Part shown: piece by piece, positions 1 to 64,000 of the stretch | Layout of the letters: each line of letters begins with the position of its first letter | Numbering within the stretch: position 1 is the stretch's first letter | Assembly: GCF_004402215.1 (NCBI RefSeq) | Contig: NZ_SOEZ01000069.1 | Span: 1-64,000 of the forward strand | Length of the DNA stretch: 64,000 nt | DNA from: Cryobacterium tagatosivorans | GTDB lineage: Bacteria > Actinomycetota > Actinomycetes > Actinomycetales > Microbacteriaceae | Direction: 5' to 3' | The notes under the pieces: model-generated | What the model was told of the DNA's origin: nothing | What the model saw: only the letters and a program-made list of their open reading frames with translations | Databases searched by the model: none | Made by a program: the position numbers and the translations under genes

Positions 1-100
1 CCTCGCCACCCGCTACGACAAACTTGCCCTGACCTACCGCGGAGGAGTCGTCCTCCGCGCCATCACCATCTGGTTACACGAATTAGGAGACACGCCCTAA
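1..100 (+). mobile_element. IS5-family transposase, C-terminal end only
   Basis: From base 2 an open frame encodes the last 32 residues of a transposase (LATRYDKLALTY near the start, AITIWLHELGD near the end) and stops with TAA at 98-100. This tail is typical of actinobacterial IS5-family DDE transposases. The rest of the element lies left of the window, so integrity cannot be judged. The IS end directly abuts an excisionase-like reading frame that has lost its start, so the IS probably inserted into that gene. Confidence 0.7.
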
Positions 101-102
101 CC

Positions 103-195
103 CACTCGGGCCCGCCGTATCTGAAGCTCGGCCGGCACGTGCGCTACGACGTTCACGACGCGCTCGAATGGGTCCAGGAGCACCGGCATGGCTAG
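103..195 (+). pseudogene. Excisionase-like HTH protein, C-terminal remnant
   Basis: The frame at 103-195 encodes HSGPPYLKLGRHVRYDVHDA and continues to WVQEHRHG then TAG. The GPPYxKLGRxVRY pattern is the recognition-helix region of MerR-like excisionase/HTH_17 proteins that precede phage-type integrases. No start codon belongs to it; the frame runs back into the transposase end, so the 5' half is missing. Its stop overlaps the ATG of the integrase remnant at 188, the usual xis-int coupling. Confidence 0.6.
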
Positions 196-345
196 GCCAC
201 AGATCCCAGCCGGTGAGCTGGGCAAGATTGACGTGAAACTCCTCCCGAGTGGCCGGTACCGGGCCCGCGCGACCAGCCGTGACGACAGTGGTGCCCTGCA
301 TCGCCTGGCAGCGACGGCCGACACCAAGGAAGGAGCGCACGCCGG
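188..345 (+). pseudogene. Tyrosine integrase, N-terminal remnant
   Basis: ATG at 188 overlaps the excisionase-like stop (ATGGCTAG). The first 50 or so residues (MARPQIPAGELGKIDVKLLP, then GRYRARATSRDDSGALHRL and TADTKEGA) match the N-terminal arm-binding region of actinobacterial phage/ICE integrases. After about base 345 the similarity ends and no frame continues with a core-binding or catalytic domain (no R-HxRH-Y signature). The frame stays open to 559, but that part looks non-coding. I read it as a decayed integrase. Confidence 0.55.
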
Positions 346-727
346 AGTTCGCCGGCAGGCGATGGCGATGACCACCGGCGGTGACCATCCAGCACTCGAT
401 CAAGCTGCCGAATGGCGGAATGGCGCATCGTATCCCGTGTCCCGTGGCCGGGAGCTCGAACATGGCCGGTCCTGCGGGCGCACCCGGTTGCTCCGCAGGG
501 GAAGTCCCTGGACCAAGCACGAGTCCGTCCAGTGCGGGCCGTGTCCGGCCCATCCGTGAACACGTTCGCCGGCTTCCCGAAGGAAATCTGGCGTCAGCTC
601 CGGTCTAACAACCCCCAGGAACCCCTCACGCGAGGGTATCGTGGCAGGAAATGGGCTCGTCCAGAACGCTGTATATCCGATCAGCCGGCGCGGCGTCACT
701 ATCTTCGACTGATGAGAGGTGGAAACT
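346..727. other. Gene-free stretch after the integrase remnant
   Basis: Several overlapping open frames exist on both strands, but none gives a recognisable protein or a convincing start. I see no RNA gene. It is probably decayed integrase or flanking DNA plus the promoter region of the CsbD gene at 728. Confidence 0.4.
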
Positions 728-901
728 ATGAGTGAGGCTGACAAGATCAAGAACGCGGCTCAAAAGGCCGTGGGAAGGCTCAAGGAGAGCGCGGGCAAGA
801 TCGCGGGGGACAAGTCGCTCGAGGCTGAAGGCAAGACCGACCAAGCCAAGGCGAGTCTGAAGCAGGCTGGCGAACATGTGAAAGACGTGTGCAAGAAATA
901 G
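728..901 (+). CDS. CsbD family stress protein
   Basis: This encodes a 57-residue, highly charged, Lys/Ala-rich helical protein starting MSEADKIKNAAQKAVGRLKE with the repeated AGKIAGDKSLEAEGKTDQAK pattern of the CsbD family. These are small, probably disordered or helical-bundle cytosolic proteins induced by general stress (sigma B dependent in Bacillus); their molecular role is unknown. I chose ATG 728 over the in-frame GTG at 719 because AGAGGTGG lies 5 nt upstream of it. A small membrane-protein gene follows 57 nt downstream on the same strand. The combination with the sigma factor and DevRS-like pair nearby suggests a stress-response island, which is inference. Confidence 0.85.
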   Translation: MSEADKIKNAAQKAVGRLKESAGKIAGDKSLEAEGKTDQAKASLKQAGEHVKDVCKK

Positions 902-958
902 CGAACGCACCCGGTACTCGATTGCCCGGACCTTCCGGGAACAATGGAAAGGAACACC

Positions 959-1123
959 ATGAACATGCTGCTCATCGTCGTGGCCATCATCGCGATCGTC
1001 CTCTTGCTGACGGGCGGTTTTGTGCAGTCCCTGAACTTCCTATTGTGGGTGGGTGTGATCCTGCTGGTGATAGCGGTGATTGCGTTCTTGGTGCGCTCGA
1101 TGTCTGGTCGTCGAGGCGCGTAA
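959..1123 (+). CDS. Small hydrophobic membrane protein
   Basis: ATG 959, preceded by GGAAAGGA, opens a 54-residue frame ending TAA 1121-1123. The protein is almost entirely two membrane segments: residues 3-18 (LLIVVAIIAIVLLL) and about 27-46 (FLLWVGVILLVIAVIAFLV), with a short basic tail RSMSGRRGA. Proteins of this size and layout, annotated only as hydrophobic protein, often sit beside csbD in actinobacteria. It could be a small membrane stress protein; I cannot assign a function. It lies 57 nt after csbD on the same strand and may be co-transcribed with it. Confidence 0.7.
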   Translation: MNMLLIVVAIIAIVLLLTGGFVQSLNFLLWVGVILLVIAVIAFLVRSMSGRRGA

Positions 1124-1316
1124 CAGGCGCGTGAACCCAGCCGAAGCCACGATGCAGTTGTGAGGCCTTGAGGTCGATGTAGTCGGACATTGGCGCGGCA
1201 GCTGCCGCGGCATGCTGGTGGATTATCTGGTTGCTGTAACCGAGGGAGTCTGCCAATGCGGTGGGATTGAGCTGTCTCGGGTCACGTCCCGGCTGAGTGG
1301 ATGCTCCTATTTAATG

Positions 1317-1985
1317 TCAAGCAACTTCTTGTGCCGGATGAGGTTGTCGGGTTTTGTCGTCGAGCCATGCGCCGTAGGCGGTTTCCGAGTTGGTGTCAGC
1401 GCGTTGTCCTATCTCGAGTCGGCGTAGGCGCTGGTAGGGGACCTCGAGCTGTTTGGTCGCCTCGGTTAGGACGATGCCGAGGGTTTGGCGGCGTTGCCGG
1501 ATCCGGGGTCCGATGGGCAGCGCGACCGCAGGGTTTTGGGTGAGTAACACGAAGATTTCGTTGGCGACGTGGCGTTTGAGGCAGCGGACGATGCCGCGGT
1601 CGGAGAGACCTTCGGCGGTGCGTCGGGCGATGTAGGCCATGGTTCCGGGATCCTTGTGGCGTTTGCGCAGCAGCACGATGCGGTGCAAGGCTGCATTGGC
1701 TTGCCGGTCACCACCGCGCGCGAGGCGGAAGCGCTGCCGTGTTCCAGAGGATGCCGGTATGGGGGCAACACCACAGAGTGCCGCGAACTGAGATTTGGTG
1801 GCGATGCGATCTGGAATATCGCCGGCCGCGGCGAGCAGGTGCGCGGCCACAAAGGGGGCCGACACCGCTTGCGGCCATAAGGGCCGGGTTTTGACGGCTG
1901 GCCAGTAGGCCGAGTTGGTGGTCGATATGGGCAATATCTGCCGTCAGCGCCTGGTGGCGTTGCGCGAGCCCGGAGCAGGTTGTGA
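1317..1985 (-). pseudogene. IS110-family transposase, 5'-truncated and frameshifted
   Basis: On the minus strand the C-terminal transposase_20 domain of IS110 elements is clear (AAGDIPDRIATKSQFAALCG, PIPASSGTRQRF, GGDRQANAALHRIVL, SDRGIVRCLKRHVANEIF), followed by a tail with an HTH-like stretch (IRQRRQTLGIVLTEATKQLE). The upstream part (QRHQALTADIAHIDHQL, then NPALMAASGVGP) lies in another frame. Deleting one G of the five-G run at 1854-1858 restores GVGP-FVAAHLLAAAGD, so this is a single-base frameshift. The N-terminal DEDD nuclease half is missing; the remnant stops abruptly near 1985 against a truncated ATPase gene. It is non-functional unless the frameshift is a sequence error, and even then it lacks the catalytic domain. 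Confidence 0.8.
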
Positions 1986-2266
1986 TCGATTCAGCGCGAA
2001 CCGAAGTCGAGCAAGGGCTCTACCAATCGAGATGGGAGCGGGCCACCCCCACGCAGTGGGCCTTCATGTCAGCGATGGCCATTGACAACGACGCCCCCTC
2101 TTCGATGGCCGAATTGGTGACCCGGTTGGGGAAGGAGCGCACCACGGATCTCTCCGTCAATCGCCGGGACCTGATTCGGAGCGGTCACATCTACACGCCC
2201 GAACGCGGTTTCGTCGCAGTCACCGTGCCCGGCATGGCCGATTTCATCGCCAGACAAGGCGAATAG
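1982..2266 (+). pseudogene. AAA ATPase C-terminal remnant with winged-helix tail
   Basis: The frame encodes the tail of an Orc/Cdc6-like or phage-type AAA ATP-binding protein common in actinobacteria: YQSRWERATPTQWAFMSAMA, then a winged-helix part (MAELVTRLGKERTTDLSVN, RRDLIRSGHIYTPERG) and TVPGMADFIARQ. All Walker motifs are absent. The GTG at 1982 is probably not a real start, since the frame is open further left into the IS110 remnant, and the junction near 1975-1990 cuts both genes. It may give a 94-residue DNA-binding fragment if expressed, but I read it as debris. Confidence 0.65.
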
Positions 2267-2543
2267 GCCATCACGACAACTCGGCCTAGGTTGGCGCCCT
2301 GTGTGCGATGCGACCGTGCAGCCGCGGCGACGTTCGGGCCGACATCGTCCAGTGGCTCGACACCTAGTACTACATGTCGCAACCTCGGGACCTTTGGCCC
2401 TGTGAGCTGAGAAGTCCGTGTATCACACTGATTCCACGAGGCTGAACTCACCGCTTCACGGCCACTCAGGTCATTCAACACGGGCGCTTGCGGGCACTGC
2501 AACTAGTTTCGGTCCGCAGCCAGACAAGAGAAGAGAATTCGCG
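2267..2543. other. Non-coding gap
   Basis: Nothing recognised on either strand apart from the likely promoter of the gene at 2544. Confidence 0.4.
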
Positions 2544-2894
2544 ATGAGAACCGATGAGCGCGAAGTGAGGACGCCAGACGATGTGCAGCTCACCCAGATC
2601 TCCGACGGCGAATGGAGAGTGAGCGACGGACGGGTGCCCTGGGACAGTCCTTTCTCACTCATCGGTTTCATCAGTCTGAACGCAGACCAGTACGAGGTGC
2701 TGGAGTTCGGTGATCCCATGCGAACCTTCTTCGTCGGCTCCGTGGCAGAAGCAGAATCCGTATTCGCCCCGCCAGCTGGTGATTTCGTAAAACGTCAGCC
2801 GACACGAGAACCGCGATCCCTCGACGAACGCCTCGAACGCGTGCTGCCACTGTGGGCGCGTGGGCAACTCGGCCTCTTGCACAGCCGGGGCTGA
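2544..2894 (+). CDS. Hypothetical small protein, paralogue of the one at 8953
   Basis: I do not recognise the family. ATG 2544 gives 116 residues; the frame is open back to 2418 but this ATG is where similarity to the paralogue makes sense. Residues 12-72 (VQLTQISDGEWRVSDGR, IGFISLNADQYEVLEFGDP, VAEAESVF) align with the 80-residue protein at 8953-9195 (VRNLSDHEWRVGDRR, LGYIEKRGPVFEVMN, ESAVASFASVF). The shared pattern is SDxEWRVxDxR, then GYI/GFI, then a xEV strand, then a final helix with S-F. The last 40 residues have no counterpart and may be a read-through tail after loss of the original stop. There is no signal peptide or membrane segment. The Shine-Dalgarno is weak (AGAGAA). Confidence 0.6.
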   Translation: MRTDEREVRTPDDVQLTQISDGEWRVSDGRVPWDSPFSLIGFISLNADQYEVLEFGDPMRTFFVGSVAEAESVFAPPAGDFVKRQPTREPRSLDERLERVLPLWARGQLGLLHSRG

Positions 2895-3049
2895 CGCAGG
2901 GGCCTCAGCGAACTGTTGGCAACATCGCAAGACTTGGGCGGTTTCCCCTGAGTGTCAGCCTGTGGTGAGACAGTTCATCGTTTCATTGCAGGCTGGCTCA
3001 GGTTTGGGAAAGGGACGTCCGGATGGACATTTCAGAGTTCCCAAAATGA

Positions 3050-3318
3050 CTCACGACGAGGCACCGTTTCACGTCGAATGAGCGCATCGCGATTCTGGCC
3101 GAGTGGGAGAAGTACGCCGCGACCGGCGCGGAGATCGGCGCGAAATCTGCGTTCTGTCGTCGCGCCGGATTCTCTCCTGGAACGTTGTCGAATTTGTTTG
3201 CGTGAAACGAAACGGGCTGCTGGTCGAGACCGATCGACGGCAATATAGGTATGTGTTGACGAAACAGGAACGGATCGAATTTCTGCGGTTGCAGGAGGAG
3301 AACGCGATTCTCGGCATA
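3050..3318 (+). pseudogene. IS3-type OrfA remnant, frameshifted
   Basis: One frame (3050-3205) encodes SNERIAILAEWEKYAATGAE and FCRRAGFSPGTLSNLFA then a stop, resembling the N-terminal HTH of IS3-family OrfA. From about 3205 another frame gives DRRQYRYVLTKQERIEFLRL and QEENAILG, resembling the leucine-zipper linker of OrfA. The two pieces need a frameshift to join, and no OrfB follows. I treat it as IS debris. The similarity is judged by eye only. Confidence 0.4.
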
Positions 3319-3352
3319 CCCATGCAGGTCAAATCGCCGACCGTCTGGAACG

Positions 3353-3532
3353 CTACTCGCTGGACTGGGGTTTGCGGAACGCGGCCGGGGTCGCTTGCTG
3401 ATCCGGCAGCGGCGGGGTCCTGATTTGTGAGCTCTTGGCCAGCGCGGACAAGAGCTCTGATGCTTTTCCCAGCACCTCAACCGCGCTCTCCGACTGCTCC
3501 AACTGAGCCTTGCCCAGCACAATCGGAAACCT
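3353..3532 (-). pseudogene. Short IS3 OrfA-like C-terminal fragment
   Basis: The minus-strand frame contains LGKAQLEQSESAVEVLGKAS and ELLSALAKSS, close to the end of IS3-family OrfA proteins, then a stop at 3353. No start is credible and the frame is broken upstream by the stop of the small ORF at 3554. It is oriented opposite to the OrfA-like piece at 3050, so two different elements or an inversion are involved. Low confidence. Confidence 0.3.
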
Positions 3533-3553
3533 GCCCGCAGGGGAGTGCGCTGA

Positions 3554-3739
3554 TTAGTTCGAACGGGATTCCAGCGCAGTGACTCGTTGGAAACGCCGTC
3601 CAAGTTCTGCGTCGTAGGCTTCCTGACCGCCGGCCTTGACGATGAAGCCAGGGTGGTCGGAGTAGTGCTCCCAACGGTCAAGGTCAGCGCGTGCTGCCCC
3701 GAGTTCCTTCAGTGTCGGTGCGGAGGCATCAGACTGCAT
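3554..3739 (-). CDS. Hypothetical 61-residue protein
   Basis: ATG 3739 opens a 61-residue frame (LKELGAARADLDRWEHYSDH, PGFIVKAGGQEAYDAELGRR, VTALESRSN) with amphipathic, coding-like composition. A CATACT box lies 6 nt before the ATG, the spacing of a leaderless actinobacterial promoter. I do not recognise a domain. It sits among IS scraps, and its frame continues past the stop into the OrfA-like fragment, so it could also be part of degraded DNA. Confidence 0.4.
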   Translation of the reverse strand: MQSDASAPTLKELGAARADLDRWEHYSDHPGFIVKAGGQEAYDAELGRRFQRVTALESRSN

Positions 3740-4204
3740 GGCTTGAGTATGGCGTGGTCAGGGCCAGAGAACTCGAGCCGAGGCCATGATCCCGGGGCAT
3801 TGACCCAGGATCCACTGTCGCATTCATCAAGGAGGGTGATCGCGCCGTTGACGAAGGATGCGGGACATAGCGACCAGAAGCACGCATCTGCCGTCGTTCC
3901 GGCGTGGGGGGCTGAGTCGATTTTCTGTGCGAGAGCAACGTTCTCGATCGACGCCAGCCAGAGCGCTGTCGTGGGCATCCCGTAGGTCTCGGCGCAGCCA
4001 TGAAAGCGAACTGACGAACAATGCGACCCTGCGGCAGAACACCATCGAGGCAGAACCGGTCCGAACGCAGAGCACCGTCAACCACTGATTGAAGGTGGCG
4101 TCTCGAATAGCAATGACAAGGGGCTGGTGGTGCGGGTAGGTTGACCTGTGGCACGACGTTGACCCCCGACTTCATCGTGTAGCCGCCGCTCTCGATGCCA
4201 GCCT
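3740..4204. other. Gene-free stretch
   Basis: Open frames of up to 159 codons overlap on both strands, but they have mixed composition, no recognisable motif and no convincing ribosome binding site. I call nothing here. Confidence 0.4.
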
Positions 4205-4390
4205 TCACCGTGCGAATCCCAAATGCCCGGTTGAGGCGCCCAGGGGCACCCGAACTGGTTCGCGTCCCACTGTCGTGTGGTCACATCCTGAGCATTTCAA
4301 CACGTAGCGAGGAAGTGTGTCTCTCTCGGCATGGGCTGGGTTTGGTGTTAGCCGCGCGTGTGAGCGGCAGTAGGGGCACGTGAGTCTCAT
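4205..4390 (-). CDS. Possible small zinc-ribbon protein
   Basis: A minus-strand frame from ATG 4390 gives 61 residues with two CxxC pairs (CPYC near residue 5 and CSGC near residue 35), a spacing that could bind one zinc ion as a ribbon. An in-frame start at 4417 exists, but the 4390 ATG directly precedes the first knuckle. Codon use is less GC-rich than in the housekeeping part of the window. Function is unknown; no neighbour helps. Confidence 0.35.
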   Translation of the reverse strand: MRLTCPYCRSHARLTPNPAHAERDTLPRYVLKCSGCDHTTVGREPVRVPLGASTGHLGFAR

Positions 4391-4506
4391 TGAATATACT
4401 TCCCGCTCAGCGAGCATTCGAAGATGGGGCGAAGGGTCAGGGGTTTTCGGTGGAGCCGTGAAGATCGGGGAGGAGGGTTGCCTAGCGTGGCCGCTCCGCG
4501 CACGTC

Positions 4507-5457
4507 CTAATCGATTAAGTACGATCGCAAGCGCGGAACGGCCAGCAGCGCCAACGCGCGTTTCTCGATCTGTCGGACTCGTTCGCGGGTCACGCCCTCG
4601 ACTACGGCCACCTGCTCCAGGGTCCGGGGTCCATCGCCGTTCAGGCCGAAGCGGGCGCGCAGGATCGACTGTTCCCGTTCCGGCAGCGCAGTGAGGTAGA
4701 AGGAAATATCCGTCGTTCGCAGGGCGAGCATCCCGTACTCGTCGGGTTGCATTGAGTCATCGTCTACGATCAACTCCGAAATGTCACCGGTCCCGTCGCC
4801 AACCGGCGCAGACAAAGAAATCGGTTCCTGATCGTACTTCAGCAGTCTCGACACGTCGTGGGGCAGAATATCGCTGGTCTCCGCGATCTCCTCGACGGTC
4901 GGCTCACGCTCAAGCGTGTTGGTGAGGTCCCGGCGGATCCGTTTAATCTTGTTGAGTTTCTCGGCCGTGTGCACCGGGACGCGAATCATTCTCACCTTGT
5001 CTGCCATGCCGCGGTGGATGGACTGGCGGATCCACCACGTCGCATAAGTCGAGAACTTGAAGCCAGCCATGTAGTTGAACTTCTCCACCGCACGCATCAG
5101 GCCGAGGTTGCCGTCCTGGACCAGATCCATGATGGGAGCGCCACGACCGGAATAGTGTTTGGCGATGCTGACCACGAGCCTCAGATTGGCCTCGATGAAA
5201 CGCTTCTTCGCGCGCTGCCCATCATGGGCGAGCCACGCCAATTCGCGCTGGTGAGCCGTGTCGGACACGCTTTGGTTCAGTTTCTCGGCCGCGAACAGGC
5301 CCACCTCGATTCGCCGGGCGAGGTCGACCTCGTCCTCAGCGGTGAGCAGCGATTCCTTGCCGATCCTGCGCAGGTAGTCACCGAACGGATCCGTCGATCC
5401 TGAGTTATATCGGGCGCGTGAGGACGAAGTCGAGGATGCTTGCAGAGCCGCGCTCAT
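4507..5457 (-). CDS. RNA polymerase sigma factor, group 2 (SigB/HrdB-like)
   Basis: This is a sigma-70 family factor of 316 residues from ATG 5457. Region 1.2 (DPFGDYLRRIGKESLLTAED), region 2 (RFIEANLRLVVSIAKHYSGR, DLVQDGNLGLMRAVEKF, STYATWWIRQSI), region 3 and region 4 (LPEREQSILRARFGL, then a -35-binding HTH ending GVTRERVRQIEKRAL) are all present. The lack of a long N-terminal region 1.1 extension and the length match the alternative principal-like factors (SigB of Mycobacterium, HrdA/C/D of Streptomyces), not the essential SigA. It redirects RNA polymerase, probably in stress or stationary phase. The frame is open upstream to 5601, but residues before MSAALQ are not sigma-like. It sits in the accessory region beside a DevRS-like pair. 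Confidence 0.9.
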   Translation of the reverse strand: MSAALQASSTSSSRARYNSGSTDPFGDYLRRIGKESLLTAEDEVDLARRIEVGLFAAEKLNQSVSDTAHQRELAWLAHDGQRAKKRFIEANLRLVVSIAKHYSGRGAPIMDLVQDGNLGLMRAVEKFNYMAGFKFSTYATWWIRQSIHRGMADKVRMIRVPVHTAEKLNKIKRIRRDLTNTLEREPTVEEIAETSDILPHDVSRLLKYDQEPISLSAPVGDGTGDISELIVDDDSMQPDEYGMLALRTTDISFYLTALPEREQSILRARFGLNGDGPRTLEQVAVVEGVTRERVRQIEKRALALLAVPRLRSYLID

Positions 5458-5963
5458 GAGAGGGCCTTCCGCGCATCCCGAATCGAGGCGAGTAAGCCCC
5501 GCGATGAGACCGGAGACAGCCGGGCCTGTCCAGCGGTCCGGACCGAACCATAACGAAGCAGCGTATTCACAGTTGATTTCCCCCAGCTGATAGTCATTCA
5601 AGTGGTGCTACCGCGCGAGATGTGGCGCCAGGCTTCCGAGTCTCTGTTTCGTTCTTCACCCGATCACGCTGACATTTATCAAGATACGGACCCGATCCGT
5701 GTGAGCCGTAGAGCACTAAGTCCTCGGTTTCGCTCTCCTCGGGTGTGCTTGCCACGCCGGAAGCGACGTCTGTCTCTCCGGCGCCCCACAGCCCAGAAGG
5801 GAGGCCGGGGACTACACCCATCTCGAACACACTGGTCTTTATGCTCTAGTTCGGCTGCGTCCCGGCGCGCGACAATGGTCTGAACGGGCGAACCCGTTGC
5901 CGGGGCCAATCGCATTCGCTTCTGTGGGCAGCGACGTACTCGCGGACGTGGTGAAGGAGAAAC
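5458..5963. other. Intergenic region between divergent regulators
   Basis: About 500 bp between the start of the leftward sigma factor gene and the rightward response regulator. No coding frame is convincing. It should hold both promoters and any DevR-type boxes; I did not find a clear pair of such boxes by eye. Confidence 0.45.
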
Positions 5964-6653
5964 ATGGATGAGGCATCAACGTCATTGTCTGGTGAAGCGC
6001 GAAACCCTGGATCCCCGATCCGAGTGTTCATCCTTGACGACCATGAGCTGGTGAGGCGCGGGCTGAGGGAGCTACTGGCGGAGGAGGGCTTCGAGGTTGT
6101 CGGGGACACGGGCTCGGCACAAGAGGCAACCGAAAGGATTCTGGTTCTTCGTCCGGACGTGGCAATTCTGGATGGTCGGCTCCCGGACGGCACCGGTGTT
6201 GAGGTGTGCCGCAATGTGCGGTCAAGCGCATCAGCGGTCCAGTGCCTCATCCTGACGAGTTACGACGATGACCAGGCGCGGAGCGGTGCTGTCCTGGCCG
6301 GCGCCGCGGGCTACGTGCTCAAAGAGATTCACAGTGCCGACCTGCTCGACAAGATACGCCGGGCCGCGGCCCATGAGACTCTTTTCGACCCTGAGGTCAG
6401 GGCGCGGATCATTGAGAACCTCGCGGACCCGAATCTGCGGGATCCGCGGTCGGCGCCGCTGACCGATCAGGAACGGAGGGTACTCAGCCTGATCGGTGAG
6501 GGGCTCACGAACCGGGAGATCAGCAATGCGATGTTCCTGACCGAGAAAACGGTCAAGAACTATGTGTCGTCGATGCTGGCGAAGATGGGATTCCACCGCC
6601 GCACTCAGGCGGCGGTCTTCGTCGCGAGCGGCGGGGACAAGCCGCGACGCTAA
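5964..6653 (+). CDS. NarL/LuxR-type response regulator (DevR/DosR-like)
   Basis: This is a 229-residue response regulator. The receiver domain (about residues 19-135) has the acidic pair in FILDDHELVRRG, the phospho-acceptor Asp70 in AILDGRLPDG and the conserved Lys in YVLKEI. The C-terminal LuxR HTH (about residues 166-222: LTDQERRVLSLIGEGLTNRE, TEKTVKNYVSSMLAKM) binds DNA as a dimer. This architecture and sequence resemble DevR/DosR, which control dormancy or hypoxia genes. GGAGAAAC precedes the ATG. The gene converges with a DevS-like kinase; their stop codons overlap by 4 nt, so the pair is arranged tail to tail rather than as an operon. Target genes are not visible from the sequence. Confidence 0.9.
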   Translation: MDEASTSLSGEARNPGSPIRVFILDDHELVRRGLRELLAEEGFEVVGDTGSAQEATERILVLRPDVAILDGRLPDGTGVEVCRNVRSSASAVQCLILTSYDDDQARSGAVLAGAAGYVLKEIHSADLLDKIRRAAAHETLFDPEVRARIIENLADPNLRDPRSAPLTDQERRVLSLIGEGLTNREISNAMFLTEKTVKNYVSSMLAKMGFHRRTQAAVFVASGGDKPRR

Positions 6654-8392
6654 ACCCTGCGGATTGGCGCGGACCACACGAGGCGGGTTCCTTCGCCCGG
6701 GACGCTCGACACGGCCATACGCCCGCCGCAGGCTTTTGCTCGATGTTTGAGGTTGTCGAGGCCGCTGCGCTTGACTGTTCCCGAGAAGCCGTGTCCGTTG
6801 TCGGAGATGAGGAGCTTCACCCGGCCTTGCCCGACCTTCACGGAAACGTCGATCGAGGTTGCCCCGGAGTGGCGCGCGGCATTGCTGAGTCCTTCGGAAA
6901 TGACGGCCAGCAGGTTCTCCGACAGGAGGACTCCGATATCCTCGCTGAGAGGTCCTGAGAGAAGCACGCGCGGAGAGAAAGGAAGCCAGTCCGTCTTGTC
7001 CTTGATGGCACTCAGGATTCGGCTATTCAAGGTCTCTGTTGTGGGGGAGATTCCGCTGAGTGAGTGAATGGTGCGTCTCACTTCGCGAATGGTTCCATCC
7101 AATTCTTCTGTGACCGTCTCGATTCGCTCGAGGGCTCTGACGTCGCTTGTGAAATGACGGATGCCCTGCAGGCTCAGACCGGCCGCAAAGATCCGCTGAA
7201 TAACGACGTCGTGCAGGTCGCGGGCGATCCGGTCACGGTCGCCGAAAACGGCCTGCTGCTCTCTCGCCCGGTTGATCTGGGTCAGTTCGAGCGCCATCGC
7301 CACATGCGCGCCGAACACGGCGCCCATCTCGACGTCGGTCGGACCGAATCCTGAGGATCCGGCGCGCCGGGAGAGCACCAACACCCCACCTCGTCCGCCG
7401 CGACGGTGGACCGCCGCCATCAGCGTTGGGCCCATCGCCGGCCCCTCGTCGCCGGCACCGACGCCCATCCGACTGAAAACGAGTGGAGACTCCCGCAACG
7501 CCATCGCTGCCCCCCGGATTTCCAGTTCGGCCAGAGCGGAGGCACGGATAGCCGCCACGCGGCCAACGAGAGCCGCCGCGCCTGGCCCCGCAGCCGCTAC
7601 GCACGACATCTGGCTGTTCTCCTCCGTCGGGAAACCCAGGAAAGCGAAGTCCGCCCCGGTTTCGAGCATGGCCCGCCGGGCTACGAGATCGAGGCCCTCC
7701 TGGTTTTCGTTATCGACAGAGTCCAGGATCCCTCTGGCCACGTCCACGCCGGCCTCGAGTTGCTTCCTGCGCAGTTCGGACTTCTCGAAAAGACGCGCGT
7801 TCTCGATGGCGACGCCCGCCGCTGCGGCCAGCGCGACCACCAGTTCCTCGTCCTCCGAAGTGAAATCGCCCCCGCCACGCTTTGCGGTGAGGTACAAATT
7901 CCCGAACACAACATCCCGAACGCGGACGGGAACACCCAGAAACGACACCATCGGTGGGTGGTTCGGCGGAAACCCCGCTGCCGCGGGATGCTTACCCAAG
8001 TCGTGCAAGCGGAGCGGTCGTGGCTCGCGGATGAGTAAGCCCAGAACCCCGTGCCCGGTCGGAAGCGGCCCAACGAGCTTCGTCGTTTCAGCGTCGAAAC
8101 CGACCGTGATGAACTGGTCCAGGGAACCGTCATCGCCAATCACACCCAGCGCCCCAAACTCTGCATCCACGAGCTGGCAGGCCATCCTGACCAAACGTTC
8201 CAGCACGACCTCCAGGCTCAGGCCCTCGGCAACGATGGACAGAGCTCCAACTAGACCGCGCATGCGGTCAACGACCGCTGCGAGCTCCTCAGCAGGAGTC
8301 GCCACCCCAGGCAGGAGACCCTCACTCCCCAGGACACGCGTACCCGGCACAGTCTGATCGTGATGCCGATCCATCATGCTCTGGCTCCGCAT
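6650..8392 (-). CDS. GAF-domain sensor histidine kinase (DevS/DosS-like)
   Basis: This 580-residue cytosolic kinase has no membrane segment. GAF domain 1 (about 55-200) contains FPPNHPPM around His145, the place of the proximal haem-ligand histidine in mycobacterial DevS/DosT, followed by SFLGVPVRVRDVVFGNLYLT. GAF 2 spans about 225-370. The HisKA_3 dimerisation helix has RDLHDVVIQR with phospho-acceptor His394, and the HATPase_c domain has the N-box Asn504 (SNAARHSG) and DNGHGF at 531-536. It should autophosphorylate and pass the phosphate to the regulator at 5964. Haem binding, and thus sensing of O2/NO/CO or redox state, is inference from the DevS family. The start is the first of three in-frame ATGs at codons 1, 6 and 7. 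Confidence 0.9.
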   Translation of the reverse strand: MRSQSMMDRHHDQTVPGTRVLGSEGLLPGVATPAEELAAVVDRMRGLVGALSIVAEGLSLEVVLERLVRMACQLVDAEFGALGVIGDDGSLDQFITVGFDAETTKLVGPLPTGHGVLGLLIREPRPLRLHDLGKHPAAAGFPPNHPPMVSFLGVPVRVRDVVFGNLYLTAKRGGGDFTSEDEELVVALAAAAGVAIENARLFEKSELRRKQLEAGVDVARGILDSVDNENQEGLDLVARRAMLETGADFAFLGFPTEENSQMSCVAAAGPGAAALVGRVAAIRASALAELEIRGAAMALRESPLVFSRMGVGAGDEGPAMGPTLMAAVHRRGGRGGVLVLSRRAGSSGFGPTDVEMGAVFGAHVAMALELTQINRAREQQAVFGDRDRIARDLHDVVIQRIFAAGLSLQGIRHFTSDVRALERIETVTEELDGTIREVRRTIHSLSGISPTTETLNSRILSAIKDKTDWLPFSPRVLLSGPLSEDIGVLLSENLLAVISEGLSNAARHSGATSIDVSVKVGQGRVKLLISDNGHGFSGTVKRSGLDNLKHRAKACGGRMAVSSVPGEGTRLVWSAPIRRV

Positions 8393-8952
8393 GCTCGTTA
8401 TCGCTTCGACCAGCGCTTATGCACGGCGGCCACGGTCTGGCTTGCTCTCCCCGCAACCCTCTCATGTGCGAGCCAGAACCTTGCGGCACTTTTGGGTGAT
8501 TTGACACACACCATCTGAAACATTCCACATCAGCGCCTGACTCTCGCCTCCGTCAAGTTGTCCCCGAGACGAACGCAACTCGGAAACATTCGGCGTGACG
8601 GTAAATCCACAGCCCGATCAGCCCGGTACGTCCTGTCCCTGGCTGGCATTACCAGTCGAGAAACGCACATCCGGATGACACCAAGAGGGACTACCCCAAG
8701 TTCAATGGCCTCAACGGGTGAGTAGTTCCAAGCCGCTCTTGAAGGCCACGTTTCTTGTCTCAAACTCAATCGGCGCGAGCTTGCCGATCGGCGCTACCAG
8801 CGCTTCCGCTGGCCTGTCCGCTCGATCGTATAAAGGAGCTCGGACCGGCGCGCTCCTGCTTCGTACGGAGCCCCCAAGCGTCAACACGTTAATCTCACGC
8901 CGCCCCGGAGCTGAGTGAATTGAGAAGTTGGCGTCAACGCCGTGGACAAAAT
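8393..8952. other. Long intergenic region upstream of the sensor kinase
   Basis: About 560 bp with no full-length gene. It contains the kinase promoter region and a possible IS3 OrfB tail at 8711-8800. Short open frames on both strands look non-coding. Confidence 0.4.
8711..8800 (-). pseudogene. Possible IS3-family OrfB C-terminal scrap
   Basis: The minus-strand frame ends IGKLAPIEFETRNVAFKSG and a few residues later a TGA at 8711. The (L)xPIEFE pattern near the end is characteristic of IS3-family OrfB tails. Only about 25 codons match and no upstream domain exists. Eye-level similarity only. Confidence 0.3.
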
Positions 8953-9195
8953 CTAAGTCGGGAAGACTGACGCAAACGATGCGACCGCGGACTCGAAACG
9001 ATCAAACATGAGATGCCGTCGTGGCGCCTCCATGTTCATGACTTCAAAAACAGGACCACGTTTCTCAATGTAACCGAGCACCTTCTCGGGCGACCTTTCA
9101 TTCCGCCGGCGATCGCCCACACGCCACTCATGATCGGACAGATTGCGGACCTCGAGATCTGCCGCTGCGCACGGTTCATGACACTGATTCGACAC
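8953..9195 (-). CDS. Hypothetical small protein, paralogue of the one at 2544
   Basis: GTG 9195, preceded by a strong AAGGAG 5 nt upstream, gives 80 residues. The frame is open further upstream, but this Shine-Dalgarno decides the start. The core (VRNLSDHEWRVGDRR, VLGYIEKRGPVFEVMN, FESAVASFASVFPT) aligns with the 2544-2894 protein and ends where that alignment ends, so this copy probably shows the true family length. No membrane segment or signal is visible. The family is unknown to me; the fold looks like a small alpha/beta protein. Confidence 0.65.
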   Translation of the reverse strand: MSNQCHEPCAAADLEVRNLSDHEWRVGDRRRNERSPEKVLGYIEKRGPVFEVMNMEAPRRHLMFDRFESAVASFASVFPT

Positions 9196-9318
9196 TGAAT
9201 CTCCTTCGTGGTGAGCAATACGGACCGGCGCTGCCTCGACCGGCTCCGATGCCGCTCCCGGCTCCACCTAACATATCCCTCAATCATCACGGCACCCCAG
9301 TTGCCGTGAATACAGCGG

Positions 9319-9552
9319 CTATCCGCTGTCGTCCTGGAAGCTACTGAGCATCGGAGGCCCATCGGCCTGCTTGATGTTCTGATTGACGTGGAACAGGTAT
9401 CCAGAGGCCATCACGACGGCGAGGCGCGCGCAGTTGGCGCCGTGCTTGCCGGTGATCCGACCCAGCACGTCGGCGTCCATGAAGTTGATGCACCCGCCGG
9501 GTTCCGAGAAGGGGCGCAGTGCGGCCTGACGCGAAGCCAAAGCCCACACCAC
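9319..9552 (-). pseudogene. FAD-linked (BBE-type) oxidoreductase tail, deleted internally
   Basis: The minus-strand frame encodes FSEPGGCINFMDADV, HGANCARLAVVMASGYLFHV and NQNIKQ, which is the C-terminal berberine-bridge-enzyme segment of FAD-binding oxidases (usual form: YGANYARL, several residues, then a DPxNLFxxNQNI motif). The four or so residues before LFHVNQNI are missing, and the FAD-binding domain is absent upstream. This is a decayed 3' end of a horizontally acquired oxidase gene, with no credible start. Confidence 0.6.
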
Positions 9553-9600
9553 CCACCCACAGCGCCTTTGAAAAGGGCTCGGCAGGTCAGGCAGCCCGGC

Positions 9601-9909
9601 TCATCCTAGAGTCCGGACATCACTCTCACCGATGGCCAGCAAACCTTGCGAACCGTTCGCTGTCCGAGTCAGTGCAGCCACCCACTGGACATTGATCTCC
9701 GGCGACCTGCTACCGGAGAACCGGAAATACAACGGGATCGCCTCATGCAACCAAATCGCAGATCGACCATCCCCAGCCTCCGGCGCGTTCCGCCAGGAAA
9801 AAACGAAACTCTCCCCACGCCGCAACTTCTGCACAATCACGATTTGCAGATGCGCCAACATCCGGTCATCGAACTCGATCGTAAACTTGTCGTACGTCAA
9901 AGAGCCCAC
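9601..9909 (-). CDS. DUF7882-type small protein of Microbacteriaceae
   Basis: GTG 9909, with GGGAG upstream, gives a 102-residue protein starting MGSLTYDKFTIEFDDRMLAH, then LQIVIVQKLRRGESFVFSWR and GDGRSAIWLHEAIPLYFRFS. Proteins of this family are abundant, often in several copies, in Microbacteriaceae and are frequently mislabelled ATP-dependent DNA ligase; the family is now called DUF7882. The predicted fold is mostly beta with no catalytic motif I can name. It is a useful taxonomic marker for this window. Function is unknown. Confidence 0.8.
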   Translation of the reverse strand: MGSLTYDKFTIEFDDRMLAHLQIVIVQKLRRGESFVFSWRNAPEAGDGRSAIWLHEAIPLYFRFSGSRSPEINVQWVAALTRTANGSQGLLAIGESDVRTLG

Positions 9910-9978
9910 CAGGCAGCGTCTCCCTCATGAAACAATAGGCGGCGCTGAAAATCTCCCCCAGAGCAGCAAAACAAACCT

Positions 9979-10164
9979 TTAGTCTACCCCCGTACCCAAA
10001 CGACCCACCGACGCTTCAGCCGGCAGCCACCGACTCGTGGGGGAGACCACACCGGCGACGACGTAGAACCGGGCCTCATGGTGATTGGCCAGGCCATCAC
10101 CCGAACGCCGCGGCCACACCCGCTCGCCCGGCGCGCTGACATCAAACAGAGGCCGGCTCGACAC
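9979..10164 (-). CDS. Doubtful ORF, perhaps the frameshifted tail of the 10142 gene
   Basis: A 61-codon frame (PLFDVSAPGERVWPRRSGDG, LANHHEARFYVVAGVVSPTS) overlaps the preceding ORF by 23 nt. Its middle loosely resembles the C-terminal half expected of the thioredoxin-like protein encoded just upstream, so it may be the out-of-frame remainder of that gene. No ribosome binding site supports independent translation. Confidence 0.3.
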   Translation of the reverse strand: MSSRPLFDVSAPGERVWPRRSGDGLANHHEARFYVVAGVVSPTSRWLPAEASVGRLGTGVD

Positions 10165-10345
10165 GTGAGCCCTCCTCGGACGATCCCTCGGGAACGGGTA
10201 CCTGCGCCGCCGCAGCCGCTGAAATGACGAGCGTGTATGTGATGACGGTGTCCTGATGACCGGTGGAGTCCAATGCCTCTCGGAGGAGACGACCCGCCTC
10301 TTCCCAGCTGGGGCAATCGTCGATATGCAGAATCTCCGCTTTCAT
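10142..10345 (-). CDS. Truncated thioredoxin-like (alkylmercury-lyase-associated) protein
   Basis: ATG 10345, with GGGAGG 5 nt upstream, opens a 67-codon frame: MKAEILHIDDCPSWEEAGRL, LREALDSTGHQDTVITYTLV. This is the N-terminal half of a small thioredoxin-fold family found in mercury/copper/arsenic islands of actinobacteria, whose usual members run to about 100 residues with a FAGSPT motif. Here that motif is missing and the sequence degenerates after about residue 45. A second copy of the same N-terminal half lies at 10663-10839; csoR sits between them. Probably a non-functional remnant. Confidence 0.5.
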   Translation of the reverse strand: MKAEILHIDDCPSWEEAGRLLREALDSTGHQDTVITYTLVISAAAAAQVPVPEGSSEEGSRVEPASV

Positions 10346-10403
10346 GCGCGCCTCCCGTTCACTTCGCATCCTTGTCTGCGCGTTCACACTCAGAACGGTG
10401 CGA

Positions 10404-10739
10404 CTAGGACCGCACCAGCCGCGCGACAGCGGCCGAGGCCTCGCGCATCTTCAAGTCCGCCTCGTAACCGCCGGCCGCGGCCGCATTCACGACGCAGTGG
10501 TTCAGGTGCTCGTCGAGCACCCCCAGAGCCACCGACTGGAGGGCACTGGTCATCGCGGAGATCTGGGTCAGGATGTCGATGCAGTACTTCTCATCAGACA
10601 CCATGCCCTGCAGACCCCGGGCCTGCCCCTCGATGCGGCGCAGGCGCTTGAGGTAATCATCCTTATTCGAGATGTACCCGTGCGGGCCGACATGCGTCTT
10701 CCTGGGTTCGAAGCGTTGTGGTGATGATGGTGGCATCAT
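10404..10739 (-). CDS. csoR: CsoR-family copper-sensing repressor
   Basis: This 111-residue protein has the CsoR/RcnR core HGYISNKDDYLKRLRRIEGQ. The Cu(I) ligand set C-H-C is present: Cys in DEKYCIDILTQ, then His and Cys in EHLNHCVV. Apo-CsoR is a tetrameric helical repressor that leaves DNA on Cu(I) binding. No copper ATPase or chaperone gene is intact nearby, so its targets are elsewhere or lost. The only in-frame starts (ATGATG at 10739) lie inside the upstream thioredoxin-like gene in another frame, and the N-terminal 17 residues are not CsoR-like. A deletion may have fused the two genes. Confidence 0.85.
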   Translation of the reverse strand: MMPPSSPQRFEPRKTHVGPHGYISNKDDYLKRLRRIEGQARGLQGMVSDEKYCIDILTQISAMTSALQSVALGVLDEHLNHCVVNAAAAGGYEADLKMREASAAVARLVRS

Positions 10740-10839
10740 CGTGCCCGGTGGCTGCCAGGGCGGTACGCAAGCGGAGGGAGGCTTCCTCCCAGTTCGCGCA
10801 GTCCTCGATATGCAGGATCTCCACCCTCATCCGGGTCAT
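10663..10839 (-). pseudogene. Thioredoxin-like protein, 3'-truncated by junction with csoR
   Basis: ATG 10839 overlaps the stop of the upstream lipoprotein gene (TGATG), suggesting translational coupling. The frame gives MRVEILHIEDCANWEEASLR, then LRTALAATGHDD and TTLRTQEDA, the N-terminal half of the same family as 10142-10345. Directly after RTQEDA the expected middle (FAGSPT region) is replaced by CRPARVHLE and a stop, while the csoR frame takes over. I infer that a deletion joined this gene to csoR. It is unlikely to be functional. Confidence 0.55.
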
Positions 10840-11780
10840 CAGTTCAGCACCAGGTCGCGCCACGTCTTGCCGAGGTCATGGCTGGCCATGATCCCTCGAC
10901 CGTTGGCCACAAGGAGTCGAGACGTTGGCGTTGCGGCGTAAGTGAGAGCTTCGGTCTCCCCCTCAATGGTGCCGGTGGATGTCCACGGCTCGGTACCCGA
11001 TTGGACCCAAACGGTTCCGTCGACAGTTACTCCGATCAGCCCGCCGGCCGTGTGGTCGAGCGAATCCAGCAGGTACAGGGGCGGCGCGCCCGGGACAAGG
11101 GTGAATGTGTGAGCGCTGTCGGTGCTGACCGCCAATCCGTCGGCGGTGGTGGCGTAGACGGTGCTCGGCGTCGTCGGGTCGGCGCTCAGATCTCGCAGGG
11201 CGAGGCTGGCACCGGCGGCCCATGTGCTTCCGCCGTCCTGGCTGATCGAGACGGTGCCGGCTGACTCGTCGTACCCATAGATGCGGGTTGTGTTGCCGTC
11301 CTGGGTCAGGGCAAGGTCGTGGAAGTCGGTTTGCCCGCGCAAAGAGATCGTTTCCCAGGTGGCGGCGTTGTCGGTGCTGGTGATCAGTCCGAGATTTGGT
11401 GGGCTCAAAGCCGGTTCTTCGGCCGGGTCCGGATGCCCGGACCCGAACATCGTGTCCCCGCTCATCGTGAAACCCATCGTGTCCTGTGCTCGCCCGGCGA
11501 TGGGACCCTCGAGGTCGCTGGCGCGCACCGTGTCGGCATCCAGGGCTGGGAGTTCGAAGACCCCCGCATGGGTTGCGGCGAATGCGGCGCCGGTGGCCGG
11601 GTTGATGCCAATCCCGTGGACGTGGCCGAACGCATGAGCGCTGCCGGCCGCAGGTTCCTGCCCGCCATCAGTCGGGACAGAGCATCCAGTGATTGTGGTC
11701 GCCACCGCAACTGACGTAAACACAGCCGCCCAGGACCTCGGTGTGTTGCGTGTGATTTTTTCGTTGCTGGCGGTGACCAT
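10839..11780 (-). CDS. Lipoprotein of the F510_1955 glycosylhydrolase-like family
   Basis: From ATG 11780 the protein has 313 residues. It begins with a lipoprotein signal: a basic N-terminus, hydrophobic stretch (WAAVFTSVAVATTITG) and lipobox Cys33. The mature part contains HAFGHVHGIGINPATGAAF and repeated BNR/sortilin-like blades (STDNAATWE, SISQDGGSTW, VSTDSAHTF, SHDLGKTW), so it should be a surface-anchored beta-propeller. It matches the family named F510_1955, called glycosylhydrolase although no activity is established. Such genes are common in actinobacterial metal-resistance islands, which fits csoR and the thioredoxin-like genes downstream. The frame is open upstream to 12077, but only this ATG gives a signal peptide. 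Confidence 0.75.
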   Translation of the reverse strand: MVTASNEKITRNTPRSWAAVFTSVAVATTITGCSVPTDGGQEPAAGSAHAFGHVHGIGINPATGAAFAATHAGVFELPALDADTVRASDLEGPIAGRAQDTMGFTMSGDTMFGSGHPDPAEEPALSPPNLGLITSTDNAATWETISLRGQTDFHDLALTQDGNTTRIYGYDESAGTVSISQDGGSTWAAGASLALRDLSADPTTPSTVYATTADGLAVSTDSAHTFTLVPGAPPLYLLDSLDHTAGGLIGVTVDGTVWVQSGTEPWTSTGTIEGETEALTYAATPTSRLLVANGRGIMASHDLGKTWRDLVLN

Positions 11781-11824
11781 TGTGTTCCTTGTCGGCGTAG
11801 AGCGGTGAGGGGCCCAGCTGATAC

Positions 11825-11941
11825 TTAGCAGGAAGTGTCCGCGTCGAGCGCCCGTTCGCCTGTCAGAGCGCTGACCGGCACGGCGCAGATGTCGCCCTTC
11901 CATGATTCCATGCCCGCCTTGATGGCGAACCCGGTAATCAC
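11825..11941 (-). pseudogene. Unidentified coding-like C-terminal tail
   Basis: The minus-strand frame ending at 11825 reads VITGFAIKAGMESWKGDICA, then VPVSALTGERALDADTSC, stop. It looks like the end of a real protein directly upstream of the lipoprotein gene (44-nt gap), but the upstream half is missing and the sequence runs into the lspA fragment in another frame. I do not recognise it. Confidence 0.25.
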
Positions 11942-11979
11942 GAAGCGGCAATCGTGATCGGGTCGGCTCCCGCCGCCGG

Positions 11980-12183
11980 TCAGTCGCCGTTCCGGGACCG
12001 CGGGGAGAGGATGGTTCCGAGGATGCGGACCGCGACTCCGGTGGTGACGAAAACATCGGCGAGGTTGAAGGTGGCAAACCATCCGGTGTGCATGTAGTCC
12101 ACCACGCCGTGCCCGTCGATCCGGTCGATGAAGTTACCGGCGGCTCCGCCGAGCAGCAGCTTCGGTCTATGAGCGTCTATCAC
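11980..12183 (-). pseudogene. Signal peptidase II (lspA) C-terminal fragment
   Basis: The frame encodes GGAAGNFIDRIDGHGVVDYM, then NLADVFVTTGVAVRILGTIL, containing both catalytic-Asp motifs of lipoprotein signal peptidase (GNxxDR and FNxADxxI/V). About 100 N-terminal residues, including the first membrane helices, are missing; the GTG at 12183 is not a native start. lspA copies of this sort are common in mobile metal-resistance clusters. Left as a remnant, it cannot form the four-helix enzyme. Confidence 0.7.
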
Positions 12184-12532
12184 TCCGTGTACGGCACGCT
12201 CGAAGATGTGACCAGAAACGCACCGAAAACCCGTTGGCGTGACCAGAATCGGCCCGTAGTCGTCCGTGCCAGCGCGTAGACTGTCTCCATGAAAACCGCG
12301 GAAATCCGCGGAATTCCGCCCCAGTTGCGGGTGGGCAGTACCGCCGAGACGACTATCAGTTGTTCTTGGTTCGAGTCCAGGTACCCCAGCAAGTTGGCTC
12401 CCGCGAGGGGGCCATTCGTGTTAAAGGAGTTCAGCTCCTGGCCTCAAGCAACACCCCCCACTTTCCTTCGAGATCGTGGGGGGCGAAGCGCACGGCCGAC
12501 GGCCGCGCTCATTAGGACCGCGGCTGGGCCGC
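12184..12532. other. Right boundary of the accessory region
   Basis: No gene. It contains the tRNA-Gln 3'-end copy at 12361-12389 and marks the transition from lower-GC mobile DNA to the high-GC backbone. A run of C/G-rich inverted sequence at 12454-12482 (CCCCCCAC ... GTGGGGGG) could form a hairpin downstream of the leftward operon ending at 12533 and act as its terminator. Confidence 0.45.
12361..12389 (+). other. tRNA-Gln 3'-end fragment, probable attachment site
   Basis: Bases 12365-12381 form a complete T arm (CTTGG, loop TTCGAGT, CCAGG), followed by the 3' acceptor strand TACCCCA and discriminator G, as in actinobacterial tRNA-Gln. No D or anticodon arm exists upstream, so this is not a tRNA gene. 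Tyrosine integrases commonly use a tRNA 3' end as attB and leave such a duplicate at one edge of the element. It coincides with the accessory/backbone boundary. Confidence 0.65.
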
Positions 12533-13555
12533 TCAGCCGTTCGCGATGCGCAGGACGACGCTCCCCTTCTTGCGCCCCGTGTCGACGAAGCGGTGGGCCT
12601 CCACGATGTCGGCCAGGTCGTAGGTCCGGTCGATGACCGCCTGGAGCCGACCAGCCTCGGCGAGCCCGACCAGGAAGGCCAGCGCCTCGGCCGTGTACGC
12701 GACGTTGCCCGCCGTGACCAGCTTTCCGCTCCTCTTGCCGTGCCGGGAGGCCAGCAGGATTCCCTTCAGGTCGGAGATGACGAGCAACAGCGCTCCGCCG
12801 GGGTTGATGCACGCCGCAGCCCGCTCGAACGGAGCAGTGCCAACGCAATCCATGATGGCGTCGTAGGACCGCCCCTCGGTGAGGAAGTCCTCCGTGGTGT
12901 AGTCGATCACCCGGTCTGCGCCGAGCGCGGTGACCAGGTCCCGGTTGGCGCCGCTGCACACGCCAGTGACGTGCGCACCCAGCTCCCTGGCCAGTTGCAC
13001 CGCCGCGGTTCCCACCGCGCCGGATGCGCCGTTGACGAGCACGGTGTCGCCCGGTCTGATGGCGGTCTGGCTGAGGAATCCATGCGCGGTGATTCCCCCG
13101 AACACGAGCGCCACGGCCTCCTCGAAACACATGTTCCGCGGCTTCGCCGTGATCGCGCCGCCCTGCGGAATGCAGACGTACTCGGCGTGGCCGCCGAAGG
13201 CGCTGCCGAGCATCGCGATCACCTCGTCGCCGGGGGCGAACAACGTGACGTTCGCGCCCACGGCCTCCACGACGCCGGCGACGTCCATGCCCAGGATCCG
13301 CTTGCGAGGGCGGAAAACCCCGAGCGAGAGTGCGGCCAGGAGGCCCAGCCCCGCCGGGACCGTGCGCCCCCGGGACCGATGGTCGGCAGCGCTCACAGTG
13401 CTCGCGCAAACCCTGACGAGCACCTCGTCCGGCCCCGGCGCGGGCTTGGGCAGCTCTTCAATGAGCACCACCTCCGGTGCGCCGAACCGGCGATAGACGG
13501 CGGCTTTCATTCGGACATCCTGAGCCTGGGTACGAGTTTCCGGCTGCATGTTCAT
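12533..13555 (-). CDS. NAD(P)-dependent quinone-oxidoreductase-like MDR protein
   Basis: This 340-residue medium-chain dehydrogenase/reductase starts at ATG 13555 with AAAGGAG 6 nt upstream. The N-terminal GroES-like domain (MKAAVYRRFGAPEVVLIEEL, GMDVAGVVEAVGANV) is followed by the Rossmann domain with NGASGAVGTAAVQLARELGA. No zinc-ligand cysteine cluster is visible, as in zeta-crystallin/quinone reductase subfamilies, so it probably reduces quinones or enones with NADPH. It is the last gene of a leftward run (14617, 14325, 13570, 12533) beside a MalT-type regulator. The substrate cannot be told. Confidence 0.85.
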   Translation of the reverse strand: MNMQPETRTQAQDVRMKAAVYRRFGAPEVVLIEELPKPAPGPDEVLVRVCASTVSAADHRSRGRTVPAGLGLLAALSLGVFRPRKRILGMDVAGVVEAVGANVTLFAPGDEVIAMLGSAFGGHAEYVCIPQGGAITAKPRNMCFEEAVALVFGGITAHGFLSQTAIRPGDTVLVNGASGAVGTAAVQLARELGAHVTGVCSGANRDLVTALGADRVIDYTTEDFLTEGRSYDAIMDCVGTAPFERAAACINPGGALLLVISDLKGILLASRHGKRSGKLVTAGNVAYTAEALAFLVGLAEAGRLQAVIDRTYDLADIVEAHRFVDTGRKKGSVVLRIANG

Positions 13556-13569
13556 GGTGACTCCTTTAC

Positions 13570-14328
13570 TTAGGGTGTGGTTGTGAGTGGTGTGGTTGTT
13601 GATGGGCTGAGCGCGCGGCCTGTCCCGGCCGCCTCCGACCGGCCGGACGGGCGGCGTGCCGGCTTGGCGCGCCGACGGATGACGTACTCGGCTACCGCGA
13701 GATTGATCACCCAGGCGGCCCCCATGAACACGGCTCGGGAGAGCTCGTCGGACGAGCCGAAGATGATCGATTGGGGGATGAGCACCAGGGCCTGGGTGCC
13801 GGCCCCCACTCCGATCGCGTAGCCGCGGGTCATCCACTCGCTGTGCCGGGCGAAGTCCCGGCGCACAATCCCGCGAATCCCCAGGCCGATGCTCGCCACC
13901 ATGGCGGATCCGAAGATCACCCGAAGGACCACGAGGATCTCGCCGTCTCCGGGCGGGTGCGGGTAGAAGACCGCCATCCACATGCCGGAGAGCGCGGCGA
14001 GCAGGCCGGCGGGAATGAGGAGGCGTCCGGCGAGGCGGTGCCAGCCGGCCCTGCGGCGACGCAGGGCCGGGACGAATTGGAACGCCCCGAGCAGACTGTA
14101 CACGGTCACGCTCACGATGTGCGTCACGACGGGCACGGGGGAGTCGAGGAACCGGGAGTTCTGCGGGGTGGCGACGGCCCCGCCGGTCAGCTCGGTGAGT
14201 CGCGCCGCCCCGGCGAGCACCGGGATGAGGGCGAGGAGGATCAAGCCGGTGGGCGCCAGCCACTGCCCTCGAGGACCCCTGCTTCGATTGCCGCGGGAAA
14301 GCCCGGCGGTCGAGCGGTCTTTCGTCAT
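13570..14328 (-). CDS. DUF2306-like integral membrane protein
   Basis: ATG 14328 (GAGGAG upstream) gives 252 residues with six or seven membrane helices, starting around PTGLILLALIPVLAGAARL, then VVTHIVSVTVYSLLGAFQFV, GRLLIPAGLLAALSGMWMAV and others. The pattern H...GAFQF...RRxGWHRLxGR is typical of DUF2306 (YozB-like) membrane proteins. Its start overlaps the upstream gene's stop (ATGA), so translation is coupled. It lies 14 nt before the oxidoreductase. A heme or quinone link is possible from conserved histidines but is not shown. Confidence 0.75.
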   Translation of the reverse strand: MTKDRSTAGLSRGNRSRGPRGQWLAPTGLILLALIPVLAGAARLTELTGGAVATPQNSRFLDSPVPVVTHIVSVTVYSLLGAFQFVPALRRRRAGWHRLAGRLLIPAGLLAALSGMWMAVFYPHPPGDGEILVVLRVIFGSAMVASIGLGIRGIVRRDFARHSEWMTRGYAIGVGAGTQALVLIPQSIIFGSSDELSRAVFMGAAWVINLAVAEYVIRRRAKPARRPSGRSEAAGTGRALSPSTTTPLTTTP

Positions 14329-14576
14329 GGTTGTCTGCTCCTCAAGACGTTTACCGAAATCAATGTCACGCCCAGGTTGCCGACACGTCGCAGCAGCCCG
14401 TGCAGCGCGGCTTGGTCGATGACCGGGCCCGTGAGGGTGGTCGTCCCATCGCTCTCGTTGGCAAGGGTGAAGCCCTCGAACCAGTCGCTCCAACTGTCAT
14501 CGAGCTGCCCCTGGAGGCGAATCTCGTACCGGCCCTGTCCGTCGTGCCCTCGTGGCATCGGGTGTCGTTCACTCAT
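14325..14576 (-). CDS. Conserved hypothetical 83-residue protein
   Basis: The protein contains GRYEIRLQGQLDDSWSDWFE, then DGTTTLTGPVIDQAALHGLL and RRVGNLGVTLISVNVL. This is a small alpha/beta family widespread in actinobacteria and chloroflexi, usually unannotated. GAGGAG precedes the start, and its stop overlaps the next gene by 4 nt. It has no signal or membrane segment. Such proteins often accompany regulators or transporters; the role is unknown. Confidence 0.7.
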   Translation of the reverse strand: MSERHPMPRGHDGQGRYEIRLQGQLDDSWSDWFEGFTLANESDGTTTLTGPVIDQAALHGLLRRVGNLGVTLISVNVLRSRQP

Positions 14577-14616
14577 CGCGCTCCTCCTCTCGCGTCGCCA
14601 GGGACATCCGTCGTGG

Positions 14617-15309
14617 TCAGATCGCCGGCGTCCGGTCGAGGCGGGAGGACTGCTGGTCGGATGTCGCCTCTGCTGCGTTCTTGCGCTGGTCCGACCACAG
14701 GGAGTAGCCGAGCCAGATCAAGGCCAGGCCCATGGGGATGGCGGCCATCCGTTCGAGGGTGTGCGGAAGCAGCGCACCGGCAACGGGCGTCACCGCCGCG
14801 GCGGCGATGAGGAGGATGCCGGCTCTGCGGGACAGGACGCGGGCGCGGAGGATGGCGATACCGAACAGGATGGCGCCGACGACGTAGACCCCGGCTCCGA
14901 CGAGGGGGAGCGCGGCGAGGGGGCCGAGGTCGGTCTCGGCCGGGTGCCGGCCGAACAGGCCGACGAAGTCCTCGGCGAGCTGCGGTGCGTCAACGGCAAT
15001 CAACGGCGCGATGAACGCCTCGGCGAAGACGAAGGCCGACTGCAGGATGAAGAAGAGTCCGAACAGCGCGTAGCCGACCAGGCCGAGCAGCCCGAACTGT
15101 CGCACCTGGCGAAGGTAGATGCCCGTGATGCCGATCATGCCGAGCACAGCCATGCCGAAGCTGAGGCTGTGCACGCTCACCCAGGCCTGGGTCGTGAGGG
15201 AGCCGACCTCGTCGGCGGGATGGATGAACTGGATGACGATGTAGATCAGCCCTGAGAGAGCGGCGGCGATGGCGGCCGCTCGCGTGAGGGTGGAAGTCGT
15301 GATGCGCAT
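14617..15309 (-). CDS. Integral membrane protein of unknown function
   Basis: A 230-residue protein with about six membrane helices: RAAAIAAALSGLIYIVIQFI, the helix starting HSLSFGMAVLGMIGITGIYL, then LGLVGYALFGLFFILQSAFV, VGAGVYVVGAILFGIAIL and two more. The N-terminus (MRITTSTLTRAAAIAA) suggests insertion without a cleaved signal. A GGAG sits upstream of the ATG. It is the first gene of the leftward operon and the one nearest the large regulator at 15451, which reads in the same direction and ends 141 nt upstream. I do not recognise a transport or enzyme motif. Confidence 0.7.
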   Translation of the reverse strand: MRITTSTLTRAAAIAAALSGLIYIVIQFIHPADEVGSLTTQAWVSVHSLSFGMAVLGMIGITGIYLRQVRQFGLLGLVGYALFGLFFILQSAFVFAEAFIAPLIAVDAPQLAEDFVGLFGRHPAETDLGPLAALPLVGAGVYVVGAILFGIAILRARVLSRRAGILLIAAAAVTPVAGALLPHTLERMAAIPMGLALIWLGYSLWSDQRKNAAEATSDQQSSRLDRTPAI

Positions 15310-15450
15310 TGTGGCTCCGATGTTCTGAGTTGCCCCAGGCGGATACCTGAGAACGACCCGAATCTACGGAGACATGTGGTGACGAGGCATCACCCTGTGT
15401 GGTGATCGATGTGGTGATTGTGCGCCCGGGAGCCTGAATCAAACGAGACG

Positions 15451-18156
15451 CTAGATCAAACCCAGCTCGGTGGCCCGGCCGACGGCCGCCGGGCGGCTGT
15501 TGACGTCGAGCTTGCCGAAGATGTGCCTGGTGTGGGTGCGCAGGGTGTTCAGCGACACGTACAGTTCCCGGGCGATTTGGGGGCCGCTGAGCTCGGTCGC
15601 CAGCAGCCGGAGCACGTGCAGTTCGCGTTCGCTCAGGGGGTCCGGGATGCCGCCGAGGCTGACCCCGTCGCCGGTGGTTTGCCGCATGGCCTGACGGAGC
15701 CGCCGAACATAGTCCGGGAGGATACCTGCGTCGGCGGTCGCACCGAGCAGCGCCGTCAGGGGCTCACCCTCGTCGGCGAAGATCCGCAGGTAGCCTTCCG
15801 GCTCGGCCAGGGCGAGCGCTCGCTGCAGCGGTTGGAGCGCCAGGGCAGTGCGACCCTGCGCCCCCAACGCCAGCGCCCGCAGGACGAGGATCTCGATCGC
15901 GCTTCCGGTGCGACCGCCTGCCTCCGCGGCCGCGAGAAGTCGGTCCAGCAGGCCGGCGGCCGCCTCGATTGCCCGGTCCCGCGGATCGGCCCTGTGCTGC
16001 GCGATCAGCAGCCTCGCCAGGGTGATGTGTTCGAACTCGCGCAGGTAGCTCAGGTCATCCGCGGCAGACAGGCCCCGCCCGCTGACCCAGGCCTCGGCGT
16101 CGGCGAGCCTCCCGTGCGCAATCCAGATCCGTGCCTTCATCGCGGAGATCGGGCGCACCTCGGGGAAGAACCCCCGCCGGTGCAGACCCACAGCCGTGGT
16201 GAGCAATTCGAGGGCGGCGTCGAGTTGTCCCTCGGCCTCCCGGAGACTCGCCATCGCAACGAACCATCGATGCCGATTCTCGTGCAACGAGGCGTGTTCG
16301 CCCAGGGCCTCGCTGGTCGCCAGGTGCTCCGCAGCGGCAGCCAGTTCGCCGCGCTCACGCAGCAACTCGCTGAGCCCGACGTGCAGGTCGGCCGTTGACT
16401 GCGGCGGAGGCTCGCCCTGCTCTGCCGCCTGCAGCAGAGCCTGCTCGTATGACCGCTGCGCTTCCCGCAACCGACCCAGCGGAATGAGCATGTCGGCCAG
16501 CACGATCGTGGTCCCCAGCGCATCCGCCACGTTGCCGGCCAGGAGCAGGCTGGTTCTGACCTCGCGGAAGGCCCTGACGCCGCCCTCGAGGTCGCCGGTC
16601 GCCCACGCTGCCAGCCCGAGGAAGCCGGCCGCCGCGCCTCGCCCGAGATGATCGGCGGGTTCTACGAGCTCCAGGGCGCGCTCGGCGTGTACCCGTATTT
16701 CGGCCACATTCCCGCGCGCCTGCGCAACGGCTGCCCGATACACGGCAATCATCACCGGGAGCATCCGCAGTTCCTCGCCGGCCGCCGAGTCGTGTGTGGG
16801 GGTGCCGTCATCGGCCGTGGTGGCCAGAGCCCTCTCGGCGACCCGCAATCGGGGTTCAACGGCCTCCACATCACCGGCGACGAGCGACGACCACGCGCAG
16901 TAGACGCCGAGCACGGGCCGGCGATCGATGACCTCATCCGGCAGGAGCGTCAACCAGCGCAGCAGCGTGGCATCCTGTCGGCTCTTGCGAACCACGGGAA
17001 TGGCCGCCTCGATCACTCTCGCCGCCCGGCCGAAATCCGCGGCCGCCAAAGCATGCGTGACGGCGTCCTCGGGGAGGTCATTGCGTTCGTACCACTCGCT
17101 GGCGAGAACGTGGAGTTCCGAAACGCGATCGGGCCGGTCCCGCAGCAACCGCGCGCGAAGAACATCCGCGAACAGGTGGTGATAGCGATACCACCGGCGC
17201 CGATCATCCAGCGGCACGACGAACAAGTTGTCGCGCTCGAGCGATTCCAGCATCTCGCTGCTCCCGGCCTGCCCGGTGACGGCGTCACAGAGGGGCCCGC
17301 TGAGCCTGTTCAGGACCGACGTGTGCAGCAGGAATTCGCGAACCTCATCAGGCTGACGCTGCAGCACCTCTTCGGCCAGATAGTCGAGCACGAAGCGGTT
17401 GCTCCCGGTGAAGCCCTCGATGAAACCGGAGACATCGGAGCGGTCCCGCATTGACAGGGCCGCCAGCTGGAGGCCCGCGATCCAGCCCTCCGTGCGCGCG
17501 TCGAGAGCGGCGACGTCGGCGGCCGAGAGATCCAGGTCCACCATCTTGCCCAGGAAGACCGCGGCTTCGTCCGGCGTGAAGCGGAGATCGGCGGCCCGCA
17601 ACTCGGTGAGCTCACCGCCGGCACGCAGGCGCGCAACGGGCAGAAGCGGATCGGAGCGGCTCGCGATGGCCAGGTGCAGGTTCGACGGGAGGTGATCGAG
17701 CAGGAAGACGACGGCGTCGCGGATCGATTCGTCCTCGATCAGCTGGAAGTCGTCGAGCACCAGGATGATCGCAGAGGAGCTCTGCGCGACGTCGTTGATC
17801 AGGGTCGTCAGCGCCGGGTCGAACGAGGTCCCCGGGAGGGCGAGCGCCTCTAAGCCGAGCGCGGGATCGGCCCGCTGCAGGGCGCTGACGAGGTAGGTGA
17901 GGAAGCGGGAAGGATCGTTGTCACCCTCGTCGAGCGACAGCCAGCCGACCCGCACCTGCGGGTCCCGTCGCCGGGCATCCGCAATCCACTCGCTGAGCAG
18001 CGTGGTCTTGCCGAAGCCGGCCGGGGCGGAGATGAGCGTGAGCTTTCGGCCGGAGTGGAGCCCCTCACGCAAACGCTCGACAAGGCGCGGTCGAGGAACT
18101 GCTCTGGGCCGAAGGACCGGGATGAAGAGCTTGGTGGCCAGAACCGGCATCGCCAT
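15451..18156 (-). CDS. MalT-like ATP-dependent LuxR-family regulator (LAL type)
   Basis: This 901-residue signal-integrating regulator starts MPVLATKLFIPVLRPRAVPR, the usual MalT-like opening. A STAND NTPase domain follows with Walker A APAGFGKTT (about residue 45) and Walker B ILVLDDFQ. A winged-helix region, a long TPR-like superhelix (about 330-800) that binds the inducer, and a C-terminal LuxR HTH (LSERELHVLRLLATELSGPQ, SLNTLRTHTRHIFGKL) complete it. Inducer and ATP drive oligomerisation on DNA. Its position just upstream of the 15309-12533 operon suggests that operon as target; this is inference. ATG 18156 and ATG 18150 are both possible starts. Confidence 0.9.
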   Translation of the reverse strand: MAMPVLATKLFIPVLRPRAVPRPRLVERLREGLHSGRKLTLISAPAGFGKTTLLSEWIADARRRDPQVRVGWLSLDEGDNDPSRFLTYLVSALQRADPALGLEALALPGTSFDPALTTLINDVAQSSSAIILVLDDFQLIEDESIRDAVVFLLDHLPSNLHLAIASRSDPLLPVARLRAGGELTELRAADLRFTPDEAAVFLGKMVDLDLSAADVAALDARTEGWIAGLQLAALSMRDRSDVSGFIEGFTGSNRFVLDYLAEEVLQRQPDEVREFLLHTSVLNRLSGPLCDAVTGQAGSSEMLESLERDNLFVVPLDDRRRWYRYHHLFADVLRARLLRDRPDRVSELHVLASEWYERNDLPEDAVTHALAAADFGRAARVIEAAIPVVRKSRQDATLLRWLTLLPDEVIDRRPVLGVYCAWSSLVAGDVEAVEPRLRVAERALATTADDGTPTHDSAAGEELRMLPVMIAVYRAAVAQARGNVAEIRVHAERALELVEPADHLGRGAAAGFLGLAAWATGDLEGGVRAFREVRTSLLLAGNVADALGTTIVLADMLIPLGRLREAQRSYEQALLQAAEQGEPPPQSTADLHVGLSELLRERGELAAAAEHLATSEALGEHASLHENRHRWFVAMASLREAEGQLDAALELLTTAVGLHRRGFFPEVRPISAMKARIWIAHGRLADAEAWVSGRGLSAADDLSYLREFEHITLARLLIAQHRADPRDRAIEAAAGLLDRLLAAAEAGGRTGSAIEILVLRALALGAQGRTALALQPLQRALALAEPEGYLRIFADEGEPLTALLGATADAGILPDYVRRLRQAMRQTTGDGVSLGGIPDPLSERELHVLRLLATELSGPQIARELYVSLNTLRTHTRHIFGKLDVNSRPAAVGRATELGLI

Positions 18157-18308
18157 GACCTCATCCTAGGGACTGACGGCCGGCTGGGCGGACTTATTCC
18201 CGCGCCGCCGCCGGCGTGGATCCAGGCGTTCCTACCTCACTCCCGCCGGCGGATTTCGCCCGGCAAGGATCGTGTCGCCTCCCACCCGGATGCCCCCGCC
18301 CGGCTGGG

Positions 18309-18320
18309 TAGCCTGAAACG
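18309..18320 (+). promoter_or_regulatory. -10 box of a leaderless alr transcript
   Basis: TAGCCT at 18309-18314 lies 6 nt before the GTG start of alr, with no Shine-Dalgarno between. The same TAGCCTGAA string precedes the leucine leader peptide (35641) and the DUF3515 gene. Confidence 0.55.
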
Positions 18321-19589
18321 GTGATCGCACCAGGCACCGCACCAGCCGCCGACCGCCTCCGTCCGCCCGAACGGGTGGCCGTGGTCGACCTCGACGCCAT
18401 CCGGAGCAACGTCCGACGCTTCGTGCGGGTCGCCGCTCCGGCCCGGCTGATGGCCGTGGTCAAGGCGGATGCCTACGGGCACGGCGCCGTTCCCGTCGCC
18501 ACGGCCGCGCTGGAGGCCGGGGCATCGTGGCTGGGGGTCGCCCACATCGAGGAGGCCCTGGCCTTGCGCGCCGCCGGGATCGACGCCCCGTTGCTGGCCT
18601 GGCTGCACACCCCGCAGAGCGACTTCGCCGGGGCGATCGCCGCCGGCATCGACCTCGGCAGCGCCGGCTGGGAACTCGGCCCGATCGCGGCAGTGGCGGT
18701 GGAGCAGGGGCAGGTCGCCCGCGTGCACCTGAAAATCGACACCGGCCTGGGCCGGAACGGCAGCCCGGCCGCCGACTGGGACGCCCTGCTCTCCGCGGCG
18801 ATGGCGCACCAGGCCGCCGGGCGCATCCGGGTCGTGGGAGTCTTCTCGCACCTGGCCGTTGCGGATGAACCGGACCGTCCGGAGACCGACGAGCAGCTCG
18901 CGGCCTTCCGCGAGTTCGTCGCGCTGGCCGAACGGGCCGGGGCGGCGGTCGAGGTCCGCCACCTCGCGAACACCCCGGCGACGCTGACCCGCCCCGACAC
19001 CCACTTCGACCTCGTGCGGGTGGGCCTCGGGCTGTATGGTTTGTCTCCGTTCGCCGGCACGGCGCCGTCGGCCCTGGGCCTGCGGCCGGCGATGACCCTC
19101 ACCAGCCTGGTCGCCCAGTGCAAGGACGTCCCGGCCGGGCAGGGCGTGTCCTACGGGCTCAGCTATCGCACCATGGGCCCGAGCGCGCTGGGCCTCATCC
19201 CGCTCGGCTACGCGGACGGGATCCCGCGGATCGCGACGGGCGGCCCGGTGCGCGTGAACGGGGTGACCTACCCGGTCGTGGGGCGGATCGCGATGGACCA
19301 GATGGTCATCGACCTCGGCGAGGCCGGCCTCGTGGCGTCCGGACGATCGGCGACCGGCGCCGAGGCCGTGCTGTTCGGCCCTGGCGACGACGGCGAACCC
19401 TCCGTCGACGAGTGGGCCGCCGCGGCCGGGACGAACAACTACGAGATCGTCACCCGGGTCAGCCCGCGGGTGCAGCGCCGGTATCTGAATGCATTCCCGG
19501 GCGCGGGGGACATCCGGCGACAGATGACGCTCGAATCCTCGACAGCTGTCGAGGACGGGCCGACCGCTCGCGCGGCGCGACCCGCATAA
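18321..19589 (+). CDS. alr: Alanine racemase
   Basis: A fold-type III PLP enzyme of 422 residues that interconverts L- and D-alanine for cell-wall synthesis or alanine catabolism. PLP-binding Lys48 lies in VVKADAYGHG, the substrate-side Tyr278 in GVSYGLSYRT, and the C-terminal beta domain is complete (GLIPLGYADGIPR, VGRIAMDQMVIDL, GTNNYEIVTR). The last 35 or so residues (after QRRYLNAFPG) are a variable tail that encodes a perfect palindrome at DNA level (19537-19554). It starts at GTG 18321 in a leaderless arrangement. With the permease and ald downstream it forms an alanine-use module, so a catabolic role is plausible; no second alr is visible in the window. Confidence 0.95.
   Translation: MIAPGTAPAADRLRPPERVAVVDLDAIRSNVRRFVRVAAPARLMAVVKADAYGHGAVPVATAALEAGASWLGVAHIEEALALRAAGIDAPLLAWLHTPQSDFAGAIAAGIDLGSAGWELGPIAAVAVEQGQVARVHLKIDTGLGRNGSPAADWDALLSAAMAHQAAGRIRVVGVFSHLAVADEPDRPETDEQLAAFREFVALAERAGAAVEVRHLANTPATLTRPDTHFDLVRVGLGLYGLSPFAGTAPSALGLRPAMTLTSLVAQCKDVPAGQGVSYGLSYRTMGPSALGLIPLGYADGIPRIATGGPVRVNGVTYPVVGRIAMDQMVIDLGEAGLVASGRSATGAEAVLFGPGDDGEPSVDEWAAAAGTNNYEIVTRVSPRVQRRYLNAFPGAGDIRRQMTLESSTAVEDGPTARAARPA
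19537..19554. promoter_or_regulatory. Perfect palindrome, candidate PucR/AdeR-type operator (site 1)
   Basis: CCTCGACAGCTGTCGAGG is an 18-bp perfect palindrome in the last codons of alr, about 260 bp before the permease gene. Its half-site CTCGACA with a 2-nt spacer recurs in the ald promoter region at 22680-22695. Confidence 0.45.
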
Positions 19590-19813
19590 CGGGCAGGTAA
19601 CGGGCGGATGCCGAGCGGATGCCGGGCGTTTGCCGGGCGGGCGGAGGAACCGAGGGCCTCTTCCGGGCTCCCGGGCCGGTAAAACGCTGACCTAGTCTCG
19701 TTACTTCAGAACCACCGTTGTACCGGCCCTCACACTCGTGATGGCCCCAACGCGGTTGACATGGTCGTCGTCTGCATGCGGCTTCGTTCAACTCGCGATG
19801 AGGAAGAAGCCCC

Positions 19814-21298
19814 ATGTCAGAACGCACGACCGCGGCAGCCGGAGCCACAAGCACCGCACCCGCAGCACAGATCCGCAGCGAAGAGCCCCACCTGGCCCGC
19901 TCGCTCAGCCGCCGCCACATCCAGATGCTCGCCATCGGCGGCACCATCGGAACCGGCCTCTTCATGGGCGCAGGCAAGACCATCTCGCTCGCCGGGCCGT
20001 CGGTGATCTTCGTCTACATGATCATCGGCTTCATGCTCTTCTTCGTGATGCGCGCCATGGGCGAGATCCTGCTCTCCAACCTCAACTACAAGTCGTTCAG
20101 CGACTTCGCCGGCGACCTGCTCGGCCCGTGGGCGAGCTTCTTCACCGGCTGGTCCTACTGGGCCTTCTGGGTGGTCACCGGTGTCGCCGACATCGTCGCC
20201 ATCTCCGGCTACGTCAATGTGCTCGCACCAGGGACGCCGCTCTGGATCCCCGCCCTGCTCACACCGGTCGTGCTGATCGTGCTCAACCTGCCGAGCGTCA
20301 AGGCCTTCGGCGAGGCCGAGTTCTGGTTCGCCCTGGTCAAGGTCCTCGCCATCCTGGCCCTCATCGCCACCGGCCTGGTCATGATCGCCACCCACTTCAC
20401 GTCCCCCTCCGGAGCCGTTGCCGGCTTCGAGAACATCTGGAACGACGGCGGGATGTTCCCGCACGGCGTCGCCGGCTTCGTGCTCGGCTTCCAGATCGCC
20501 ATCTTCGCCTTCGCCGGCATCGAGCTCGTGGGCACAGCGGCCGCCGAGACGAAGGACCCGGAGTCGAACCTGCCCCGCGCCATCAACACGATCCCGCTGC
20601 GACTGCTGCTCTTCTACGTGGGCGCCCTGGTCATCATCATGGCCGTCAACCCGTGGCGCACGATCGACCCGGGCAGCAGCCCGTTCATCGGCATGTTCAC
20701 CCTGGCCGGTCTCGGCATTGCGGCGATCGTCATCAACCTGGTGGTCCTCACCTCGGCCGCGTCCAGCGCCAACTCGGGCATCTACTCGACCTCGCGCATG
20801 GTCTACGGCCTCGCCCAGGACGGCAACGCCCCGAAGAAGTTCGGCAAGCTGAGCAGTCGCATGGTTCCCCGGAACGCGCTGCTGTTCTCCTGCATCTTCC
20901 TGCTGGCCGGGCTGGTGCTGCTCTACAGCGGTGACTCCTTCATGGGCGCCTTCACGCTCGTCACCTCGGTCGCGTCCGTGCTGACGATGTTCGTCTGGTC
21001 GATCATCATGGTCAGCTACATCGCCTTCCTCCGTCGTCGCCCGCAGCTGCACGCCGCATCGAAGTACAAGATGCCCGGCGCCCGGGTCATGCCCTGGGTC
21101 GTGCTGGGCTTTTTCGCCTTCATGCTCTGGGCCCTGGGCCAGGCGGAAGACACGCGCCTGGCGCTCATCGTTGCCCCGCTGTGGTTCCTCGGACTCGGTG
21201 CCGCCTGGTACTTCAACCGCCAGGCGCCGCTGCAGCAGGCACGGATCGCGGAGTGGAAGGCCGAGGCTCGCGCCGAGAAGGCCGCGCTCGCTAACTGA
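19814..21298 (+). CDS. cycA: D-serine/D-alanine/glycine permease, CycA-like
   Basis: A 494-residue APC-superfamily amino acid:proton symporter with 12 membrane helices. The N-terminal signature RSLSRRHIQMLAIGGTIGTG, then LFMGAGKTISLAGPSVIFVY and FSDFAGDLLGPWASFFTGWS, is that of the CycA/AnsP/GabP group. FAFAGIELVGTAAAETKDPE is the helix 6 region. The genes around it (alr before, ald and a PucR regulator after) point to alanine, D-alanine or glycine as substrate, so CycA is the best call; GabP- or AnsP-like specificity cannot be excluded. GAAGAAGCC precedes the ATG. A 63-bp hairpin element follows the stop codon. Confidence 0.85.
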   Translation: MSERTTAAAGATSTAPAAQIRSEEPHLARSLSRRHIQMLAIGGTIGTGLFMGAGKTISLAGPSVIFVYMIIGFMLFFVMRAMGEILLSNLNYKSFSDFAGDLLGPWASFFTGWSYWAFWVVTGVADIVAISGYVNVLAPGTPLWIPALLTPVVLIVLNLPSVKAFGEAEFWFALVKVLAILALIATGLVMIATHFTSPSGAVAGFENIWNDGGMFPHGVAGFVLGFQIAIFAFAGIELVGTAAAETKDPESNLPRAINTIPLRLLLFYVGALVIIMAVNPWRTIDPGSSPFIGMFTLAGLGIAAIVINLVVLTSAASSANSGIYSTSRMVYGLAQDGNAPKKFGKLSSRMVPRNALLFSCIFLLAGLVLLYSGDSFMGAFTLVTSVASVLTMFVWSIIMVSYIAFLRRRPQLHAASKYKMPGARVMPWVVLGFFAFMLWALGQAEDTRLALIVAPLWFLGLGAAWYFNRQAPLQQARIAEWKAEARAEKAALAN

Positions 21299-21312
21299 AG
21301 CACCCCACCCAT

Positions 21313-21375
21313 CGCCGAACCGTGAGTTTGGCACCTTCGTGGGGCCCGCGAAGGTGCCGAACTCACGGTTCGGCG
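21313..21375. repeat. 63-bp hairpin element, copy 1
   Basis: An inverted repeat with arms CGCCGAACCGTGAGTTTGGC and its near-perfect complement, and a GGGCCC-centred loop. It lies between the convergent ends of cycA and the PucR gene. Copies 2 and 3 are at 30923 and 55404 with identical length. No T tract follows, so it is not a classical terminator, but it could form a strong hairpin in either transcript. Confidence 0.8.
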
Positions 21376-21388
21376 CGCTGGAAGGCGC

Positions 21389-22615
21389 TCAGATGCGGGG
21401 GCGGCGGGACCAGCGATGGGCCTTCATCGCCAGGTGCAGCTCCAGCCGCACCTGGCCGGCCAGCGGATCCGCCCCGATCAGCGAGCGGATCCTGGCCAGC
21501 CGGTTGTAGATGCTGCTGCGGTGCAGATGCAGCTCGGAGGCGACCTCCTGCACGGAGCCGCCCGTGTCGTAGAGCAGCTCCAGCATCGGCAGGAGCTCCT
21601 GGTTCGCATCGAAGTCCTGCAGCTCGGCGAAGTAGACGGATTCCCCGGGGGAGAGGTTGCGGCTGCTCGCGGCGAGGAACTGGTACACGCCGATCCGCCG
21701 GTAGTCGGCGATGGAGCCCAGCCACCGGTCGACGGCGGCGGCCTGCACCGCCTTGCGGGACTGGGCATAGGCCTCGGGGAGCTTCCGCAGGTCGTGGAAC
21801 ACCTCGCTGACGCCCATCAGGGCGGGGCGCCGCGCGGTGCCGCCCCGCCGGGCCAGCTCGGCGCCGTACCGGCCGAGGATGTCGGCGTGGACCAGCTTGC
21901 CCGGCTGGTCCCGGAGAAGGACGACCGCGTGGGTCTCGGTCCCGGCGCTGAACCGGGCCGCGTCGATCCCGACGGTCGCCTGCAGCGCGGAGATCCTCTG
22001 CAGCAGGAGCCCGGCCGCGGGGTCGGCCGCGGCCTCGCGGACCTGGCCGCCGGCATCCGGTTGTTCCATAAGCGTGGCGAGGTGCCAGGGTCCGGTGGCG
22101 TGCACCTGCGGCCAGCCGGCGATGGCCTCCACGGCCGCCGCATCCCCGGCGCACGCCGCCAGGAACAGGGCCTCGCGCTGCCTCCGGTGTTCGGATTCGG
22201 CGGTGTTGGTGTCGAGCAGGAGCTCGGCGAGCCGGTCCAGCTGCGGACGGACGGCGGGGAGCGCGTCGAGGATCGCGGCGGGGGACTCGTCGCTGGACCC
22301 CTGCAGTGCCCAGAGGTACCCGACGCGGAAGCCGCGCACCATCAGCGGCACGCAGACCCGGCCGAGCATGCCGAGCGCCTCGTTCGCGGGAACGACGACG
22401 GGATGCACGGCGGTGGCGATGCCGTGCTGCAGCTGCCAGGCGCTGACGTCCGCGGGGACCTTCTTGCTGAGCAGGAAGTTCACCCGGACCCGGTCGGCGA
22501 GCGGCTGGTCGCGGCTGTAGGCGAGGAGCACCCCGCCCAGGTCTTCGAGCGACAGTGCGCGGTCCAGGCTGGTGGCGAGGGACTCGACCAGCTCCTCGAT
22601 ATCCGCGCTGTTCAT
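21389..22615 (-). CDS. PucR/CdaR-family regulator, AdeR-like
   Basis: This 408-residue protein has an N-terminal GAF-like sensory part, the PucR GGDEF-related middle domain and a C-terminal HTH_30 (LLPMLELLYDTGGSVQEVAS, then ELHLHRSSIYNRLARIRSLI). AdeR of Bacillus subtilis, a PucR-type activator, controls alanine dehydrogenase; this gene is divergent from ald by 263 bp, so an AdeR-like role is likely. The candidate binding sites are the CTCGACA palindromes at 22680 and 19537. It probably senses alanine. The start is ATG 22615. Assignment to the family is firm; the target is inference from position. Confidence 0.85.
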   Translation of the reverse strand: MNSADIEELVESLATSLDRALSLEDLGGVLLAYSRDQPLADRVRVNFLLSKKVPADVSAWQLQHGIATAVHPVVVPANEALGMLGRVCVPLMVRGFRVGYLWALQGSSDESPAAILDALPAVRPQLDRLAELLLDTNTAESEHRRQREALFLAACAGDAAAVEAIAGWPQVHATGPWHLATLMEQPDAGGQVREAAADPAAGLLLQRISALQATVGIDAARFSAGTETHAVVLLRDQPGKLVHADILGRYGAELARRGGTARRPALMGVSEVFHDLRKLPEAYAQSRKAVQAAAVDRWLGSIADYRRIGVYQFLAASSRNLSPGESVYFAELQDFDANQELLPMLELLYDTGGSVQEVASELHLHRSSIYNRLARIRSLIGADPLAGQVRLELHLAMKAHRWSRRPRI

Positions 22616-22679
22616 GGGCTAATGCTACGGCCCGGGCGAGGCTCGCAGCGGACACGAGGCGACGATTGGCGCCCGCCGG

Positions 22680-22695
22680 CTCGACATTTGTCGAG
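22680..22695. promoter_or_regulatory. Palindrome upstream of ald, candidate operator (site 2)
   Basis: CTCGACATTTGTCGAG consists of two perfect 7-bp arms (CTCGACA/TGTCGAG) with a TT spacer, in the 263-bp divergent region between the PucR regulator and ald. It has the same arms and spacing as the palindrome at 19538-19553 upstream of the permease. Confidence 0.55.
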
Positions 22696-22878
22696 TGCCC
22701 CGCGGGCGGGTTCCGCGCGTCTTCGCCGATTTCGCCGGCGCGGGGTGCTTCCGGCTCCGGTCTGCGCCCGGGGGAGCGCAGATCGTCCTTCTACGCTTGA
22801 CCCTCAGTTGCACCCCTGCCGTCACGGCCGGGCTGCCAGCCCCCACACAGACAGCTTCACCGAACAACGGAGTCGGCC

Positions 22879-23997
22879 ATGATCATTGGTGTCCCCAGGG
22901 AAATCAAAAACAACGAGTTCCGCGTGGCGATTACCGCCTCCGGAGTGCACGAGTTCCTGGCCAACGGCCACACAGTGCTCATCGAGACGGGTGCCGGCAT
23001 CGGCTCGCACATCGCCGACGAGGAATACCTCGTCGCCGGCGCCGAGCTGGTCGACTCCGCCGACGAGCTGTGGGCCCGCGCCGACATGGTGATGAAGGTC
23101 AAGGAGCCGGTGGCGTCCGAGTACCCCCGCTTCCGCCAGGGCCTCATCCTCTTCACCTACCTCCACCTCGCCGCAGAGCCGGAACTCACCCAGGCCCTGA
23201 TCGAAGCGGGCGTCACCGCCATCGCCTACGAGACCGTGCAGACCGCCAACCGGGCGCTGCCGCTGCTCGCCCCGATGAGCGAGGTGGCCGGTCGCCTGGC
23301 CGTCCAGGTCGGCGCGCAGTCGCTGATGGCCCCCGCCGGCGGCAAGGGTGTGCTGCTCGGCGGCGTCCCCGGGGTCCGCCCCGCTAAGGTGGTCGTGCTC
23401 GGCGCCGGCGTTGCCGGCACGAACTCCGCCGCCATGGCCCTCGGCCTCGGCGCGGATGTCACCATCCTCGACATCAACATCGACCGCCTGCGCCAGCTCG
23501 ACGGCCAGTACCAGGGCCGCCTGAAGACCGTCGCGTCCAACTCCTACGAGATCGAGCTCGCGGTCACGGATGCCGACCTCGTGATCGGTTCCGTGCTCAT
23601 CCCCGGTGCGAAGGCCCCGAAGCTCGTCACGAACGACCTGGTGTCGCGCATGAAGGCCGGCTCCGTGCTCGTCGACATCGCCGTCGACCAGGGTGGCTGC
23701 TTCGCCGACACGCGTCCGACGACCCACGAAGACCCCACCTACACGGTGCACAACTCGATCTTCTACTGCGTCGCCAACATGCCCGGAGCCGTGCCGAACA
23801 CGTCCACCTACGCGCTGACGAACGTCACGCTCCGCTACGCGCTGGCCCTGGCCAACCTCGGTGTGAAGGTCGCCCTCGAGCGGGATGATGCCCTCGCCCT
23901 GGGCCTGAACGTCGCCGCCGGCCGCGTCACCAACCGTTCGGTGTCCGAAGCCCACGACCTGGAACTGGCCGACTGGCGCACGCTCGTCGCCGTCTGA
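22879..23997 (+). CDS. ald: Alanine dehydrogenase
   Basis: A 372-residue NAD-dependent enzyme that oxidatively deaminates L-alanine to pyruvate and ammonia. It begins [20 protein letters not shown], the family hallmark, with the substrate Lys and His in MVMKVKEP and TYLHLA, and the Rossmann motif [38 protein letters not shown] near residue 300 is the conserved hinge. Together with alr and the permease it lets the cell use D- or L-alanine as carbon and nitrogen source. It is divergent from the AdeR-like regulator and is followed by a strong terminator hairpin. Confidence 0.95.
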
Positions 23998-24033
23998 CGC
24001 CCGGCCGGGCGGCATCCGCCCGGCACGATCGGT

Positions 24034-24074
24034 GAAGCCCCGGCACCCGCGCGCAGCGCGCGTGCCGGGGCTTC
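24034..24074 (+). terminator. Terminator hairpin after ald
   Basis: GAAGCCCCGGCAC...GTGCCGGGGCTTC forms a near-perfect long GC stem beginning 36 nt after the ald stop. It ends with CTTCCGTCGTTCC rather than a pure T run, as is common in high-GC actinobacteria. Confidence 0.75.
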
Positions 24075-24100
24075 CGTCGTTCCGCCGCCGCGGCACCCCG

Positions 24101-24172
24101 CCGCCGTAATGCCCGGTGCCGCCGTAATGCCCGGTGCCGTCGCATTGCCCGGTGCCGCCGTAATACACTGTG
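24101..24172 (+). repeat. Four 18-bp tandem repeats in the P-type ATPase promoter
   Basis: Units at 24101, 24119, 24137 and 24155 read CCGCCGTAATGCCCGGTG (twice), then two diverged copies. The last unit, CCGCCGTAATACACTGTG, carries TACACT at 24164-24169, 7 nt before the ATG at 24177, which has the spacing of a leaderless -10 box. Confidence 0.8.
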
Positions 24173-24176
24173 GGCC

Positions 24177-26708
24177 ATGCGGTCCACGGGTCCACGGCAG
24201 AGGCGCACCGCGCACGCCGGGCTCGCGGGCGAACCCGCCGACGCCCGGGAGAGCCTGCCGCCCGTCGACCCGAAGAGGCTGGCGGCGACCGGACTCAGCA
24301 CCATCGAGGTCGCCCTGCGCACGAACGCGGGCCTCACGAACCTCGTGCCGCTGGACACCAGCCGCAGCCTCTGGCTCATTCTGCGGGCCAACCTGCTGAC
24401 CCTGTTCAACGCCGTGGTGGGGGGAAGCTTCGTGCTGCTCGTCTTCCTCGGCTACTGGCAGGATGCCCTCTTCGGCTTCTTCGTGATCGCGAACGCGCTC
24501 ATCGGCGTGACCCAGGAGTACCGGGCCAAGCGCACCCTCGACCGGCTTGCCCTGCTGAGCAGTCCGAGCACCCGCGTGTTGCGGGGCGGCGTCGAGGTCG
24601 AAATTGCCCGGGGCGAGGTCGTGCTGGATGACAACCTCCTGCTCCGCGCGGGCGACCAGTTGCCGGCCGACGCGGTCATCCTGCGCGGCCAGGCCCTCGA
24701 GATTGACGAGTCGCTGCTGACCGGCGAGGCCGATCCGGTCATGGTCGCCATCGACCGGGAGGTGCTGTCCGGCTCTTTCGTGGTCGGCGGTCACGGCGCC
24801 GCCCGCGTGGTCCGGGTCGGGACGGACTCCTACGCGAACCGGATCACCGCGGAGGCCCGGCGGTTCACCCTCGTGAACTCCGAGTTGCGGAACGTGCTGA
24901 GCCGCGTGGTGCAGGTGCTCAGCTGGGCGCTCATCCCGATCAGCGCGATCGTTGTCAATGGGCAGATGCAGGCCGCGGGCGGCTGGGAAGCGGCCATCCA
25001 GAGCGGTGCCTGGCGGGAGGCCATCCTCGGCTCCGTGGCCAGCATCGTCAGCACGGTCCCCCAGGGGCTCGTGTTCATGACCAGCGTCGCCTTCGCCGTC
25101 TCCGCGGTGAAGCTGGCGAGGCGGGGGGTGCTGGTCCAGGAGCTGGCCGCCGTCGAGGGCCTGGCCCGCGTCGACATCCTCTGCTTCGACAAGACCGGCA
25201 CCCTCAGCGAGGGCGGCCTGGTGCTCGACCGGGTCGTGCCCCTCGACGGCGAGAGCGAAACCGGCTGGGGACGGGCCTTGGGCTGGTTCGCCTCCGACCC
25301 GAACGCGAACGTCACCGCGAAGGCACTGGGCACGCGCTTCACCGGCGAGCCGGGGATGTCGCCCGCGCAGACCATCGGCTTCTCCTCCGCGCGCAAGTGG
25401 AGCGCGGCCAGTTTCGACGGGGGAGCCCTGGCGGGAAGCTGGGTGCTCGGGGCCCCGGACCTGCTGGCCACCAGCCCGGACGCCGGATCCGTGGCGCTGG
25501 CCGGCGAACTCGCCTCCGCGGGACTCCGCACCCTGCTGCTCACGCACAGCCCCCGTCCGCTGAGCGACGGGGAAGCGGCGGCCGAGTCGTTGCCCGCGGG
25601 CCTCCGACCCGTGGCGATCATCGCGTTCCGGGAGAAGCTCAGGCCGGATGCCGCCCAGACCCTCGACTTCTTCCGGGAGCAGGGAGTGGGCCTGCGTGTC
25701 TTCTCCGGCGACAACCCGCGCACGGTCGCGGCGGTCGCCCGGGAGGTCGGCCTCCCCGGGACGGCCTTCGACGCCCGCGACCTGCCGTCCAACCCCGACG
25801 CGCTCGCCGAGGTGCTCGACACCCATAGCGTGTTCGGTCGCGTGACCCCCGCCCACAAGAAGGACATGGTGATCGCGCTGCAGCGCGCCGGACACGTCGT
25901 CGCCATGACCGGGGACGGTATCAACGACGTGCTGGCGCTCAAGCAGGCCGACATCGGCATCGCCATGGGCAGCGGCGCCGCGACCGCGCGGGCGGTGTCC
26001 CGCCTGGTCCTGCTCGACGGACAGTTCGCCCGGCTGCCGCGGGTCCTGGCCGAAGGCCGCCAGGTCATCGCCAACATCGAACTGCTGTCGAAGGTGTTCC
26101 TCACCAAAACGGTCTACGCCATCACCTTCGCCCTGGTCTTCGGCATCCTGCTGTGGCCGTTCCCCTTCCTGCCCCGGCAACTGGCGATCGTCGACGGGCT
26201 CACCATCGGCATCCCGGCGTTGTTCCTCGCGCTCATGCCGAACACGCGCCGGTACTTGCCCGGGTTCCTGCGGCGGGCGGCGGCCGCATGCGTGCCGTTC
26301 GGGCTGTCGGTGAGCCTGGTGGTGGTCACGGTCGTCATCTACACCCGCGTGGAGGGCGGGTACAGCGCCGGCGAGACCCAGTCCGCCTCGGTGATCGCGC
26401 TGACCCTCGCGGGACTGTGGGTGCTCAACGTGCTCATGCGACCGCTGAAGGGATTCGAAGTGCTGCTGCTCGTTGCCATGCACGTCGGGCTCGTGGTGGT
26501 GTTCCTGCCGCCCCTGGGCGCCTTCCTGGCGCTGTCGGTTCCCCCGGCTCCGCTGCTGGCCGTGGCGCTGGTCGCCGCGGCGCTGGGGGCGCTTCTGATC
26601 GAGGCGGGGCACCAGGTCAACCGGCACCGGCGCACCCGGCGCGAGAGGGAAAGCGAGAGGGAAGGCGAACGGGACAGTGAGCGGGAAAGCGAACGGCCTG
26701 AGCGCTGA
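24177..26708 (+). CDS. P-type cation ATPase, CtpE-like
   Basis: An 843-residue HAD-superfamily P-type ATPase. The actuator loop has LTGEADPVM in place of the canonical TGES, the phosphorylation site is Asp338 in CFDKTGTLSE, the hinge is MTGDGINDVLALKQADIGIA, and about ten membrane helices are present. No N-terminal CxxC metal domain and no CPx motif in the membrane (VSTVPQGLV instead) exclude a copper/zinc class; the layout is that of CtpE, which in mycobacteria takes up Ca2+. The C-terminus is an unusual 20-residue run of Arg, Glu and Ser after EAGHQVNRHRRTR. It probably starts leaderless behind the tandem repeats. Ion specificity is inference from family. Confidence 0.85.
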   Translation: MRSTGPRQRRTAHAGLAGEPADARESLPPVDPKRLAATGLSTIEVALRTNAGLTNLVPLDTSRSLWLILRANLLTLFNAVVGGSFVLLVFLGYWQDALFGFFVIANALIGVTQEYRAKRTLDRLALLSSPSTRVLRGGVEVEIARGEVVLDDNLLLRAGDQLPADAVILRGQALEIDESLLTGEADPVMVAIDREVLSGSFVVGGHGAARVVRVGTDSYANRITAEARRFTLVNSELRNVLSRVVQVLSWALIPISAIVVNGQMQAAGGWEAAIQSGAWREAILGSVASIVSTVPQGLVFMTSVAFAVSAVKLARRGVLVQELAAVEGLARVDILCFDKTGTLSEGGLVLDRVVPLDGESETGWGRALGWFASDPNANVTAKALGTRFTGEPGMSPAQTIGFSSARKWSAASFDGGALAGSWVLGAPDLLATSPDAGSVALAGELASAGLRTLLLTHSPRPLSDGEAAAESLPAGLRPVAIIAFREKLRPDAAQTLDFFREQGVGLRVFSGDNPRTVAAVAREVGLPGTAFDARDLPSNPDALAEVLDTHSVFGRVTPAHKKDMVIALQRAGHVVAMTGDGINDVLALKQADIGIAMGSGAATARAVSRLVLLDGQFARLPRVLAEGRQVIANIELLSKVFLTKTVYAITFALVFGILLWPFPFLPRQLAIVDGLTIGIPALFLALMPNTRRYLPGFLRRAAAACVPFGLSVSLVVVTVVIYTRVEGGYSAGETQSASVIALTLAGLWVLNVLMRPLKGFEVLLLVAMHVGLVVVFLPPLGAFLALSVPPAPLLAVALVAAALGALLIEAGHQVNRHRRTRRERESEREGERDSERESERPER

Positions 26709-26721
26709 CCGGCCACGGGAG

Positions 26722-26727
26722 TATTCT
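26722..26727 (+). promoter_or_regulatory. Candidate -10 box before the MMPL gene
   Basis: TATTCT at 26722-26727 is close to the actinobacterial -10 consensus. Transcription from it would start at or next to the first GCCACC repeat, placing the whole repeat in the 5' leader. Confidence 0.4.
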
Positions 26728-26733
26728 GGCTGC

Positions 26734-26793
26734 GCCACCGCCACCGCCACCGCCACCGCCACCGCCACCGCCACCGCCACCGCCACCGCCACC
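26734..26793 (+). repeat. Ten perfect GCCACC repeats (microsatellite)
   Basis: Ten uninterrupted copies of a 6-bp unit, followed by degenerate copies to about 26813. They lie between the P-type ATPase stop and the MMPL gene start (26838), in a likely 5' leader. Unit number should be prone to slippage; changes by whole units alter leader length in 6-nt steps. Confidence 0.9.
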
Positions 26794-26837
26794 TCCACCT
26801 CACCGCCACCTCGCGACGACCAAAGGATCGACTGGAC

Positions 26838-29072
26838 ATGCTGCGCACCCTCGGCGTCGCCGTTGCCCGACACCGGCTGATCGCCGTGATCGTGTGGGCG
26901 GTCGTGCTGCTCGCCTGCGGCCTGACGGCCCTGGTCGGGGTGACCGGCGAGAGCCTGTTCGATCGTCTGGGCACCTCCGGGCCATCGGTTGACGGCGAGG
27001 CCGCCGAGGCGGCGCGGCTCATCGAGAGCACCGAGGGAGCGGCCACGGAATCGCTCTCGCTGCTCGTCTACGATGTCGACACGACGTCCCCCGACCTGCA
27101 GGCGACGCTGGCGGAGACCGCCGCCGACCTCGCGGCCATCGACGGCGTCACCGAGGTGGTCGACCCGCTCGCCATTCCCGCCCTGCCCGACGGATCGCCC
27201 AATCCGGCCGCCGCCCCCCTGTACGCCGAGGACGGCAAGGGCGTGCTGCTCACCGTGTCGATGGAGACGACCGACGGGGCGCTCAGCGACACGCTGTTGC
27301 GCGAGGTTCAGGACCGCCTCAACGTGGCGGCCGACGAGATCCGCGGGCAGGAGCCCGATGCCACGGCCCTGGTCGGCGGGAACCCGCTCGTCGTCGAATC
27401 CCTGGTCGGCGTGGCCGAGTCCGACCTGCAGAAGGGCGAACTGATCGCCCTGCCCATCGCGCTGGTGGTCATGCTGATCATCTTCGGCGGCTTCCTGGCG
27501 GCCGGCATCCCGCTGATCGGTGCCATCGCCTCGATCATCGGCGCCCTCGGGTCGCTCTACGCGTTCACCTACGTGATGGACATCGACATCACGACGATGA
27601 ATGTCATCACGGTGATCGGCCTCGGCCTGTCCATCGACTACGGCCTGCTGATCGTGAGCCGTTTCCGCGAGGAGTTCCGCGCCCTGGTGGCCCGCACGCA
27701 TGGCGACCGGCGACTGGCCAGGCTCGACCGCCATGAGCTCATGCTGGAGGCCGTCGGCGCCACCGTCGACACGGCCGGACGCACGGTGCTCTACTCCGGC
27801 CTGACCTTCGCGATCGCCACCGCCGGGCTGCTCGTCTTCGAGCCGAACGTCATCCGGGCGATCTCTGTTGGCGCCGTGTCCGTGGTGCTGATCGCGATCC
27901 TCACGGCCCTCGTGCTCGTGCCGGCCCTGCTCGGCTACTTCGGCGAACGGCTGCTGAAGCCCGGCATCCTGACGCGCGTTCCCGGCCTCGGCGGGCTCCT
28001 CAGCCGGTTCGGCGATATCGCCCCGCACGAGGGCTTCTTCTCGAAGCTCACCCGCGGCATCCAGCGCCGGCCCGTGCTGGTCTCGGTCGCCGGGATCGCG
28101 GGCCTGCTGCTGCTCGGAAGCCCGGCGCTGAGCCTGAAGGTGGCCAGCACCTCGGACGACGTCATCCCCCAGTCGTCGTCGCAGTACGAGTTCCTCACGG
28201 CGCTGGAGGACCACTTCCCGCTCGCGACGCCCGCCCCGGTGCAGCTCGTGTCCGACACCGACGAGGCCGGGGCGGAGGCATGGGCCGGGCAGGTGAGAGA
28301 CGTCCCGAACGTCACCGACGTGTCGGCCCCGGCCGAAATCAACGGGTACTGGGTGTCCCGGGTGGACGTCCGGCAGCATCAGGGCTCCGATGTCGTCCGC
28401 GAGATCCGGGCGGATCGGCCCGACTTCGACCACTGGGTGGGTGGGTCGGATGCCGCCTCCGTCGACTACACGGATTCCCTGCTGCGCGGGGCGCCGTGGG
28501 CGGCCCTGATCATCGTGGTGGCCACCTTCATCCTGCTCTTCCTGATGACCGGTTCCGTGGTCATCCCGATCACGGCGCTGGTGATCAGCGTCATCTCGCT
28601 GGGGGCCGCCGTCGGTGTCCTCGTGTGGGGCTTCCAGGAGGGAAACCTGGCCGGGGTGCTGAACTTCAACGCCGACGACGTCGCCGGTGTCGACGCCCTC
28701 GTGCTGACGCTCGTGCTGACCTTCGGCTTCGGCCTGGCGATGGACTACGAGATGTTCCTGCTGTCGCGCATCAAGGAGCATTTCGAGCAGGGGGAGAGCA
28801 CCCGGCTGTCGATCGAGACCGGCCTGCAGAGCTCCGGCCGGATCATCACCTCGGCCGCCCTGATCATCGTGCTCGTGTTCGCCGGTTTCGCCACCGGTGA
28901 GCTGATGCAGATGAAGGAGATCGGTGTCGCCCTGGCCGTGGCCGTGCTCCTGGATGCCACGCTCGTGCGCACCGTGCTGGTTCCGGCGGTGATGACCTCG
29001 CTGGAGAAGGTGCTCTGGTGGGCGCCCCGCTGGATGCATCCCATCCACGCCCGGTTCGGCCTGCGCGAATAG
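26838..29072 (+). CDS. MMPL-family RND-type transporter
   Basis: A 744-residue transporter with two copies of the MMPL module: helix 1 (HRLIAVIVWAVVLLACGLTA), a periplasmic-type loop, then helices with LGLSIDYGLLIVSRFREEFR in half one, and helix 7 followed by GFGLAMDYEMFLLSRIKEHF in half two. The DYGL and DYEM aspartate/tyrosine pairs are the proton-relay motifs of MMPL proteins. These proteins export lipids or drugs across the actinobacterial envelope. AAAGGA lies 10 nt before the ATG. It reads in the same direction as the P-type ATPase 129 bp upstream but probably has its own promoter. Substrate unknown. Confidence 0.9.
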   Translation: MLRTLGVAVARHRLIAVIVWAVVLLACGLTALVGVTGESLFDRLGTSGPSVDGEAAEAARLIESTEGAATESLSLLVYDVDTTSPDLQATLAETAADLAAIDGVTEVVDPLAIPALPDGSPNPAAAPLYAEDGKGVLLTVSMETTDGALSDTLLREVQDRLNVAADEIRGQEPDATALVGGNPLVVESLVGVAESDLQKGELIALPIALVVMLIIFGGFLAAGIPLIGAIASIIGALGSLYAFTYVMDIDITTMNVITVIGLGLSIDYGLLIVSRFREEFRALVARTHGDRRLARLDRHELMLEAVGATVDTAGRTVLYSGLTFAIATAGLLVFEPNVIRAISVGAVSVVLIAILTALVLVPALLGYFGERLLKPGILTRVPGLGGLLSRFGDIAPHEGFFSKLTRGIQRRPVLVSVAGIAGLLLLGSPALSLKVASTSDDVIPQSSSQYEFLTALEDHFPLATPAPVQLVSDTDEAGAEAWAGQVRDVPNVTDVSAPAEINGYWVSRVDVRQHQGSDVVREIRADRPDFDHWVGGSDAASVDYTDSLLRGAPWAALIIVVATFILLFLMTGSVVIPITALVISVISLGAAVGVLVWGFQEGNLAGVLNFNADDVAGVDALVLTLVLTFGFGLAMDYEMFLLSRIKEHFEQGESTRLSIETGLQSSGRIITSAALIIVLVFAGFATGELMQMKEIGVALAVAVLLDATLVRTVLVPAVMTSLEKVLWWAPRWMHPIHARFGLRE

Positions 29073-29089
29073 CCGGGGTGCCCGGCGGC

Positions 29090-29728
29090 CTACAGGTCGA
29101 GGGACTCGTTCGGTTCCAGCGGGAAGAACTCGCCGCCGCCGTGCTCGGTGACGGTCCTGATCCGGGTGTTCGAGAGGTCCTTGCCCGCCCGGGAGAGCAG
29201 CATCTCGTGGGTCGTGAAGCTGCGCCGGGGTTTCAGCGCGAGCACGTAGTCCATGGCCTCGGACATCTTCATCCACGGGGCGCCGGCCGGCACGGCGAGC
29301 GTGCCGACCTGCACGCCCTCCGGCACGGTGAAGGCGTCTCCGGCGTAGTACAGCTCGTCATTGACCAGCACTCCGACGTTGTCGATCACCGGGATGGACT
29401 CGTGGATGACCGCGTGCTTCGCCCCGAAGAAGCGCAGGGTGAAGGGGCCGGCCTCCGCCGTGTCGCCGTCGCGGACGACCGTGACGTTGTACCCGGTCGC
29501 CGCTGCCGCGACGCCGGCCGGCCCGTAGATCGGCACGTCGGGGTTCATCGCGAGGATGCGGTCCAGCTGCTCCGGGGTCCAGTGGTCGGCGTGCTCATGG
29601 GTGATCACGACGGCGGCAGCATTCGCCGTGTCGGTGAGGGCCGTCGTGAACGAGCCGGGATCGATGAAGAGCCTCCGGCCCGAGACCTCGAGGGTGAGCG
29701 CGGCGTGTTCCAGCTTGGTCAACTTCAT
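29090..29728 (-). CDS. MBL-fold metal-dependent hydrolase
   Basis: A 212-residue protein of the UlaG/YcbZ-like metallo-beta-lactamase group. The metal site THEHADHW (His44, His46, Asp48, His49) is followed by His in AKHAVIHE, Asp in YYAGDAFTV and His in TTHEML, enough for a binuclear zinc centre. There is no signal peptide, so it acts in the cytosol. Start ATG 29728 with AGGGG close by. It converges with the MMPL gene, 17 bp apart, and is divergent from the lipid kinase gene. The substrate is unknown. Confidence 0.85.
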   Translation of the reverse strand: MKLTKLEHAALTLEVSGRRLFIDPGSFTTALTDTANAAAVVITHEHADHWTPEQLDRILAMNPDVPIYGPAGVAAAATGYNVTVVRDGDTAEAGPFTLRFFGAKHAVIHESIPVIDNVGVLVNDELYYAGDAFTVPEGVQVGTLAVPAGAPWMKMSEAMDYVLALKPRRSFTTHEMLLSRAGKDLSNTRIRTVTEHGGGEFFPLEPNESLDL

Positions 29729-29815
29729 CCCCTGAGCTAATACCCAATCCGGGGCCGGCGCAACACACTCCATTGGTGCGTCGGCAGCGGGCGTCGGATC
29801 CGCCAAACTCGAACC

Positions 29816-30718
29816 ATGCCCCACCCCGTCCTTCGCATCGCCGTAGCCATCAACGCGTACGCGTCCTTCGGGCGACGCCGGGATGTGGGCCCGAAGGTCG
29901 TGGCTGCGCTGCTCGGGCAGGGACACGAGGTGACCGCGCTGGCAGAGGTCAACATCGAACTGCTCCGCCGCAAGGTCGTGGCCACGATCGCCGACGGCAT
30001 CGACCTCCTCGTCGTGGTCGGTGGCGACGGGATGGTGAGCCTCGGCGTCAACGAACTCGCCGGCACGACCCTGCCCATCGCGATCGTCCCCTGCGGCACC
30101 GGCAACGATTTCGCCAGGGGACTCGGAATCCCCCTCGAGGACACCGGCGCGGCCATCGGTCACCTGCTGGACGCGATCGCCCGGCCGCCCCGCGCGATCG
30201 ACGCGGCCCTGGTGCGGCACGGCAACCTGGACACCTGGTACGTCGGTGTGCTCTCCGCGGGCTTCGACGCCAATGTGAACGAACGGGCCAACCGGATGCG
30301 CCGCCCGAGGGGAAAGAGCCGCTACACGATCGCCATGCTCCTCGAACTGGCCGTCTTCAGGCCGATCCCCTACCGGGTCACGGTCGACGGCGCGCCCCGC
30401 GAACTCCGCGCGATGCTCATTTCCGTCGCCAACAACACGTCCATGGGCGGCGGCATGCTGATCGCCCCCGACGCGGTCATCGACGACGGGCTGCTCGACC
30501 TGTTCATCGTGAAGCCGCTGTCTCGCCTGGGCCTGCTGCGCGTGTTCCCGAAGGTATTCTCCGGAACGCATACGCACCTGCCGCAGGTGGAACTGACCCG
30601 CTGCCGGAGCGTGCGGATCGATGGCCCCGGGGTCATCGCCTATGCCGACGGGGAACGAGTCGGCCCGCTCCCGGTGCAGATCGACGTGAAGCCTGGAGCC
30701 TTATTGATCTGCGCGTAG
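29816..30718 (+). CDS. Diacylglycerol/lipid kinase family protein
   Basis: A 300-residue DAGK_cat protein with the nucleotide-binding VVVGGDGMVSLGVNEL and PCGTGNDFARGLGIP motifs, then the second beta-sandwich domain (SVANNTSMGGGMLIAPDAVI, DDGLLDLFIVKPLSR). It phosphorylates diacylglycerol or a related lipid at the inner membrane face for phospholipid recycling; long-chain-base or other lipid substrates are also possible. Most actinobacterial DgkB-like proteins have this length. It is single-gene, followed by tRNA-Glu. Confidence 0.85.
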   Translation: MPHPVLRIAVAINAYASFGRRRDVGPKVVAALLGQGHEVTALAEVNIELLRRKVVATIADGIDLLVVVGGDGMVSLGVNELAGTTLPIAIVPCGTGNDFARGLGIPLEDTGAAIGHLLDAIARPPRAIDAALVRHGNLDTWYVGVLSAGFDANVNERANRMRRPRGKSRYTIAMLLELAVFRPIPYRVTVDGAPRELRAMLISVANNTSMGGGMLIAPDAVIDDGLLDLFIVKPLSRLGLLRVFPKVFSGTHTHLPQVELTRCRSVRIDGPGVIAYADGERVGPLPVQIDVKPGALLICA

Positions 30719-30774
30719 GTGCTCGGTTTGGTTGGGCACCTTTTCGTGTGGCATACTCGGTAAGTTGCAAAAAC

Positions 30775-30850
30775 GGCCCCATCGTTTAGCGGCCTAGGAC
30801 ATCGCCCTCTCACGGCGGTAACGCGGGTTCGAATCCCGCTGGGGTCACCA
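30775..30850 (+). tRNA. tRNA-Glu (anticodon CTC), CCA encoded
   Basis: A cloverleaf can be drawn by eye: acceptor GGCCCCA pairs with TGGGGTC (one G-U), the D arm contains TTAGCGGCCTAGGA, the anticodon arm CGCCCTCTCACGGCG carries CTC, and the T arm GCGGGTTCGAATCCCGC is perfect. Discriminator A and CCA follow. CTC reads GAG. A strong terminator starts 3 nt later. Confidence 0.95.
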
Positions 30851-30852
30851 CA

Positions 30853-30887
30853 AAGAAGCCCTCCCGCCACGTGCGGGAGGGCTTCTT
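30853..30887 (+). terminator. Terminator of tRNA-Glu
   Basis: AAGAAGCCCTCCCGC, loop CACGT, GCGGGAGGGCTTCTT: a perfect 15-bp stem directly behind the tRNA, ending in a short T-rich tail. Confidence 0.85.
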
Positions 30888-30922
30888 GCGTCTCCCGCCC
30901 CGACATCCGTCGCCGCCCCATG

Positions 30923-30985
30923 CGCCGAACCGTGAGTTTGGCACCTTCCCGGGCCCCGGGAAGGTGCCAAACTCACAGTTCGGCG
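30923..30985. repeat. 63-bp hairpin element, copy 2
   Basis: The same element as at 21313, with arms CGCCGAACCGTGAGTTTGGC and a complement carrying one change (CACAG for CACGG) and the loop CCCGGGCCCCGGG. It lies between tRNA-Glu (+) and kbl (-), which converge. Confidence 0.8.
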
Positions 30986-31002
30986 AGGGAAAGGGCGCTC
31001 TT

Positions 31003-32178
<1,176 letters not shown>

Positions 32179-32260
32179 GGATCTCCCTGGTGGTTGTCGG
32201 AGGTAGTCGGGGTGTTCGAGACAGTCGGGGCGCCGGCCGGGGAGGCCGGCCGGGATCGGC

Positions 32261-33304
32261 TTAGACGGCGCTCCAGTCGAGCACGACCTTGCCGCCGGTT
32301 CCCGCGCGGGCGGCGTCGAAGCCCTCCTGCCAGCGGGCGGCCGGGAAGCGGTCGGTGATGACGGAGGAGAGGGCGTCGCGGAGCCATTCGCTGGACTGCA
32401 GCATGGCGCTCATGGCCACCCAGGTCTCGTACATCTCGCGGCCGTAGATGCCCTTGATCGTGAGCATGTGCGTGACGACCTTGGCCCAGTCGACGTCGAT
32501 CGGCGCGCTCGGCAGTCCGAGCATCGCGACGCGGCCGCCGTGGTTGAGGTTGGTGATCATCTCCGGCAGCGCCCCCGGGTGGCCGGACATTTCGAAGCCG
32601 ACGTCGAAGCCCTCCCGCATGCCGAGCGTGCGCTGCGCGTCGGCGATCCTGGACTGCGCCACGTTGACGGTGAGGTCGGCGCCCATCCGGCGGGCCAGGT
32701 CCAGCCGGGGCTCGGAGACATCCGTCACCACGACTAAGCGCGCGCCGACGTGGCGGGCGACGGCGGCGGCCATCAGGCCGATCGGGCCGGCGCCGGTGAT
32801 CAGCACGTCCTCGCCGACCAGCGGGAAGCTGAGGGCGGTGTGCACGGCGTTGCCGAACGGGTCGAAGATCGCGCCGAGGTCAGGGTCGATGTCCTCGAGG
32901 TGAACCCAGACGTTCGATTCGGGGATGACCACGTACTCGGCGAACGCGCCGTCGCGATTGACGCCGACACTCAGGGTGCGGATGCACATCTGCCGGCGGC
33001 CGGCGCGGCAGTTGCGGCAGTTGCCGCAGACGATGTGGCCCTCGCCGGACACGCGTGCGCCGACGTGCACGTCGCGCACCTGGGAGCCGACCTCGACGAC
33101 CTCGCCGTAGAACTCGTGGCCAGGGATGATCGGCGGACTGATGGTGCCGGCCGCCCAGGAGTCCCACGACTCGATGTGCAGGTCGGTGCCGCAAATCCCG
33201 GTGCGCAACACCCGGATCTTCACCTCGTCGTCGCCGGTCCGAGGTTCCGGCCGGTCGACCAGCTCGAGTCCGGGAGCTCCGGAGGGTTTGAAGAGTGCGA
33301 GCAC
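32261..33304 (-). CDS. tdh: L-threonine 3-dehydrogenase
   Basis: A 347-residue zinc-dependent MDR enzyme that oxidises L-threonine to 2-amino-3-oxobutyrate with NAD. Catalytic zinc ligands are in [10 protein letters not shown] and [12 protein letters not shown], the structural-zinc cysteines in [15 protein letters not shown], and the Rossmann glycine motif in [23 protein letters not shown] 33304 is preceded by GAAAGG. It is the first gene of the tdh-kbl operon; the product is unstable, so coupling with kbl is expected. Full length. Confidence 0.95.
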
Positions 33305-33485
33305 GGATGTTGCCTTTCGTTCATCGTTGAACTGGTGGTTCGACGCGGTGCGGTTGCCGGTGTCCGGCAGCGTGGGCGCTTGTGGCGCTCCACTGAGTGT
33401 AAAGGGCGAGTGCGAAGGGCGAGGCCGGTGCGGGAGTGTGCCGGCTGCGAGCCGGGCCCTCCGGCTTCGGGTAGACTTCCCGGAG
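33305..33485. other. Divergent promoter region of tdh and terC
   Basis: No gene. It holds the tdh promoter leftwards and the promoter of the riboswitch-terC transcript rightwards; TAGACT at 33472-33477 lies 9 nt before the riboswitch start and is a good -10 candidate. Confidence 0.4.
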
Positions 33486-33610
33486 TGAAGGGGAGTATCC
33501 CTCTGGACTCGATTCGGGTCCTATGCCGTGATCGTCAATACGGGCCGCAACGCTGGGGTCCCGGGCACGGTGGCATCCGTTTTTCGGGTGCGGGAGAGAC
33601 TTTCGGGTTC
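33486..33610 (+). promoter_or_regulatory. Probable yybP-ykoY manganese riboswitch
   Basis: The 5' leader of terC contains the conserved blocks of this riboswitch class in order: GAAGGGGAGTATCCC (33487-33501), ATCGTCAATACGG (33531-33543), a GC-rich stem (CTGGGGTCCCGGG), and GGGAGAGACTTTCGGG (33593-33606). The class binds Mn2+ and commonly precedes terC/alx and mntP genes. I judged it by motif, not by a covariance model. Confidence 0.65.
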
Positions 33611-33661
33611 CGTGCTGTCATCAGCATCCCGTGCAGCATCCCACCACAGTGAAAGGCCCTC

Positions 33662-34687
33662 GTGGATCTCGCTCTCCCCATCTGGTTTGAAATCGGCTCG
33701 CTCGTCGTCCTGACGGCCATCCTCATCGCCGACCTGCTCATCGTCTTCAAACGGCCGCACGTCCCGTCGATCCGGGAGGCGAGCCTCTGGGTGGCCTTCT
33801 ACGTCGGCCTCGCGCTGATCTTCGCGCTGCTGATGCTCGTGCTCGGCGACGCGGAGCACGCCGGACAGTTCCTCGCCGGCTGGCTCACCGAGTACAGCCT
33901 GAGCATCGACAACCTGTTCGTCTTCGTCATCATCATGGCGAGGTTCTCCGTGCCCCGGAAGTACCAGCAGGAAGCGCTGATGGTGGGCATCATCATCGCC
34001 CTGGTCCTGCGCGGTATCTTCATCCTGCTGGGCGCCCAGCTGATCGAGAACTTCAGCTGGATCTTCTACATCTTCGGCGCCTTCCTGCTCTACACCGCGG
34101 TGCGCCAGGCCTTCCAGAAGGAAGAGGACCTCGAGGAATCCGAGAGCGGCATCATCCTCTTCCTGCGCAAGCACATCCGGATTTCCCCCGACTTCGACGG
34201 GTCGAAGCTGCGCACCAGGGTCGACGGCAAGAAGATCTTCACCCCGATGCTGGTGGTCCTGCTCGCCATCGGCACGACCGACCTGATCTTCGCGCTCGAC
34301 TCCATCCCGGCGATCTTCGGCATCACCACGAGCCCGTTCATCGTGTTCACGGCCAACATCTTCGCGCTGATGGGCCTGCGCCAGCTGTACTTCCTGCTCG
34401 GCGGCCTGCTCGAACGACTCGAGTACCTCAAGTACGGAATCGCGTTCATCCTGTTCTTCATCGGCGTCAAGCTCGTCCTGCACGCCCTGCACACCAACGA
34501 GCTGCCGTTCGTCAACGGCGGCGAGGGCTTCGCCTGGGCCCCGGAGATCGACACCTGGACCTCGCTCGGCGTCATCCTCGGCTCGATGGCGGTGGCGACC
34601 ATCGCCAGCGTGATCAAGGCCCGCTCCGACGCCAGGAAGCGCGGCCACACCCTCGCCGAAGAGATGCCGCACTACGCCGACGAGTAA
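33662..34687 (+). CDS. TerC-family membrane protein (probable Mn2+ exporter)
   Basis: A 341-residue protein of the TerC/Alx family with nine or so membrane helices. The acidic membrane motifs are present: YSLSIDNLFVFVIIMARFSV in the first repeat and TTDLIFALDSIPAIFGITTS in the second. Members export manganese, or help metallate exported enzymes. The upstream leader resembles the Mn2+-sensing yybP-ykoY riboswitch, supporting the Mn role over tellurite resistance. GTG 33662 follows GTGAAAGG. It is followed 110 bp later by a PP2C gene on the same strand, probably unrelated. Confidence 0.88.
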   Translation: MDLALPIWFEIGSLVVLTAILIADLLIVFKRPHVPSIREASLWVAFYVGLALIFALLMLVLGDAEHAGQFLAGWLTEYSLSIDNLFVFVIIMARFSVPRKYQQEALMVGIIIALVLRGIFILLGAQLIENFSWIFYIFGAFLLYTAVRQAFQKEEDLEESESGIILFLRKHIRISPDFDGSKLRTRVDGKKIFTPMLVVLLAIGTTDLIFALDSIPAIFGITTSPFIVFTANIFALMGLRQLYFLLGGLLERLEYLKYGIAFILFFIGVKLVLHALHTNELPFVNGGEGFAWAPEIDTWTSLGVILGSMAVATIASVIKARSDARKRGHTLAEEMPHYADE

Positions 34688-34797
34688 TGCCGTGACAGGG
34701 GAGGGGACCGCAACTCTTGATACGGTGGGAGGCTCACGCCCCCGTCAGGGGCCGCGGGACCTGGCCTAAGGACCCGTGACGAAGACCTGGGGTAGCT

Positions 34798-35619
34798 GTG
34801 GTTGTGAATGGCGAGGGCGCACTACTGCTGCCCACATCGGTTGTACGGCTGGTGTTCAGCGCCCGATCCGACGTCGGCTCCGTGCGCGCGGTCAACGAGG
34901 ACAGCGTCCTGGCGCAGTCCCCGGTCTTCCTCGTCGCCGACGGGATGGGCGGCCACGCCCGCGGCGACCTCGCCAGCCAGACGGTCATCGGGGTGTTCGA
35001 GGAACACATCGAAGCGGATGTCCCCTCGACCCCCGAGCGCATCCTCGACGCCATCCACTCGTCCAACGACGCCGTCCGCGACCTCAGCGCCGTCGGTGAC
35101 ATCGGCGCGGCCGTGTCCGGAACAACCCTGGCCGGGGTCGCCTTCGTGGACGCCGGGGACGACGAAGGCTTCCACTGGATGGCGTTCAACGTCGGGGACT
35201 CCCGCATCTACACCTGGGACGGCGTTCGGCTCGAGCAACTGAGCGTCGACCACTCCGCCGTGCAGGAAATGGTCGACGCCGGGCTGATCTCCGCGGCGGA
35301 CGCCGAGAAGCACCCCGAGCGCAACGTGATCACCAGGGCCATCGGCGCCGACGAGTTCGTCGACACCGACGTCTGGCTCCTCTCCGCGGCCGACCGGCAG
35401 GCGTTCCTGGTCTGCTCCGACGGGCTCACCAAGGAACTCGATTCGGATGACATCACGCGCGTGCTCCTGGCCCACACCGACCAGGCCGAGGGCCGGGGAA
35501 GCGTCGCGGACGCCCTCGTCGACGAGGCCATCGCCCGCGGCGGACGCGACAACGTGACCGTGGTGTTCGTCGAGTCGCGGCCGGAGCCGCTGCCCGGCGA
35601 GGGGACGCCGTCCGCCTGA
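34798..35619 (+). CDS. PP2C-family serine/threonine phosphatase
   Basis: A 273-residue metal-dependent phosphatase with the family motifs in order: [29 protein letters not shown] (the DG-x-GG metal site), [22 protein letters not shown] and [12 protein letters not shown]. No membrane helix or extra sensory domain is visible, so it is a stand-alone cytosolic PstP/PphA-like enzyme that would oppose PknA/B-type kinases. GTG 34798 and GTG 34804 are both possible starts. No kinase gene is adjacent. Confidence 0.88.
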
Positions 35620-35640
35620 CTGGACGACAGGCCGAGGTGT

Positions 35641-35646
35641 TAGCCT
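35641..35646 (+). promoter_or_regulatory. -10 box of the leucine leader/leuCD transcript
   Basis: TAGCCT at 35641-35646, followed 6 nt later by the ATG of the leader peptide. It is identical, including the following GAA, to the boxes before alr and the DUF3515 gene. Confidence 0.55.
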
Positions 35647-35652
35647 GAATGG

Positions 35653-35703
35653 ATGCTTAACGGTCTGCTTCTTCTTCCTTGCCGCGACGGGTCCCAGTTC
35701 TGA
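35653..35703 (+). CDS. leuL: Leucine-rich leader peptide of leuCD
   Basis: A 16-codon [19 protein letters not shown] then TGA, with four leucine codons in a row (CTG CTT CTT CTT). CTT is rare in this genome, so stalling at low Leu-tRNA would be sensitive. It starts 6 nt after TAGCCT, so it is probably leaderless. Its last third overlaps the left arm of the hairpin at 35682-35720, the arrangement of a transcription attenuator. It is too short for routine gene calling. Confidence 0.7.
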
Positions 35704-35720
35704 GGCCACGCCCGTCGCGG
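35682..35720 (+). terminator. Attenuator hairpin upstream of leuC
   Basis: Perfect 10-bp arms CCGCGACGGG (35682-35691) and CCCGTCGCGG (35711-35720) overlap the end of the leucine leader peptide. A ribosome stalled at the leucine codons would reach near the left arm and prevent pairing. No strong T run follows, so the hairpin could be an antiterminator partner or a Rho-related pause rather than the terminator itself. Confidence 0.55.
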
Positions 35721-35764
35721 AGTCCGTTGTCGGCTGTTCCCCATTCCCAGGAAGACGCACACTC

Positions 35765-37294
35765 ATGACTAACGCAGCACTCACGGGCGAACGCCCACGC
35801 ACCCTGGCCGAAAAGGTCTGGGACAAACACCTCGTCGCCAAGGGCGAAGACGGCACGCCCGACCTCATCTACATCGACCTGCACCTCGTGCACGAGGTCA
35901 CCAGCCCGCAGGCCTTCGACGGCCTGCGCCTGGCCGGGCGGCCCCTGCGTCGCCCCGACCTGACCATTGCGACGGAAGACCACAACACCCCGACGCTGCA
36001 CATCGACCGGCCGATCGCCGACGTCACCAGCCGCACCCAGATCGAAACGCTGCGCAGCAACTGCGCCGAATTCGGCGTCCGGCTGCACTCGCTCGGCGAC
36101 ATCGAGCAGGGCATCGTGCACGTCGTGGGCCCGCAGCTCGGGCTGACCCAGCCGGGCATCACCGTCGTCTGTGGCGACTCGCACACGTCCACGCACGGCG
36201 CCTTCGGGGCCATGGCGTTCGGCATCGGCACGAGCGAGGTGGAGCACGTCATGGCCACCCAGACCCTGCCGTTGAAGCCGTTCAAGACGATGGCCATCAC
36301 CGTCGAGGGGACGCTGCGCCCCGGGGTCAGCGCGAAGGACATCATCCTCGCGGTCATCGCGAAGATCGGCACCGGCGGCGGGCAGGGCTACGTTCTCGAG
36401 TTCCGCGGCAGCGCGATCCGTTCCCTTTCCATGGAGGGCCGGATGACGATCTGCAACATGTCGATCGAGGCCGGCGCCCGCGCGGGCATGATCGCCCCCG
36501 ACGCCACCACCTACGAGTACCTCCGCGGCCGCGCGCACGCACCCTCCGGCGCGGACTGGGACGACGCCGTCGCGTACTGGGAAACCCTCGCGACCGACGA
36601 GGGGGCCGGCTTCGACGCCGAGGTCGTGCTCGACGCCGATGCCCTCGAGCCCTTCGTCACCTGGGGCACCAACCCCGGCCAGGGCGTCTCGCTGAGCGAC
36701 ACCGTGCCGAACCCCGAAACCATCACGGACGATAATGAGCGGGCCGCCGCCGAGCGCGCCCTCGAGTACATGGACCTCGCCGCAGGCACGCCGATGAAGC
36801 AGATCCGGGTGGACACCGTCTTCCTCGGCTCCTGCACGAACAGCCGGGTCGAGGACCTGCGGGCCGCCGCCGAGATCGTCAAGGGTCGCACGCTCGCCGA
36901 CGGCGTGCGGATGCTCGTCGTGCCGGGCTCCGCCCGCGTGCGCATCGAGGCCGAGGCCGAGGGCCTCGACAAGATCTTCACCGACTTCGGAGCGGAGTGG
37001 CGCTTCGCCGGCTGTTCGATGTGCCTCGGCATGAATCCCGACCAGCTCGCCCCGGGGGAGCGCTGCGCGTCCACCAGCAACCGCAACTTCGAGGGCCGGC
37101 AGGGCAAGGGCGGACGCACCCACCTGGTCTCCCCGCTCGTCGCCGCGGCCACCGCCATCCGGGGCACCCTGTCGAGTCCGTGGGACCTCGCCGCCGACCT
37201 GGCCGCGGGCGCTACCTCGCACACGGCCTCGCACACGGCCTCGCACACGGCCTCGCACACGGCCTCGAACACGGCCTCGAACGGAGAGAAGTAA
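35765..37294 (+). CDS. leuC: 3-isopropylmalate dehydratase, large subunit
   Basis: A 509-residue aconitase-family [4Fe-4S] hydro-lyase that, with LeuD, isomerises 2- to 3-isopropylmalate in leucine synthesis. It begins with [13 protein letters not shown] and [20 protein letters not shown]. The cluster cysteines are in [12 protein letters not shown] and [12 protein letters not shown], and the C-terminus of the enzyme proper ends near [14 protein letters not shown]. Residues 484-509 are an unusual low-complexity tail of SHTA repeats encoded by a 12-bp tandem repeat (37214-37282). Translation probably depends on leucine attenuation upstream. leuD starts 2 nt after the stop. Confidence 0.95.
37214..37282 (+). 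repeat. 12-bp tandem repeats in the 3' end of leuC
   Basis: Five full units of GCCTCGCACACG (first and last slightly changed) plus a partial one encode [12 protein letters not shown]-type repeats at the C-terminus of LeuC. The unit length is a multiple of three, so copy-number change keeps the frame. Confidence 0.85.
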
Positions 37295-37296
37295 CC

Positions 37297-37914
37297 ATGC
37301 AGAAATTCCACGCCGTCACCGGGATCGCCGTTCCCCTGCGCCGCTCCAACGTCGACACCGACCAGATCATCCCCGCCGTCTACCTCAAGCGGGTGACGAA
37401 GACCGGCTTCGAGGATGCCCTCTTCGCGGCCTGGCGCCAGGACCCCGAGTTCGTGCTGAACAAGCCGGCCTACCGCGGGGCCCGCGTGCTCGTCGCCGGC
37501 GCCGACTTCGGCACCGGCTCCTCCCGCGAACACGCCGTCTGGGCGCTCCGCGACTACGGTTTCGACGTCGTGCTGAGCCCGCGCTTCGGCGACATCTTCC
37601 GGGGCAACTCCGGCAAGCAGGGCCTGCTCGCCGGGGAGATCTCCGAGGCGGACGCCGAGACCCTGTGGACCGTGCTGGAATCCGACCCCGGACTGGAACT
37701 GACCGTCGACCTGGTCGACAGGACGGTGCGGGTCGGCGACCTCACAGTCTCGTTCGAGATCGATGATTACACTAGATGGCGGCTGCTCGAAGGCCTCGAC
37801 GATATTGGATTGACCCTGCGTGACGAGGCGCGGATATCGGAATTCGAATCGACGCGGGAGCCCTGGCTTCCCCGCACTCTCCCCGCACTCTCTTCCCCCG
37901 ACGTCACCCCGTAA
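37297..37914 (+). CDS. leuD: 3-isopropylmalate dehydratase, small subunit
   Basis: A 205-residue swivel-domain partner of LeuC. It starts [20 protein letters not shown] at ATG 37297, with GGAGAAG upstream in the end of leuC, and contains [20 protein letters not shown] and the active-site loop [20 protein letters not shown]. Complete family length. It is co-transcribed and translationally coupled with leuC. A 12-bp gap separates it from murA, so read-through into cell-wall genes is possible. Confidence 0.95.
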
Positions 37915-37925
37915 GCAGGTAATCC

Positions 37926-39293
37926 GTGAGCACACTCATCCAGGACGCGCAGAACCACGGCGCAGCCGTCGGCCTCAACGGCGACCGCATCACCATCCGT
38001 GGCGGCATCCCGCTCGTCGGCCGCATCGAGCTGAAGGGCGCGAAGAACCTGGTCACCAAGGCCATGGTGGCCGCGCTCCTGGGCGAGAGCCCCAGCGTGC
38101 TCAAGAACGTGCCCAACATCAGCGATGTGCGCATCGTCCGCGGCCTGCTCGAGGTGCACGGCGTCAAGGTGTCCGAGGGCGAGGAAGAGGGCGAGTTGCT
38201 GCTCGACCCGATCGACGTCGAGAGCGCGCACTTCGCCGCCATCGACGCGCACGCCGGCTCGTCGCGCATCCCTATCCTGTTCTGCGGCCCGCTGCTGCAC
38301 CGCCTCGGCGAGGCTTTCATCCCCGACCTCGGCGGCTGCCGCATCGGCGACCGCCCGATCGACTTCCACCTCGACGTCCTGCGCAAATTCGGCGCCGTCG
38401 TCGAGAAGCAGGAGAGCGGCATCCGGATGTCCGCCCCGAACGGTCTCAAGGGCGCCAAGCTCGAGCTGCCCTACCCGAGCGTCGGAGCGACGGAGCAGGT
38501 TCTCCTGACCGCCGTGCGCGCGGAGGGCATCACCGAACTCAAGGGTGCGGCCATCGAGCCGGAGATCATGGATCTCATCAACATCCTGCAGAAAATGGGC
38601 GCGATCATCACGGTCGACACCGACCGGGTCATCCGGATCGAGGGCGTCAAGCACCTCGAGGGTTACAACCACCGGGCGCTGTTCGACCGCAACGAGGCGG
38701 CCAGCTGGGCCGCCGCGGCCCTGGCGACCGACGGCGACATCTTCGTCGGCGGCGCCAAACAGCCGGAAATGCTCACCTTCCTCAACGTCTTCCGCAAGGT
38801 CGGCGGCGCCTTCGACATCCACGACGACGGCATCCGTTTCTACCACCCGGGCGGCGACCTCAAGCCCGTCGTGATCGAAACGGATGTTCACCCCGGCTTC
38901 ATGACCGACTGGCAGCAGCCGCTCGTGATCGCCCTGACCAAGGCCAAGGGCACCTCGATCGTGCACGAGACCGTCTATGAGCAGCGGTTCGGCTTCGTCG
39001 ACGCGCTCATCGAGATGGGCGCCACGATCCAGATCCACAAGGAGTGCCTGGGTGGGCACCCGTGCCGTTTCGGCCAGCGCAACTTCAACCACTCGGCCGT
39101 CATCACGGGCCCGACGAAGCTGCACGGCGCCGACATCGAGGTCCCCGACCTCCGCGGCGGGTTCAGCCACCTGATTGCCGCGCTCAGCGCCGACGGCACC
39201 TCCACCGTCAGCAACGTGGGGATCATCAGCCGCGGCTACGAGAACTTCATCACCAAGCTCCAATTGCTCGGCGCTGACTTCGACCTCGAGTGA
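37926..39293 (+). CDS. murA: UDP-N-acetylglucosamine 1-carboxyvinyltransferase
   Basis: A 455-residue EPSP-synthase-fold enzyme that adds enolpyruvate to UDP-GlcNAc, the first committed step of peptidoglycan synthesis. The substrate Lys-Asn pair is in ELKGAKNLVTKAMVAALLGE. The mobile loop with the fosfomycin-reactive position reads DLGGCRIGDRPIDFHLDVLR, retaining the cysteine (mycobacteria have Asp). The final part HPCRFGQRNFNHSAVI and RGGFSHLIAALSADG is complete. GTG 37926 follows AGCAGGTAATCC. Its stop overlaps a possible upstream start of plsC. Confidence 0.93.
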   Translation: MSTLIQDAQNHGAAVGLNGDRITIRGGIPLVGRIELKGAKNLVTKAMVAALLGESPSVLKNVPNISDVRIVRGLLEVHGVKVSEGEEEGELLLDPIDVESAHFAAIDAHAGSSRIPILFCGPLLHRLGEAFIPDLGGCRIGDRPIDFHLDVLRKFGAVVEKQESGIRMSAPNGLKGAKLELPYPSVGATEQVLLTAVRAEGITELKGAAIEPEIMDLINILQKMGAIITVDTDRVIRIEGVKHLEGYNHRALFDRNEAASWAAAALATDGDIFVGGAKQPEMLTFLNVFRKVGGAFDIHDDGIRFYHPGGDLKPVVIETDVHPGFMTDWQQPLVIALTKAKGTSIVHETVYEQRFGFVDALIEMGATIQIHKECLGGHPCRFGQRNFNHSAVITGPTKLHGADIEVPDLRGGFSHLIAALSADGTSTVSNVGIISRGYENFITKLQLLGADFDLE

Positions 39294-39337
39294 CTCGCAC
39301 GTCGAGTGATTCGCACGTCGACGCCGGGGGAGACAGG

Positions 39338-39349
39338 GATAATAGGGAC
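39338..39349 (+). promoter_or_regulatory. -10 box of a leaderless plsC transcript
   Basis: GATAAT at 39338-39343, 6 nt before GTG 39350, supports transcription starting at or next to that GTG, in the short murA-plsC gap. Confidence 0.5.
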
Positions 39350-40126
39350 GTGCCACAGCCGATGACGCCTGACCAGAACACCCGGACCCGTTCGGAGAAG
39401 AGTCGACCGTCTTTCTTCTGGCTGCTGGCCGCCATCATCCTGCCGGTCATGAACCTGGCGACGCGCTTCCGGATGGTCGACGGCGAGAAGCTGCCGCGGT
39501 CGGGGGCGTTCGTACTCGCGCCGAACCATTACAGCGAGATCGACCCGGTCGTGATGGGCGTCGTGTGCTGGAAGCTGGGCCGGATGCCCCGGTTCCTGGC
39601 CAAGGCATCCGTCTTCACGATCCCCGTCGTCGGCTGGCTGCTGCGGAAATCCGGCCAGATCCCGGTCCAGCGCGGCGGATCGGTGCGCGGCAGCGAGCCC
39701 GTCAAGGCCGCCCAGCGCCTCGTCGCCAATGGCCAGATGGTCGTCGTCTACCCGGAGGGATCGCTCACCCGGGACCCTGACCTCTGGCCCATGCGCGGCA
39801 AGACCGGAGCCGTGCGCATCTCCCTCGAGCACAACATCCCGATCATCCCGGCCGCCCACTGGGGCGCGCAGGAGATCCTCGGGCGGTACTCCAAGAAGTT
39901 CCGTCTCTTCCCCCGCAAGACCGTGCACATCAAGATCGGCGACCCGGTCGACCTCGACCGGTTCCGCGGCCGCCCCCTCGACAGCGCGTCGCTGAACGAG
40001 GCAACCGCCATCGTCATGGACGCCATCACCCGTTTGCTCGAAGACCTCCGCGGGGAGAGGGCGCCGAACACGCGCTGGAACCCGTCGGAGCACGACCAGA
40101 AAGAGACCGGCCGTTTTGAAGCCTAA
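39350..40126 (+). CDS. plsC: 1-acyl-sn-glycerol-3-phosphate acyltransferase
   Basis: A PlsC-family membrane-associated acyltransferase making phosphatidic acid. It has the HX4D motif in LAPNHYSEIDPVVMG, the substrate motif in KSGQIPVQRGG, the EGS motif in VVYPEGSLTRDPD and a single N-terminal membrane helix (FFWLLAAIILPVMNLATRF). I chose GTG 39350 (258 residues) because GATAAT lies 6 nt upstream; an in-frame GTG at 39290 overlapping the murA stop would add 20 polar residues. It overlaps gpsA by 11 nt. plsC-gpsA together feed glycerophospholipid synthesis. Confidence 0.88.
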   Translation: MPQPMTPDQNTRTRSEKSRPSFFWLLAAIILPVMNLATRFRMVDGEKLPRSGAFVLAPNHYSEIDPVVMGVVCWKLGRMPRFLAKASVFTIPVVGWLLRKSGQIPVQRGGSVRGSEPVKAAQRLVANGQMVVVYPEGSLTRDPDLWPMRGKTGAVRISLEHNIPIIPAAHWGAQEILGRYSKKFRLFPRKTVHIKIGDPVDLDRFRGRPLDSASLNEATAIVMDAITRLLEDLRGERAPNTRWNPSEHDQKETGRFEA

Positions 40127-41243
40127 GGTTCAGCCAGGCAAACGTGTTGCCGTTCTCGGTGCCGGAAGTTGGGGCACGACCTTTGCGAAGATCCTCGCCG
40201 ACGGCGGCGCCGACGTCATGCTGTGGGCCCGCCGGCCCGAGCTGGCCCGGGAAATCTCGGAGGGCCGCCGCAACAGCGACTACCTGCCCGGAATCAACCT
40301 GCCCGTCGGCCTCCGCGCCACCTCACGGCTCGACCTGGCCCTCCTCGGCGCCGAGCAGGTCTTCGTCTCCGTGCCGAGCCAGTCGCTGCGGGAAAACCTG
40401 GTCCAGGCCCAGCCCTACATCTCCGAGAACGCCATCGTCGTCTCGCTGATGAAGGGCGTCGAACGCTCCTCCGGGATGCGGATGAGCGCCATCATCGAGC
40501 AGGTCCTGCAGATCGACCCCGCGCGCATCGCGGCGATTTCCGGCCCGAACCTGGCCCTCGAGATCGCCAAGGAACAGCCGACCGCCGCCGTGGTCTCCTC
40601 GGCCAGCCTCGAAACCGCCCAGGCCGTTGCCGTGCTTGCCACCACCCGCTACTTCCGTTCCTACGTCAACACGGATGTCATCGGCACCGAGTTCGGCGGG
40701 GTGCTGAAGAACCTCATCGCCCTGGCCATCGGCATCGTCGACGGGGTGGGCTACGGCGAGAACACGAAGGCGGCGATCATCACCCGCGGTCTCGTCGAGA
40801 TGACCGATTTCTCGGTCGCCTACGGGGCGCATCCGGAGACCCTGGCCGGACTGGCCGGCCTGGGCGACCTGATCGCGACCTGCCAGTCGCCGCTCTCCCG
40901 CAACAATACGGCCGGGCGCCTCCTCGGCCAGGGCTACAGCTACAACGACGTCGTCAAGCAGATGCAGCAGACCACGGAGGGCCTCGCCTCGGTCGGCCCG
41001 ATCCTCGAGCTGGCCCGCGCCCGGGGCGTCGAGATGCCCATCGTCGAGCAGGTGCGGCAGGTGCTGGCCGGTACGCTGAAACCTCGGGATCTTGCGCCTC
41101 ACCTGACCACAGACTCAGACGAACCGCAGGGCGAAAGGACGACGGATGACGGACAAGCTCACGGTGGCGCTGCTCTTTGGGGGGCGTTCAAGCGAACATT
41201 CGATCAGTTGCGCCACGGCGGGCGGGGTCCTGGCGGCAATTGA
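40116..41243 (+). CDS. gpsA: NAD(P)-dependent glycerol-3-phosphate dehydrogenase
   Basis: A 375-residue enzyme reducing dihydroxyacetone phosphate to sn-glycerol 3-phosphate. The Rossmann motif VAVLGAGSWGTTFAKILADG, SLMKGVERSSGMRMS, SGPNLALEIAKEQPT and the catalytic-Lys region FGGVLKNLIALAIGIVDGVG are intact. TTG 40116 is the likely start, overlapping plsC. The family normally ends about 35 residues earlier; here the frame runs 98 nt into ddl, adding a tail (ALWGAFKRTFDQLRHGGRG) that is dual-coded with the ddl start. Order plsC-gpsA-ddl is typical of Microbacteriaceae. Confidence 0.92.
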   Translation: MKPKVQPGKRVAVLGAGSWGTTFAKILADGGADVMLWARRPELAREISEGRRNSDYLPGINLPVGLRATSRLDLALLGAEQVFVSVPSQSLRENLVQAQPYISENAIVVSLMKGVERSSGMRMSAIIEQVLQIDPARIAAISGPNLALEIAKEQPTAAVVSSASLETAQAVAVLATTRYFRSYVNTDVIGTEFGGVLKNLIALAIGIVDGVGYGENTKAAIITRGLVEMTDFSVAYGAHPETLAGLAGLGDLIATCQSPLSRNNTAGRLLGQGYSYNDVVKQMQQTTEGLASVGPILELARARGVEMPIVEQVRQVLAGTLKPRDLAPHLTTDSDEPQGERTTDDGQAHGGAALWGAFKRTFDQLRHGGRGPGGN

Positions 41244-42234
41244 CCGCGACCGGTTCACGGTCATCCCGATCGGGATCACCCCGGACGGCGCCTTCGTGCT
41301 CGAGGCCGACGACCCGGCCCGGTTCCGCCTGAACGCCGAGGCGCTGCCCCGCGTGGCCGACAACGGCACCCGCGTGCGCTGGCCGGACAGTACGAAGACC
41401 CGCGAACTGACCGTCACCGACGCCGACGGGACCCGGTCCCTGGGCCAGGTCGACCTCGTCTTCCCGATCCTGCACGGCCCCTTCGGCGAGGACGGCACCG
41501 TGCAGGGCATGCTCGAACTCGTCGGCCTGCCCTACGTCGGCTCCGGGGTGCTCGCCTCGGCGCTCGGCATGGACAAGCACTTCACCAAGACCGTCTTCCA
41601 GCAGGCCTCCCTGCCCGTCGCGCCGTGGCGCACGATCACGGCCGAGGACTGGGCCGAGGCCCCCGGCATGGCGTACGCCGCGCTCGAGGAGCTCGGCTTC
41701 CCCGCCTTCGTCAAGCCGGCCCGGGCCGGTTCCAGCGTCGGCGTGAGCAAGGTGTCCACGTCGGAGCAGCTCGCCGACGCGATGGCCGTGGCCCTGGCCG
41801 AGGACAGCAAGGTCCTGATCGAGGCCGCCTTGGTGGGCCGCGAACTCGAAATCGCGGTGCTGCAGGGCCGTCCGGGGGAGCCTTCCAGGGCATCCGTCGC
41901 CGGCGAGGTCATCGTCAGCGGACGTGACTTCTACGACTTCGACGCTAAGTACCTGGACGCCCCCGGGATCGACCTGGTCTGCCCGGCGGCGCTCGGCGAG
42001 GCCGAGCTGGACGTCATGCGGAAGCTGGCGATCCGGGCGTTCGACGCGATCGACGGCGCCGGCCTGGCCCGGGTGGACTTCTTCCTCACCGCGAACGGCT
42101 GGGTGATCAACGAGATCAACACGATGCCGGGGTTCACCCCGATCTCGATGTTCCCGAGCTGCTGGCTGGCCAGCGGCTACACCTACCCGGAGCTCATCGA
42201 CGAACTCATCGACGTCGCCCTCTCCCGCCGCTGA
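41146..42234 (+). CDS. ddl: D-alanine--D-alanine ligase
   Basis: A 362-residue ATP-grasp ligase making D-Ala-D-Ala for peptidoglycan. It starts MTDKLTVALLFGGRSSEHSI with GAAAGGA upstream. GPFGEDGTVQGMLELVGLPY, the ATP-grasp PAFVKPARAGSSVGVSKV and the Mg-binding FFLTANGWVINEINTMPGFT are present. It uses D-alanine supplied by alr (18321). The start overlaps gpsA by 98 nt in another frame, but the family N-terminus confirms it. A 63-bp hairpin lies between its stop and the convergent DUF3515 gene. Confidence 0.94.
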   Translation: MTDKLTVALLFGGRSSEHSISCATAGGVLAAIDRDRFTVIPIGITPDGAFVLEADDPARFRLNAEALPRVADNGTRVRWPDSTKTRELTVTDADGTRSLGQVDLVFPILHGPFGEDGTVQGMLELVGLPYVGSGVLASALGMDKHFTKTVFQQASLPVAPWRTITAEDWAEAPGMAYAALEELGFPAFVKPARAGSSVGVSKVSTSEQLADAMAVALAEDSKVLIEAALVGRELEIAVLQGRPGEPSRASVAGEVIVSGRDFYDFDAKYLDAPGIDLVCPAALGEAELDVMRKLAIRAFDAIDGAGLARVDFFLTANGWVINEINTMPGFTPISMFPSCWLASGYTYPELIDELIDVALSRR

Positions 42235-42249
42235 CCCGCCGGCCGACCC

Positions 42250-42312
42250 CCGCGAAACCGCAGTTGTGCACGTTATGAGCGCCGTTTAGCGCGCACAACT
42301 GCGTTTTCGCGG
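42250..42312. repeat. 63-bp hairpin of a second family
   Basis: CCGCGAAACCGCAGTTGTGC at the left pairs with GCACAACTGCGTTTTCGCGG at the right, with one mismatch and a central AT-richer loop. It has the same 63-bp size and the same convergent position as the element at 21313/30923/55404 but an unrelated sequence. Only one copy is in the window. Confidence 0.7.
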
Positions 42313-42316
42313 TGGG

Positions 42317-42811
42317 TTAGGGCGCGGGCGGGAGGGTGACGTCTTCGGCGCCGAGGCACTCGCCGGTCGCCGGGATGCTCGATACGGCGCCGGTCAGGTC
42401 CACCAGGACCGTGGAGCCGCTCACCTTCTCCGAGTCGACGACGAGTTCGGTCGCCGGGTCGCGCCCGAACGTCGTGTAGCGGTAGAGCGGCGCGTCCGAG
42501 TCGTCCTCGATCCAGTCGACGCCGTTGATGCTGATGCAGGGCAGGGTCGTCGGACCGGGAACCTCGACGCCGCAGTGCAGCAGCACGACGGCCGGATCGC
42601 CCCACGCGCCGGTCGCCTGCGCGTTCGTCTCGCGTTCGGGCAGGTCGGCCACGGCCGCCGGTAGGTGCACGACCAGGTCCGCGCAGGCCGGGTTCACGGC
42701 ATCCGCGGCGGGTTCGAGGGGGACGATCGCGACGCAGCCGGTGAGCGCAACGGTGGCCGCGAGAAGGGCGAGCACGGCGGCCGCGCGCGGCGCCGGGAAT
42801 CTGGAAGTCAT
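42317..42811 (-). CDS. DUF3515 lipoprotein
   Basis: A 164-residue protein with a lipoprotein signal: VLALLAATVALTGC, lipobox Cys at about 26. The mature part has the DUF3515 pattern CADLVVHLPAAVADLPERET, ALLHCGV-type (VVLLHCGVEVPG) and NGVDWIEDDSD, with conserved cysteines that probably form a disulfide outside the cell. A TAGCCT box lies 7 nt before the ATG. In actinobacteria this gene sits between ddl and thiL; its role is unknown. Confidence 0.85.
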   Translation of the reverse strand: MTSRFPAPRAAAVLALLAATVALTGCVAIVPLEPAADAVNPACADLVVHLPAAVADLPERETNAQATGAWGDPAVVLLHCGVEVPGPTTLPCISINGVDWIEDDSDAPLYRYTTFGRDPATELVVDSEKVSGSTVLVDLTGAVSSIPATGECLGAEDVTLPPAP

Positions 42812-42836
42812 CGCATTCAGGCTACCGTTTGATGCA
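42811..42836. promoter_or_regulatory. Overlapping divergent leaderless promoters, DUF3515 and thiL
   Basis: Within 24 bp between the two ATGs lie TAGCCT (minus strand, 7 nt before ATG 42811) and TACCGT (plus strand, 7 nt before ATG 42836). The two -10 boxes overlap back to back, so the polymerases should compete. Confidence 0.45.
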
Positions 42837-43843
42837 TGACGAATGCTGCGGGCGCGAAGGCGACCACAACCGAGACGCTCGCCGGGCTGAGCGAGGGTGA
42901 GGTGCTCGCCCGCATCTTCCCCCGGCTGCCCGCCGCGGATGCCGCCGTGGTCGGCCCCGGCGACGACGCCGCCGTCATCGCGGCCCCCGACGGGCGGTAC
43001 GTCGTCACGACGGACATGATGATCCACGGCCCCGACTTCCGGCTGGCCTGGTCCACCCCGCACGACCTGGGCTGGAAGGCGGCGGCGACGAACCTGTCGG
43101 ATGTCGCGGCCATGGGCGCCAGGCCGACCGCCCTGGTCGTGGCCATCGCCGCGCCGCCGCACACGCCGATCACGGTGATCGAGGGCATCGCGGACGGCCT
43201 GCGCGACTGCTGCGAGGCGCTCGCGCCCGGCTGCGGAGTCGTCGGCGGCGACCTGTCGGCCTCGGACACGCTGACGATCGCGGTGACCGCCTTCGGCGAT
43301 CTGGAGGGCCGTGCGCCCGTGCTGCGGTCGGGTGCGCGCCCCGGCGACGTCGTCGCGCTCGCGGGCGGACTCGGCGACGCGGGCGCCGGCCTCGAGTTGC
43401 TGTTCCGGCGTGCCGTCGACGCCGAGGGGCACCCGAACGCCGAACTCGCCGCGGCGCTTCGGGAGACGCACCCCGAACAGCTCGCCGCGCAGTTCACCCC
43501 CGTGCCGCCGCTCGAGTGCGGCCCGGCCGCCGCGCGTGCCGGGGCGACGGCGATGCTGGACGTGTCCGACGGACTGGCCCTCGACGGCGGACGCCTGGCC
43601 CGGGCCAGCGGCGTGGCGATCGACTTCGACTCCGCGGCCCTGGGCGACCGGATCGAACTGGCCCTCGGCGGTGGCGAAGACCACGGCCTGCTCGCCACCT
43701 TCCCGCCGGGAACGGTCCTCCCCGACGGCTTCCGCGCCCTCGGCGTGGTCACCGCCGGTGCCGGGGCCATCCTCGTCGACGGTGCCCCGCACACCCAGAA
43801 CGGCTGGGACCCCTACCGCGGCTGGGACGGCGCTGCCGGCTAG
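42836..43843 (+). CDS. thiL: Thiamine-monophosphate kinase
   Basis: A 335-residue PurM/SelD-fold kinase that phosphorylates thiamine monophosphate to the diphosphate cofactor. It has the N-terminal LSEGEVLARIFPRLP, VVGPGDDAAVIAAPDG (ATP/Mg site), TTDMMIHGPDFRLAWSTPHD, KAAATNLSDVAAMGARPTAL and C-terminal AMLDVSDGLALDGGRLARAS and GGGEDHGLLATF. Complete. Likely leaderless. It converges with rsmD at a 7-bp gap. Confidence 0.93.
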   Translation: MTNAAGAKATTTETLAGLSEGEVLARIFPRLPAADAAVVGPGDDAAVIAAPDGRYVVTTDMMIHGPDFRLAWSTPHDLGWKAAATNLSDVAAMGARPTALVVAIAAPPHTPITVIEGIADGLRDCCEALAPGCGVVGGDLSASDTLTIAVTAFGDLEGRAPVLRSGARPGDVVALAGGLGDAGAGLELLFRRAVDAEGHPNAELAAALRETHPEQLAAQFTPVPPLECGPAAARAGATAMLDVSDGLALDGGRLARASGVAIDFDSAALGDRIELALGGGEDHGLLATFPPGTVLPDGFRALGVVTAGAGAILVDGAPHTQNGWDPYRGWDGAAG

Positions 43844-43850
43844 CGAGGTG

Positions 43851-44423
43851 TCAGGGGACGGCGGGGGACGCGGTCCAGACGGTGGTGTCGCCGTAGTCCT
43901 TGCGGCGCTCCAGGCGCAGGCCGGGGCCCCAGGCGGGCTCGGGGGAGCGGGAGCCCCGCTCCACGACGACGACGGCGTCCTCGTCGAGCAGGGGCGCCAG
44001 CGCGGCCAGGTTGCCGGCGAGCTCGGTCTCGGGAAGGTCGTAGGGCGGGTCGAGGAATACGAGGTCGAAGCCCTCCCCGGTCGAGGCCAGGAACGGCTGC
44101 ACCGACTGGCCGGAGACGAGGATCTTGAGCGAGCCGCCGGAGGGCGCCGCCCGCAACAGCGCCGCCACGTTCTTCTTGCACAGCTGTGCCGCCGCGAAGT
44201 TCTTCTCGACCAGGGTGACCACCCGGGCGCCGCGGCTGGCGGCCTCCAGGCCGAGGGCACCCGACCCCGCGTAGAGGTCGAGCACGCGCGCGCCGCGCAC
44301 GGCGTCGCGGGCGTCGAGCGCGGAGAAGATCGCCTCGCGCACCCGGTCGCTCGTGGGCCGGGTGCCGGCCTTCGGCACTGCCAGGGTCAGAGAGCCGGCA
44401 AACCCGGCGATAATTCGCGTCAT
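43851..44423 (-). CDS. rsmD: 16S rRNA (guanine-N2-966)-methyltransferase
   Basis: A 190-residue SAM-dependent enzyme methylating G966 of 16S rRNA. RIIAGFAGSLTLAVPKAGTR and PTSDRVREAIFSALDA are the N-terminal family motifs, VLDLYAGSGALGLEAASRGA binds SAM, and LVFLDPPYDLP is the catalytic DPPY motif. TAGGCT lies 9 nt before the ATG with a GAGAAGAG between, so either a short leader or an SD applies. coaD, its usual partner, is 3.2 kb away on the other strand. Confidence 0.93.
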   Translation of the reverse strand: MTRIIAGFAGSLTLAVPKAGTRPTSDRVREAIFSALDARDAVRGARVLDLYAGSGALGLEAASRGARVVTLVEKNFAAAQLCKKNVAALLRAAPSGGSLKILVSGQSVQPFLASTGEGFDLVFLDPPYDLPETELAGNLAALAPLLDEDAVVVVERGSRSPEPAWGPGLRLERRKDYGDTTVWTASPAVP

Positions 44424-44485
44424 CTCTTCTCGAGCCTATCGCCCGGCGGGTACGGGGAGCGCGGCCGGGATGTCAGGATGGAGTC

Positions 44486-45277
44486 ATGACTGCCTCCTCG
44501 CCGATCAGCCAGACCGTGCTCGACTCCCTCTGGGACTTCACCGACCCGGCAGCATCCGCCGAGAGATTCCGCAGCGCCGCTGCCGACGGCGAGCTCGATG
44601 ATGCGGCGGCGGCCGTGCTGGCCACCCAGGCGGCGCGCGCCCTCGGCCTGCAGGGCAGGTTCGACGAGGGGCACGCCGTGCTCGACGAGGTCGCCGGCGC
44701 CTCCGATCCGGCCTCCGAGCGGGCCTCCGACCGGCCCTCCGCCCACGTGCTGGCCCGGGTGGCCCTCGAGCGTGGACGCCTCCTCCGCTCGGCCGGGCAG
44801 GCCGAGGAATCCGTGCCCTTCTTCACCCTGGCCGCGCGCGAGGCCGCAGCCGCCGGCGCCCAGTTCCTCGCGCTCGACGCCCTGCACATGCTCGCGCTCT
44901 CCGATGCCGGGCACGAGGAAGAGTGGGCCGCCGAGGGGCTCCTCGTGCTGGCGAAGGCCGCGGATGATCGCACGCGCCGCTGGGGAGTCTCCCTGCACAA
45001 CAACCTCGCCTGGCACCTGCACGACTCCGGGCGTCCCGCTGAGGCCCTCACCGAGTTCGAGGCGGCGCTGGCCGCGGCCACGGCCGTCGGCACCGCCGAG
45101 CAACGCTTCATCGGACGCTGGGCCGTCGCCCGGTGCCTGCGCACCCTCGGCCGCACGGACGAGGCCCGCGCCATCCAGCAGGAGCTCGCGGCGGAGCGGC
45201 CGGACGACGAGTTCGTGCGCGCCGAACTCGCCGAACTCGCACCGGCGTCAGGGGAGCAGCCTACGATCGAATCATGA
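44486..45277 (+). CDS. TPR-like hypothetical protein
   Basis: A 263-residue all-helical protein with tetratricopeptide-like pairs: residues about 35-70 (AAAVLATQAARALGLQGRFD), 88-115 (ARVALERGRLLRSAGQAEES) and 168-205 (LHNNLAWHLHDSGRPAEALT, then EFEAALAAATAVGTAEQRF). The region 76-86 is a short repeat (SERASDRPSA). It has no signal, membrane or enzymatic motif and is probably a cytosolic scaffold. Its stop overlaps the recG start (ATGA), so recG translation may be coupled to it. Confidence 0.7.
   Translation: MTASSPISQTVLDSLWDFTDPAASAERFRSAAADGELDDAAAAVLATQAARALGLQGRFDEGHAVLDEVAGASDPASERASDRPSAHVLARVALERGRLLRSAGQAEESVPFFTLAAREAAAAGAQFLALDALHMLALSDAGHEEEWAAEGLLVLAKAADDRTRRWGVSLHNNLAWHLHDSGRPAEALTEFEAALAAATAVGTAEQRFIGRWAVARCLRTLGRTDEARAIQQELAAERPDDEFVRAELAELAPASGEQPTIES
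45262..45273 (+). promoter_or_regulatory. Possible internal leaderless promoter for recG
   Basis: TACGAT at 45262-45267 is 6 nt before ATG 45274, inside the last codons of the TPR-like gene. Confidence 0.4.
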
Positions 45278-47550
45278 CCGGATCGGATGCCGCCGCTGCG
45301 CACGGTGCCGCTGCGCACGGTGCCGCTGCGCGCGGCACGGATGCCTCCGCCCCGGTCACCCTGGACAGCAAGCTGCAGAACGTGCTCGGCGGGCGCACCG
45401 CCACCGCGCTCGCGAAGGCGTTCGGCGTCGCCACGGTCGGCGACCTGCTCAGCCACTACCCGCGCCGCTACGCCCGCCGCGGCGAGCTCACCGCGCTGAG
45501 CCAGCTGCCCGTCGACGAGAACGTCACGATCGTCGCCGAGGTCCTCGAGGTGCGCGAACGCAGCATGAAGGCCCGGCGTGGGTCCATCCTCGAGGTCAAG
45601 ATCTCCGACGGCAAGGGCATCCTCACCCTCACCTTCTTCAACCAGGCCTGGCGCTCCCGGGAACTGTCGCCGGGGGTACGCGGCATCTTCGCCGGCAAGG
45701 TCTCCGACTACCGCGGGAACCTGCAACTGGCCCACCCCGACTACCAGCTCTTCGACGCCGAATCGGATGCCGCGCCACTGGACGCGACCGCCGCCAGGCG
45801 CTGGGCCGAAGCGCCGATCCCGATCTACCCCGCCACCGGGACGGTCGCGAGCTGGCAGGTGCAGAAGTCGATCGAGATCCTGTTGGACAGCCTGGCCGCC
45901 GTGCCGGACCCGCTCCCCGACGACCTGCGCGAGGAACGCGGGCTCCTGGCGCACAGCGCCGCCCTGGAGAAGATCCACCGGCCGCAGTCCGACACGGACT
46001 GGGACGCGGCCAGGGACACCCTCCGCTTCACCGAGGCGTTCGTTCTGCAGTGCGCGCTCGTGCAGCAGCACACCGTCCTCCGCGAGCGGCGCACCACCCC
46101 CCGGGTCCCCGTGCCCGGCGGCTTCCTCGAACGCTTCGACGCCGCGCTTTCATTCCGGCTCACCGCCGACCAGGACACCGTCGGCGCCGAGATCGCCCGC
46201 GACATCGCGCAGACCGCACCGATGAACCGGCTCGTGCAGGGCGAGGTCGGCTCCGGCAAGACGGTGGTCGCCCTCCGGGCCATGCTCGCCGTCGCCGACA
46301 GCGGCGGACAGGCCGCCCTCCTCGCCCCGACCGAGGTGCTCGCCGGGCAGCACCTCCGCTCGATCGTGGCCACCCTCGGACCGGACCTCGCCCCGGACCT
46401 CATGCCCGTGCTGCTGACCGGGCAGCTGCCGGTCGCCGACCGCCGCCGGGCCCTGCTCCGGATGGTCTCCGGCCAGGCTCGGATCGTGATCGGCACGCAC
46501 GCGCTGCTGGGCGAATCCGTCTCCTTCTTCGACCTCGGCCTCGTCGTCGTCGACGAGCAGCACCGGTTCGGGGTCGACCAGCGCGAGGCCCTGCGCCTCA
46601 AGGGCGCCATCCCGCCGCACGTGCTCGTGCTCACCGCCACCCCGATCCCGCGCACGATCGCGATGACCGTGTTCGGTGACCTGGATGTCAGCACGATCGC
46701 CATGCTCCCGGCCGGACGCGCCGGAATCGAGAGCTTCGTCGTGCCGCTGGCCGACAAACCGACCTGGGCGCTCCGCGTCTGGGACCGGCTCGCCGAAGAA
46801 CTCGCGCTCGGCCGCCAGGCCTTCGTCGTCTGCCCGGCGATCGCCCCGAAGCAGCCCGAGGAAGGCGAAACGATCGAGGGGGCGACGATCGACGGCGGCG
46901 CCAGGCCCGCCGGCGCCACGCCCGCCGATGCCGCCGCGCCGACCTCGGTCGAGACCCTGCTCGAGGAGCTCAAGCGCAAGCCGGCCCTCGCGTCGGCCCG
47001 GATCGCCCCGCTGCACGGCCGCATGACGAGCGAGCAGAAGGACCAGACCATGCGCGCGTTCGCCGCCGGCGAGATCGACGTGCTCGTCGCGACGACCGTC
47101 ATCGAGGTCGGCGTCGACGTCGCCAACGCCTCGGCCATGGTGGTGATGGATGCCGACCGGTTCGGCGTCTCGCAGCTGCACCAGCTGCGCGGCAGAGTGG
47201 GCCGCGGCGGGGTGCCCGGGCTCTGCCTGCTCGTCACCACGGCCGAGTCCGGGTCGCTCGCGCGCGACCGCGTCGAAGCCGTCGCGGCCACCCTCGACGG
47301 CTTCGAACTGGCCCAGGTCGACCTGGAACTTCGCCAGGAGGGCGACGTGCTCGGCAGCATCCAGTCCGGCGGCCGGTCCTCGCTCCGGCTGCTGCGCGTC
47401 GCCACCGACGGCGACCTGATCGCGGAGGCCCGTGCCTACGCGCAGCGCCTCATCGGCGGCGACCCCGCCCTCCGCAGCGTCCCGCCGCTGCAGGAGGCGG
47501 TCCGGCGCCGGCTCGACGACTCGGAGCGGGCCTCGCTGAGCAAGGGCTGA
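45274..47550 (+). CDS. recG: ATP-dependent DNA helicase RecG
   Basis: A 758-residue superfamily 2 helicase that regresses stalled forks and branch-migrates junctions. The wedge OB domain (YPRRYARRGELTALSQLPVD, KGILTLTFFNQAWRSRELSP) precedes Walker A GEVGSGKTVVALRAMLAVAD, the DEQH box VVVDEQHRFGVDQREAL, motif III LTATPIPRTIAMTVFGDLDV and the C-terminal motifs (TTVIEVGVDVANASAMVVMD, QLRGRVGRGG). An N-terminal AHGAAAHGAAARG repeat (24-bp duplicated DNA at 45299-45330) is not family-typical. An insertion of about 35 residues rich in Ala/Gly/Thr (46858-46950) separates helicase motifs. Complete. Confidence 0.94.
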   Translation: MTGSDAAAAHGAAAHGAAARGTDASAPVTLDSKLQNVLGGRTATALAKAFGVATVGDLLSHYPRRYARRGELTALSQLPVDENVTIVAEVLEVRERSMKARRGSILEVKISDGKGILTLTFFNQAWRSRELSPGVRGIFAGKVSDYRGNLQLAHPDYQLFDAESDAAPLDATAARRWAEAPIPIYPATGTVASWQVQKSIEILLDSLAAVPDPLPDDLREERGLLAHSAALEKIHRPQSDTDWDAARDTLRFTEAFVLQCALVQQHTVLRERRTTPRVPVPGGFLERFDAALSFRLTADQDTVGAEIARDIAQTAPMNRLVQGEVGSGKTVVALRAMLAVADSGGQAALLAPTEVLAGQHLRSIVATLGPDLAPDLMPVLLTGQLPVADRRRALLRMVSGQARIVIGTHALLGESVSFFDLGLVVVDEQHRFGVDQREALRLKGAIPPHVLVLTATPIPRTIAMTVFGDLDVSTIAMLPAGRAGIESFVVPLADKPTWALRVWDRLAEELALGRQAFVVCPAIAPKQPEEGETIEGATIDGGARPAGATPADAAAPTSVETLLEELKRKPALASARIAPLHGRMTSEQKDQTMRAFAAGEIDVLVATTVIEVGVDVANASAMVVMDADRFGVSQLHQLRGRVGRGGVPGLCLLVTTAESGSLARDRVEAVAATLDGFELAQVDLELRQEGDVLGSIQSGGRSSLRLLRVATDGDLIAEARAYAQRLIGGDPALRSVPPLQEAVRRRLDDSERASLSKG

Positions 47551-47602
47551 GAGGTCGACGATGAGCTTGCCGGTATCGGCAGCGCCGGGCACGTCGTGGC
47601 GC

Positions 47603-47615
47603 TAGGGTGATTCGT
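47603..47615 (+). promoter_or_regulatory. -10 box of a leaderless coaD transcript
   Basis: TAGGGT at 47603-47608 lies 7 nt before ATG 47616. This favours that ATG over the in-frame GTG at 47607, which overlaps the box. Confidence 0.5.
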
Positions 47616-48104
47616 ATGCGCAGGATCGCCGTCGTCCCTGGATCATTCGACCCCGTCACGCTCGGTCACCTCGACGTGATCGAACGGGCCGCCGGGCTCT
47701 TCGACGAGCTCCACGTGCTCGTCGTGCACAACCCGGCCAAGACCGCCCTGCTGCCCATCACGCAGCGCGTCTCCCTGCTCGAACGGTCGATCCGCGACGC
47801 CGGACTGCCGGGAAACGTCGTCGTCGCGTCCTGGAGCGTCGGCCTGCTCGTCGACTACTGCGTCGAGGTCGGGGCCAGCGTGCTGGTCAAGGGCATCCGG
47901 TCGCAGATCGACGTGGCCTACGAAACGCCGATGGCGATCGTCAACCGCAACCTCGCCGCCGTGGAGACCATCTTCATGCTCCCCGACCCCGCCCACGCGC
48001 ACGTCTCGAGCTCGCTGGTCCGCCAGGTCGCCGGGCTCGGCGGGGACATCTCCCCGTACGTCCCGCCGGCCGTGGCCTCCTACCTCCAGAGGTCGATGGT
48101 ATGA
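47616..48104 (+). CDS. coaD: Phosphopantetheine adenylyltransferase
   Basis: A 162-residue nucleotidyltransferase making dephospho-CoA from phosphopantetheine and ATP. The HxGH motif is in [20 protein letters not shown], substrate residues in [19 protein letters not shown] and the SSSxVR motif in [21 protein letters not shown] chose ATG 47616 because the alternative GTG 47607 overlaps the -10 box. Its stop overlaps the moxR start (ATGA), giving a coaD-moxR-DUF58-transglutaminase transcription unit. Confidence 0.93.
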
Positions 48105-49141
48105 ACGCGTTCCCGACCGGAGTGCCGACGGATTCCGCCGTCGCGCCGGTCGCGCGTGGGGCAACGGTGACGTTCGCGGACGTGGCGAACGCGGGCCGCG
48201 CCATCATCGGCAACGTCGAAATGGTCATCGACGGCAAGCACTCCGCCGTGCAGACGGCGCTTACCGTGCTCCTGGCCGAGGGGCACCTGCTGATCGAGGA
48301 CGTGCCGGGAGTCGGCAAGACCATGCTGGCCAAGGCGCTGGCCAGGTCGGTGGACTGCACGGTCAGCCGCATCCAGTTCACTCCCGACCTGCTGCCCTCC
48401 GATGTGACCGGGGTATCGGTCTTCAACCAGGCAGAGCGCCGGTTCGAATTCAAGCGCGGCGCGGTCTTCGCCAACATCGTGATCGGCGACGAGATCAACC
48501 GAGCCAGCCCCAAGACCCAGTCCGCGCTGCTCGAGTGCATGGAGGAGCGCCAGGTCACCGTGGACGGCACCACGTACCCGCTGGCCAGCCCGTTCACCGT
48601 CGTGGCGACCCAGAACCCGATCGAGATGGAGGGCACGTACGCGCTCCCGGAGGCGCAGCGTGACCGCTTCATGGCCCGGATCTCCATGGGCTACCCCGAC
48701 ACGGACTCCGAGCTGGCCATGCTCGACTCCCGCGACACCACGAGCCCGCTCGCGCTGATCGGGGCCGTCGTGTCCGGGGCGGAACTGCGGGCCATGATGA
48801 CGACCGCGCGCAGCGTCTTCGCCTCCGGCGCGGTCAAGGAATACGCGGTCAACCTCGTGCGCGCCACGCGCGAAGACCGCGACCTCCGGCTCGGCGGCAG
48901 CCCCCGGGCCACCCTCCAGCTGATTCGGGCGGCCAAGGCGCAGGCGGCCCTCCACGGGCGCGAATACGTGCTCCCCGACGATATCGATTCGCTCGCGGTC
49001 GCCGTGCTCGGCCACCGGCTGGTTCCCACCAGCAGGGCGCTCGGACACCACCACCAGGACAGCGGCCCCCTCATCGAGGAGGTCGTCGCGCGGATCGTCG
49101 CCGCGACCCCGGTGCCGGTGGGGTCGCAGGCCCGACCCTGA
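48101..49141 (+). CDS. MoxR-family AAA ATPase
   Basis: A 346-residue AAA+ chaperone-like ATPase. Walker A is in [19 protein letters not shown], Walker B and sensor parts in [20 protein letters not shown] and [20 protein letters not shown]. MoxR proteins activate or mature partner proteins with VWA or DUF58 domains; the DUF58 and transglutaminase-like genes follow immediately (5-bp gap and 14-bp overlap). The three together form a conserved actinobacterial envelope-related operon of unclear role. Start ATG 48101 overlaps the coaD stop. Confidence 0.9.
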
Positions 49142-49146
49142 CGCCC

Positions 49147-50511
49147 ATGTCCGAGCAGCGACGGCGCCTCCGCCCGGTCTGGTTCCCGCGACTCACCCGG
49201 CGCGGCGGGATGTTCCTCGCCGTCGGCGGCGCGCTCTTCCTCAACGCCCTTGTGATCGACCGGCGCGACCTCCTGTTCATCGCCTGCCTGCTCCTGGCCG
49301 TGCCCGTCGTCGCGCTCGTCTACGTCACCGTCCGGCCGGCCACGGTGCAGCTCAGCCGCGCTATCCGGCCCGTGATCGTGCCGGCCGGCAGCGACGCCGT
49401 CGTCGCACTCCGGGTTCGCAACCTCTCCTCCCGTCCCGTTTTCGGAACCCGCTGGCGGGACACGGCGTCGCCGGGGATCACCGTGCCGGCCGGCGTCATA
49501 ATGCCCACGCTCGACCGCTACGAGGGCGGCCCGGACACCGGGGGAGACACCGCGAGGCTCGAATACACCCTCACGCCGCTGCGCCGCGGCGTGTACGACC
49601 TCGGCCCGCTCATGCTCGGGCGCAGCGACCCGTTCGACCTCGCGGTCAGCGAGCGGCCCGTCGGGGAACCCCACGACCTCGTCGTCACGCCCCGGATCAC
49701 CCCGCTGCCCGGCAACGCCCTGAATATCCGCAGCGGGGATGGCTCGATCCACGAGCTGATCCGCCACATCAGCCCCAGCTCCGACGAACTGATCGCCCGC
49801 GAATACCGGCCGGGGGACCCGCTGCGCCGCGTGAACTGGCCGGCCACCGCGCGGCACGGCGAGATCATGGTGCGGCAGGAGGAACAGCGCAGCAACCCGG
49901 CGGCACGCATCATCCTCGACACCACGCTGGCCGGCCGGCCGGCGTACGCGCCCACCGAGGCCGCGGCGCGCACGAGCCGCCACGACCAGGCCTTCGAGGT
50001 CGCCGTCGAACTCACCGCCTGTGTGGCCGTGCACCTTCTCGATGCGGGCTTCCGGGTCGAGCTGGTCGAACTCGGCCCCAGCCAGCTGGCCCCCGCGGCC
50101 GGCGGCGGGCGGGGCGGGCTCCACGGCGACGCCCCCGGCTCCTTCCGGGCCCCGGGCGGCGACCGTCTGCTGCTCGAGGGCCTGGCGAGCATCGTTCCCG
50201 CGCAGCGCGCCGCCGGCAATGCGGCCGAGGGGGCGAGGTCGCGGCGCGCCGCCGTCAGCCGGGGCCTCGGCCTGCTGCCGACCTTCGCCGTACTCGTCGA
50301 CATCGACGCGCAGGATGCCGCAGAGCTCGCCGCGATCCGCGGCCGCTGCGCGCCGGCGGTGGCCTTCGTCATCGACACCATGGGCCGCGGCGCCCTCGAA
50401 CGGCTGCGGGATGCCGGGTGGCGCTGCATCGGGCTGCGCACGCACCGGGACATCCCGGCGGCCTGGGACCAGGCCCGGCAGGAACGGGGTGCCGTCCGTG
50501 ACCTCGCCTGA
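49147..50511 (+). CDS. DUF58 domain membrane protein
   Basis: A 454-residue protein. Two membrane helices (about 20-38 and 43-62: FLAVGGALFLNALVIDR, LLFIACLLLAVPVVALVYVT) are followed by a beta-rich domain and the DUF58 motif REYRPGDPLRRVNWPATARH with GEIMVRQEE. A VWA-like C-terminal region follows (FEVAVELTACVAVHLLDAGF). DUF58 proteins are partners of MoxR ATPases. Its final codons overlap the next gene by 14 nt. Function is inferred only from context: a MoxR-dependent membrane complex with the transglutaminase-like protein. Confidence 0.85.
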   Translation: MSEQRRRLRPVWFPRLTRRGGMFLAVGGALFLNALVIDRRDLLFIACLLLAVPVVALVYVTVRPATVQLSRAIRPVIVPAGSDAVVALRVRNLSSRPVFGTRWRDTASPGITVPAGVIMPTLDRYEGGPDTGGDTARLEYTLTPLRRGVYDLGPLMLGRSDPFDLAVSERPVGEPHDLVVTPRITPLPGNALNIRSGDGSIHELIRHISPSSDELIAREYRPGDPLRRVNWPATARHGEIMVRQEEQRSNPAARIILDTTLAGRPAYAPTEAAARTSRHDQAFEVAVELTACVAVHLLDAGFRVELVELGPSQLAPAAGGGRGGLHGDAPGSFRAPGGDRLLLEGLASIVPAQRAAGNAAEGARSRRAAVSRGLGLLPTFAVLVDIDAQDAAELAAIRGRCAPAVAFVIDTMGRGALERLRDAGWRCIGLRTHRDIPAAWDQARQERGAVRDLA

Positions 50512-52885
50512 GCGCCTGTCCGGTGCCGTGACCAGCGGCCGAGCGGCGAAGAGCGGCCGCCGGCCGAGCGGGCAGTGGCCGCTCACCCTGGCGATGCTGC
50601 TGCTGCTCCTGGTCGGCTGCGCCGTGCTCGGCCCGTTGCTGCGCGGTTCCTCGTGGTGGTGGCCGATGGCCCTGGTGGGGGCGACCGTGCTGGTCGCCTC
50701 GGGACTCCTCCGCCGTACCCGCCTCGCTTCCTCGCTCGTGCCCGTCGCGGGGCTCGGCGTGCTCCTGGCGACCCTGACCCTGTTGTTCGGCCTCGGAACC
50801 GGCCTGCTCTGGCTGGTCCCGACGCCGGACACGCTCGAACGGTTCGGGCTCCTCGTCGACACCGGCGTCTCCTCGATCGAGCAGCAGAGCATCCCGGCCG
50901 AGCCGATCGAGGGCATCCTGTTCCTGCTGGCCGCCGGGGCCGGCCTGATGGCCGTGCTGATGGACGCCCTCGCGCTCACCCTGCGCTGGCCGGCGCTCGC
51001 GGGCCTGCCCGTGCTCGTCCCGGTCGCGGTCCCGGGGCTCCTCCTCGACGAGGGCGCCCACCTGGTGGCGCTGATCGCCGCGGCCGCCGCCTACCTGCTG
51101 CTCCTCCGCGTGGACGTGCGCCTGCGCCGGGTGGCCGAAGCGAACACCCCGTCGTCCGGCCGCGACGCCCCACGCGTGTACGCGCCGGTGCGCCGCCGGG
51201 GCCCGAGGCCGGTCTGGGGCGCTGTCACGGTGGGCAGCATCGGCATCGTCAGCGCCCTGCTGCTCAGCTCGGCAACCCCGACCATTACGGAGGGCGGTCT
51301 GTTCGGGTCGAGCACCAACGGCGTGCTCTTCGGCGCCGGCATCAGCCCGATGATCGACCTCGGCCAGGACCTTCGCCGCCCGGACCCCGGGCCCGCGCTG
51401 CACTACACGACGACGGCCGAGAAGCCGCCGTATTTCAAGCTCATGACGCTCGACCAGTTCGCCGGCACGACCTGGACCTCCCGGTCCGACGCCACGACGA
51501 CGAGCAACACCGTCGACCGCATCGACAGACCGCCGGGCCTCGCGGACGACATCAAGACCACGAAGACGACGACGAAGGTCGTCATCGACGGCGTGGAGAC
51601 GGACCTGCTGCCCGCGCCCAGCCCGGCGAGCCGCATCCAGGGGCTCGAGGGCTCCTGGTTCTGGAACAACCTCACCCACACCATCAAGAGCACCGACAGC
51701 ACCACGGCGGGGCAGGAATACACCGTCACCGCGGTCGAACTCCAGCCGACCGCGGAGCAGCTGCGCGCCGCGCGCGGACGCTACCCGGTCAGCGTGGCGC
51801 CCAACCTCAAGCTGCCGTTCCCGCGCCCGGCCATCATCGAAGACACCGCCAGGTCGGTGACCGAGGGCACCGCTTCGGACTATGACGCGGCCGTGGCCCT
51901 GCAGGACTATCTCCGGGGCAGCGCCTTCGACTACGACACGGATGCCCCGGTCGACGACGGCTACGACGGCGGGGGCCTGGATGTCATCGGCACCTTCCTC
52001 CAGGTCAAGCGCGGCTACTGCGTGCACTTCGCCTCGGCGATGGCCGTGATGGCGCGCTCGCTCGGCATGCCGGCGCGCATCGCGGTCGGCTACCTCCCCG
52101 GCACGGCGGCCGCCGGCGCGGGGGACGAGACCAACCGCTATGACATCGACTCCCACGACCTCCACGCGTGGCCCGAGCTGTACTTCGTCGGGGTCGGCTG
52201 GGTGCCGTTCGAGCCGACGCCCGGGCGCGGGTCCGTGCCCGACTACGCCCGCCCGGCGGATGCGGAGACCCCCGGCGACGTGCCGGCCTCTCCCGCGCCG
52301 ACGACCGCTCCCCGCGGCGACGAGGGGGGCGTCACTGCGGACAGCGGCGCGGTCCCCGCCGCCCAGGTGCAGCAGCAGCAGGCCGCCGCGGCGCTGCTGC
52401 GCATCGCGCTGTCCGTCGCGCTCGTCCTCGCGGTGCTGCTCGCGCCCGGCGTGGCCCGCCTCCTTCGTCGCCTGCGCAGGCGGCGGCGGATCCTCTCCTG
52501 GAACGATGGTGCGGCAGAGGCGTGGGCGGAGCTGGCCGACACCGCGGTCGACCACGACGTGCGGGTTCGCGACACGGAGACGCCGCGTGAGCTGGCCGGG
52601 CGCCTCGCGCTGCTCCCCGGCCTGTCCGGTGCGGAGGCGGCCGAGCCGGATGCGGCCGCGGCGCTCGAACGCCTGCTGGTCGCGGCCGAGCGGCAGCGCT
52701 TCGCCCGCCCGGGACCCGGGGAACGGGGCGACGGGGCGGCGGCGTGGCACGACCTCGACCTCGTCATCCGCGCCCTCCGGGCCGGCGCCGATACGCGCAC
52801 CCGGATCCGCGCCTCCATGCTGCCCGCCTCGCTCTGGCCGGCCGTCCTCGGGCGGAGGGACAGCCGCACCCCGCGGGGCGCGTAG
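50498..52885 (+). CDS. Transglutaminase-like membrane protein (TgpA type)
   Basis: A 795-residue protein from GTG 50498 (GTG 50489 is also in frame). Five or six N-terminal membrane helices (from LAMLLLLLVGCAVLGPLLRG) and one more near residue 245 precede a large extracellular domain. The transglutaminase core has Cys in KRGYCVHFASAMAVMARSLG and His in DSHDLHAWPELYFVGVGWVP, with FEPTPG after it. A further membrane helix (LRIALSVALVLAVLLAPGVA) precedes a cytosolic DUF4129-like tail. The fold suggests a protease or crosslinking activity at the cell surface; activity is not proven for this family. It is the third gene of the moxR unit. Confidence 0.87.
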   Translation: MTSPERLSGAVTSGRAAKSGRRPSGQWPLTLAMLLLLLVGCAVLGPLLRGSSWWWPMALVGATVLVASGLLRRTRLASSLVPVAGLGVLLATLTLLFGLGTGLLWLVPTPDTLERFGLLVDTGVSSIEQQSIPAEPIEGILFLLAAGAGLMAVLMDALALTLRWPALAGLPVLVPVAVPGLLLDEGAHLVALIAAAAAYLLLLRVDVRLRRVAEANTPSSGRDAPRVYAPVRRRGPRPVWGAVTVGSIGIVSALLLSSATPTITEGGLFGSSTNGVLFGAGISPMIDLGQDLRRPDPGPALHYTTTAEKPPYFKLMTLDQFAGTTWTSRSDATTTSNTVDRIDRPPGLADDIKTTKTTTKVVIDGVETDLLPAPSPASRIQGLEGSWFWNNLTHTIKSTDSTTAGQEYTVTAVELQPTAEQLRAARGRYPVSVAPNLKLPFPRPAIIEDTARSVTEGTASDYDAAVALQDYLRGSAFDYDTDAPVDDGYDGGGLDVIGTFLQVKRGYCVHFASAMAVMARSLGMPARIAVGYLPGTAAAGAGDETNRYDIDSHDLHAWPELYFVGVGWVPFEPTPGRGSVPDYARPADAETPGDVPASPAPTTAPRGDEGGVTADSGAVPAAQVQQQQAAAALLRIALSVALVLAVLLAPGVARLLRRLRRRRRILSWNDGAAEAWAELADTAVDHDVRVRDTETPRELAGRLALLPGLSGAEAAEPDAAAALERLLVAAERQRFARPGPGERGDGAAAWHDLDLVIRALRAGADTRTRIRASMLPASLWPAVLGRRDSRTPRGA

Positions 52886-52896
52886 AATTGCCCCTC
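52883..52896 (+). promoter_or_regulatory. -10 box for DUF177-rpmF-rnc-mutM
   Basis: TAGAAT at 52883-52888, which includes the TAG stop of the preceding gene, lies 8 nt before GTG 52897 with no Shine-Dalgarno: a leaderless start of the next operon. Confidence 0.5.
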
Positions 52897-53469
52897 GTGA
52901 CCAAGTTCAAAAAGACACCGTACAAAGTCGATGTGCGCGACCTCATCAACCGCCCCGGCATCCAGCACGAACGCCGGCTCGATCTCCTCGTGCCCGAAGA
53001 CCTCGGAGAGGGCCTGGTGGCCGTGAAAGCGGGCTCCACCCTCGAGGCCGACCTGCGGCTGGAGGCTATCCACGAGGGAATTCTGGTGACCGCGGACGTG
53101 TCCGGAACGGCCAGTGGAATGTGCGGTCGGTGCCTGATTGACATCGATTTGCCTGTCCAAGTCGAGTTTCAGGAGCTTTTCGCGTATTCTTCAGATGAAG
53201 CTTTTGAATTTGAAGTTCAGGATGACCATGTGGATCTTGAACCTCTGATCAGGGATGCGGTGGTTTTGTCACTGCCGTTCCAGCCGGTTTGCCGGCCGGA
53301 TTGTCCAGGTCTCGACCCAGAGACCGGGTTACGGCTGGCCGAAATGCCTGATCAGGAGCCACACGAAGAGCCTGACCCGAGGTGGTCGGCGCTTCTGGAA
53401 TTCCAGGCTTCCACAGACATCAGCAGGGGTGAAGACACTCATGCTGAAACGGATAGAGAAGAGAAGTAG
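52897..53469 (+). CDS. DUF177 (YceD) family protein
   Basis: A 190-residue protein starting at GTG 52897 ([20 protein letters not shown]). It contains the Cys-pair region [20 protein letters not shown] and, near residue 130, [23 protein letters not shown]177 proteins act in 23S rRNA processing or L32 placement and are nearly always encoded directly before rpmF, as here (2-nt gap). The C-terminal 40 residues are acidic and variable. Codon use in the middle (53150-53300) is visibly less GC-rich than around it. Confidence 0.9.
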
Positions 53470-53471
53470 TC

Positions 53472-53675
53472 ATGGCAGTCCCGAAGCGCAAGCAATCACG
53501 CTCCAACACCCGCTCACGTCGTTCCTGCTGGAAGGCCGAAGCCCCCACCCTGGTGAAGACCATGGAAAACGGCAAGGTCGTCTACAGCCTCCCGCACCGC
53601 GCGAAGGTCGTCACCGACTCCGCCGGCACGGCACTGTTCATGGAATACAAGGGCCGCAAGGTCGCCGACGTCTAA
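53472..53675 (+). CDS. rpmF: 50S ribosomal protein L32
   Basis: A 67-residue basic ribosomal protein starting [20 protein letters not shown], then [20 protein letters not shown]. It is the form without the four zinc-binding cysteines (one Cys only), as in the zinc-independent paralogues and many actinobacteria. AGAGAAG precedes the ATG within the end of DUF177. It sits in the universal DUF177-rpmF-rnc order. Confidence 0.95.
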
Positions 53676-53679
53676 CTCG

Positions 53680-54387
53680 ATGACGGGTGAACCGATGACC
53701 GGTGGTTCGGTCGAGCTGTCCGCGTTGCAGGAAACCCTGGGCGTGCAGATCGACCAGGGTCTGCTTGAGCTGGCCCTGACCCACCGGTCATTTGCGTACG
53801 AAAACGGCGGCATCCCGACGAACGAGCGCCTGGAGTTCCTGGGCGACTCGATCCTCGGGCAGGCGGTGACGGTAATGCTGTACCGGGAGTACCCGCAGCT
53901 GAGCGAGGGTGACCTGGCCAAGCGCCGGGCGAGCCTGGTGTCCAGCGCCGCCCTCGCGGAGGTCGCCCGCGGCATCTCCCTCGGCGACTACATCCGACTG
54001 GGCCGCGGCGAAGTCCTCACCGGCGGCCGCGAAAAGGCGTCGATCCTGGCCGACACGGTCGAGGCGCTCATCGGCGCCGTCTACCTGGACACCGGCACGG
54101 ATGCGGCGACCGCCTTCGTGATGCGGCTCATCGAGCCGCTCCTGTCCGACCCCGACCGCTTCGGCGGCTCGATGGACCCCAAAACGAGCCTGCAGGAGGC
54201 TGCGGCGCGCCGCGGAACCGGCGTGCCGGTCTACTCGGTCACCGAAAGCGGACCGGATCACTCGAAGGTGTTCGTCGCCACGGTCATCGTCGGCACCATC
54301 GTGACCGCACGCGGCGAGGGCACGAGCAAGAAGCACGCCGAAATGGCTGCCGCGCTCGAGGCCTGGATCGTGCTCTCCGCCGACTGA
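53680..54387 (+). CDS. rnc: Ribonuclease III
   Basis: A 235-residue double-strand-specific endoribonuclease that processes rRNA precursors and structured mRNAs. The signature [20 protein letters not shown] carries the catalytic acidic residues; the second acidic cluster is in [16 protein letters not shown]. The dsRNA-binding domain ([39 protein letters not shown]) closes the protein. Start ATG 53680 (ATG 53695 is also in frame) follows rpmF by 4 nt. Confidence 0.95.
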
Positions 54388-54440
54388 TCCGGGCCCACTG
54401 ATCCGGGCCCAGAGGCCCAGAGAGGCCCAGAGAGGCCGAC
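54388..54440 (+). repeat. Short direct repeats between rnc and mutM
   Basis: CTGATCCGGGCCCA occurs twice in tandem, followed by GAGGCCCAGA-type 10-bp units three times, filling the 53-bp gap and ending next to the mutM start. It probably arose by slippage. Confidence 0.6.
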
Positions 54441-55352
54441 GTGCCGGAGCTGCCCGAGGTTGAAGTCGTTCGGTCCGGCATCGAGCCGGCCGTCACCGGC
54501 GCCGTCGTCTCTGCCGTGGAGGTCTTCGAGGAACGGTCGCTGAGGCGGCACGACCGGTCGGCCGGCCCGTTCGCCGACCTCCTCGAGGGACAGCGCGCGC
54601 TCGCGGCCGTGCGACGGGGCAAGTTCCTCTGGCTCCCGCTGGAGTCCGGCCGGGCCCTCGTCATCCACCTCGGCATGAGCGGGCAGGTGCTGTTGCGCAC
54701 GCCCGGCCCCGACGTCGACCGGCTGCTGCGGATCCGCCTGCACCTGGAGCATCCGGTGCACGGCGAGCTGTGGCTCAACTTCGTCGACCAGCGCGTCTTC
54801 GGCAGCATGGCCGTCGACCTGATGGCGCCGACCTCCGACGGCCTGCCCGCCGGATTCCAGGGGTCGGCGGCGGGCGAGTGGGAGACGCTCGTCCCCTCCC
54901 AGGTGGCGCACATCGCCCGTGACCCGCTCGACCCGGCCTTCTCGTCGGAGGCCTTCTTCCGCGCCCTGGCCCGCAAGAACACCGGGATCAAGCGGGCGCT
55001 GCTCGACCAGCGACTGATCAGCGGCATCGGCAACATCTACGCCGACGAGGCCCTGTTCGACGCCCGCATCCACTTCGACCAGCCGGCCGCCTCCCTCTCC
55101 GCGGCGAAGGCGCGCACACTGCTGGCCTCGGTGCGCGGCATCCTGCACCGGGCCCTGGCCGAGGGCGGCACGAGCTTCGACGCGCAATACGTGAACGTCA
55201 ACGGGGAGTCGGGATACTTCTCGCACAGCCTCACCGCCTACGGGCAGCACGGCAAACCGTGCGTGCGCTGCGGAACCACCATGGTGCGGGCGCAGTTCAT
55301 GAACCGCTCGTCGCACTTCTGCCCGCGCTGCCAGCGCCTGCGCCCGCTCTGA
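54441..55352 (+). CDS. mutM: Formamidopyrimidine-DNA glycosylase
   Basis: A 303-residue bifunctional glycosylase/AP lyase removing 8-oxoguanine and formamidopyrimidines. The catalytic N-terminus is PELPEVEVVRSGIE, Lys in RRGKFLWLPLESG, the helix-two-turn-helix in LLDQRLISGIGNIYADEALF, and the C-terminal zinc finger CVRCGTT...FCPRCQ has all four cysteines. GTG 54441 gives Met-Pro after processing, with Pro1 as nucleophile. Last gene of the rnc unit; a 63-bp hairpin follows. Confidence 0.94.
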   Translation: MPELPEVEVVRSGIEPAVTGAVVSAVEVFEERSLRRHDRSAGPFADLLEGQRALAAVRRGKFLWLPLESGRALVIHLGMSGQVLLRTPGPDVDRLLRIRLHLEHPVHGELWLNFVDQRVFGSMAVDLMAPTSDGLPAGFQGSAAGEWETLVPSQVAHIARDPLDPAFSSEAFFRALARKNTGIKRALLDQRLISGIGNIYADEALFDARIHFDQPAASLSAAKARTLLASVRGILHRALAEGGTSFDAQYVNVNGESGYFSHSLTAYGQHGKPCVRCGTTMVRAQFMNRSSHFCPRCQRLRPL

Positions 55353-55403
55353 CCCGTCCCTCGGCGCTTTCGGCGCTTCGGCTCTTTCGGTCGTGCATAC
55401 CTT

Positions 55404-55466
55404 CGCCGAACCGTGAGTTTGGCACCTTCGCGGGCCCCGGGAAGGTGCCAAACTCACAGTTCGGCG
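55404..55466. repeat. 63-bp hairpin element, copy 3
   Basis: Nearly identical to copy 2 (arms CGCCGAACCGTGAGTTTGGC with complement CAAACTCACAGTTCGGCG; loop CGCGGGCCCCGGG). It lies between the convergent mutM and GNAT genes. Confidence 0.8.
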
Positions 55467-55482
55467 GGAGGGGCGCGTGGGT

Positions 55483-56556
55483 TCAGCGCTTCCAGGCGCC
55501 CTCGTAGCCGATCGGGACGAAGCCGACAGCCTCGTTCACGTCCAGCATGTGCCGGTTCTCCTCGGCGTTGAACGTGATCACCGACGGATGCCCCGGCCGC
55601 TCCGCCGCCAGCCCCCGCAGGTTCGCGATCTTCAGCAGCATCCCGAGCCGGCGGCCGCGGTGCTCCCGGAGCACCAGCGTGTCCTCCTGGTGCACCGCGC
55701 GGCCCGACTCGGCCGGCACCGACAGCTCGGTGAACCCGGCCAGGCGACCGCTCGGCAGGTGCTCCGCGACGGCCGTCAGCGCCGTGCGCGGACCGGCCGC
55801 GAACGCCTCCTCCTCCTGGGCCAGCCGCTGCACCGTCCACACGTCCTCCGGCTCCTCGAGCCCGGCGCTCGGGGCATCCGTCGTCATCCGGGTGCGCAGG
55901 AGCGCCATGTCCTCCCGCCAGCGTTCGGGAGTGCGATCGGTCCAGCGATGGACCGCGTAGTCGGGGCCGGCCGCCGCCGCGGCGCGCTCCAGCTGCCGGG
56001 CCAAGTCGCCCTCGTCGACCGGCAGCGGAAGGCGACTTCCCCGCTCCACCTGCTCGAGCGTGTAGCCGCGGGCCAGCAGGAACCGCACCTCCGGGTTGGC
56101 CAGGGGCACGGAGCCGAACCCGGTCGGCGACGGCAGCCGCTCGCCCGGTGCCTGGCGCGACGCCGCGTAGACCAGTGCCCGCACGCGCCCCTCCTCCGCG
56201 GCGATCGCCTCCAGGCGGTCGGCCAGCGCGGTCCCGATGCCTCTCCGCCGGAAGGCGGGGAGCACCTCCACGGACAGCCAGGCGACAGCCGCGGATGCCT
56301 CGGGCCGGGTCTCGTAGACACCCCGCGCCACGATGTCCCCGCCGACGCGGGCGACGAACATCCGCGCAGGGGCGTAGTCCTGGTCCAGCCAGTACGGGAG
56401 CAGTTCCTCTGCCGTCAGGCCCAGCTCGTCCGTGCCGTAGGCGTCGGCTTCGACCGCGTTGCGCACGGCGGTCGCGGCCCGGAAATGGGCCCAGCCCGCC
56501 GCGCCGGGCGCCGCCGGGAGGGCAGGTTCATCGACGGTGAAACGGTCAATTGTCAT
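55483..56556 (-). CDS. Tandem GNAT-family N-acetyltransferase
   Basis: A 357-residue protein with two GNAT folds. The first (about 35-150) has the acetyl-CoA loop LSVEVLPAFRRRGIGTALAD. The second (about 210-357) has QEDTLVLREHRGRRLGMLLK, then ITFNAEENRHMLDVNEAVGF and GYEGAWKR, the usual C-terminal half of mycothiol-synthase-like or Eis-like tandem GNATs. It probably acetylates a small amine, perhaps an antibiotic or metabolite; the substrate is unknown. Start ATG 56556. It is divergent from smc by 146 bp. Confidence 0.82.
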   Translation of the reverse strand: MTIDRFTVDEPALPAAPGAAGWAHFRAATAVRNAVEADAYGTDELGLTAEELLPYWLDQDYAPARMFVARVGGDIVARGVYETRPEASAAVAWLSVEVLPAFRRRGIGTALADRLEAIAAEEGRVRALVYAASRQAPGERLPSPTGFGSVPLANPEVRFLLARGYTLEQVERGSRLPLPVDEGDLARQLERAAAAAGPDYAVHRWTDRTPERWREDMALLRTRMTTDAPSAGLEEPEDVWTVQRLAQEEEAFAAGPRTALTAVAEHLPSGRLAGFTELSVPAESGRAVHQEDTLVLREHRGRRLGMLLKIANLRGLAAERPGHPSVITFNAEENRHMLDVNEAVGFVPIGYEGAWKR

Positions 56557-56702
56557 GGCGGCCGGCTTCCGGTGCGCGAGTGCCGCACGAACTGCGCAGC
56601 CGACCAGCCTAGCGCCTGGCCGGATCCTCGCACAGAGTCCGGTACCGTAGTCCCAGCACGGGTGGCCGTCCGCGCCATCGACACTTTGGGAAAGGGCGCG
56701 CG

Positions 56703-59700
56703 GTGTACCTGAAGAGCCTCACCCTCAAGGGGTTCAAGTCGTTCGCGCAGCCCACCACCTTCGCCTTCGAACCCGGCGTCACCTGCGTGGTCGGCCCGAA
56801 TGGATCCGGCAAGTCCAACGTCGTCGACGCGCTCGCCTGGGTGATGGGGGAGCAGGGGGCGAAAACACTCCGCGGCGGCAAGATGGAGGACGTGATCTTC
56901 GCCGGCACGTCGACGAAGGGACCGCTCGGCCGGGCCGAGGTGACCCTGACCATCGACAACGCCGACGGCGCCCTGCCGATCGAGTACTCCGAGGTCACCA
57001 TCTCACGCACCCTGTTCCGCAACGGGGCCAGCGACTACGCCATCAACGGGCAGACCTGCCGCCTGCTCGACGTGCAGGAACTGCTCAGCGACTCCGGCCT
57101 CGGCCGTGAGATGCACGTCATCGTCGGCCAGGGCCAGCTCGACGCCGTGCTGCGCGCCAGCCCCGAGGAACGCCGCGGCTTCATCGAGGAGGCCGCCGGA
57201 ATCCTCAAGCACCGGCGGCGCAAAGAGAAGACCCTCCGCAAGCTCGAGGCCATGCAGAACAACCTCACCCGGCTGAGCGACCTCGCCGGGGAGATCCGGC
57301 GCCAGCTCAAGCCGCTCGGCCACCAGGCCGAAATCGCCCGCGAGGCGCAGACCATCGCCGCCGTCGTGCGCGACGCCAGGGCCAGGCTCCTGGCCGATGA
57401 CGTCGTCACGCTCCGCACGACGCTCGACGCGCACGGGCGCACCGAGAGCGAGCGTCACTCCGAGCGGATCGTGTTGCAGGAGCAGCTCGGCCAGAAGGAA
57501 CTGCGTCTCCAGCGACTCGAGCAGGCGCAGGTCGGGGATGCCGTCGACCTGGCCAGGCGCACGAGTTTCGGTCTCGAATCCGTGCAGGAGCGGCTGCGCG
57601 GCCTGTACACGCTCGCAAACCAGCGGCTCGCGCTGCTCGGTTCGCAGGCCGAGCCCGCCGACGCCGGTCCCAGCGTGACGCCGTCGATGGTGCGGGAAGC
57701 CGCCGCGGAGGTCGAACGACTGCAGCAGGCGATCACGCTCGCCCAGGACGGCTGGGCGTCTGCGCAGGCTCGCACCATGACCGCCCGCGGGCAGCTCGAT
57801 TCGGTCGACGAGGAAATCGCCGCCCAGGCCGTGCTCGTCTCCCGGCATGACCTCGAGGTCTCCAAGCTCAAGGGCCAGGCGGAGACGGCGGCGTCCCGGC
57901 TGGCGGCCGTCCGCGGCGAGGTTCTCCGGCAGCAGAACGCCCTCGACGCGGCCCGCGACCGGCGATCCGCCGCCGAGGGACAGGTCGCCGCGCTCGAGGC
58001 CGAGGCGGCCGAGGTCGACGCGGGCGACACAAACCTGGACGAGCTCTACGAAGCGGCCCAGGCATCCGTCCGTGAGGCGGAGGCGGAGATCGAGCGCCTG
58101 CGCGAGATCCTGCACGGGCAGGAGCGCGAGCGGGACGCCCTCGCCGCGCGCACCGGCGCCCTGTCCCTCGCCCTTGACCAGAAGGACGGGTCCTCCGCCC
58201 TCGTCGGCGCCGGTCTGGCCGGCATCCGCGGGCTGCTGGCCGAGCACGTGCGCGTGCACCCCGGCTACGAACCCGCGATCGCGGCCGCCCTCGGCTCGCT
58301 GGCCGACGCCGTCCTCGCCGACACCAGGGACGCAGCCTTCGACGCCGTGGCCAGGGCAGCCGCCGACGACCTCGGCCGGGTCGAACTCGTCGTCGCCGAC
58401 GCCGCCTCGACCCCCTCGCCGGACCTCGGCGACCTGCCCGGCCTGGCCTGGGCCCGCTCGGTGGTGGAGGCGCCGGACGGCGTGCTCGGGATCCTCGCCA
58501 CCACCGTCATCGCCGACGACCTCGCCGCGGCGCGATCCGCCTTCGGGACCCTGGCCTCGCGGGGCCTCGGCTCCCTCACCCTGATCACGAAGGCCGGCGA
58601 GGTGCTCACCGCGTACGTGCTGCGCGGCGGCTCGGGCGCCAGGCGGAGCAAGCTCGAACTGGTCGCCGAACGTGACACGGCCGCGGAGAAACTCGCCGTC
58701 GTCACCGGCACGATCGAGCGGGTGCGTTTCGTCCTGGCCGAGCAGCGCACGCTCCTGCAGTCGAACAAGGCGCAGGCGGCCAACGCCCTCACCGCCCTGC
58801 GCGCGTTCGATTCACGACTCGCGGCGCAGGCCGAGAAGCTCAACCGGGTGGCCGTGCAGTTCGAGGCGTCCGGAGCCGAATTCGACCGGTTGTCCGCGGG
58901 ACTCCAGCTGGCGGCCGCGGCCGTCGCCGAGGCCGAGGCGGCAGCGGCGCGCGCCCGGGCGGAACTCGAAACCGTGCAGTCCCGGCCCCGCCCGATCCTC
59001 GACGCGAGCTCGCGCGACGCGCTCTACGACCGCCTGGAAGCGGCCAGGGAGAGCGAAATCGAGGCGAGGCTCCAGGTGGAGACCGCCCGCGAACGTGTCA
59101 GGGCCGAGCAGGCGCGCGGCGCGGCACTGGCGAGGCAGCTCGAGTCCGACCGGGCAGCGGCGGAGGCGGCGGCTCGCCGGGCCGTCATCCGCCGGCGCCA
59201 GGTGGATGCCGCGTCCGCCGTCGCCGAGGCCCTGCCGGCCGCGCTCGCCTCCGTCGAGGCCTCGGTCGCCGAGGCCCGCGCTCGGCTCGCCGCGGCCGAG
59301 GCCGAGCGGTCCAGCCAGAACGAGGAGCTCGCACTGCTGCGCCGCGAGGAGAGCGCGCTGCGCACGCGCCTGCAGGCGATCACCGAGAACGTGCACGGGC
59401 TGGAACTGCAGATCTACGAGAAGAAACTGCACCTCTCGGCACTGCTCGAGCGGGCCGGCAGCGAACTCGGGCTGGTCGAGGACGTGCTCGTCGCCGAGTA
59501 CGGGCCCGAGCAGCTCGTGCCGCCGGACGGAACCGCGGTCGGGGCCGCCGGGGCATCCGCCGGGGCATCCGCCGGCCCGGATGCCGCGGGGATCCCGTTC
59601 GACCGGGAACAGCAGAAACGTCGCCTGGTCGCCGCCGAACGCAAGCTGGGCCAGCTGGGCCGGGTGAACCCGCTCGCACTGGAGGAATTCGCGGCGCTGG

Positions 59701-60275
59701 AGCAGCGGCACAAGTTCCTCACCGAGCAGCTGACCGACCTCACCAACACGCGCAAGGACCTCCTCACGATCATCGAGGACATCGACGAGAAGATGGGCGC
59801 AATCTTCGCGGCCGCGTTCGAGGACACCCGCGCCGCCTTCGCCGAGGTGTTCCCGGTGCTCTTCCCCGGCGGGAGCGGCAGCATCTGGCTGACGAACCCC
59901 GACGACATGCTCACGACCGGGATCGAGGTGTCGGTCAAGCCGGCCGGGAAGAAGATCGAGCGGCTCTCGCTGCTCTCCGGCGGGGAGCGGTCGCTGGCCG
60001 CCGTGGCGCTGCTGATCGCGATCTTCAAGGCGCGGCCCAGCCCCTTCTACATCATGGACGAGGTCGAGGCGGCGCTGGACGACGCCAACCTCGGCCGGTT
60101 GCTCACAATCTTCGAAGACCTGCGCGAAACCAGCCAGCTGATCGTGATCACCCACCAGAAACGCACGATGGAGATCGCCGACGCGCTCTACGGCGTGTCC
60201 ATGCGGCAGGACGGGGTGTCGGCCGTCGTCGGCCAGCGGATCGCCAGGGAACGGGAAACGGAGAAGGCCTCGTGA
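56703..60275 (+). CDS. smc: Chromosome segregation protein SMC
   Basis: A 1190-residue condensin ATPase. N-terminal Walker A is in VVGPNGSGKSNVVDALAWVM, followed by coiled coil (about 170-510), the hinge (about 515-670, SSALVGAGLAGIRGLLAEHV), the return coil (about 670-1020) and the head half with signature LSLLSGGERSLAAVALLIAI and Walker B PFYIMDEVEAALDDANLGRL. It dimerises at the hinge, binds ScpAB and compacts the chromosome. GTG 56703 with GGGAAAGG upstream. A short Ala/Gly insertion at 59545-59590 lies near the C-terminal coil. Complete. Confidence 0.95.
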   Translation: MYLKSLTLKGFKSFAQPTTFAFEPGVTCVVGPNGSGKSNVVDALAWVMGEQGAKTLRGGKMEDVIFAGTSTKGPLGRAEVTLTIDNADGALPIEYSEVTISRTLFRNGASDYAINGQTCRLLDVQELLSDSGLGREMHVIVGQGQLDAVLRASPEERRGFIEEAAGILKHRRRKEKTLRKLEAMQNNLTRLSDLAGEIRRQLKPLGHQAEIAREAQTIAAVVRDARARLLADDVVTLRTTLDAHGRTESERHSERIVLQEQLGQKELRLQRLEQAQVGDAVDLARRTSFGLESVQERLRGLYTLANQRLALLGSQAEPADAGPSVTPSMVREAAAEVERLQQAITLAQDGWASAQARTMTARGQLDSVDEEIAAQAVLVSRHDLEVSKLKGQAETAASRLAAVRGEVLRQQNALDAARDRRSAAEGQVAALEAEAAEVDAGDTNLDELYEAAQASVREAEAEIERLREILHGQERERDALAARTGALSLALDQKDGSSALVGAGLAGIRGLLAEHVRVHPGYEPAIAAALGSLADAVLADTRDAAFDAVARAAADDLGRVELVVADAASTPSPDLGDLPGLAWARSVVEAPDGVLGILATTVIADDLAAARSAFGTLASRGLGSLTLITKAGEVLTAYVLRGGSGARRSKLELVAERDTAAEKLAVVTGTIERVRFVLAEQRTLLQSNKAQAANALTALRAFDSRLAAQAEKLNRVAVQFEASGAEFDRLSAGLQLAAAAVAEAEAAAARARAELETVQSRPRPILDASSRDALYDRLEAARESEIEARLQVETARERVRAEQARGAALARQLESDRAAAEAAARRAVIRRRQVDAASAVAEALPAALASVEASVAEARARLAAAEAERSSQNEELALLRREESALRTRLQAITENVHGLELQIYEKKLHLSALLERAGSELGLVEDVLVAEYGPEQLVPPDGTAVGAAGASAGASAGPDAAGIPFDREQQKRRLVAAERKLGQLGRVNPLALEEFAALEQRHKFLTEQLTDLTNTRKDLLTIIEDIDEKMGAIFAAAFEDTRAAFAEVFPVLFPGGSGSIWLTNPDDMLTTGIEVSVKPAGKKIERLSLLSGGERSLAAVALLIAIFKARPSPFYIMDEVEAALDDANLGRLLTIFEDLRETSQLIVITHQKRTMEIADALYGVSMRQDGVSAVVGQRIARERETEKAS

Positions 60276-60805
60276 CCACGGAACGCAGCGAACCACAGGA
60301 ACGCGTCGACCCGCGGCCCGCGGCCGACGAGCGGATCACCCTCGACGAGTTCCTCGACTACCAGCGGGCGACGCTGCTGGGCAAGACCGAGGGGCTGGAT
60401 GCCGCCGGGCTGAACCAGCGCCTGCTTCCGTCGACGCTCACCCTGGGCGGGCTGCTCAAGCACCTTGCCCTGGTCGAGGACCACTGGATCCAGAAGGAGT
60501 TCCTTGGCCTGCCCGAAGTCGAGCCGTGGGCGAGCGCCCCGTGGGGCGAGGACCGGGACTGGGACTTCCACAGCGCCGCGGGAGACGCCCCTGACGCCCT
60601 GCGCGAGCTGTACCAGGCGGCCTGCGAGCGCAGCCGCCAGGCACTGGCCGGCGCCGACCTCGCCGCGCTGTCCGTCGGCACAGGCCGGGACGGCGAACAC
60701 TGGAACCTGCGCTGGATCCTCACCCACCTGATCGAGGAGACGGCCCGGCACTGCGGGCACGCGGACCTGCTGCGGGAAGCCATCGACGGGACCGTGGGCG
60801 AGTAG
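60272..60805 (+). CDS. DinB/DUF664 family protein
   Basis: A 177-residue four-helix-bundle protein. Its GTG overlaps the smc stop (GTGA). The metal-site histidines of DinB-like enzymes are in LLKHLALVEDHWIQKEF and EETARHCGHADLLREAIDG. Actinobacterial DUF664 members include mycothiol- or bacillithiol-dependent S-transferases, so a thiol-transferase role is possible. In many relatives ftsY follows smc; here this gene takes that place. The ORF is complete and ends at TAG 60803-60805. Confidence 0.82.
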   Translation: MTTERSEPQERVDPRPAADERITLDEFLDYQRATLLGKTEGLDAAGLNQRLLPSTLTLGGLLKHLALVEDHWIQKEFLGLPEVEPWASAPWGEDRDWDFHSAAGDAPDALRELYQAACERSRQALAGADLAALSVGTGRDGEHWNLRWILTHLIEETARHCGHADLLREAIDGTVGE

Positions 60806-60883
60806 CGGGGCGAGTTGCGGGCGATAATTCCCAGCTGTGCGCGCACGCGGTGCCCCGGGACGGATGCGTGTGCCCACCCCAGG

Positions 60884-61070
60884 GCGCCTCCGGTCGCGAG
60901 AACAGGATGGATTGCGCTCGCGTGTCTGAGCACAGGAGAAAGTGGGCCGCTCCTGCCATCTGTTCCGGTTTTGGCCGCGCGCCGACCGCGCGGCTGGCGA
61001 TAACTCCGAGCTGCGGCTGGTCGCGTTGCTCCAGGAAGGATGCGTGCGGTCACAGCTGGGAGTTATCGCC
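60884..61070. repeat. Long direct repeat, copy 1
   Basis: 187 bp starting GCGCCTCCGGTCGCGAGAAC and ending GGGAGTTATCGCC. Its distal 70 bp (from about 61000) are themselves an inverted repeat: GGCGATAACTCC ... GGGAGTTATCGCC. Copy 2 at 61171 has the same layout. Confidence 0.8.
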
Positions 61071-61170
61071 CGAGTAGCCGGCTGCGGATGTCGCGCGGCT
61101 GGCTCCGCCCACGGCATCCGTCGCCGAGTCGCCGGCGGGCGCTGCGGGCGTCGCGAGCGCCTGCCTGGAT

Positions 61171-61379
61171 GCGCCACCGGTCGCGAGAACAGGATGGATT
61201 GCGCTCGCGTGTTTGAGCACAGGAGAAAGTGGGCCGCTATCGCCATCCGTTCCGGTATTGGCCGCGCGCCGACCGCAGTGCGACCGCGCGCCGACCGCGG
61301 GACGTGCGATTACAACGAGCTGTGGCTGCACGCGGCGCTCCCGGGGGGATGCATGCGGCCACAGCTGGGAGTTATCGCC
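61171..61379. repeat. Long direct repeat, copy 2
   Basis: 209 bp starting GCGCCACCGGTCGCGAGAAC and ending GGGAGTTATCGCC. It differs from copy 1 by scattered bases and a 22-bp internal duplication (GCGCGCCGACCGC repeated at 61263 and 61286). Confidence 0.8.
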
Positions 61380-61381
61380 GA

Positions 61382-61450
61382 GCAGCACCAGCAGCACCAA
61401 CACCAGCAGCACCAGTGGCAGCACCAGCGGCACTACCAGCACCAGCGCCC
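61382..61450. repeat. CAGCAC-rich low-complexity tract
   Basis: An imperfect CAGCAC/CACCAG 3-6-bp repeat next to the 3' end of the FAD-reductase gene. No gene is supported across it. Confidence 0.7.
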
Positions 61451-61456
61451 CGCACC

Positions 61457-62512
61457 TCAGTGCGCGGTCGTGACCCCGAGCAGGTCGTGGGTGATGATCG
61501 CGGCGGCGCGCGCGCCCGCCCCGGCGGCCACGATGAGCTGCTGCGGGCCGGGCGCGGCGACATCCCCGGCCGCGTAGACGCCGGGCAGGCTGGTGCGGCC
61601 GTCCCGGTCGGTGACCAGGTGGCCGGAGTCGTCGGTGTCGAGGTCGAGGGCGCCGAGGAACCCCACGATCGGATGCCAGAGCGGGCGCACGAACCCGCCG
61701 GTGACCGGGATGCGCTCCCCGTCGGCAAGGCGCACGGCGGCGATCGCCCCGCGCTCACCCTCGAGGTCGTCGATGACCCGGCGTTCGACCCGGATGCCCC
61801 GGTCGCCGAGCGCGGTCTCCTCGTGGGCGGTCAGCGGCGCGACGCCGTTCGTGAACACGGTCACCGTGCTGCTCCACTGCCCGACCAGGAGCGCCCGGGC
61901 GTACAGGTCGTCGGTCTCGCCGATCAGGGCGACGGGGCCGTCACCCTGCTCGTAGCCGTCGCAGGCCGCGCAGCTGAACAGGCTCATCCCGTAGAACGCG
62001 CGGATGGACGGCAGCGCCGGCAGGGTCTCGCGGAGGCCGGTCGCCACCAGGACGGTGCGGCTCCGCACCGTGCGCGCCCCGGCCGCGGTGCGCCCGCTGA
62101 TCCGCACGGTGAACGGATGCGCCGCGGCCGATCCCCAGGCATCCCCGGCCTGGGCCGATCCGTCGTCACGCGAGATCGAATCGACGCTCGCGCGGCGCAG
62201 CACCTCGGCCTCGGGGTACCGTTCGAGCTCCTCCCTGGCGATGCGGCGCAGCTCGTGCGGGGGCACGCCGTCGCGGGTGATGAAGCCGTGGGAGAGCATC
62301 GTGGCCGCGTGCCGCGGCCGGTCGCTGTCGACGACGAGCACCCGCTGGCGCGCCCGCGTCAGGTTGAGCGCGGCCGACAGCCCGGCCGGGCCGGCCCCGA
62401 CCACGACGCAGTCGTAAGCCTCGTGGTCGAAAGCTGCGTGGTCGTAAGCCTTGTGGTCGAACGCCTCGTGATCGAAGGCCTCGCCCGCGCGCGCCTCCGG
62501 TTGGTCACTCAT
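61457..62512 (-). CDS. Thioredoxin-reductase-like FAD oxidoreductase
   Basis: A 351-residue two-dinucleotide-binding flavoprotein. The FAD motif is [20 protein letters not shown], the redox-active CxxC is in [10 protein letters not shown], and the C-terminal FAD contact is [20 protein letters not shown]. The NADPH motif [12 protein letters not shown] departs from the usual GxGxxA/G, so a ferredoxin rather than NADPH could be the electron donor. The N-terminus carries five 5-residue repeats ([10 protein letters not shown]) that ordinary TrxB lacks. Start ATG 62512 overlaps the ferredoxin stop. It is the third gene of an fprA-like/fdxA/trxB-like operon. Confidence 0.87.
62404..62484 (-). repeat. 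15-bp tandem repeats at the start of the FAD-reductase gene
   Basis: Five imperfect 15-bp units of the form GAGGCTTACGACCAC encode the [10 protein letters not shown] pentapeptides just before the FAD-binding motif. The unit keeps the frame. Confidence 0.75.
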
Positions 62513-62835
62513 GCGCTGCCGCCCTGGGGCGGCAGCGCGGCGATCAGCGGGTGGTCGAAGTCGAGTGTGCCCGTCTTCGCGGCGCCGCCGGGGGAGCCGA
62601 TCTCGTCGAAGAAGGCGACGTTGGCCGTGTAGTACTCGGCCCATTCCTCGGGCAGGTCGTCCTCGTAGTAGATGGCCTCGACCGGGCAGACGGGTTCGCA
62701 GGCGGCACAGTCGACGCACTCGTCCGGCTGGATGTAGAGCGACCGCTCTCCCTCGTAGATGCAGTCGACGGGGCACTCGTCCACACAGGCGCGGTCCTTG
62801 ACGTCGACGCAGGGCAGCGCGATGACGTAGGTCAT
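62509..62835 (-). CDS. fdxA: 7Fe-type ferredoxin
   Basis: A 108-residue ferredoxin with the two cluster motifs [20 protein letters not shown] (3Fe-4S type spacing plus one Cys) and [18 protein letters not shown] (4Fe-4S), followed by the C-terminal extension usual for FdxA ([20 protein letters not shown]). It shuttles electrons between the FprA-like reductase upstream and an acceptor, plausibly the downstream TrxR-like enzyme. Both neighbours overlap it by ATGA. Confidence 0.94.
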
Positions 62836-64000
62836 GACTCGACCAGGCTGCCGGTGCGGGAGACCTCGACCTGCTCGCCCCGCTCCACAACCTTGACCCG
62901 CTCGCGGGCGACCGGCGAGGTGTCGGCGGCGCCGAGCTCCCGTTCGTGGGCGTCCAGGGCGAGCCAGCCCGGCCAGGTGGTGAAGCGCACGCCGCGGTCC
63001 TCGAGCAGCGTGAGAACGGCATCCGGATCGTCGACGGCCGGGTCGGCCAGGAGGCCGGCGTCGTCGACGAGCCGGCCGATCGTCTCCAGGGCGTCGCCCT
63101 TGGTGTGGCCGATCAGCCCGACCGGCCCGCGCTTGATCCAGCCGGTGGCGTAGAGCCCGTGGATCGGGTCTCCGGCCGCGTCGAGCACCCGGCCGCCGTC
63201 GTTGGGGATGACGCCGCGCGCCTCGTCGAACGGCACCTCGGGCAGGGCGCTGCCGAGGTAGCCGACCGCCCGGTAGACGGCCTGCAGGGGGAAGTCCCGG
63301 ATGTCGCCGGTGCCGCGCACGCCGCCGTCACCGCCGGCATCGGTGGGGATCGGTTCGGTGCGCTCGAAGCGCATCCCCTCGACCCGCCCGTCGCCGTAGA
63401 CCTCGACCGGGGAGTGGTGGAAGTGCAGGTGCAGCCGGCGGGAGGCTCCCGTGGGCTCCTTCGCCAGCCAGCCGGTCAGGGTGCGGGTCATCACCTTGAC
63501 CTGGTTGTTCGCGCCGACGAGCTGGCGGGCGAGTTCGTCGTCGTCGAAGTCCTCCGGGTAGACGATCACGTCGACGTCCGGGACGTCGGCGAGTTCGCGC
63601 AGCTCGATCGGGGTGAACTTCACCTGCGCGGGGCCGCGGCGGCCGAACACGTGCACATCGGTGACGGGGGAGCCGGCCAGCCCGGCGTGCACCCCGGCCG
63701 GAATGTCGGTCGGAAGCAGGTCGTCCGCGTGTTTGGCGAGCATGCGGGCGACGTCGAGGGCCACGTTGCCGTTGCCGATCACGGCGATGTCGGTCGCGTC
63801 GAGCGGCCAGTCGCGCGGGGCATCCGGGTGCCCGTCGTACCAGGAGACGAAGTCCGCCGCGCCGTAGGAACCGGGCAGGTCGACGCCGGGGACGGCGAGG
63901 GCGGCGTCGCGGATGGCCCCGGTCGCGAAGATGACGGCGTGGTAGTGCGCGCGCAGGTCGGCCAGGTCCAGGTCGACCCCGTATGCGACGTTGCCGAGGA
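62832..64000 (-). CDS. fprA: FprA-like ferredoxin/adrenodoxin-NADP reductase (5' end outside window)
   Basis: The frame is open to the right window edge, so the N-terminal FAD motif is not seen; 389 residues are visible. They include [20 protein letters not shown], then [20 protein letters not shown], the NADPH-binding [39 protein letters not shown] and the C-terminal [20 protein letters not shown]. This is the FprA/adrenodoxin-reductase family, which transfers electrons between NADPH and ferredoxin. Its stop overlaps the start of fdxA (ATGA), its obvious partner. The internal GTG at 63782 is not the start. Confidence 0.93.

Follow-up and report, generated by a model that had tools for sequence, protein, structure and literature searches.

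In the portions of PMC3116915 drawn on here, each REPIN group adjoins a RAYT gene of its own and co-evolution of the two is proposed. REPs, as treated in the sections of PMC3733652 used here, are found chiefly between convergent or unidirectional genes near 3' ends; the GTAG and CGTC classes are 20-40 bp long, the CGTC REPs are without a dedicated transposase, and how such families spread is described as open. The word 'Actinobacteria' is absent from the main text of that paper. Our searches of the open-access literature returned nothing on REPs or RAYT in Actinobacteria or on palindromic intergenic repeats in Microbacteriaceae, and no paper on the present elements was found by title. Among the papers listed as matches MTES_1575 was not mentioned, and DUF559 was not linked to repeats in titles or the beginnings of abstracts.

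The elements described here resemble the REPIN/RAYT system (PMC3116915, as far as drawn on) in being dispersed, extragenic palindromic doublets that come in word types, each type beside its own trans-acting gene, but this neighbour is a Vsr-like nuclease (12/34 genomes). They differ further in that the units measure 75 bp (type-1) and 95 bp (type-2), outside the 20-40 bp of a GTAG- or CGTC-tagged unit, and that the type-2 unit carries its motif three- or fourfold. A RAYT was rejected as partner, since the Y1 transposase domain (Y1_Tnp, PF01797) was absent from the genome itself and from 57/57 genomes of the genus, the same search being positive in 5/14 control genomes. Membership in REP/REPIN therefore fails on transposase and size, and the likeness in mode of life stands. 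With the GTAG/CGTC REPs, as the sections of PMC3733652 used here present them, the elements share a 3'-end, convergent-gap placement, and the CGTC REPs likewise are without a dedicated transposase.

Two further comparisons concern the partner protein. By its predicted domain it falls in the same nuclease domain family as the Vsr-like/DUF559 endonucleases (3r3p; Caulobacter VsrA, PMC12907096, in part), none of which is tied to dispersed palindromes in the partial descriptions compared, and it has an extra N-terminal domain. The N-terminus is weakly similar to the AbiEi antitoxins of type IV toxin-antitoxin systems, which bind inverted repeats (PMC7319586, parts used here); unlike AbiEi, the C-terminal part is a predicted nuclease domain.

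Two elements in one intergenic gap

The window, that is the whole 64,000-nt stretch of Cryobacterium tagatosivorans DNA analysed, is part of contig C49 of a genome (here G000) of 3.78 Mb in 81 contigs. The repeat locus lies in the gap between two convergent genes and contains a unit of about 190 bp twice (Table 1). An earlier note on this DNA, made from the letters alone, had claimed two direct repeats, and these are real: 60884-60989 and 61171-61276 are 93% identical over 106 nt, 60975-61070 and 61284-61379 are 82% identical over 96 nt, and in a BLAST search of the own genome with copy 1 the second copy came up at E=4.5e-49, which chance cannot account for. From one unit half to the other the distance between the copies changes from 287 to 309 because of a 22-bp insertion in copy 2, which bears out the internal duplication that had been noted. 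The distal hairpins reported there were recovered by DNA folding as well, and the type-2 copies of the window fold weakly as DNA (z=-2.14 and -1.42). For the third partial copy proposed at 60820 the inverted repeat is sound and the match to the type-1 model is weak. It had also been stated that no gene explains the string, and the six ORFs crossing the region were indeed without Pfam match (60942-61574 at E<=0.001, the five others at E<=0.1).

Table 1. Features of the repeat locus, in positions of the window. R1 and R3 are models of the type-2 element, R2 of the type-1 element; the type-2 copies of the window are seeds of R1 and absent from the seeds of R3.
Feature	Position	Strand	Evidence
mycothiol-S-transferase/DinB_2 family gene (left neighbour, convergent)	60272-60805	+	PF04978 E=2.3e-42, PF12867
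degenerate type-1 element (well-kept arm 60820-60848 alone)	60820-60888	-	31-nt inverted repeat, 90%; R2 20.3 bits, E 0.044 (weak); one full type-1 in the orthologous G071 gap (L318)
type-2 element copy A (M1, M2 direct; M3' inverted)	60890-60984	+	R1 84.8 bits (seed); R3 61.8 bits, E 1.1e-14
type-1 element copy A, 75-bp hairpin	60996-61070	-	R2 90.2 bits (seed); DNA fold z=-5.32
100-bp linker between units	61071-61170		outside both long repeat families
type-2 element copy B	61177-61271	+	R1 82.6 bits (seed); R3 59.3 bits, E 5.5e-14
22-bp duplication inside copy 2	61262-61299		TRF period 11, 3.5 copies; copy offset 287 vs 309
type-1 element copy B, 75-bp hairpin	61305-61379	-	R2 84.8 bits (seed); DNA fold z=-4.35
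pyridine nucleotide-disulphide oxidoreductase gene (right neighbour, convergent)	61457-62512	-	PF07992 E=1.8e-23

What the earlier note had missed is that each unit consists of two separate elements, both recurring elsewhere, in the order type-2 (+) then type-1 (-) in both copies. Its description of a modular extragenic element was thus apt, given that there are two independent intergenic palindrome families with internal modules, and the repeat is neither unique to this site nor unconserved, both families recurring in the genome and in relatives. The orthologous gap of G071 (L318) contains a single type-1 element and no type-2, therefore the type-2 element and the doubling are extra in the genome of the window, which carries a local duplication of the type-2/type-1 pair.

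Searches with Rfam gave six matches in 60500-61600, none reaching the gathering cut-off, and two in 12 further loci, both under the cut-off; no hairpin followed by a T run (intrinsic terminator) was found in 60700-61600. In relatives, the majority of BLAST matches to the window region looked unrelated; L016 in G001 was one that proved of use. Directly after type-1 copy B lies a short CAG/CAC-rich tandem array (61381-61446) that is absent from the G071 orthologue, and a 15-bp repeat in 4.9 copies (62411-62483) occupies the 5' part of the oxidoreductase frame and encodes a short repeated peptide. The octamer CGGATGCC has 40 sites in the window where shuffles gave 7.0 expected (maximum 15 in 100 shuffles), and GGATGC, whose letters are related to it, is also found in several type-1 loops.

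Frame, spread and structure of the type-2 element

The type-2 element is a 95-bp palindrome with the motif CGAA-nnn-GGA three times, two direct (M1 and M2) 30 bp apart and one inverted (M3'); in G000 and its relatives the frame reads CGAA-nnn-GGAyGA twice direct, then inverted. Length was exactly 95 bp in 47/75 copies, the M1-M2 spacing (GGA to GGA) was 30 in 57 of the 63 copies with both anchors, and the M2-M3' spacing was 29 in 58/64. Short forms of about 65 bp exist, and in the orthologous G003/G067 pair L293/L271 (65 and 93 bp) the shorter member is missing a run of some 30 columns of the alignment. In the genera g79, g47 and g71 the inner motif has an inverted partner of its own in many copies, which gives four positions of the word, spread over an outer stem and an inner hairpin; strong DNA hairpins were obtained for copies from other genera (L320, z=-9.50; L337, z=-7.50).

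Model R1 (nine seeds, among which the word classes GGA and AGC are absent) had matches in 28/57 genomes of the genus at E<=1, many of them single and weak. With both strands counted, most were in six genomes (G003 35, G067 32, G001 21, G021 20, G000 18, G020 9), the other 51/57 having 0-5. The covariance model R3 (47 seeds) recognised the element in 69/398 genomes and 31/85 genera of the family at E<=0.01, a threshold at which chance alone should give about four genomes, were the E-values, which are rough, exact; 10 candidates were scored per genome, so that per-genome counts are lower bounds. Of two phage and plasmid collections one gave a single 26-bp match at E 0.6 and the other none, and the exact type-2 arm pattern had no occurrence in viral contigs.

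Among the 75 copies in the loci examined only the pair in the window (287 bp) lies under 760 bp apart, and close pairs recur elsewhere, two in G021 (150 and 173 bp) and one in G197 (122 bp, L391). More commonly the element is dispersed singly, and the doubling in the window is a local duplication; the earlier suggestion that the element multiplies in tandem thus holds at this site and not as a general mode. At L408 (G143:C73:175900-177193) three type-2 copies lie within 1.3 kb round short genes outside the nuclease family described below.

Pairing of M1 with M3' was evaluated in an alignment of 47 rows (A7). Paired cells made up 86.7% versus 78.1 in shuffled alignments and two-sided cells numbered 70 versus 31.5, neither being reached in 500 shuffles. 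Three of the five covariation measures exceeded all 500 shuffles, and no excess was found for pairs with two-sided change (8 versus 7.6) or further pair types (23 versus 20.4). These pair counts are biased to the outer stem, which is contained in the models (R1 and R3) that gathered the alignments; the M1-M2 identity is in no structure. Alignment columns 14 and 44 agreed in 98% (56% expected). No RNA strand preference was given by M1:M3' (38 G-U versus 29 A-C cells), and the M2:M3' cells (37 G-U versus 13 A-C) would favour the modelled strand, though M2 need not pair there.

Placement and turnover

The type-2 copies were assigned to gap types with our own codon-usage gene caller, one copy without two neighbours being dropped and orthologues and one identical pair being counted separately; base rates were computed on the intergenic sequence of the window together with four contigs of G003/G067. 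The copies sit mostly by the 3' ends of genes. Convergent gaps held 34/74 copies, an enrichment over their 29% of intergenic bases (p=0.002), tandem gaps 32/74 and divergent gaps 8/74, a depletion relative to 27% of intergenic bases (p=0.001). In tandem gaps the element was nearer the stop codon in 27/32 cases and, as a weak tendency, followed the gene direction in 20/32.

Presence varies between species at orthologous sites. With matches under 20 bits excluded, contig C61 of G003 has eight type-2 copies, six of them with both flanks placed on G067, where three are shared and three sites are without the element and hold short DNA that is unrelated by sequence. On contig C43 of G003 both flanks could be placed for three copies, two with an element in G067 and one (19621) with none and a longer gap; conversely, the element at C85:109446 of G067 has no counterpart in G003, again with a longer gap. 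The flanks of the empty sites are too diverged for a target duplication or clean ends to be recognised. Two 4,090-bp stretches of G003 (L288 and L289, on C58 and C69) are 100% identical, which reflects either a recent duplication or an assembly matter.

The type-1 element

The type-1 element is a 75-bp hairpin and constitutes a second palindrome family without known partner. Its model R2, built on four seeds, had 13 matches at E<=1 (both strands counted) in G000, 14 in G021 and 7 in G071, and 0-3 in each of the other 54/57 genomes. A copy of exactly 75 bp lies between an L-lactate permease and a lactate dehydrogenase gene (C69:51489-51563) and has an orthologue in G071, and at C69:36235/36394 a type-1 and a type-2 element share one intergenic gap, oriented towards each other as they are in the window. 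The G021 copies keep the frame while the letters before CCAGCTG vary, and pairs about 100 bp apart occur there (L315, L316). Within about 17 kb of that genome (C8:3111-20257, the same two loci) there are seven type-1 matches of weak to moderate score (22-30 bits), some of them adjacent pairs, and no partner gene was recognised. Apart from GntR regulators and the lactate genes, which are orthologues, no family recurred among the 24 neighbour proteins of type-1 copies, and MTES_1575 was not found among the families listed for them (25 of 42).

A predicted nuclease gene beside the type-2 element

At three loci (L371 in G303, L394 in G128 and L298 in G003) two type-2 copies flank a gene at a distance of about 1 kb, and the three genes are of one family, MTES_1575/DUF559; the pairs at L307 and L370 flank unrelated genes. 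A profile of the three founding proteins found 10 distinct homologues, the founders included, among 988 distinct genes, and all were beside an element (10/260 neighbour genes versus 0/728 others, p=1.4e-6; the DNA sampled mostly surrounds elements, and the 728 include genes from some 400 kb of contig sequence). Two more nuclease genes came from forty further loci, one in G142 and one in G104; each adjoins an element and each matches MTES_1575. In total the type-2 element adjoins a Vsr-like gene in 12/34 genomes examined from six genera (g1, g79, g71, g85, g51, g47); the 12 cases are not independent, since one locus is common to four g1 genomes and three are of genus g71. The family was counted at type-2 loci rather than genome-wide, therefore distant paralogues are possible. 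In 22/34 genomes no nuclease gene was beside the copies examined, including the copy-rich G245, G256 and G021 as well as G143, where three clustered copies surround another gene. In the genome of the window the gene lies at C35:13213-14085 (L241:2189-3061) with a type-2 copy adjoining.

At 7/12 loci (L241, L262, L298, L371, L394, L391, L399) an element with the orientation of the gene is found 90-192 bp ahead of its start, and at 7/12 (L298, L371, L394, L407, L325, L412, L432) one is found no more than 20 bp from the stop codon, frequently overlapping that codon and in opposite orientation in 5/7. In G001 the gene is truncated, with an element inside the called frame (L311), and this genome has many type-2 copies despite the truncation at that locus.

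The partner protein is predicted to comprise a Vsr-like PD-(D/E)XK endonuclease domain and a weakly AbiEi-like N-terminus. DUF559 was above the cut-off in 9/12 proteins and MTES_1575 in 4/12, the truncated G001 protein having neither, and profile matches in PDB were to 3hrl 'Endonuclease-Like Protein' (E 0.00037) and 3r3p 'Mobile intron protein' (E 0.0053). Seven residues (E186, D213, E223, D225, W229, H230 and D239 in G000 numbering) are invariant in 8/8 aligned proteins and may be catalytic. NCBIfam gave no name for 5/5 proteins. The AbiEi models stayed under the Pfam cut-off in all but one of the 12 proteins (AbiEi_4 in L325), several having no match, and PADLOC gave weak AbiEi matches in 3/5. 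Proteins with a Vsr-like fold can serve as homing endonucleases. When the G003 and G067 proteins are compared, identity is 88% over the N-terminal 60 residues, 81% in the middle and 90% in the C-terminal part; faster evolution of a word-reading domain was thus not seen.

A word that is shared within elements and differs between genomes

The three variable letters of the motif (the word) agree inside the element. In G003 the M1-M2 agreement was 0.89 versus 0.54 in shuffles (18 elements, 0/2000), in G067 it was borderline (50/2000), and in G001 (686/2000) and G000 (113/2000) it was not significant; 13/75 elements without all three anchors were dropped from the test in these genomes. When the offset was chosen anew for each shuffle, agreement in genus g79 was 0.88 versus 0.71 (21 elements, 0/1000), modest in g71 (7/1000) and not significant in g47 (163/1000), and with a fixed offset 0, 9 and 308 of 2000 shuffles, respectively, reached it. 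The window copies carry ACA in M1 and M2 and ACC in M3'.

The word differs between genomes even at orthologous sites. One orthologous locus reads GCA three times in G067, GGA three times in G003 and ACC three times in G000. Differing words were found in the orthologous pairs L266/L285, L267/L295 and L261/L297 and, less complete, L273/L284 and L263/L290; the word was kept in L259/L279, L260/L283 and L277/L294. Outside the motif the five G003/G067 pairs with differing words are 0.61-0.73 identical, compared with a mean of 0.54 for unrelated pairs, and 4 to 39 of 189 unrelated pairs reach such identity, so that either a word change in situ or replacement of the element would fit.

The element beside the nuclease gene carries the commonest word of the genome in 3/3 genomes of the same genus (g1) with an intact gene: ACC in G000 (34), GCA in G067 (31) and GGA in G003 (25), the gene-side element being included in these counts. 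In G001 the word beside the truncated gene is GCA and the commonest is ACA, giving no match. A link between the nuclease and the element is thus suggested by genetic proximity and by this word match.

Interpretation

We consider a REPIN/RAYT-like system with an unrelated nuclease to be the best reading, at about an even chance of being right, in which the type-2 element would be mobilised by the nuclease. The N-terminal domain may read the word of the element and the nuclease domain may nick the extruded hairpin, upon which repair or replication would copy the element to new intergenic sites and keep the word uniform. The palindrome is then probably transcribed, at the sites it occupies, as a hairpin at the 3' end of genes that costs little.

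The placement could also be understood if the elements were REP-like 3'-end hairpins, maintained because they end transcription in both directions or protect mRNA, with the nuclease gene a passenger at some sites. The convergent enrichment, the divergent depletion and the position near the stop codon in tandem gaps all fit this reading, as do the strong hairpins in other genera and the like placement reported for REPs (PMC3733652, in part); it leaves unexplained why the word is common to the direct copy M2 and why it matches on the gene side, and the window locus (60700-61600) has no hairpin with a T run, so we regard it as unlikely, though still to be reckoned with. If instead the N-terminal domain acted as a repressor, with the 5' element serving as its operator and the remaining copies as decoys or regulon sites, the elements ahead of the start in the gene's orientation at 7/12 loci would be accounted for, and AbiEi antitoxins do autoregulate through promoter inverted repeats (PMC7319586, parts used here). 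The AbiEi likeness is weak, however, the other copies avoid divergent (promoter) gaps, and as many loci have the element by the stop codon, which makes operators quite improbable.

Were the element a MITE, mobilised by an ordinary DDE transposase or some other unseen one, it would be short, have inverted ends and differ in presence between species at orthologous sites, as the type-2 element does. We hold this to be very unlikely, given that no transposase was among the families listed (25 of 154 and 25 of 173) for 200 neighbour proteins and that no target duplication was seen, in flanks too diverged to read one. For the window alone, local duplication of neutral DNA would agree with the single type-1 element of the G071 orthologue, yet as a full account it is contradicted by the recurrence of both parts at many sites and in other genomes, and its probability is close to negligible.

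Under the nuclease-based reading the type-2 elements might represent a new class of dispersing DNA, in which nested palindromes carrying a three- or fourfold address word would be spread by a Vsr-like nuclease that has its own reader, word and reader co-evolving within one family; this wider claim we put forward tentatively, at somewhat less than an even chance. In the partial accounts used here, the REPs known so far depend on Y1 (HUH) transposases for their dispersal, and in the present case a different enzyme class is found beside the repeats. Since the word in addition differs by genome at orthologous sites, co-evolution of repeat and reader is directly testable. If the reading is true, repeats would here have found a way to disperse that does not depend on HUH/Y1 transposases, and it would suggest a role for one branch of DUF559/MTES_1575, DUF559 being named 'Protein of unknown function' in Pfam.
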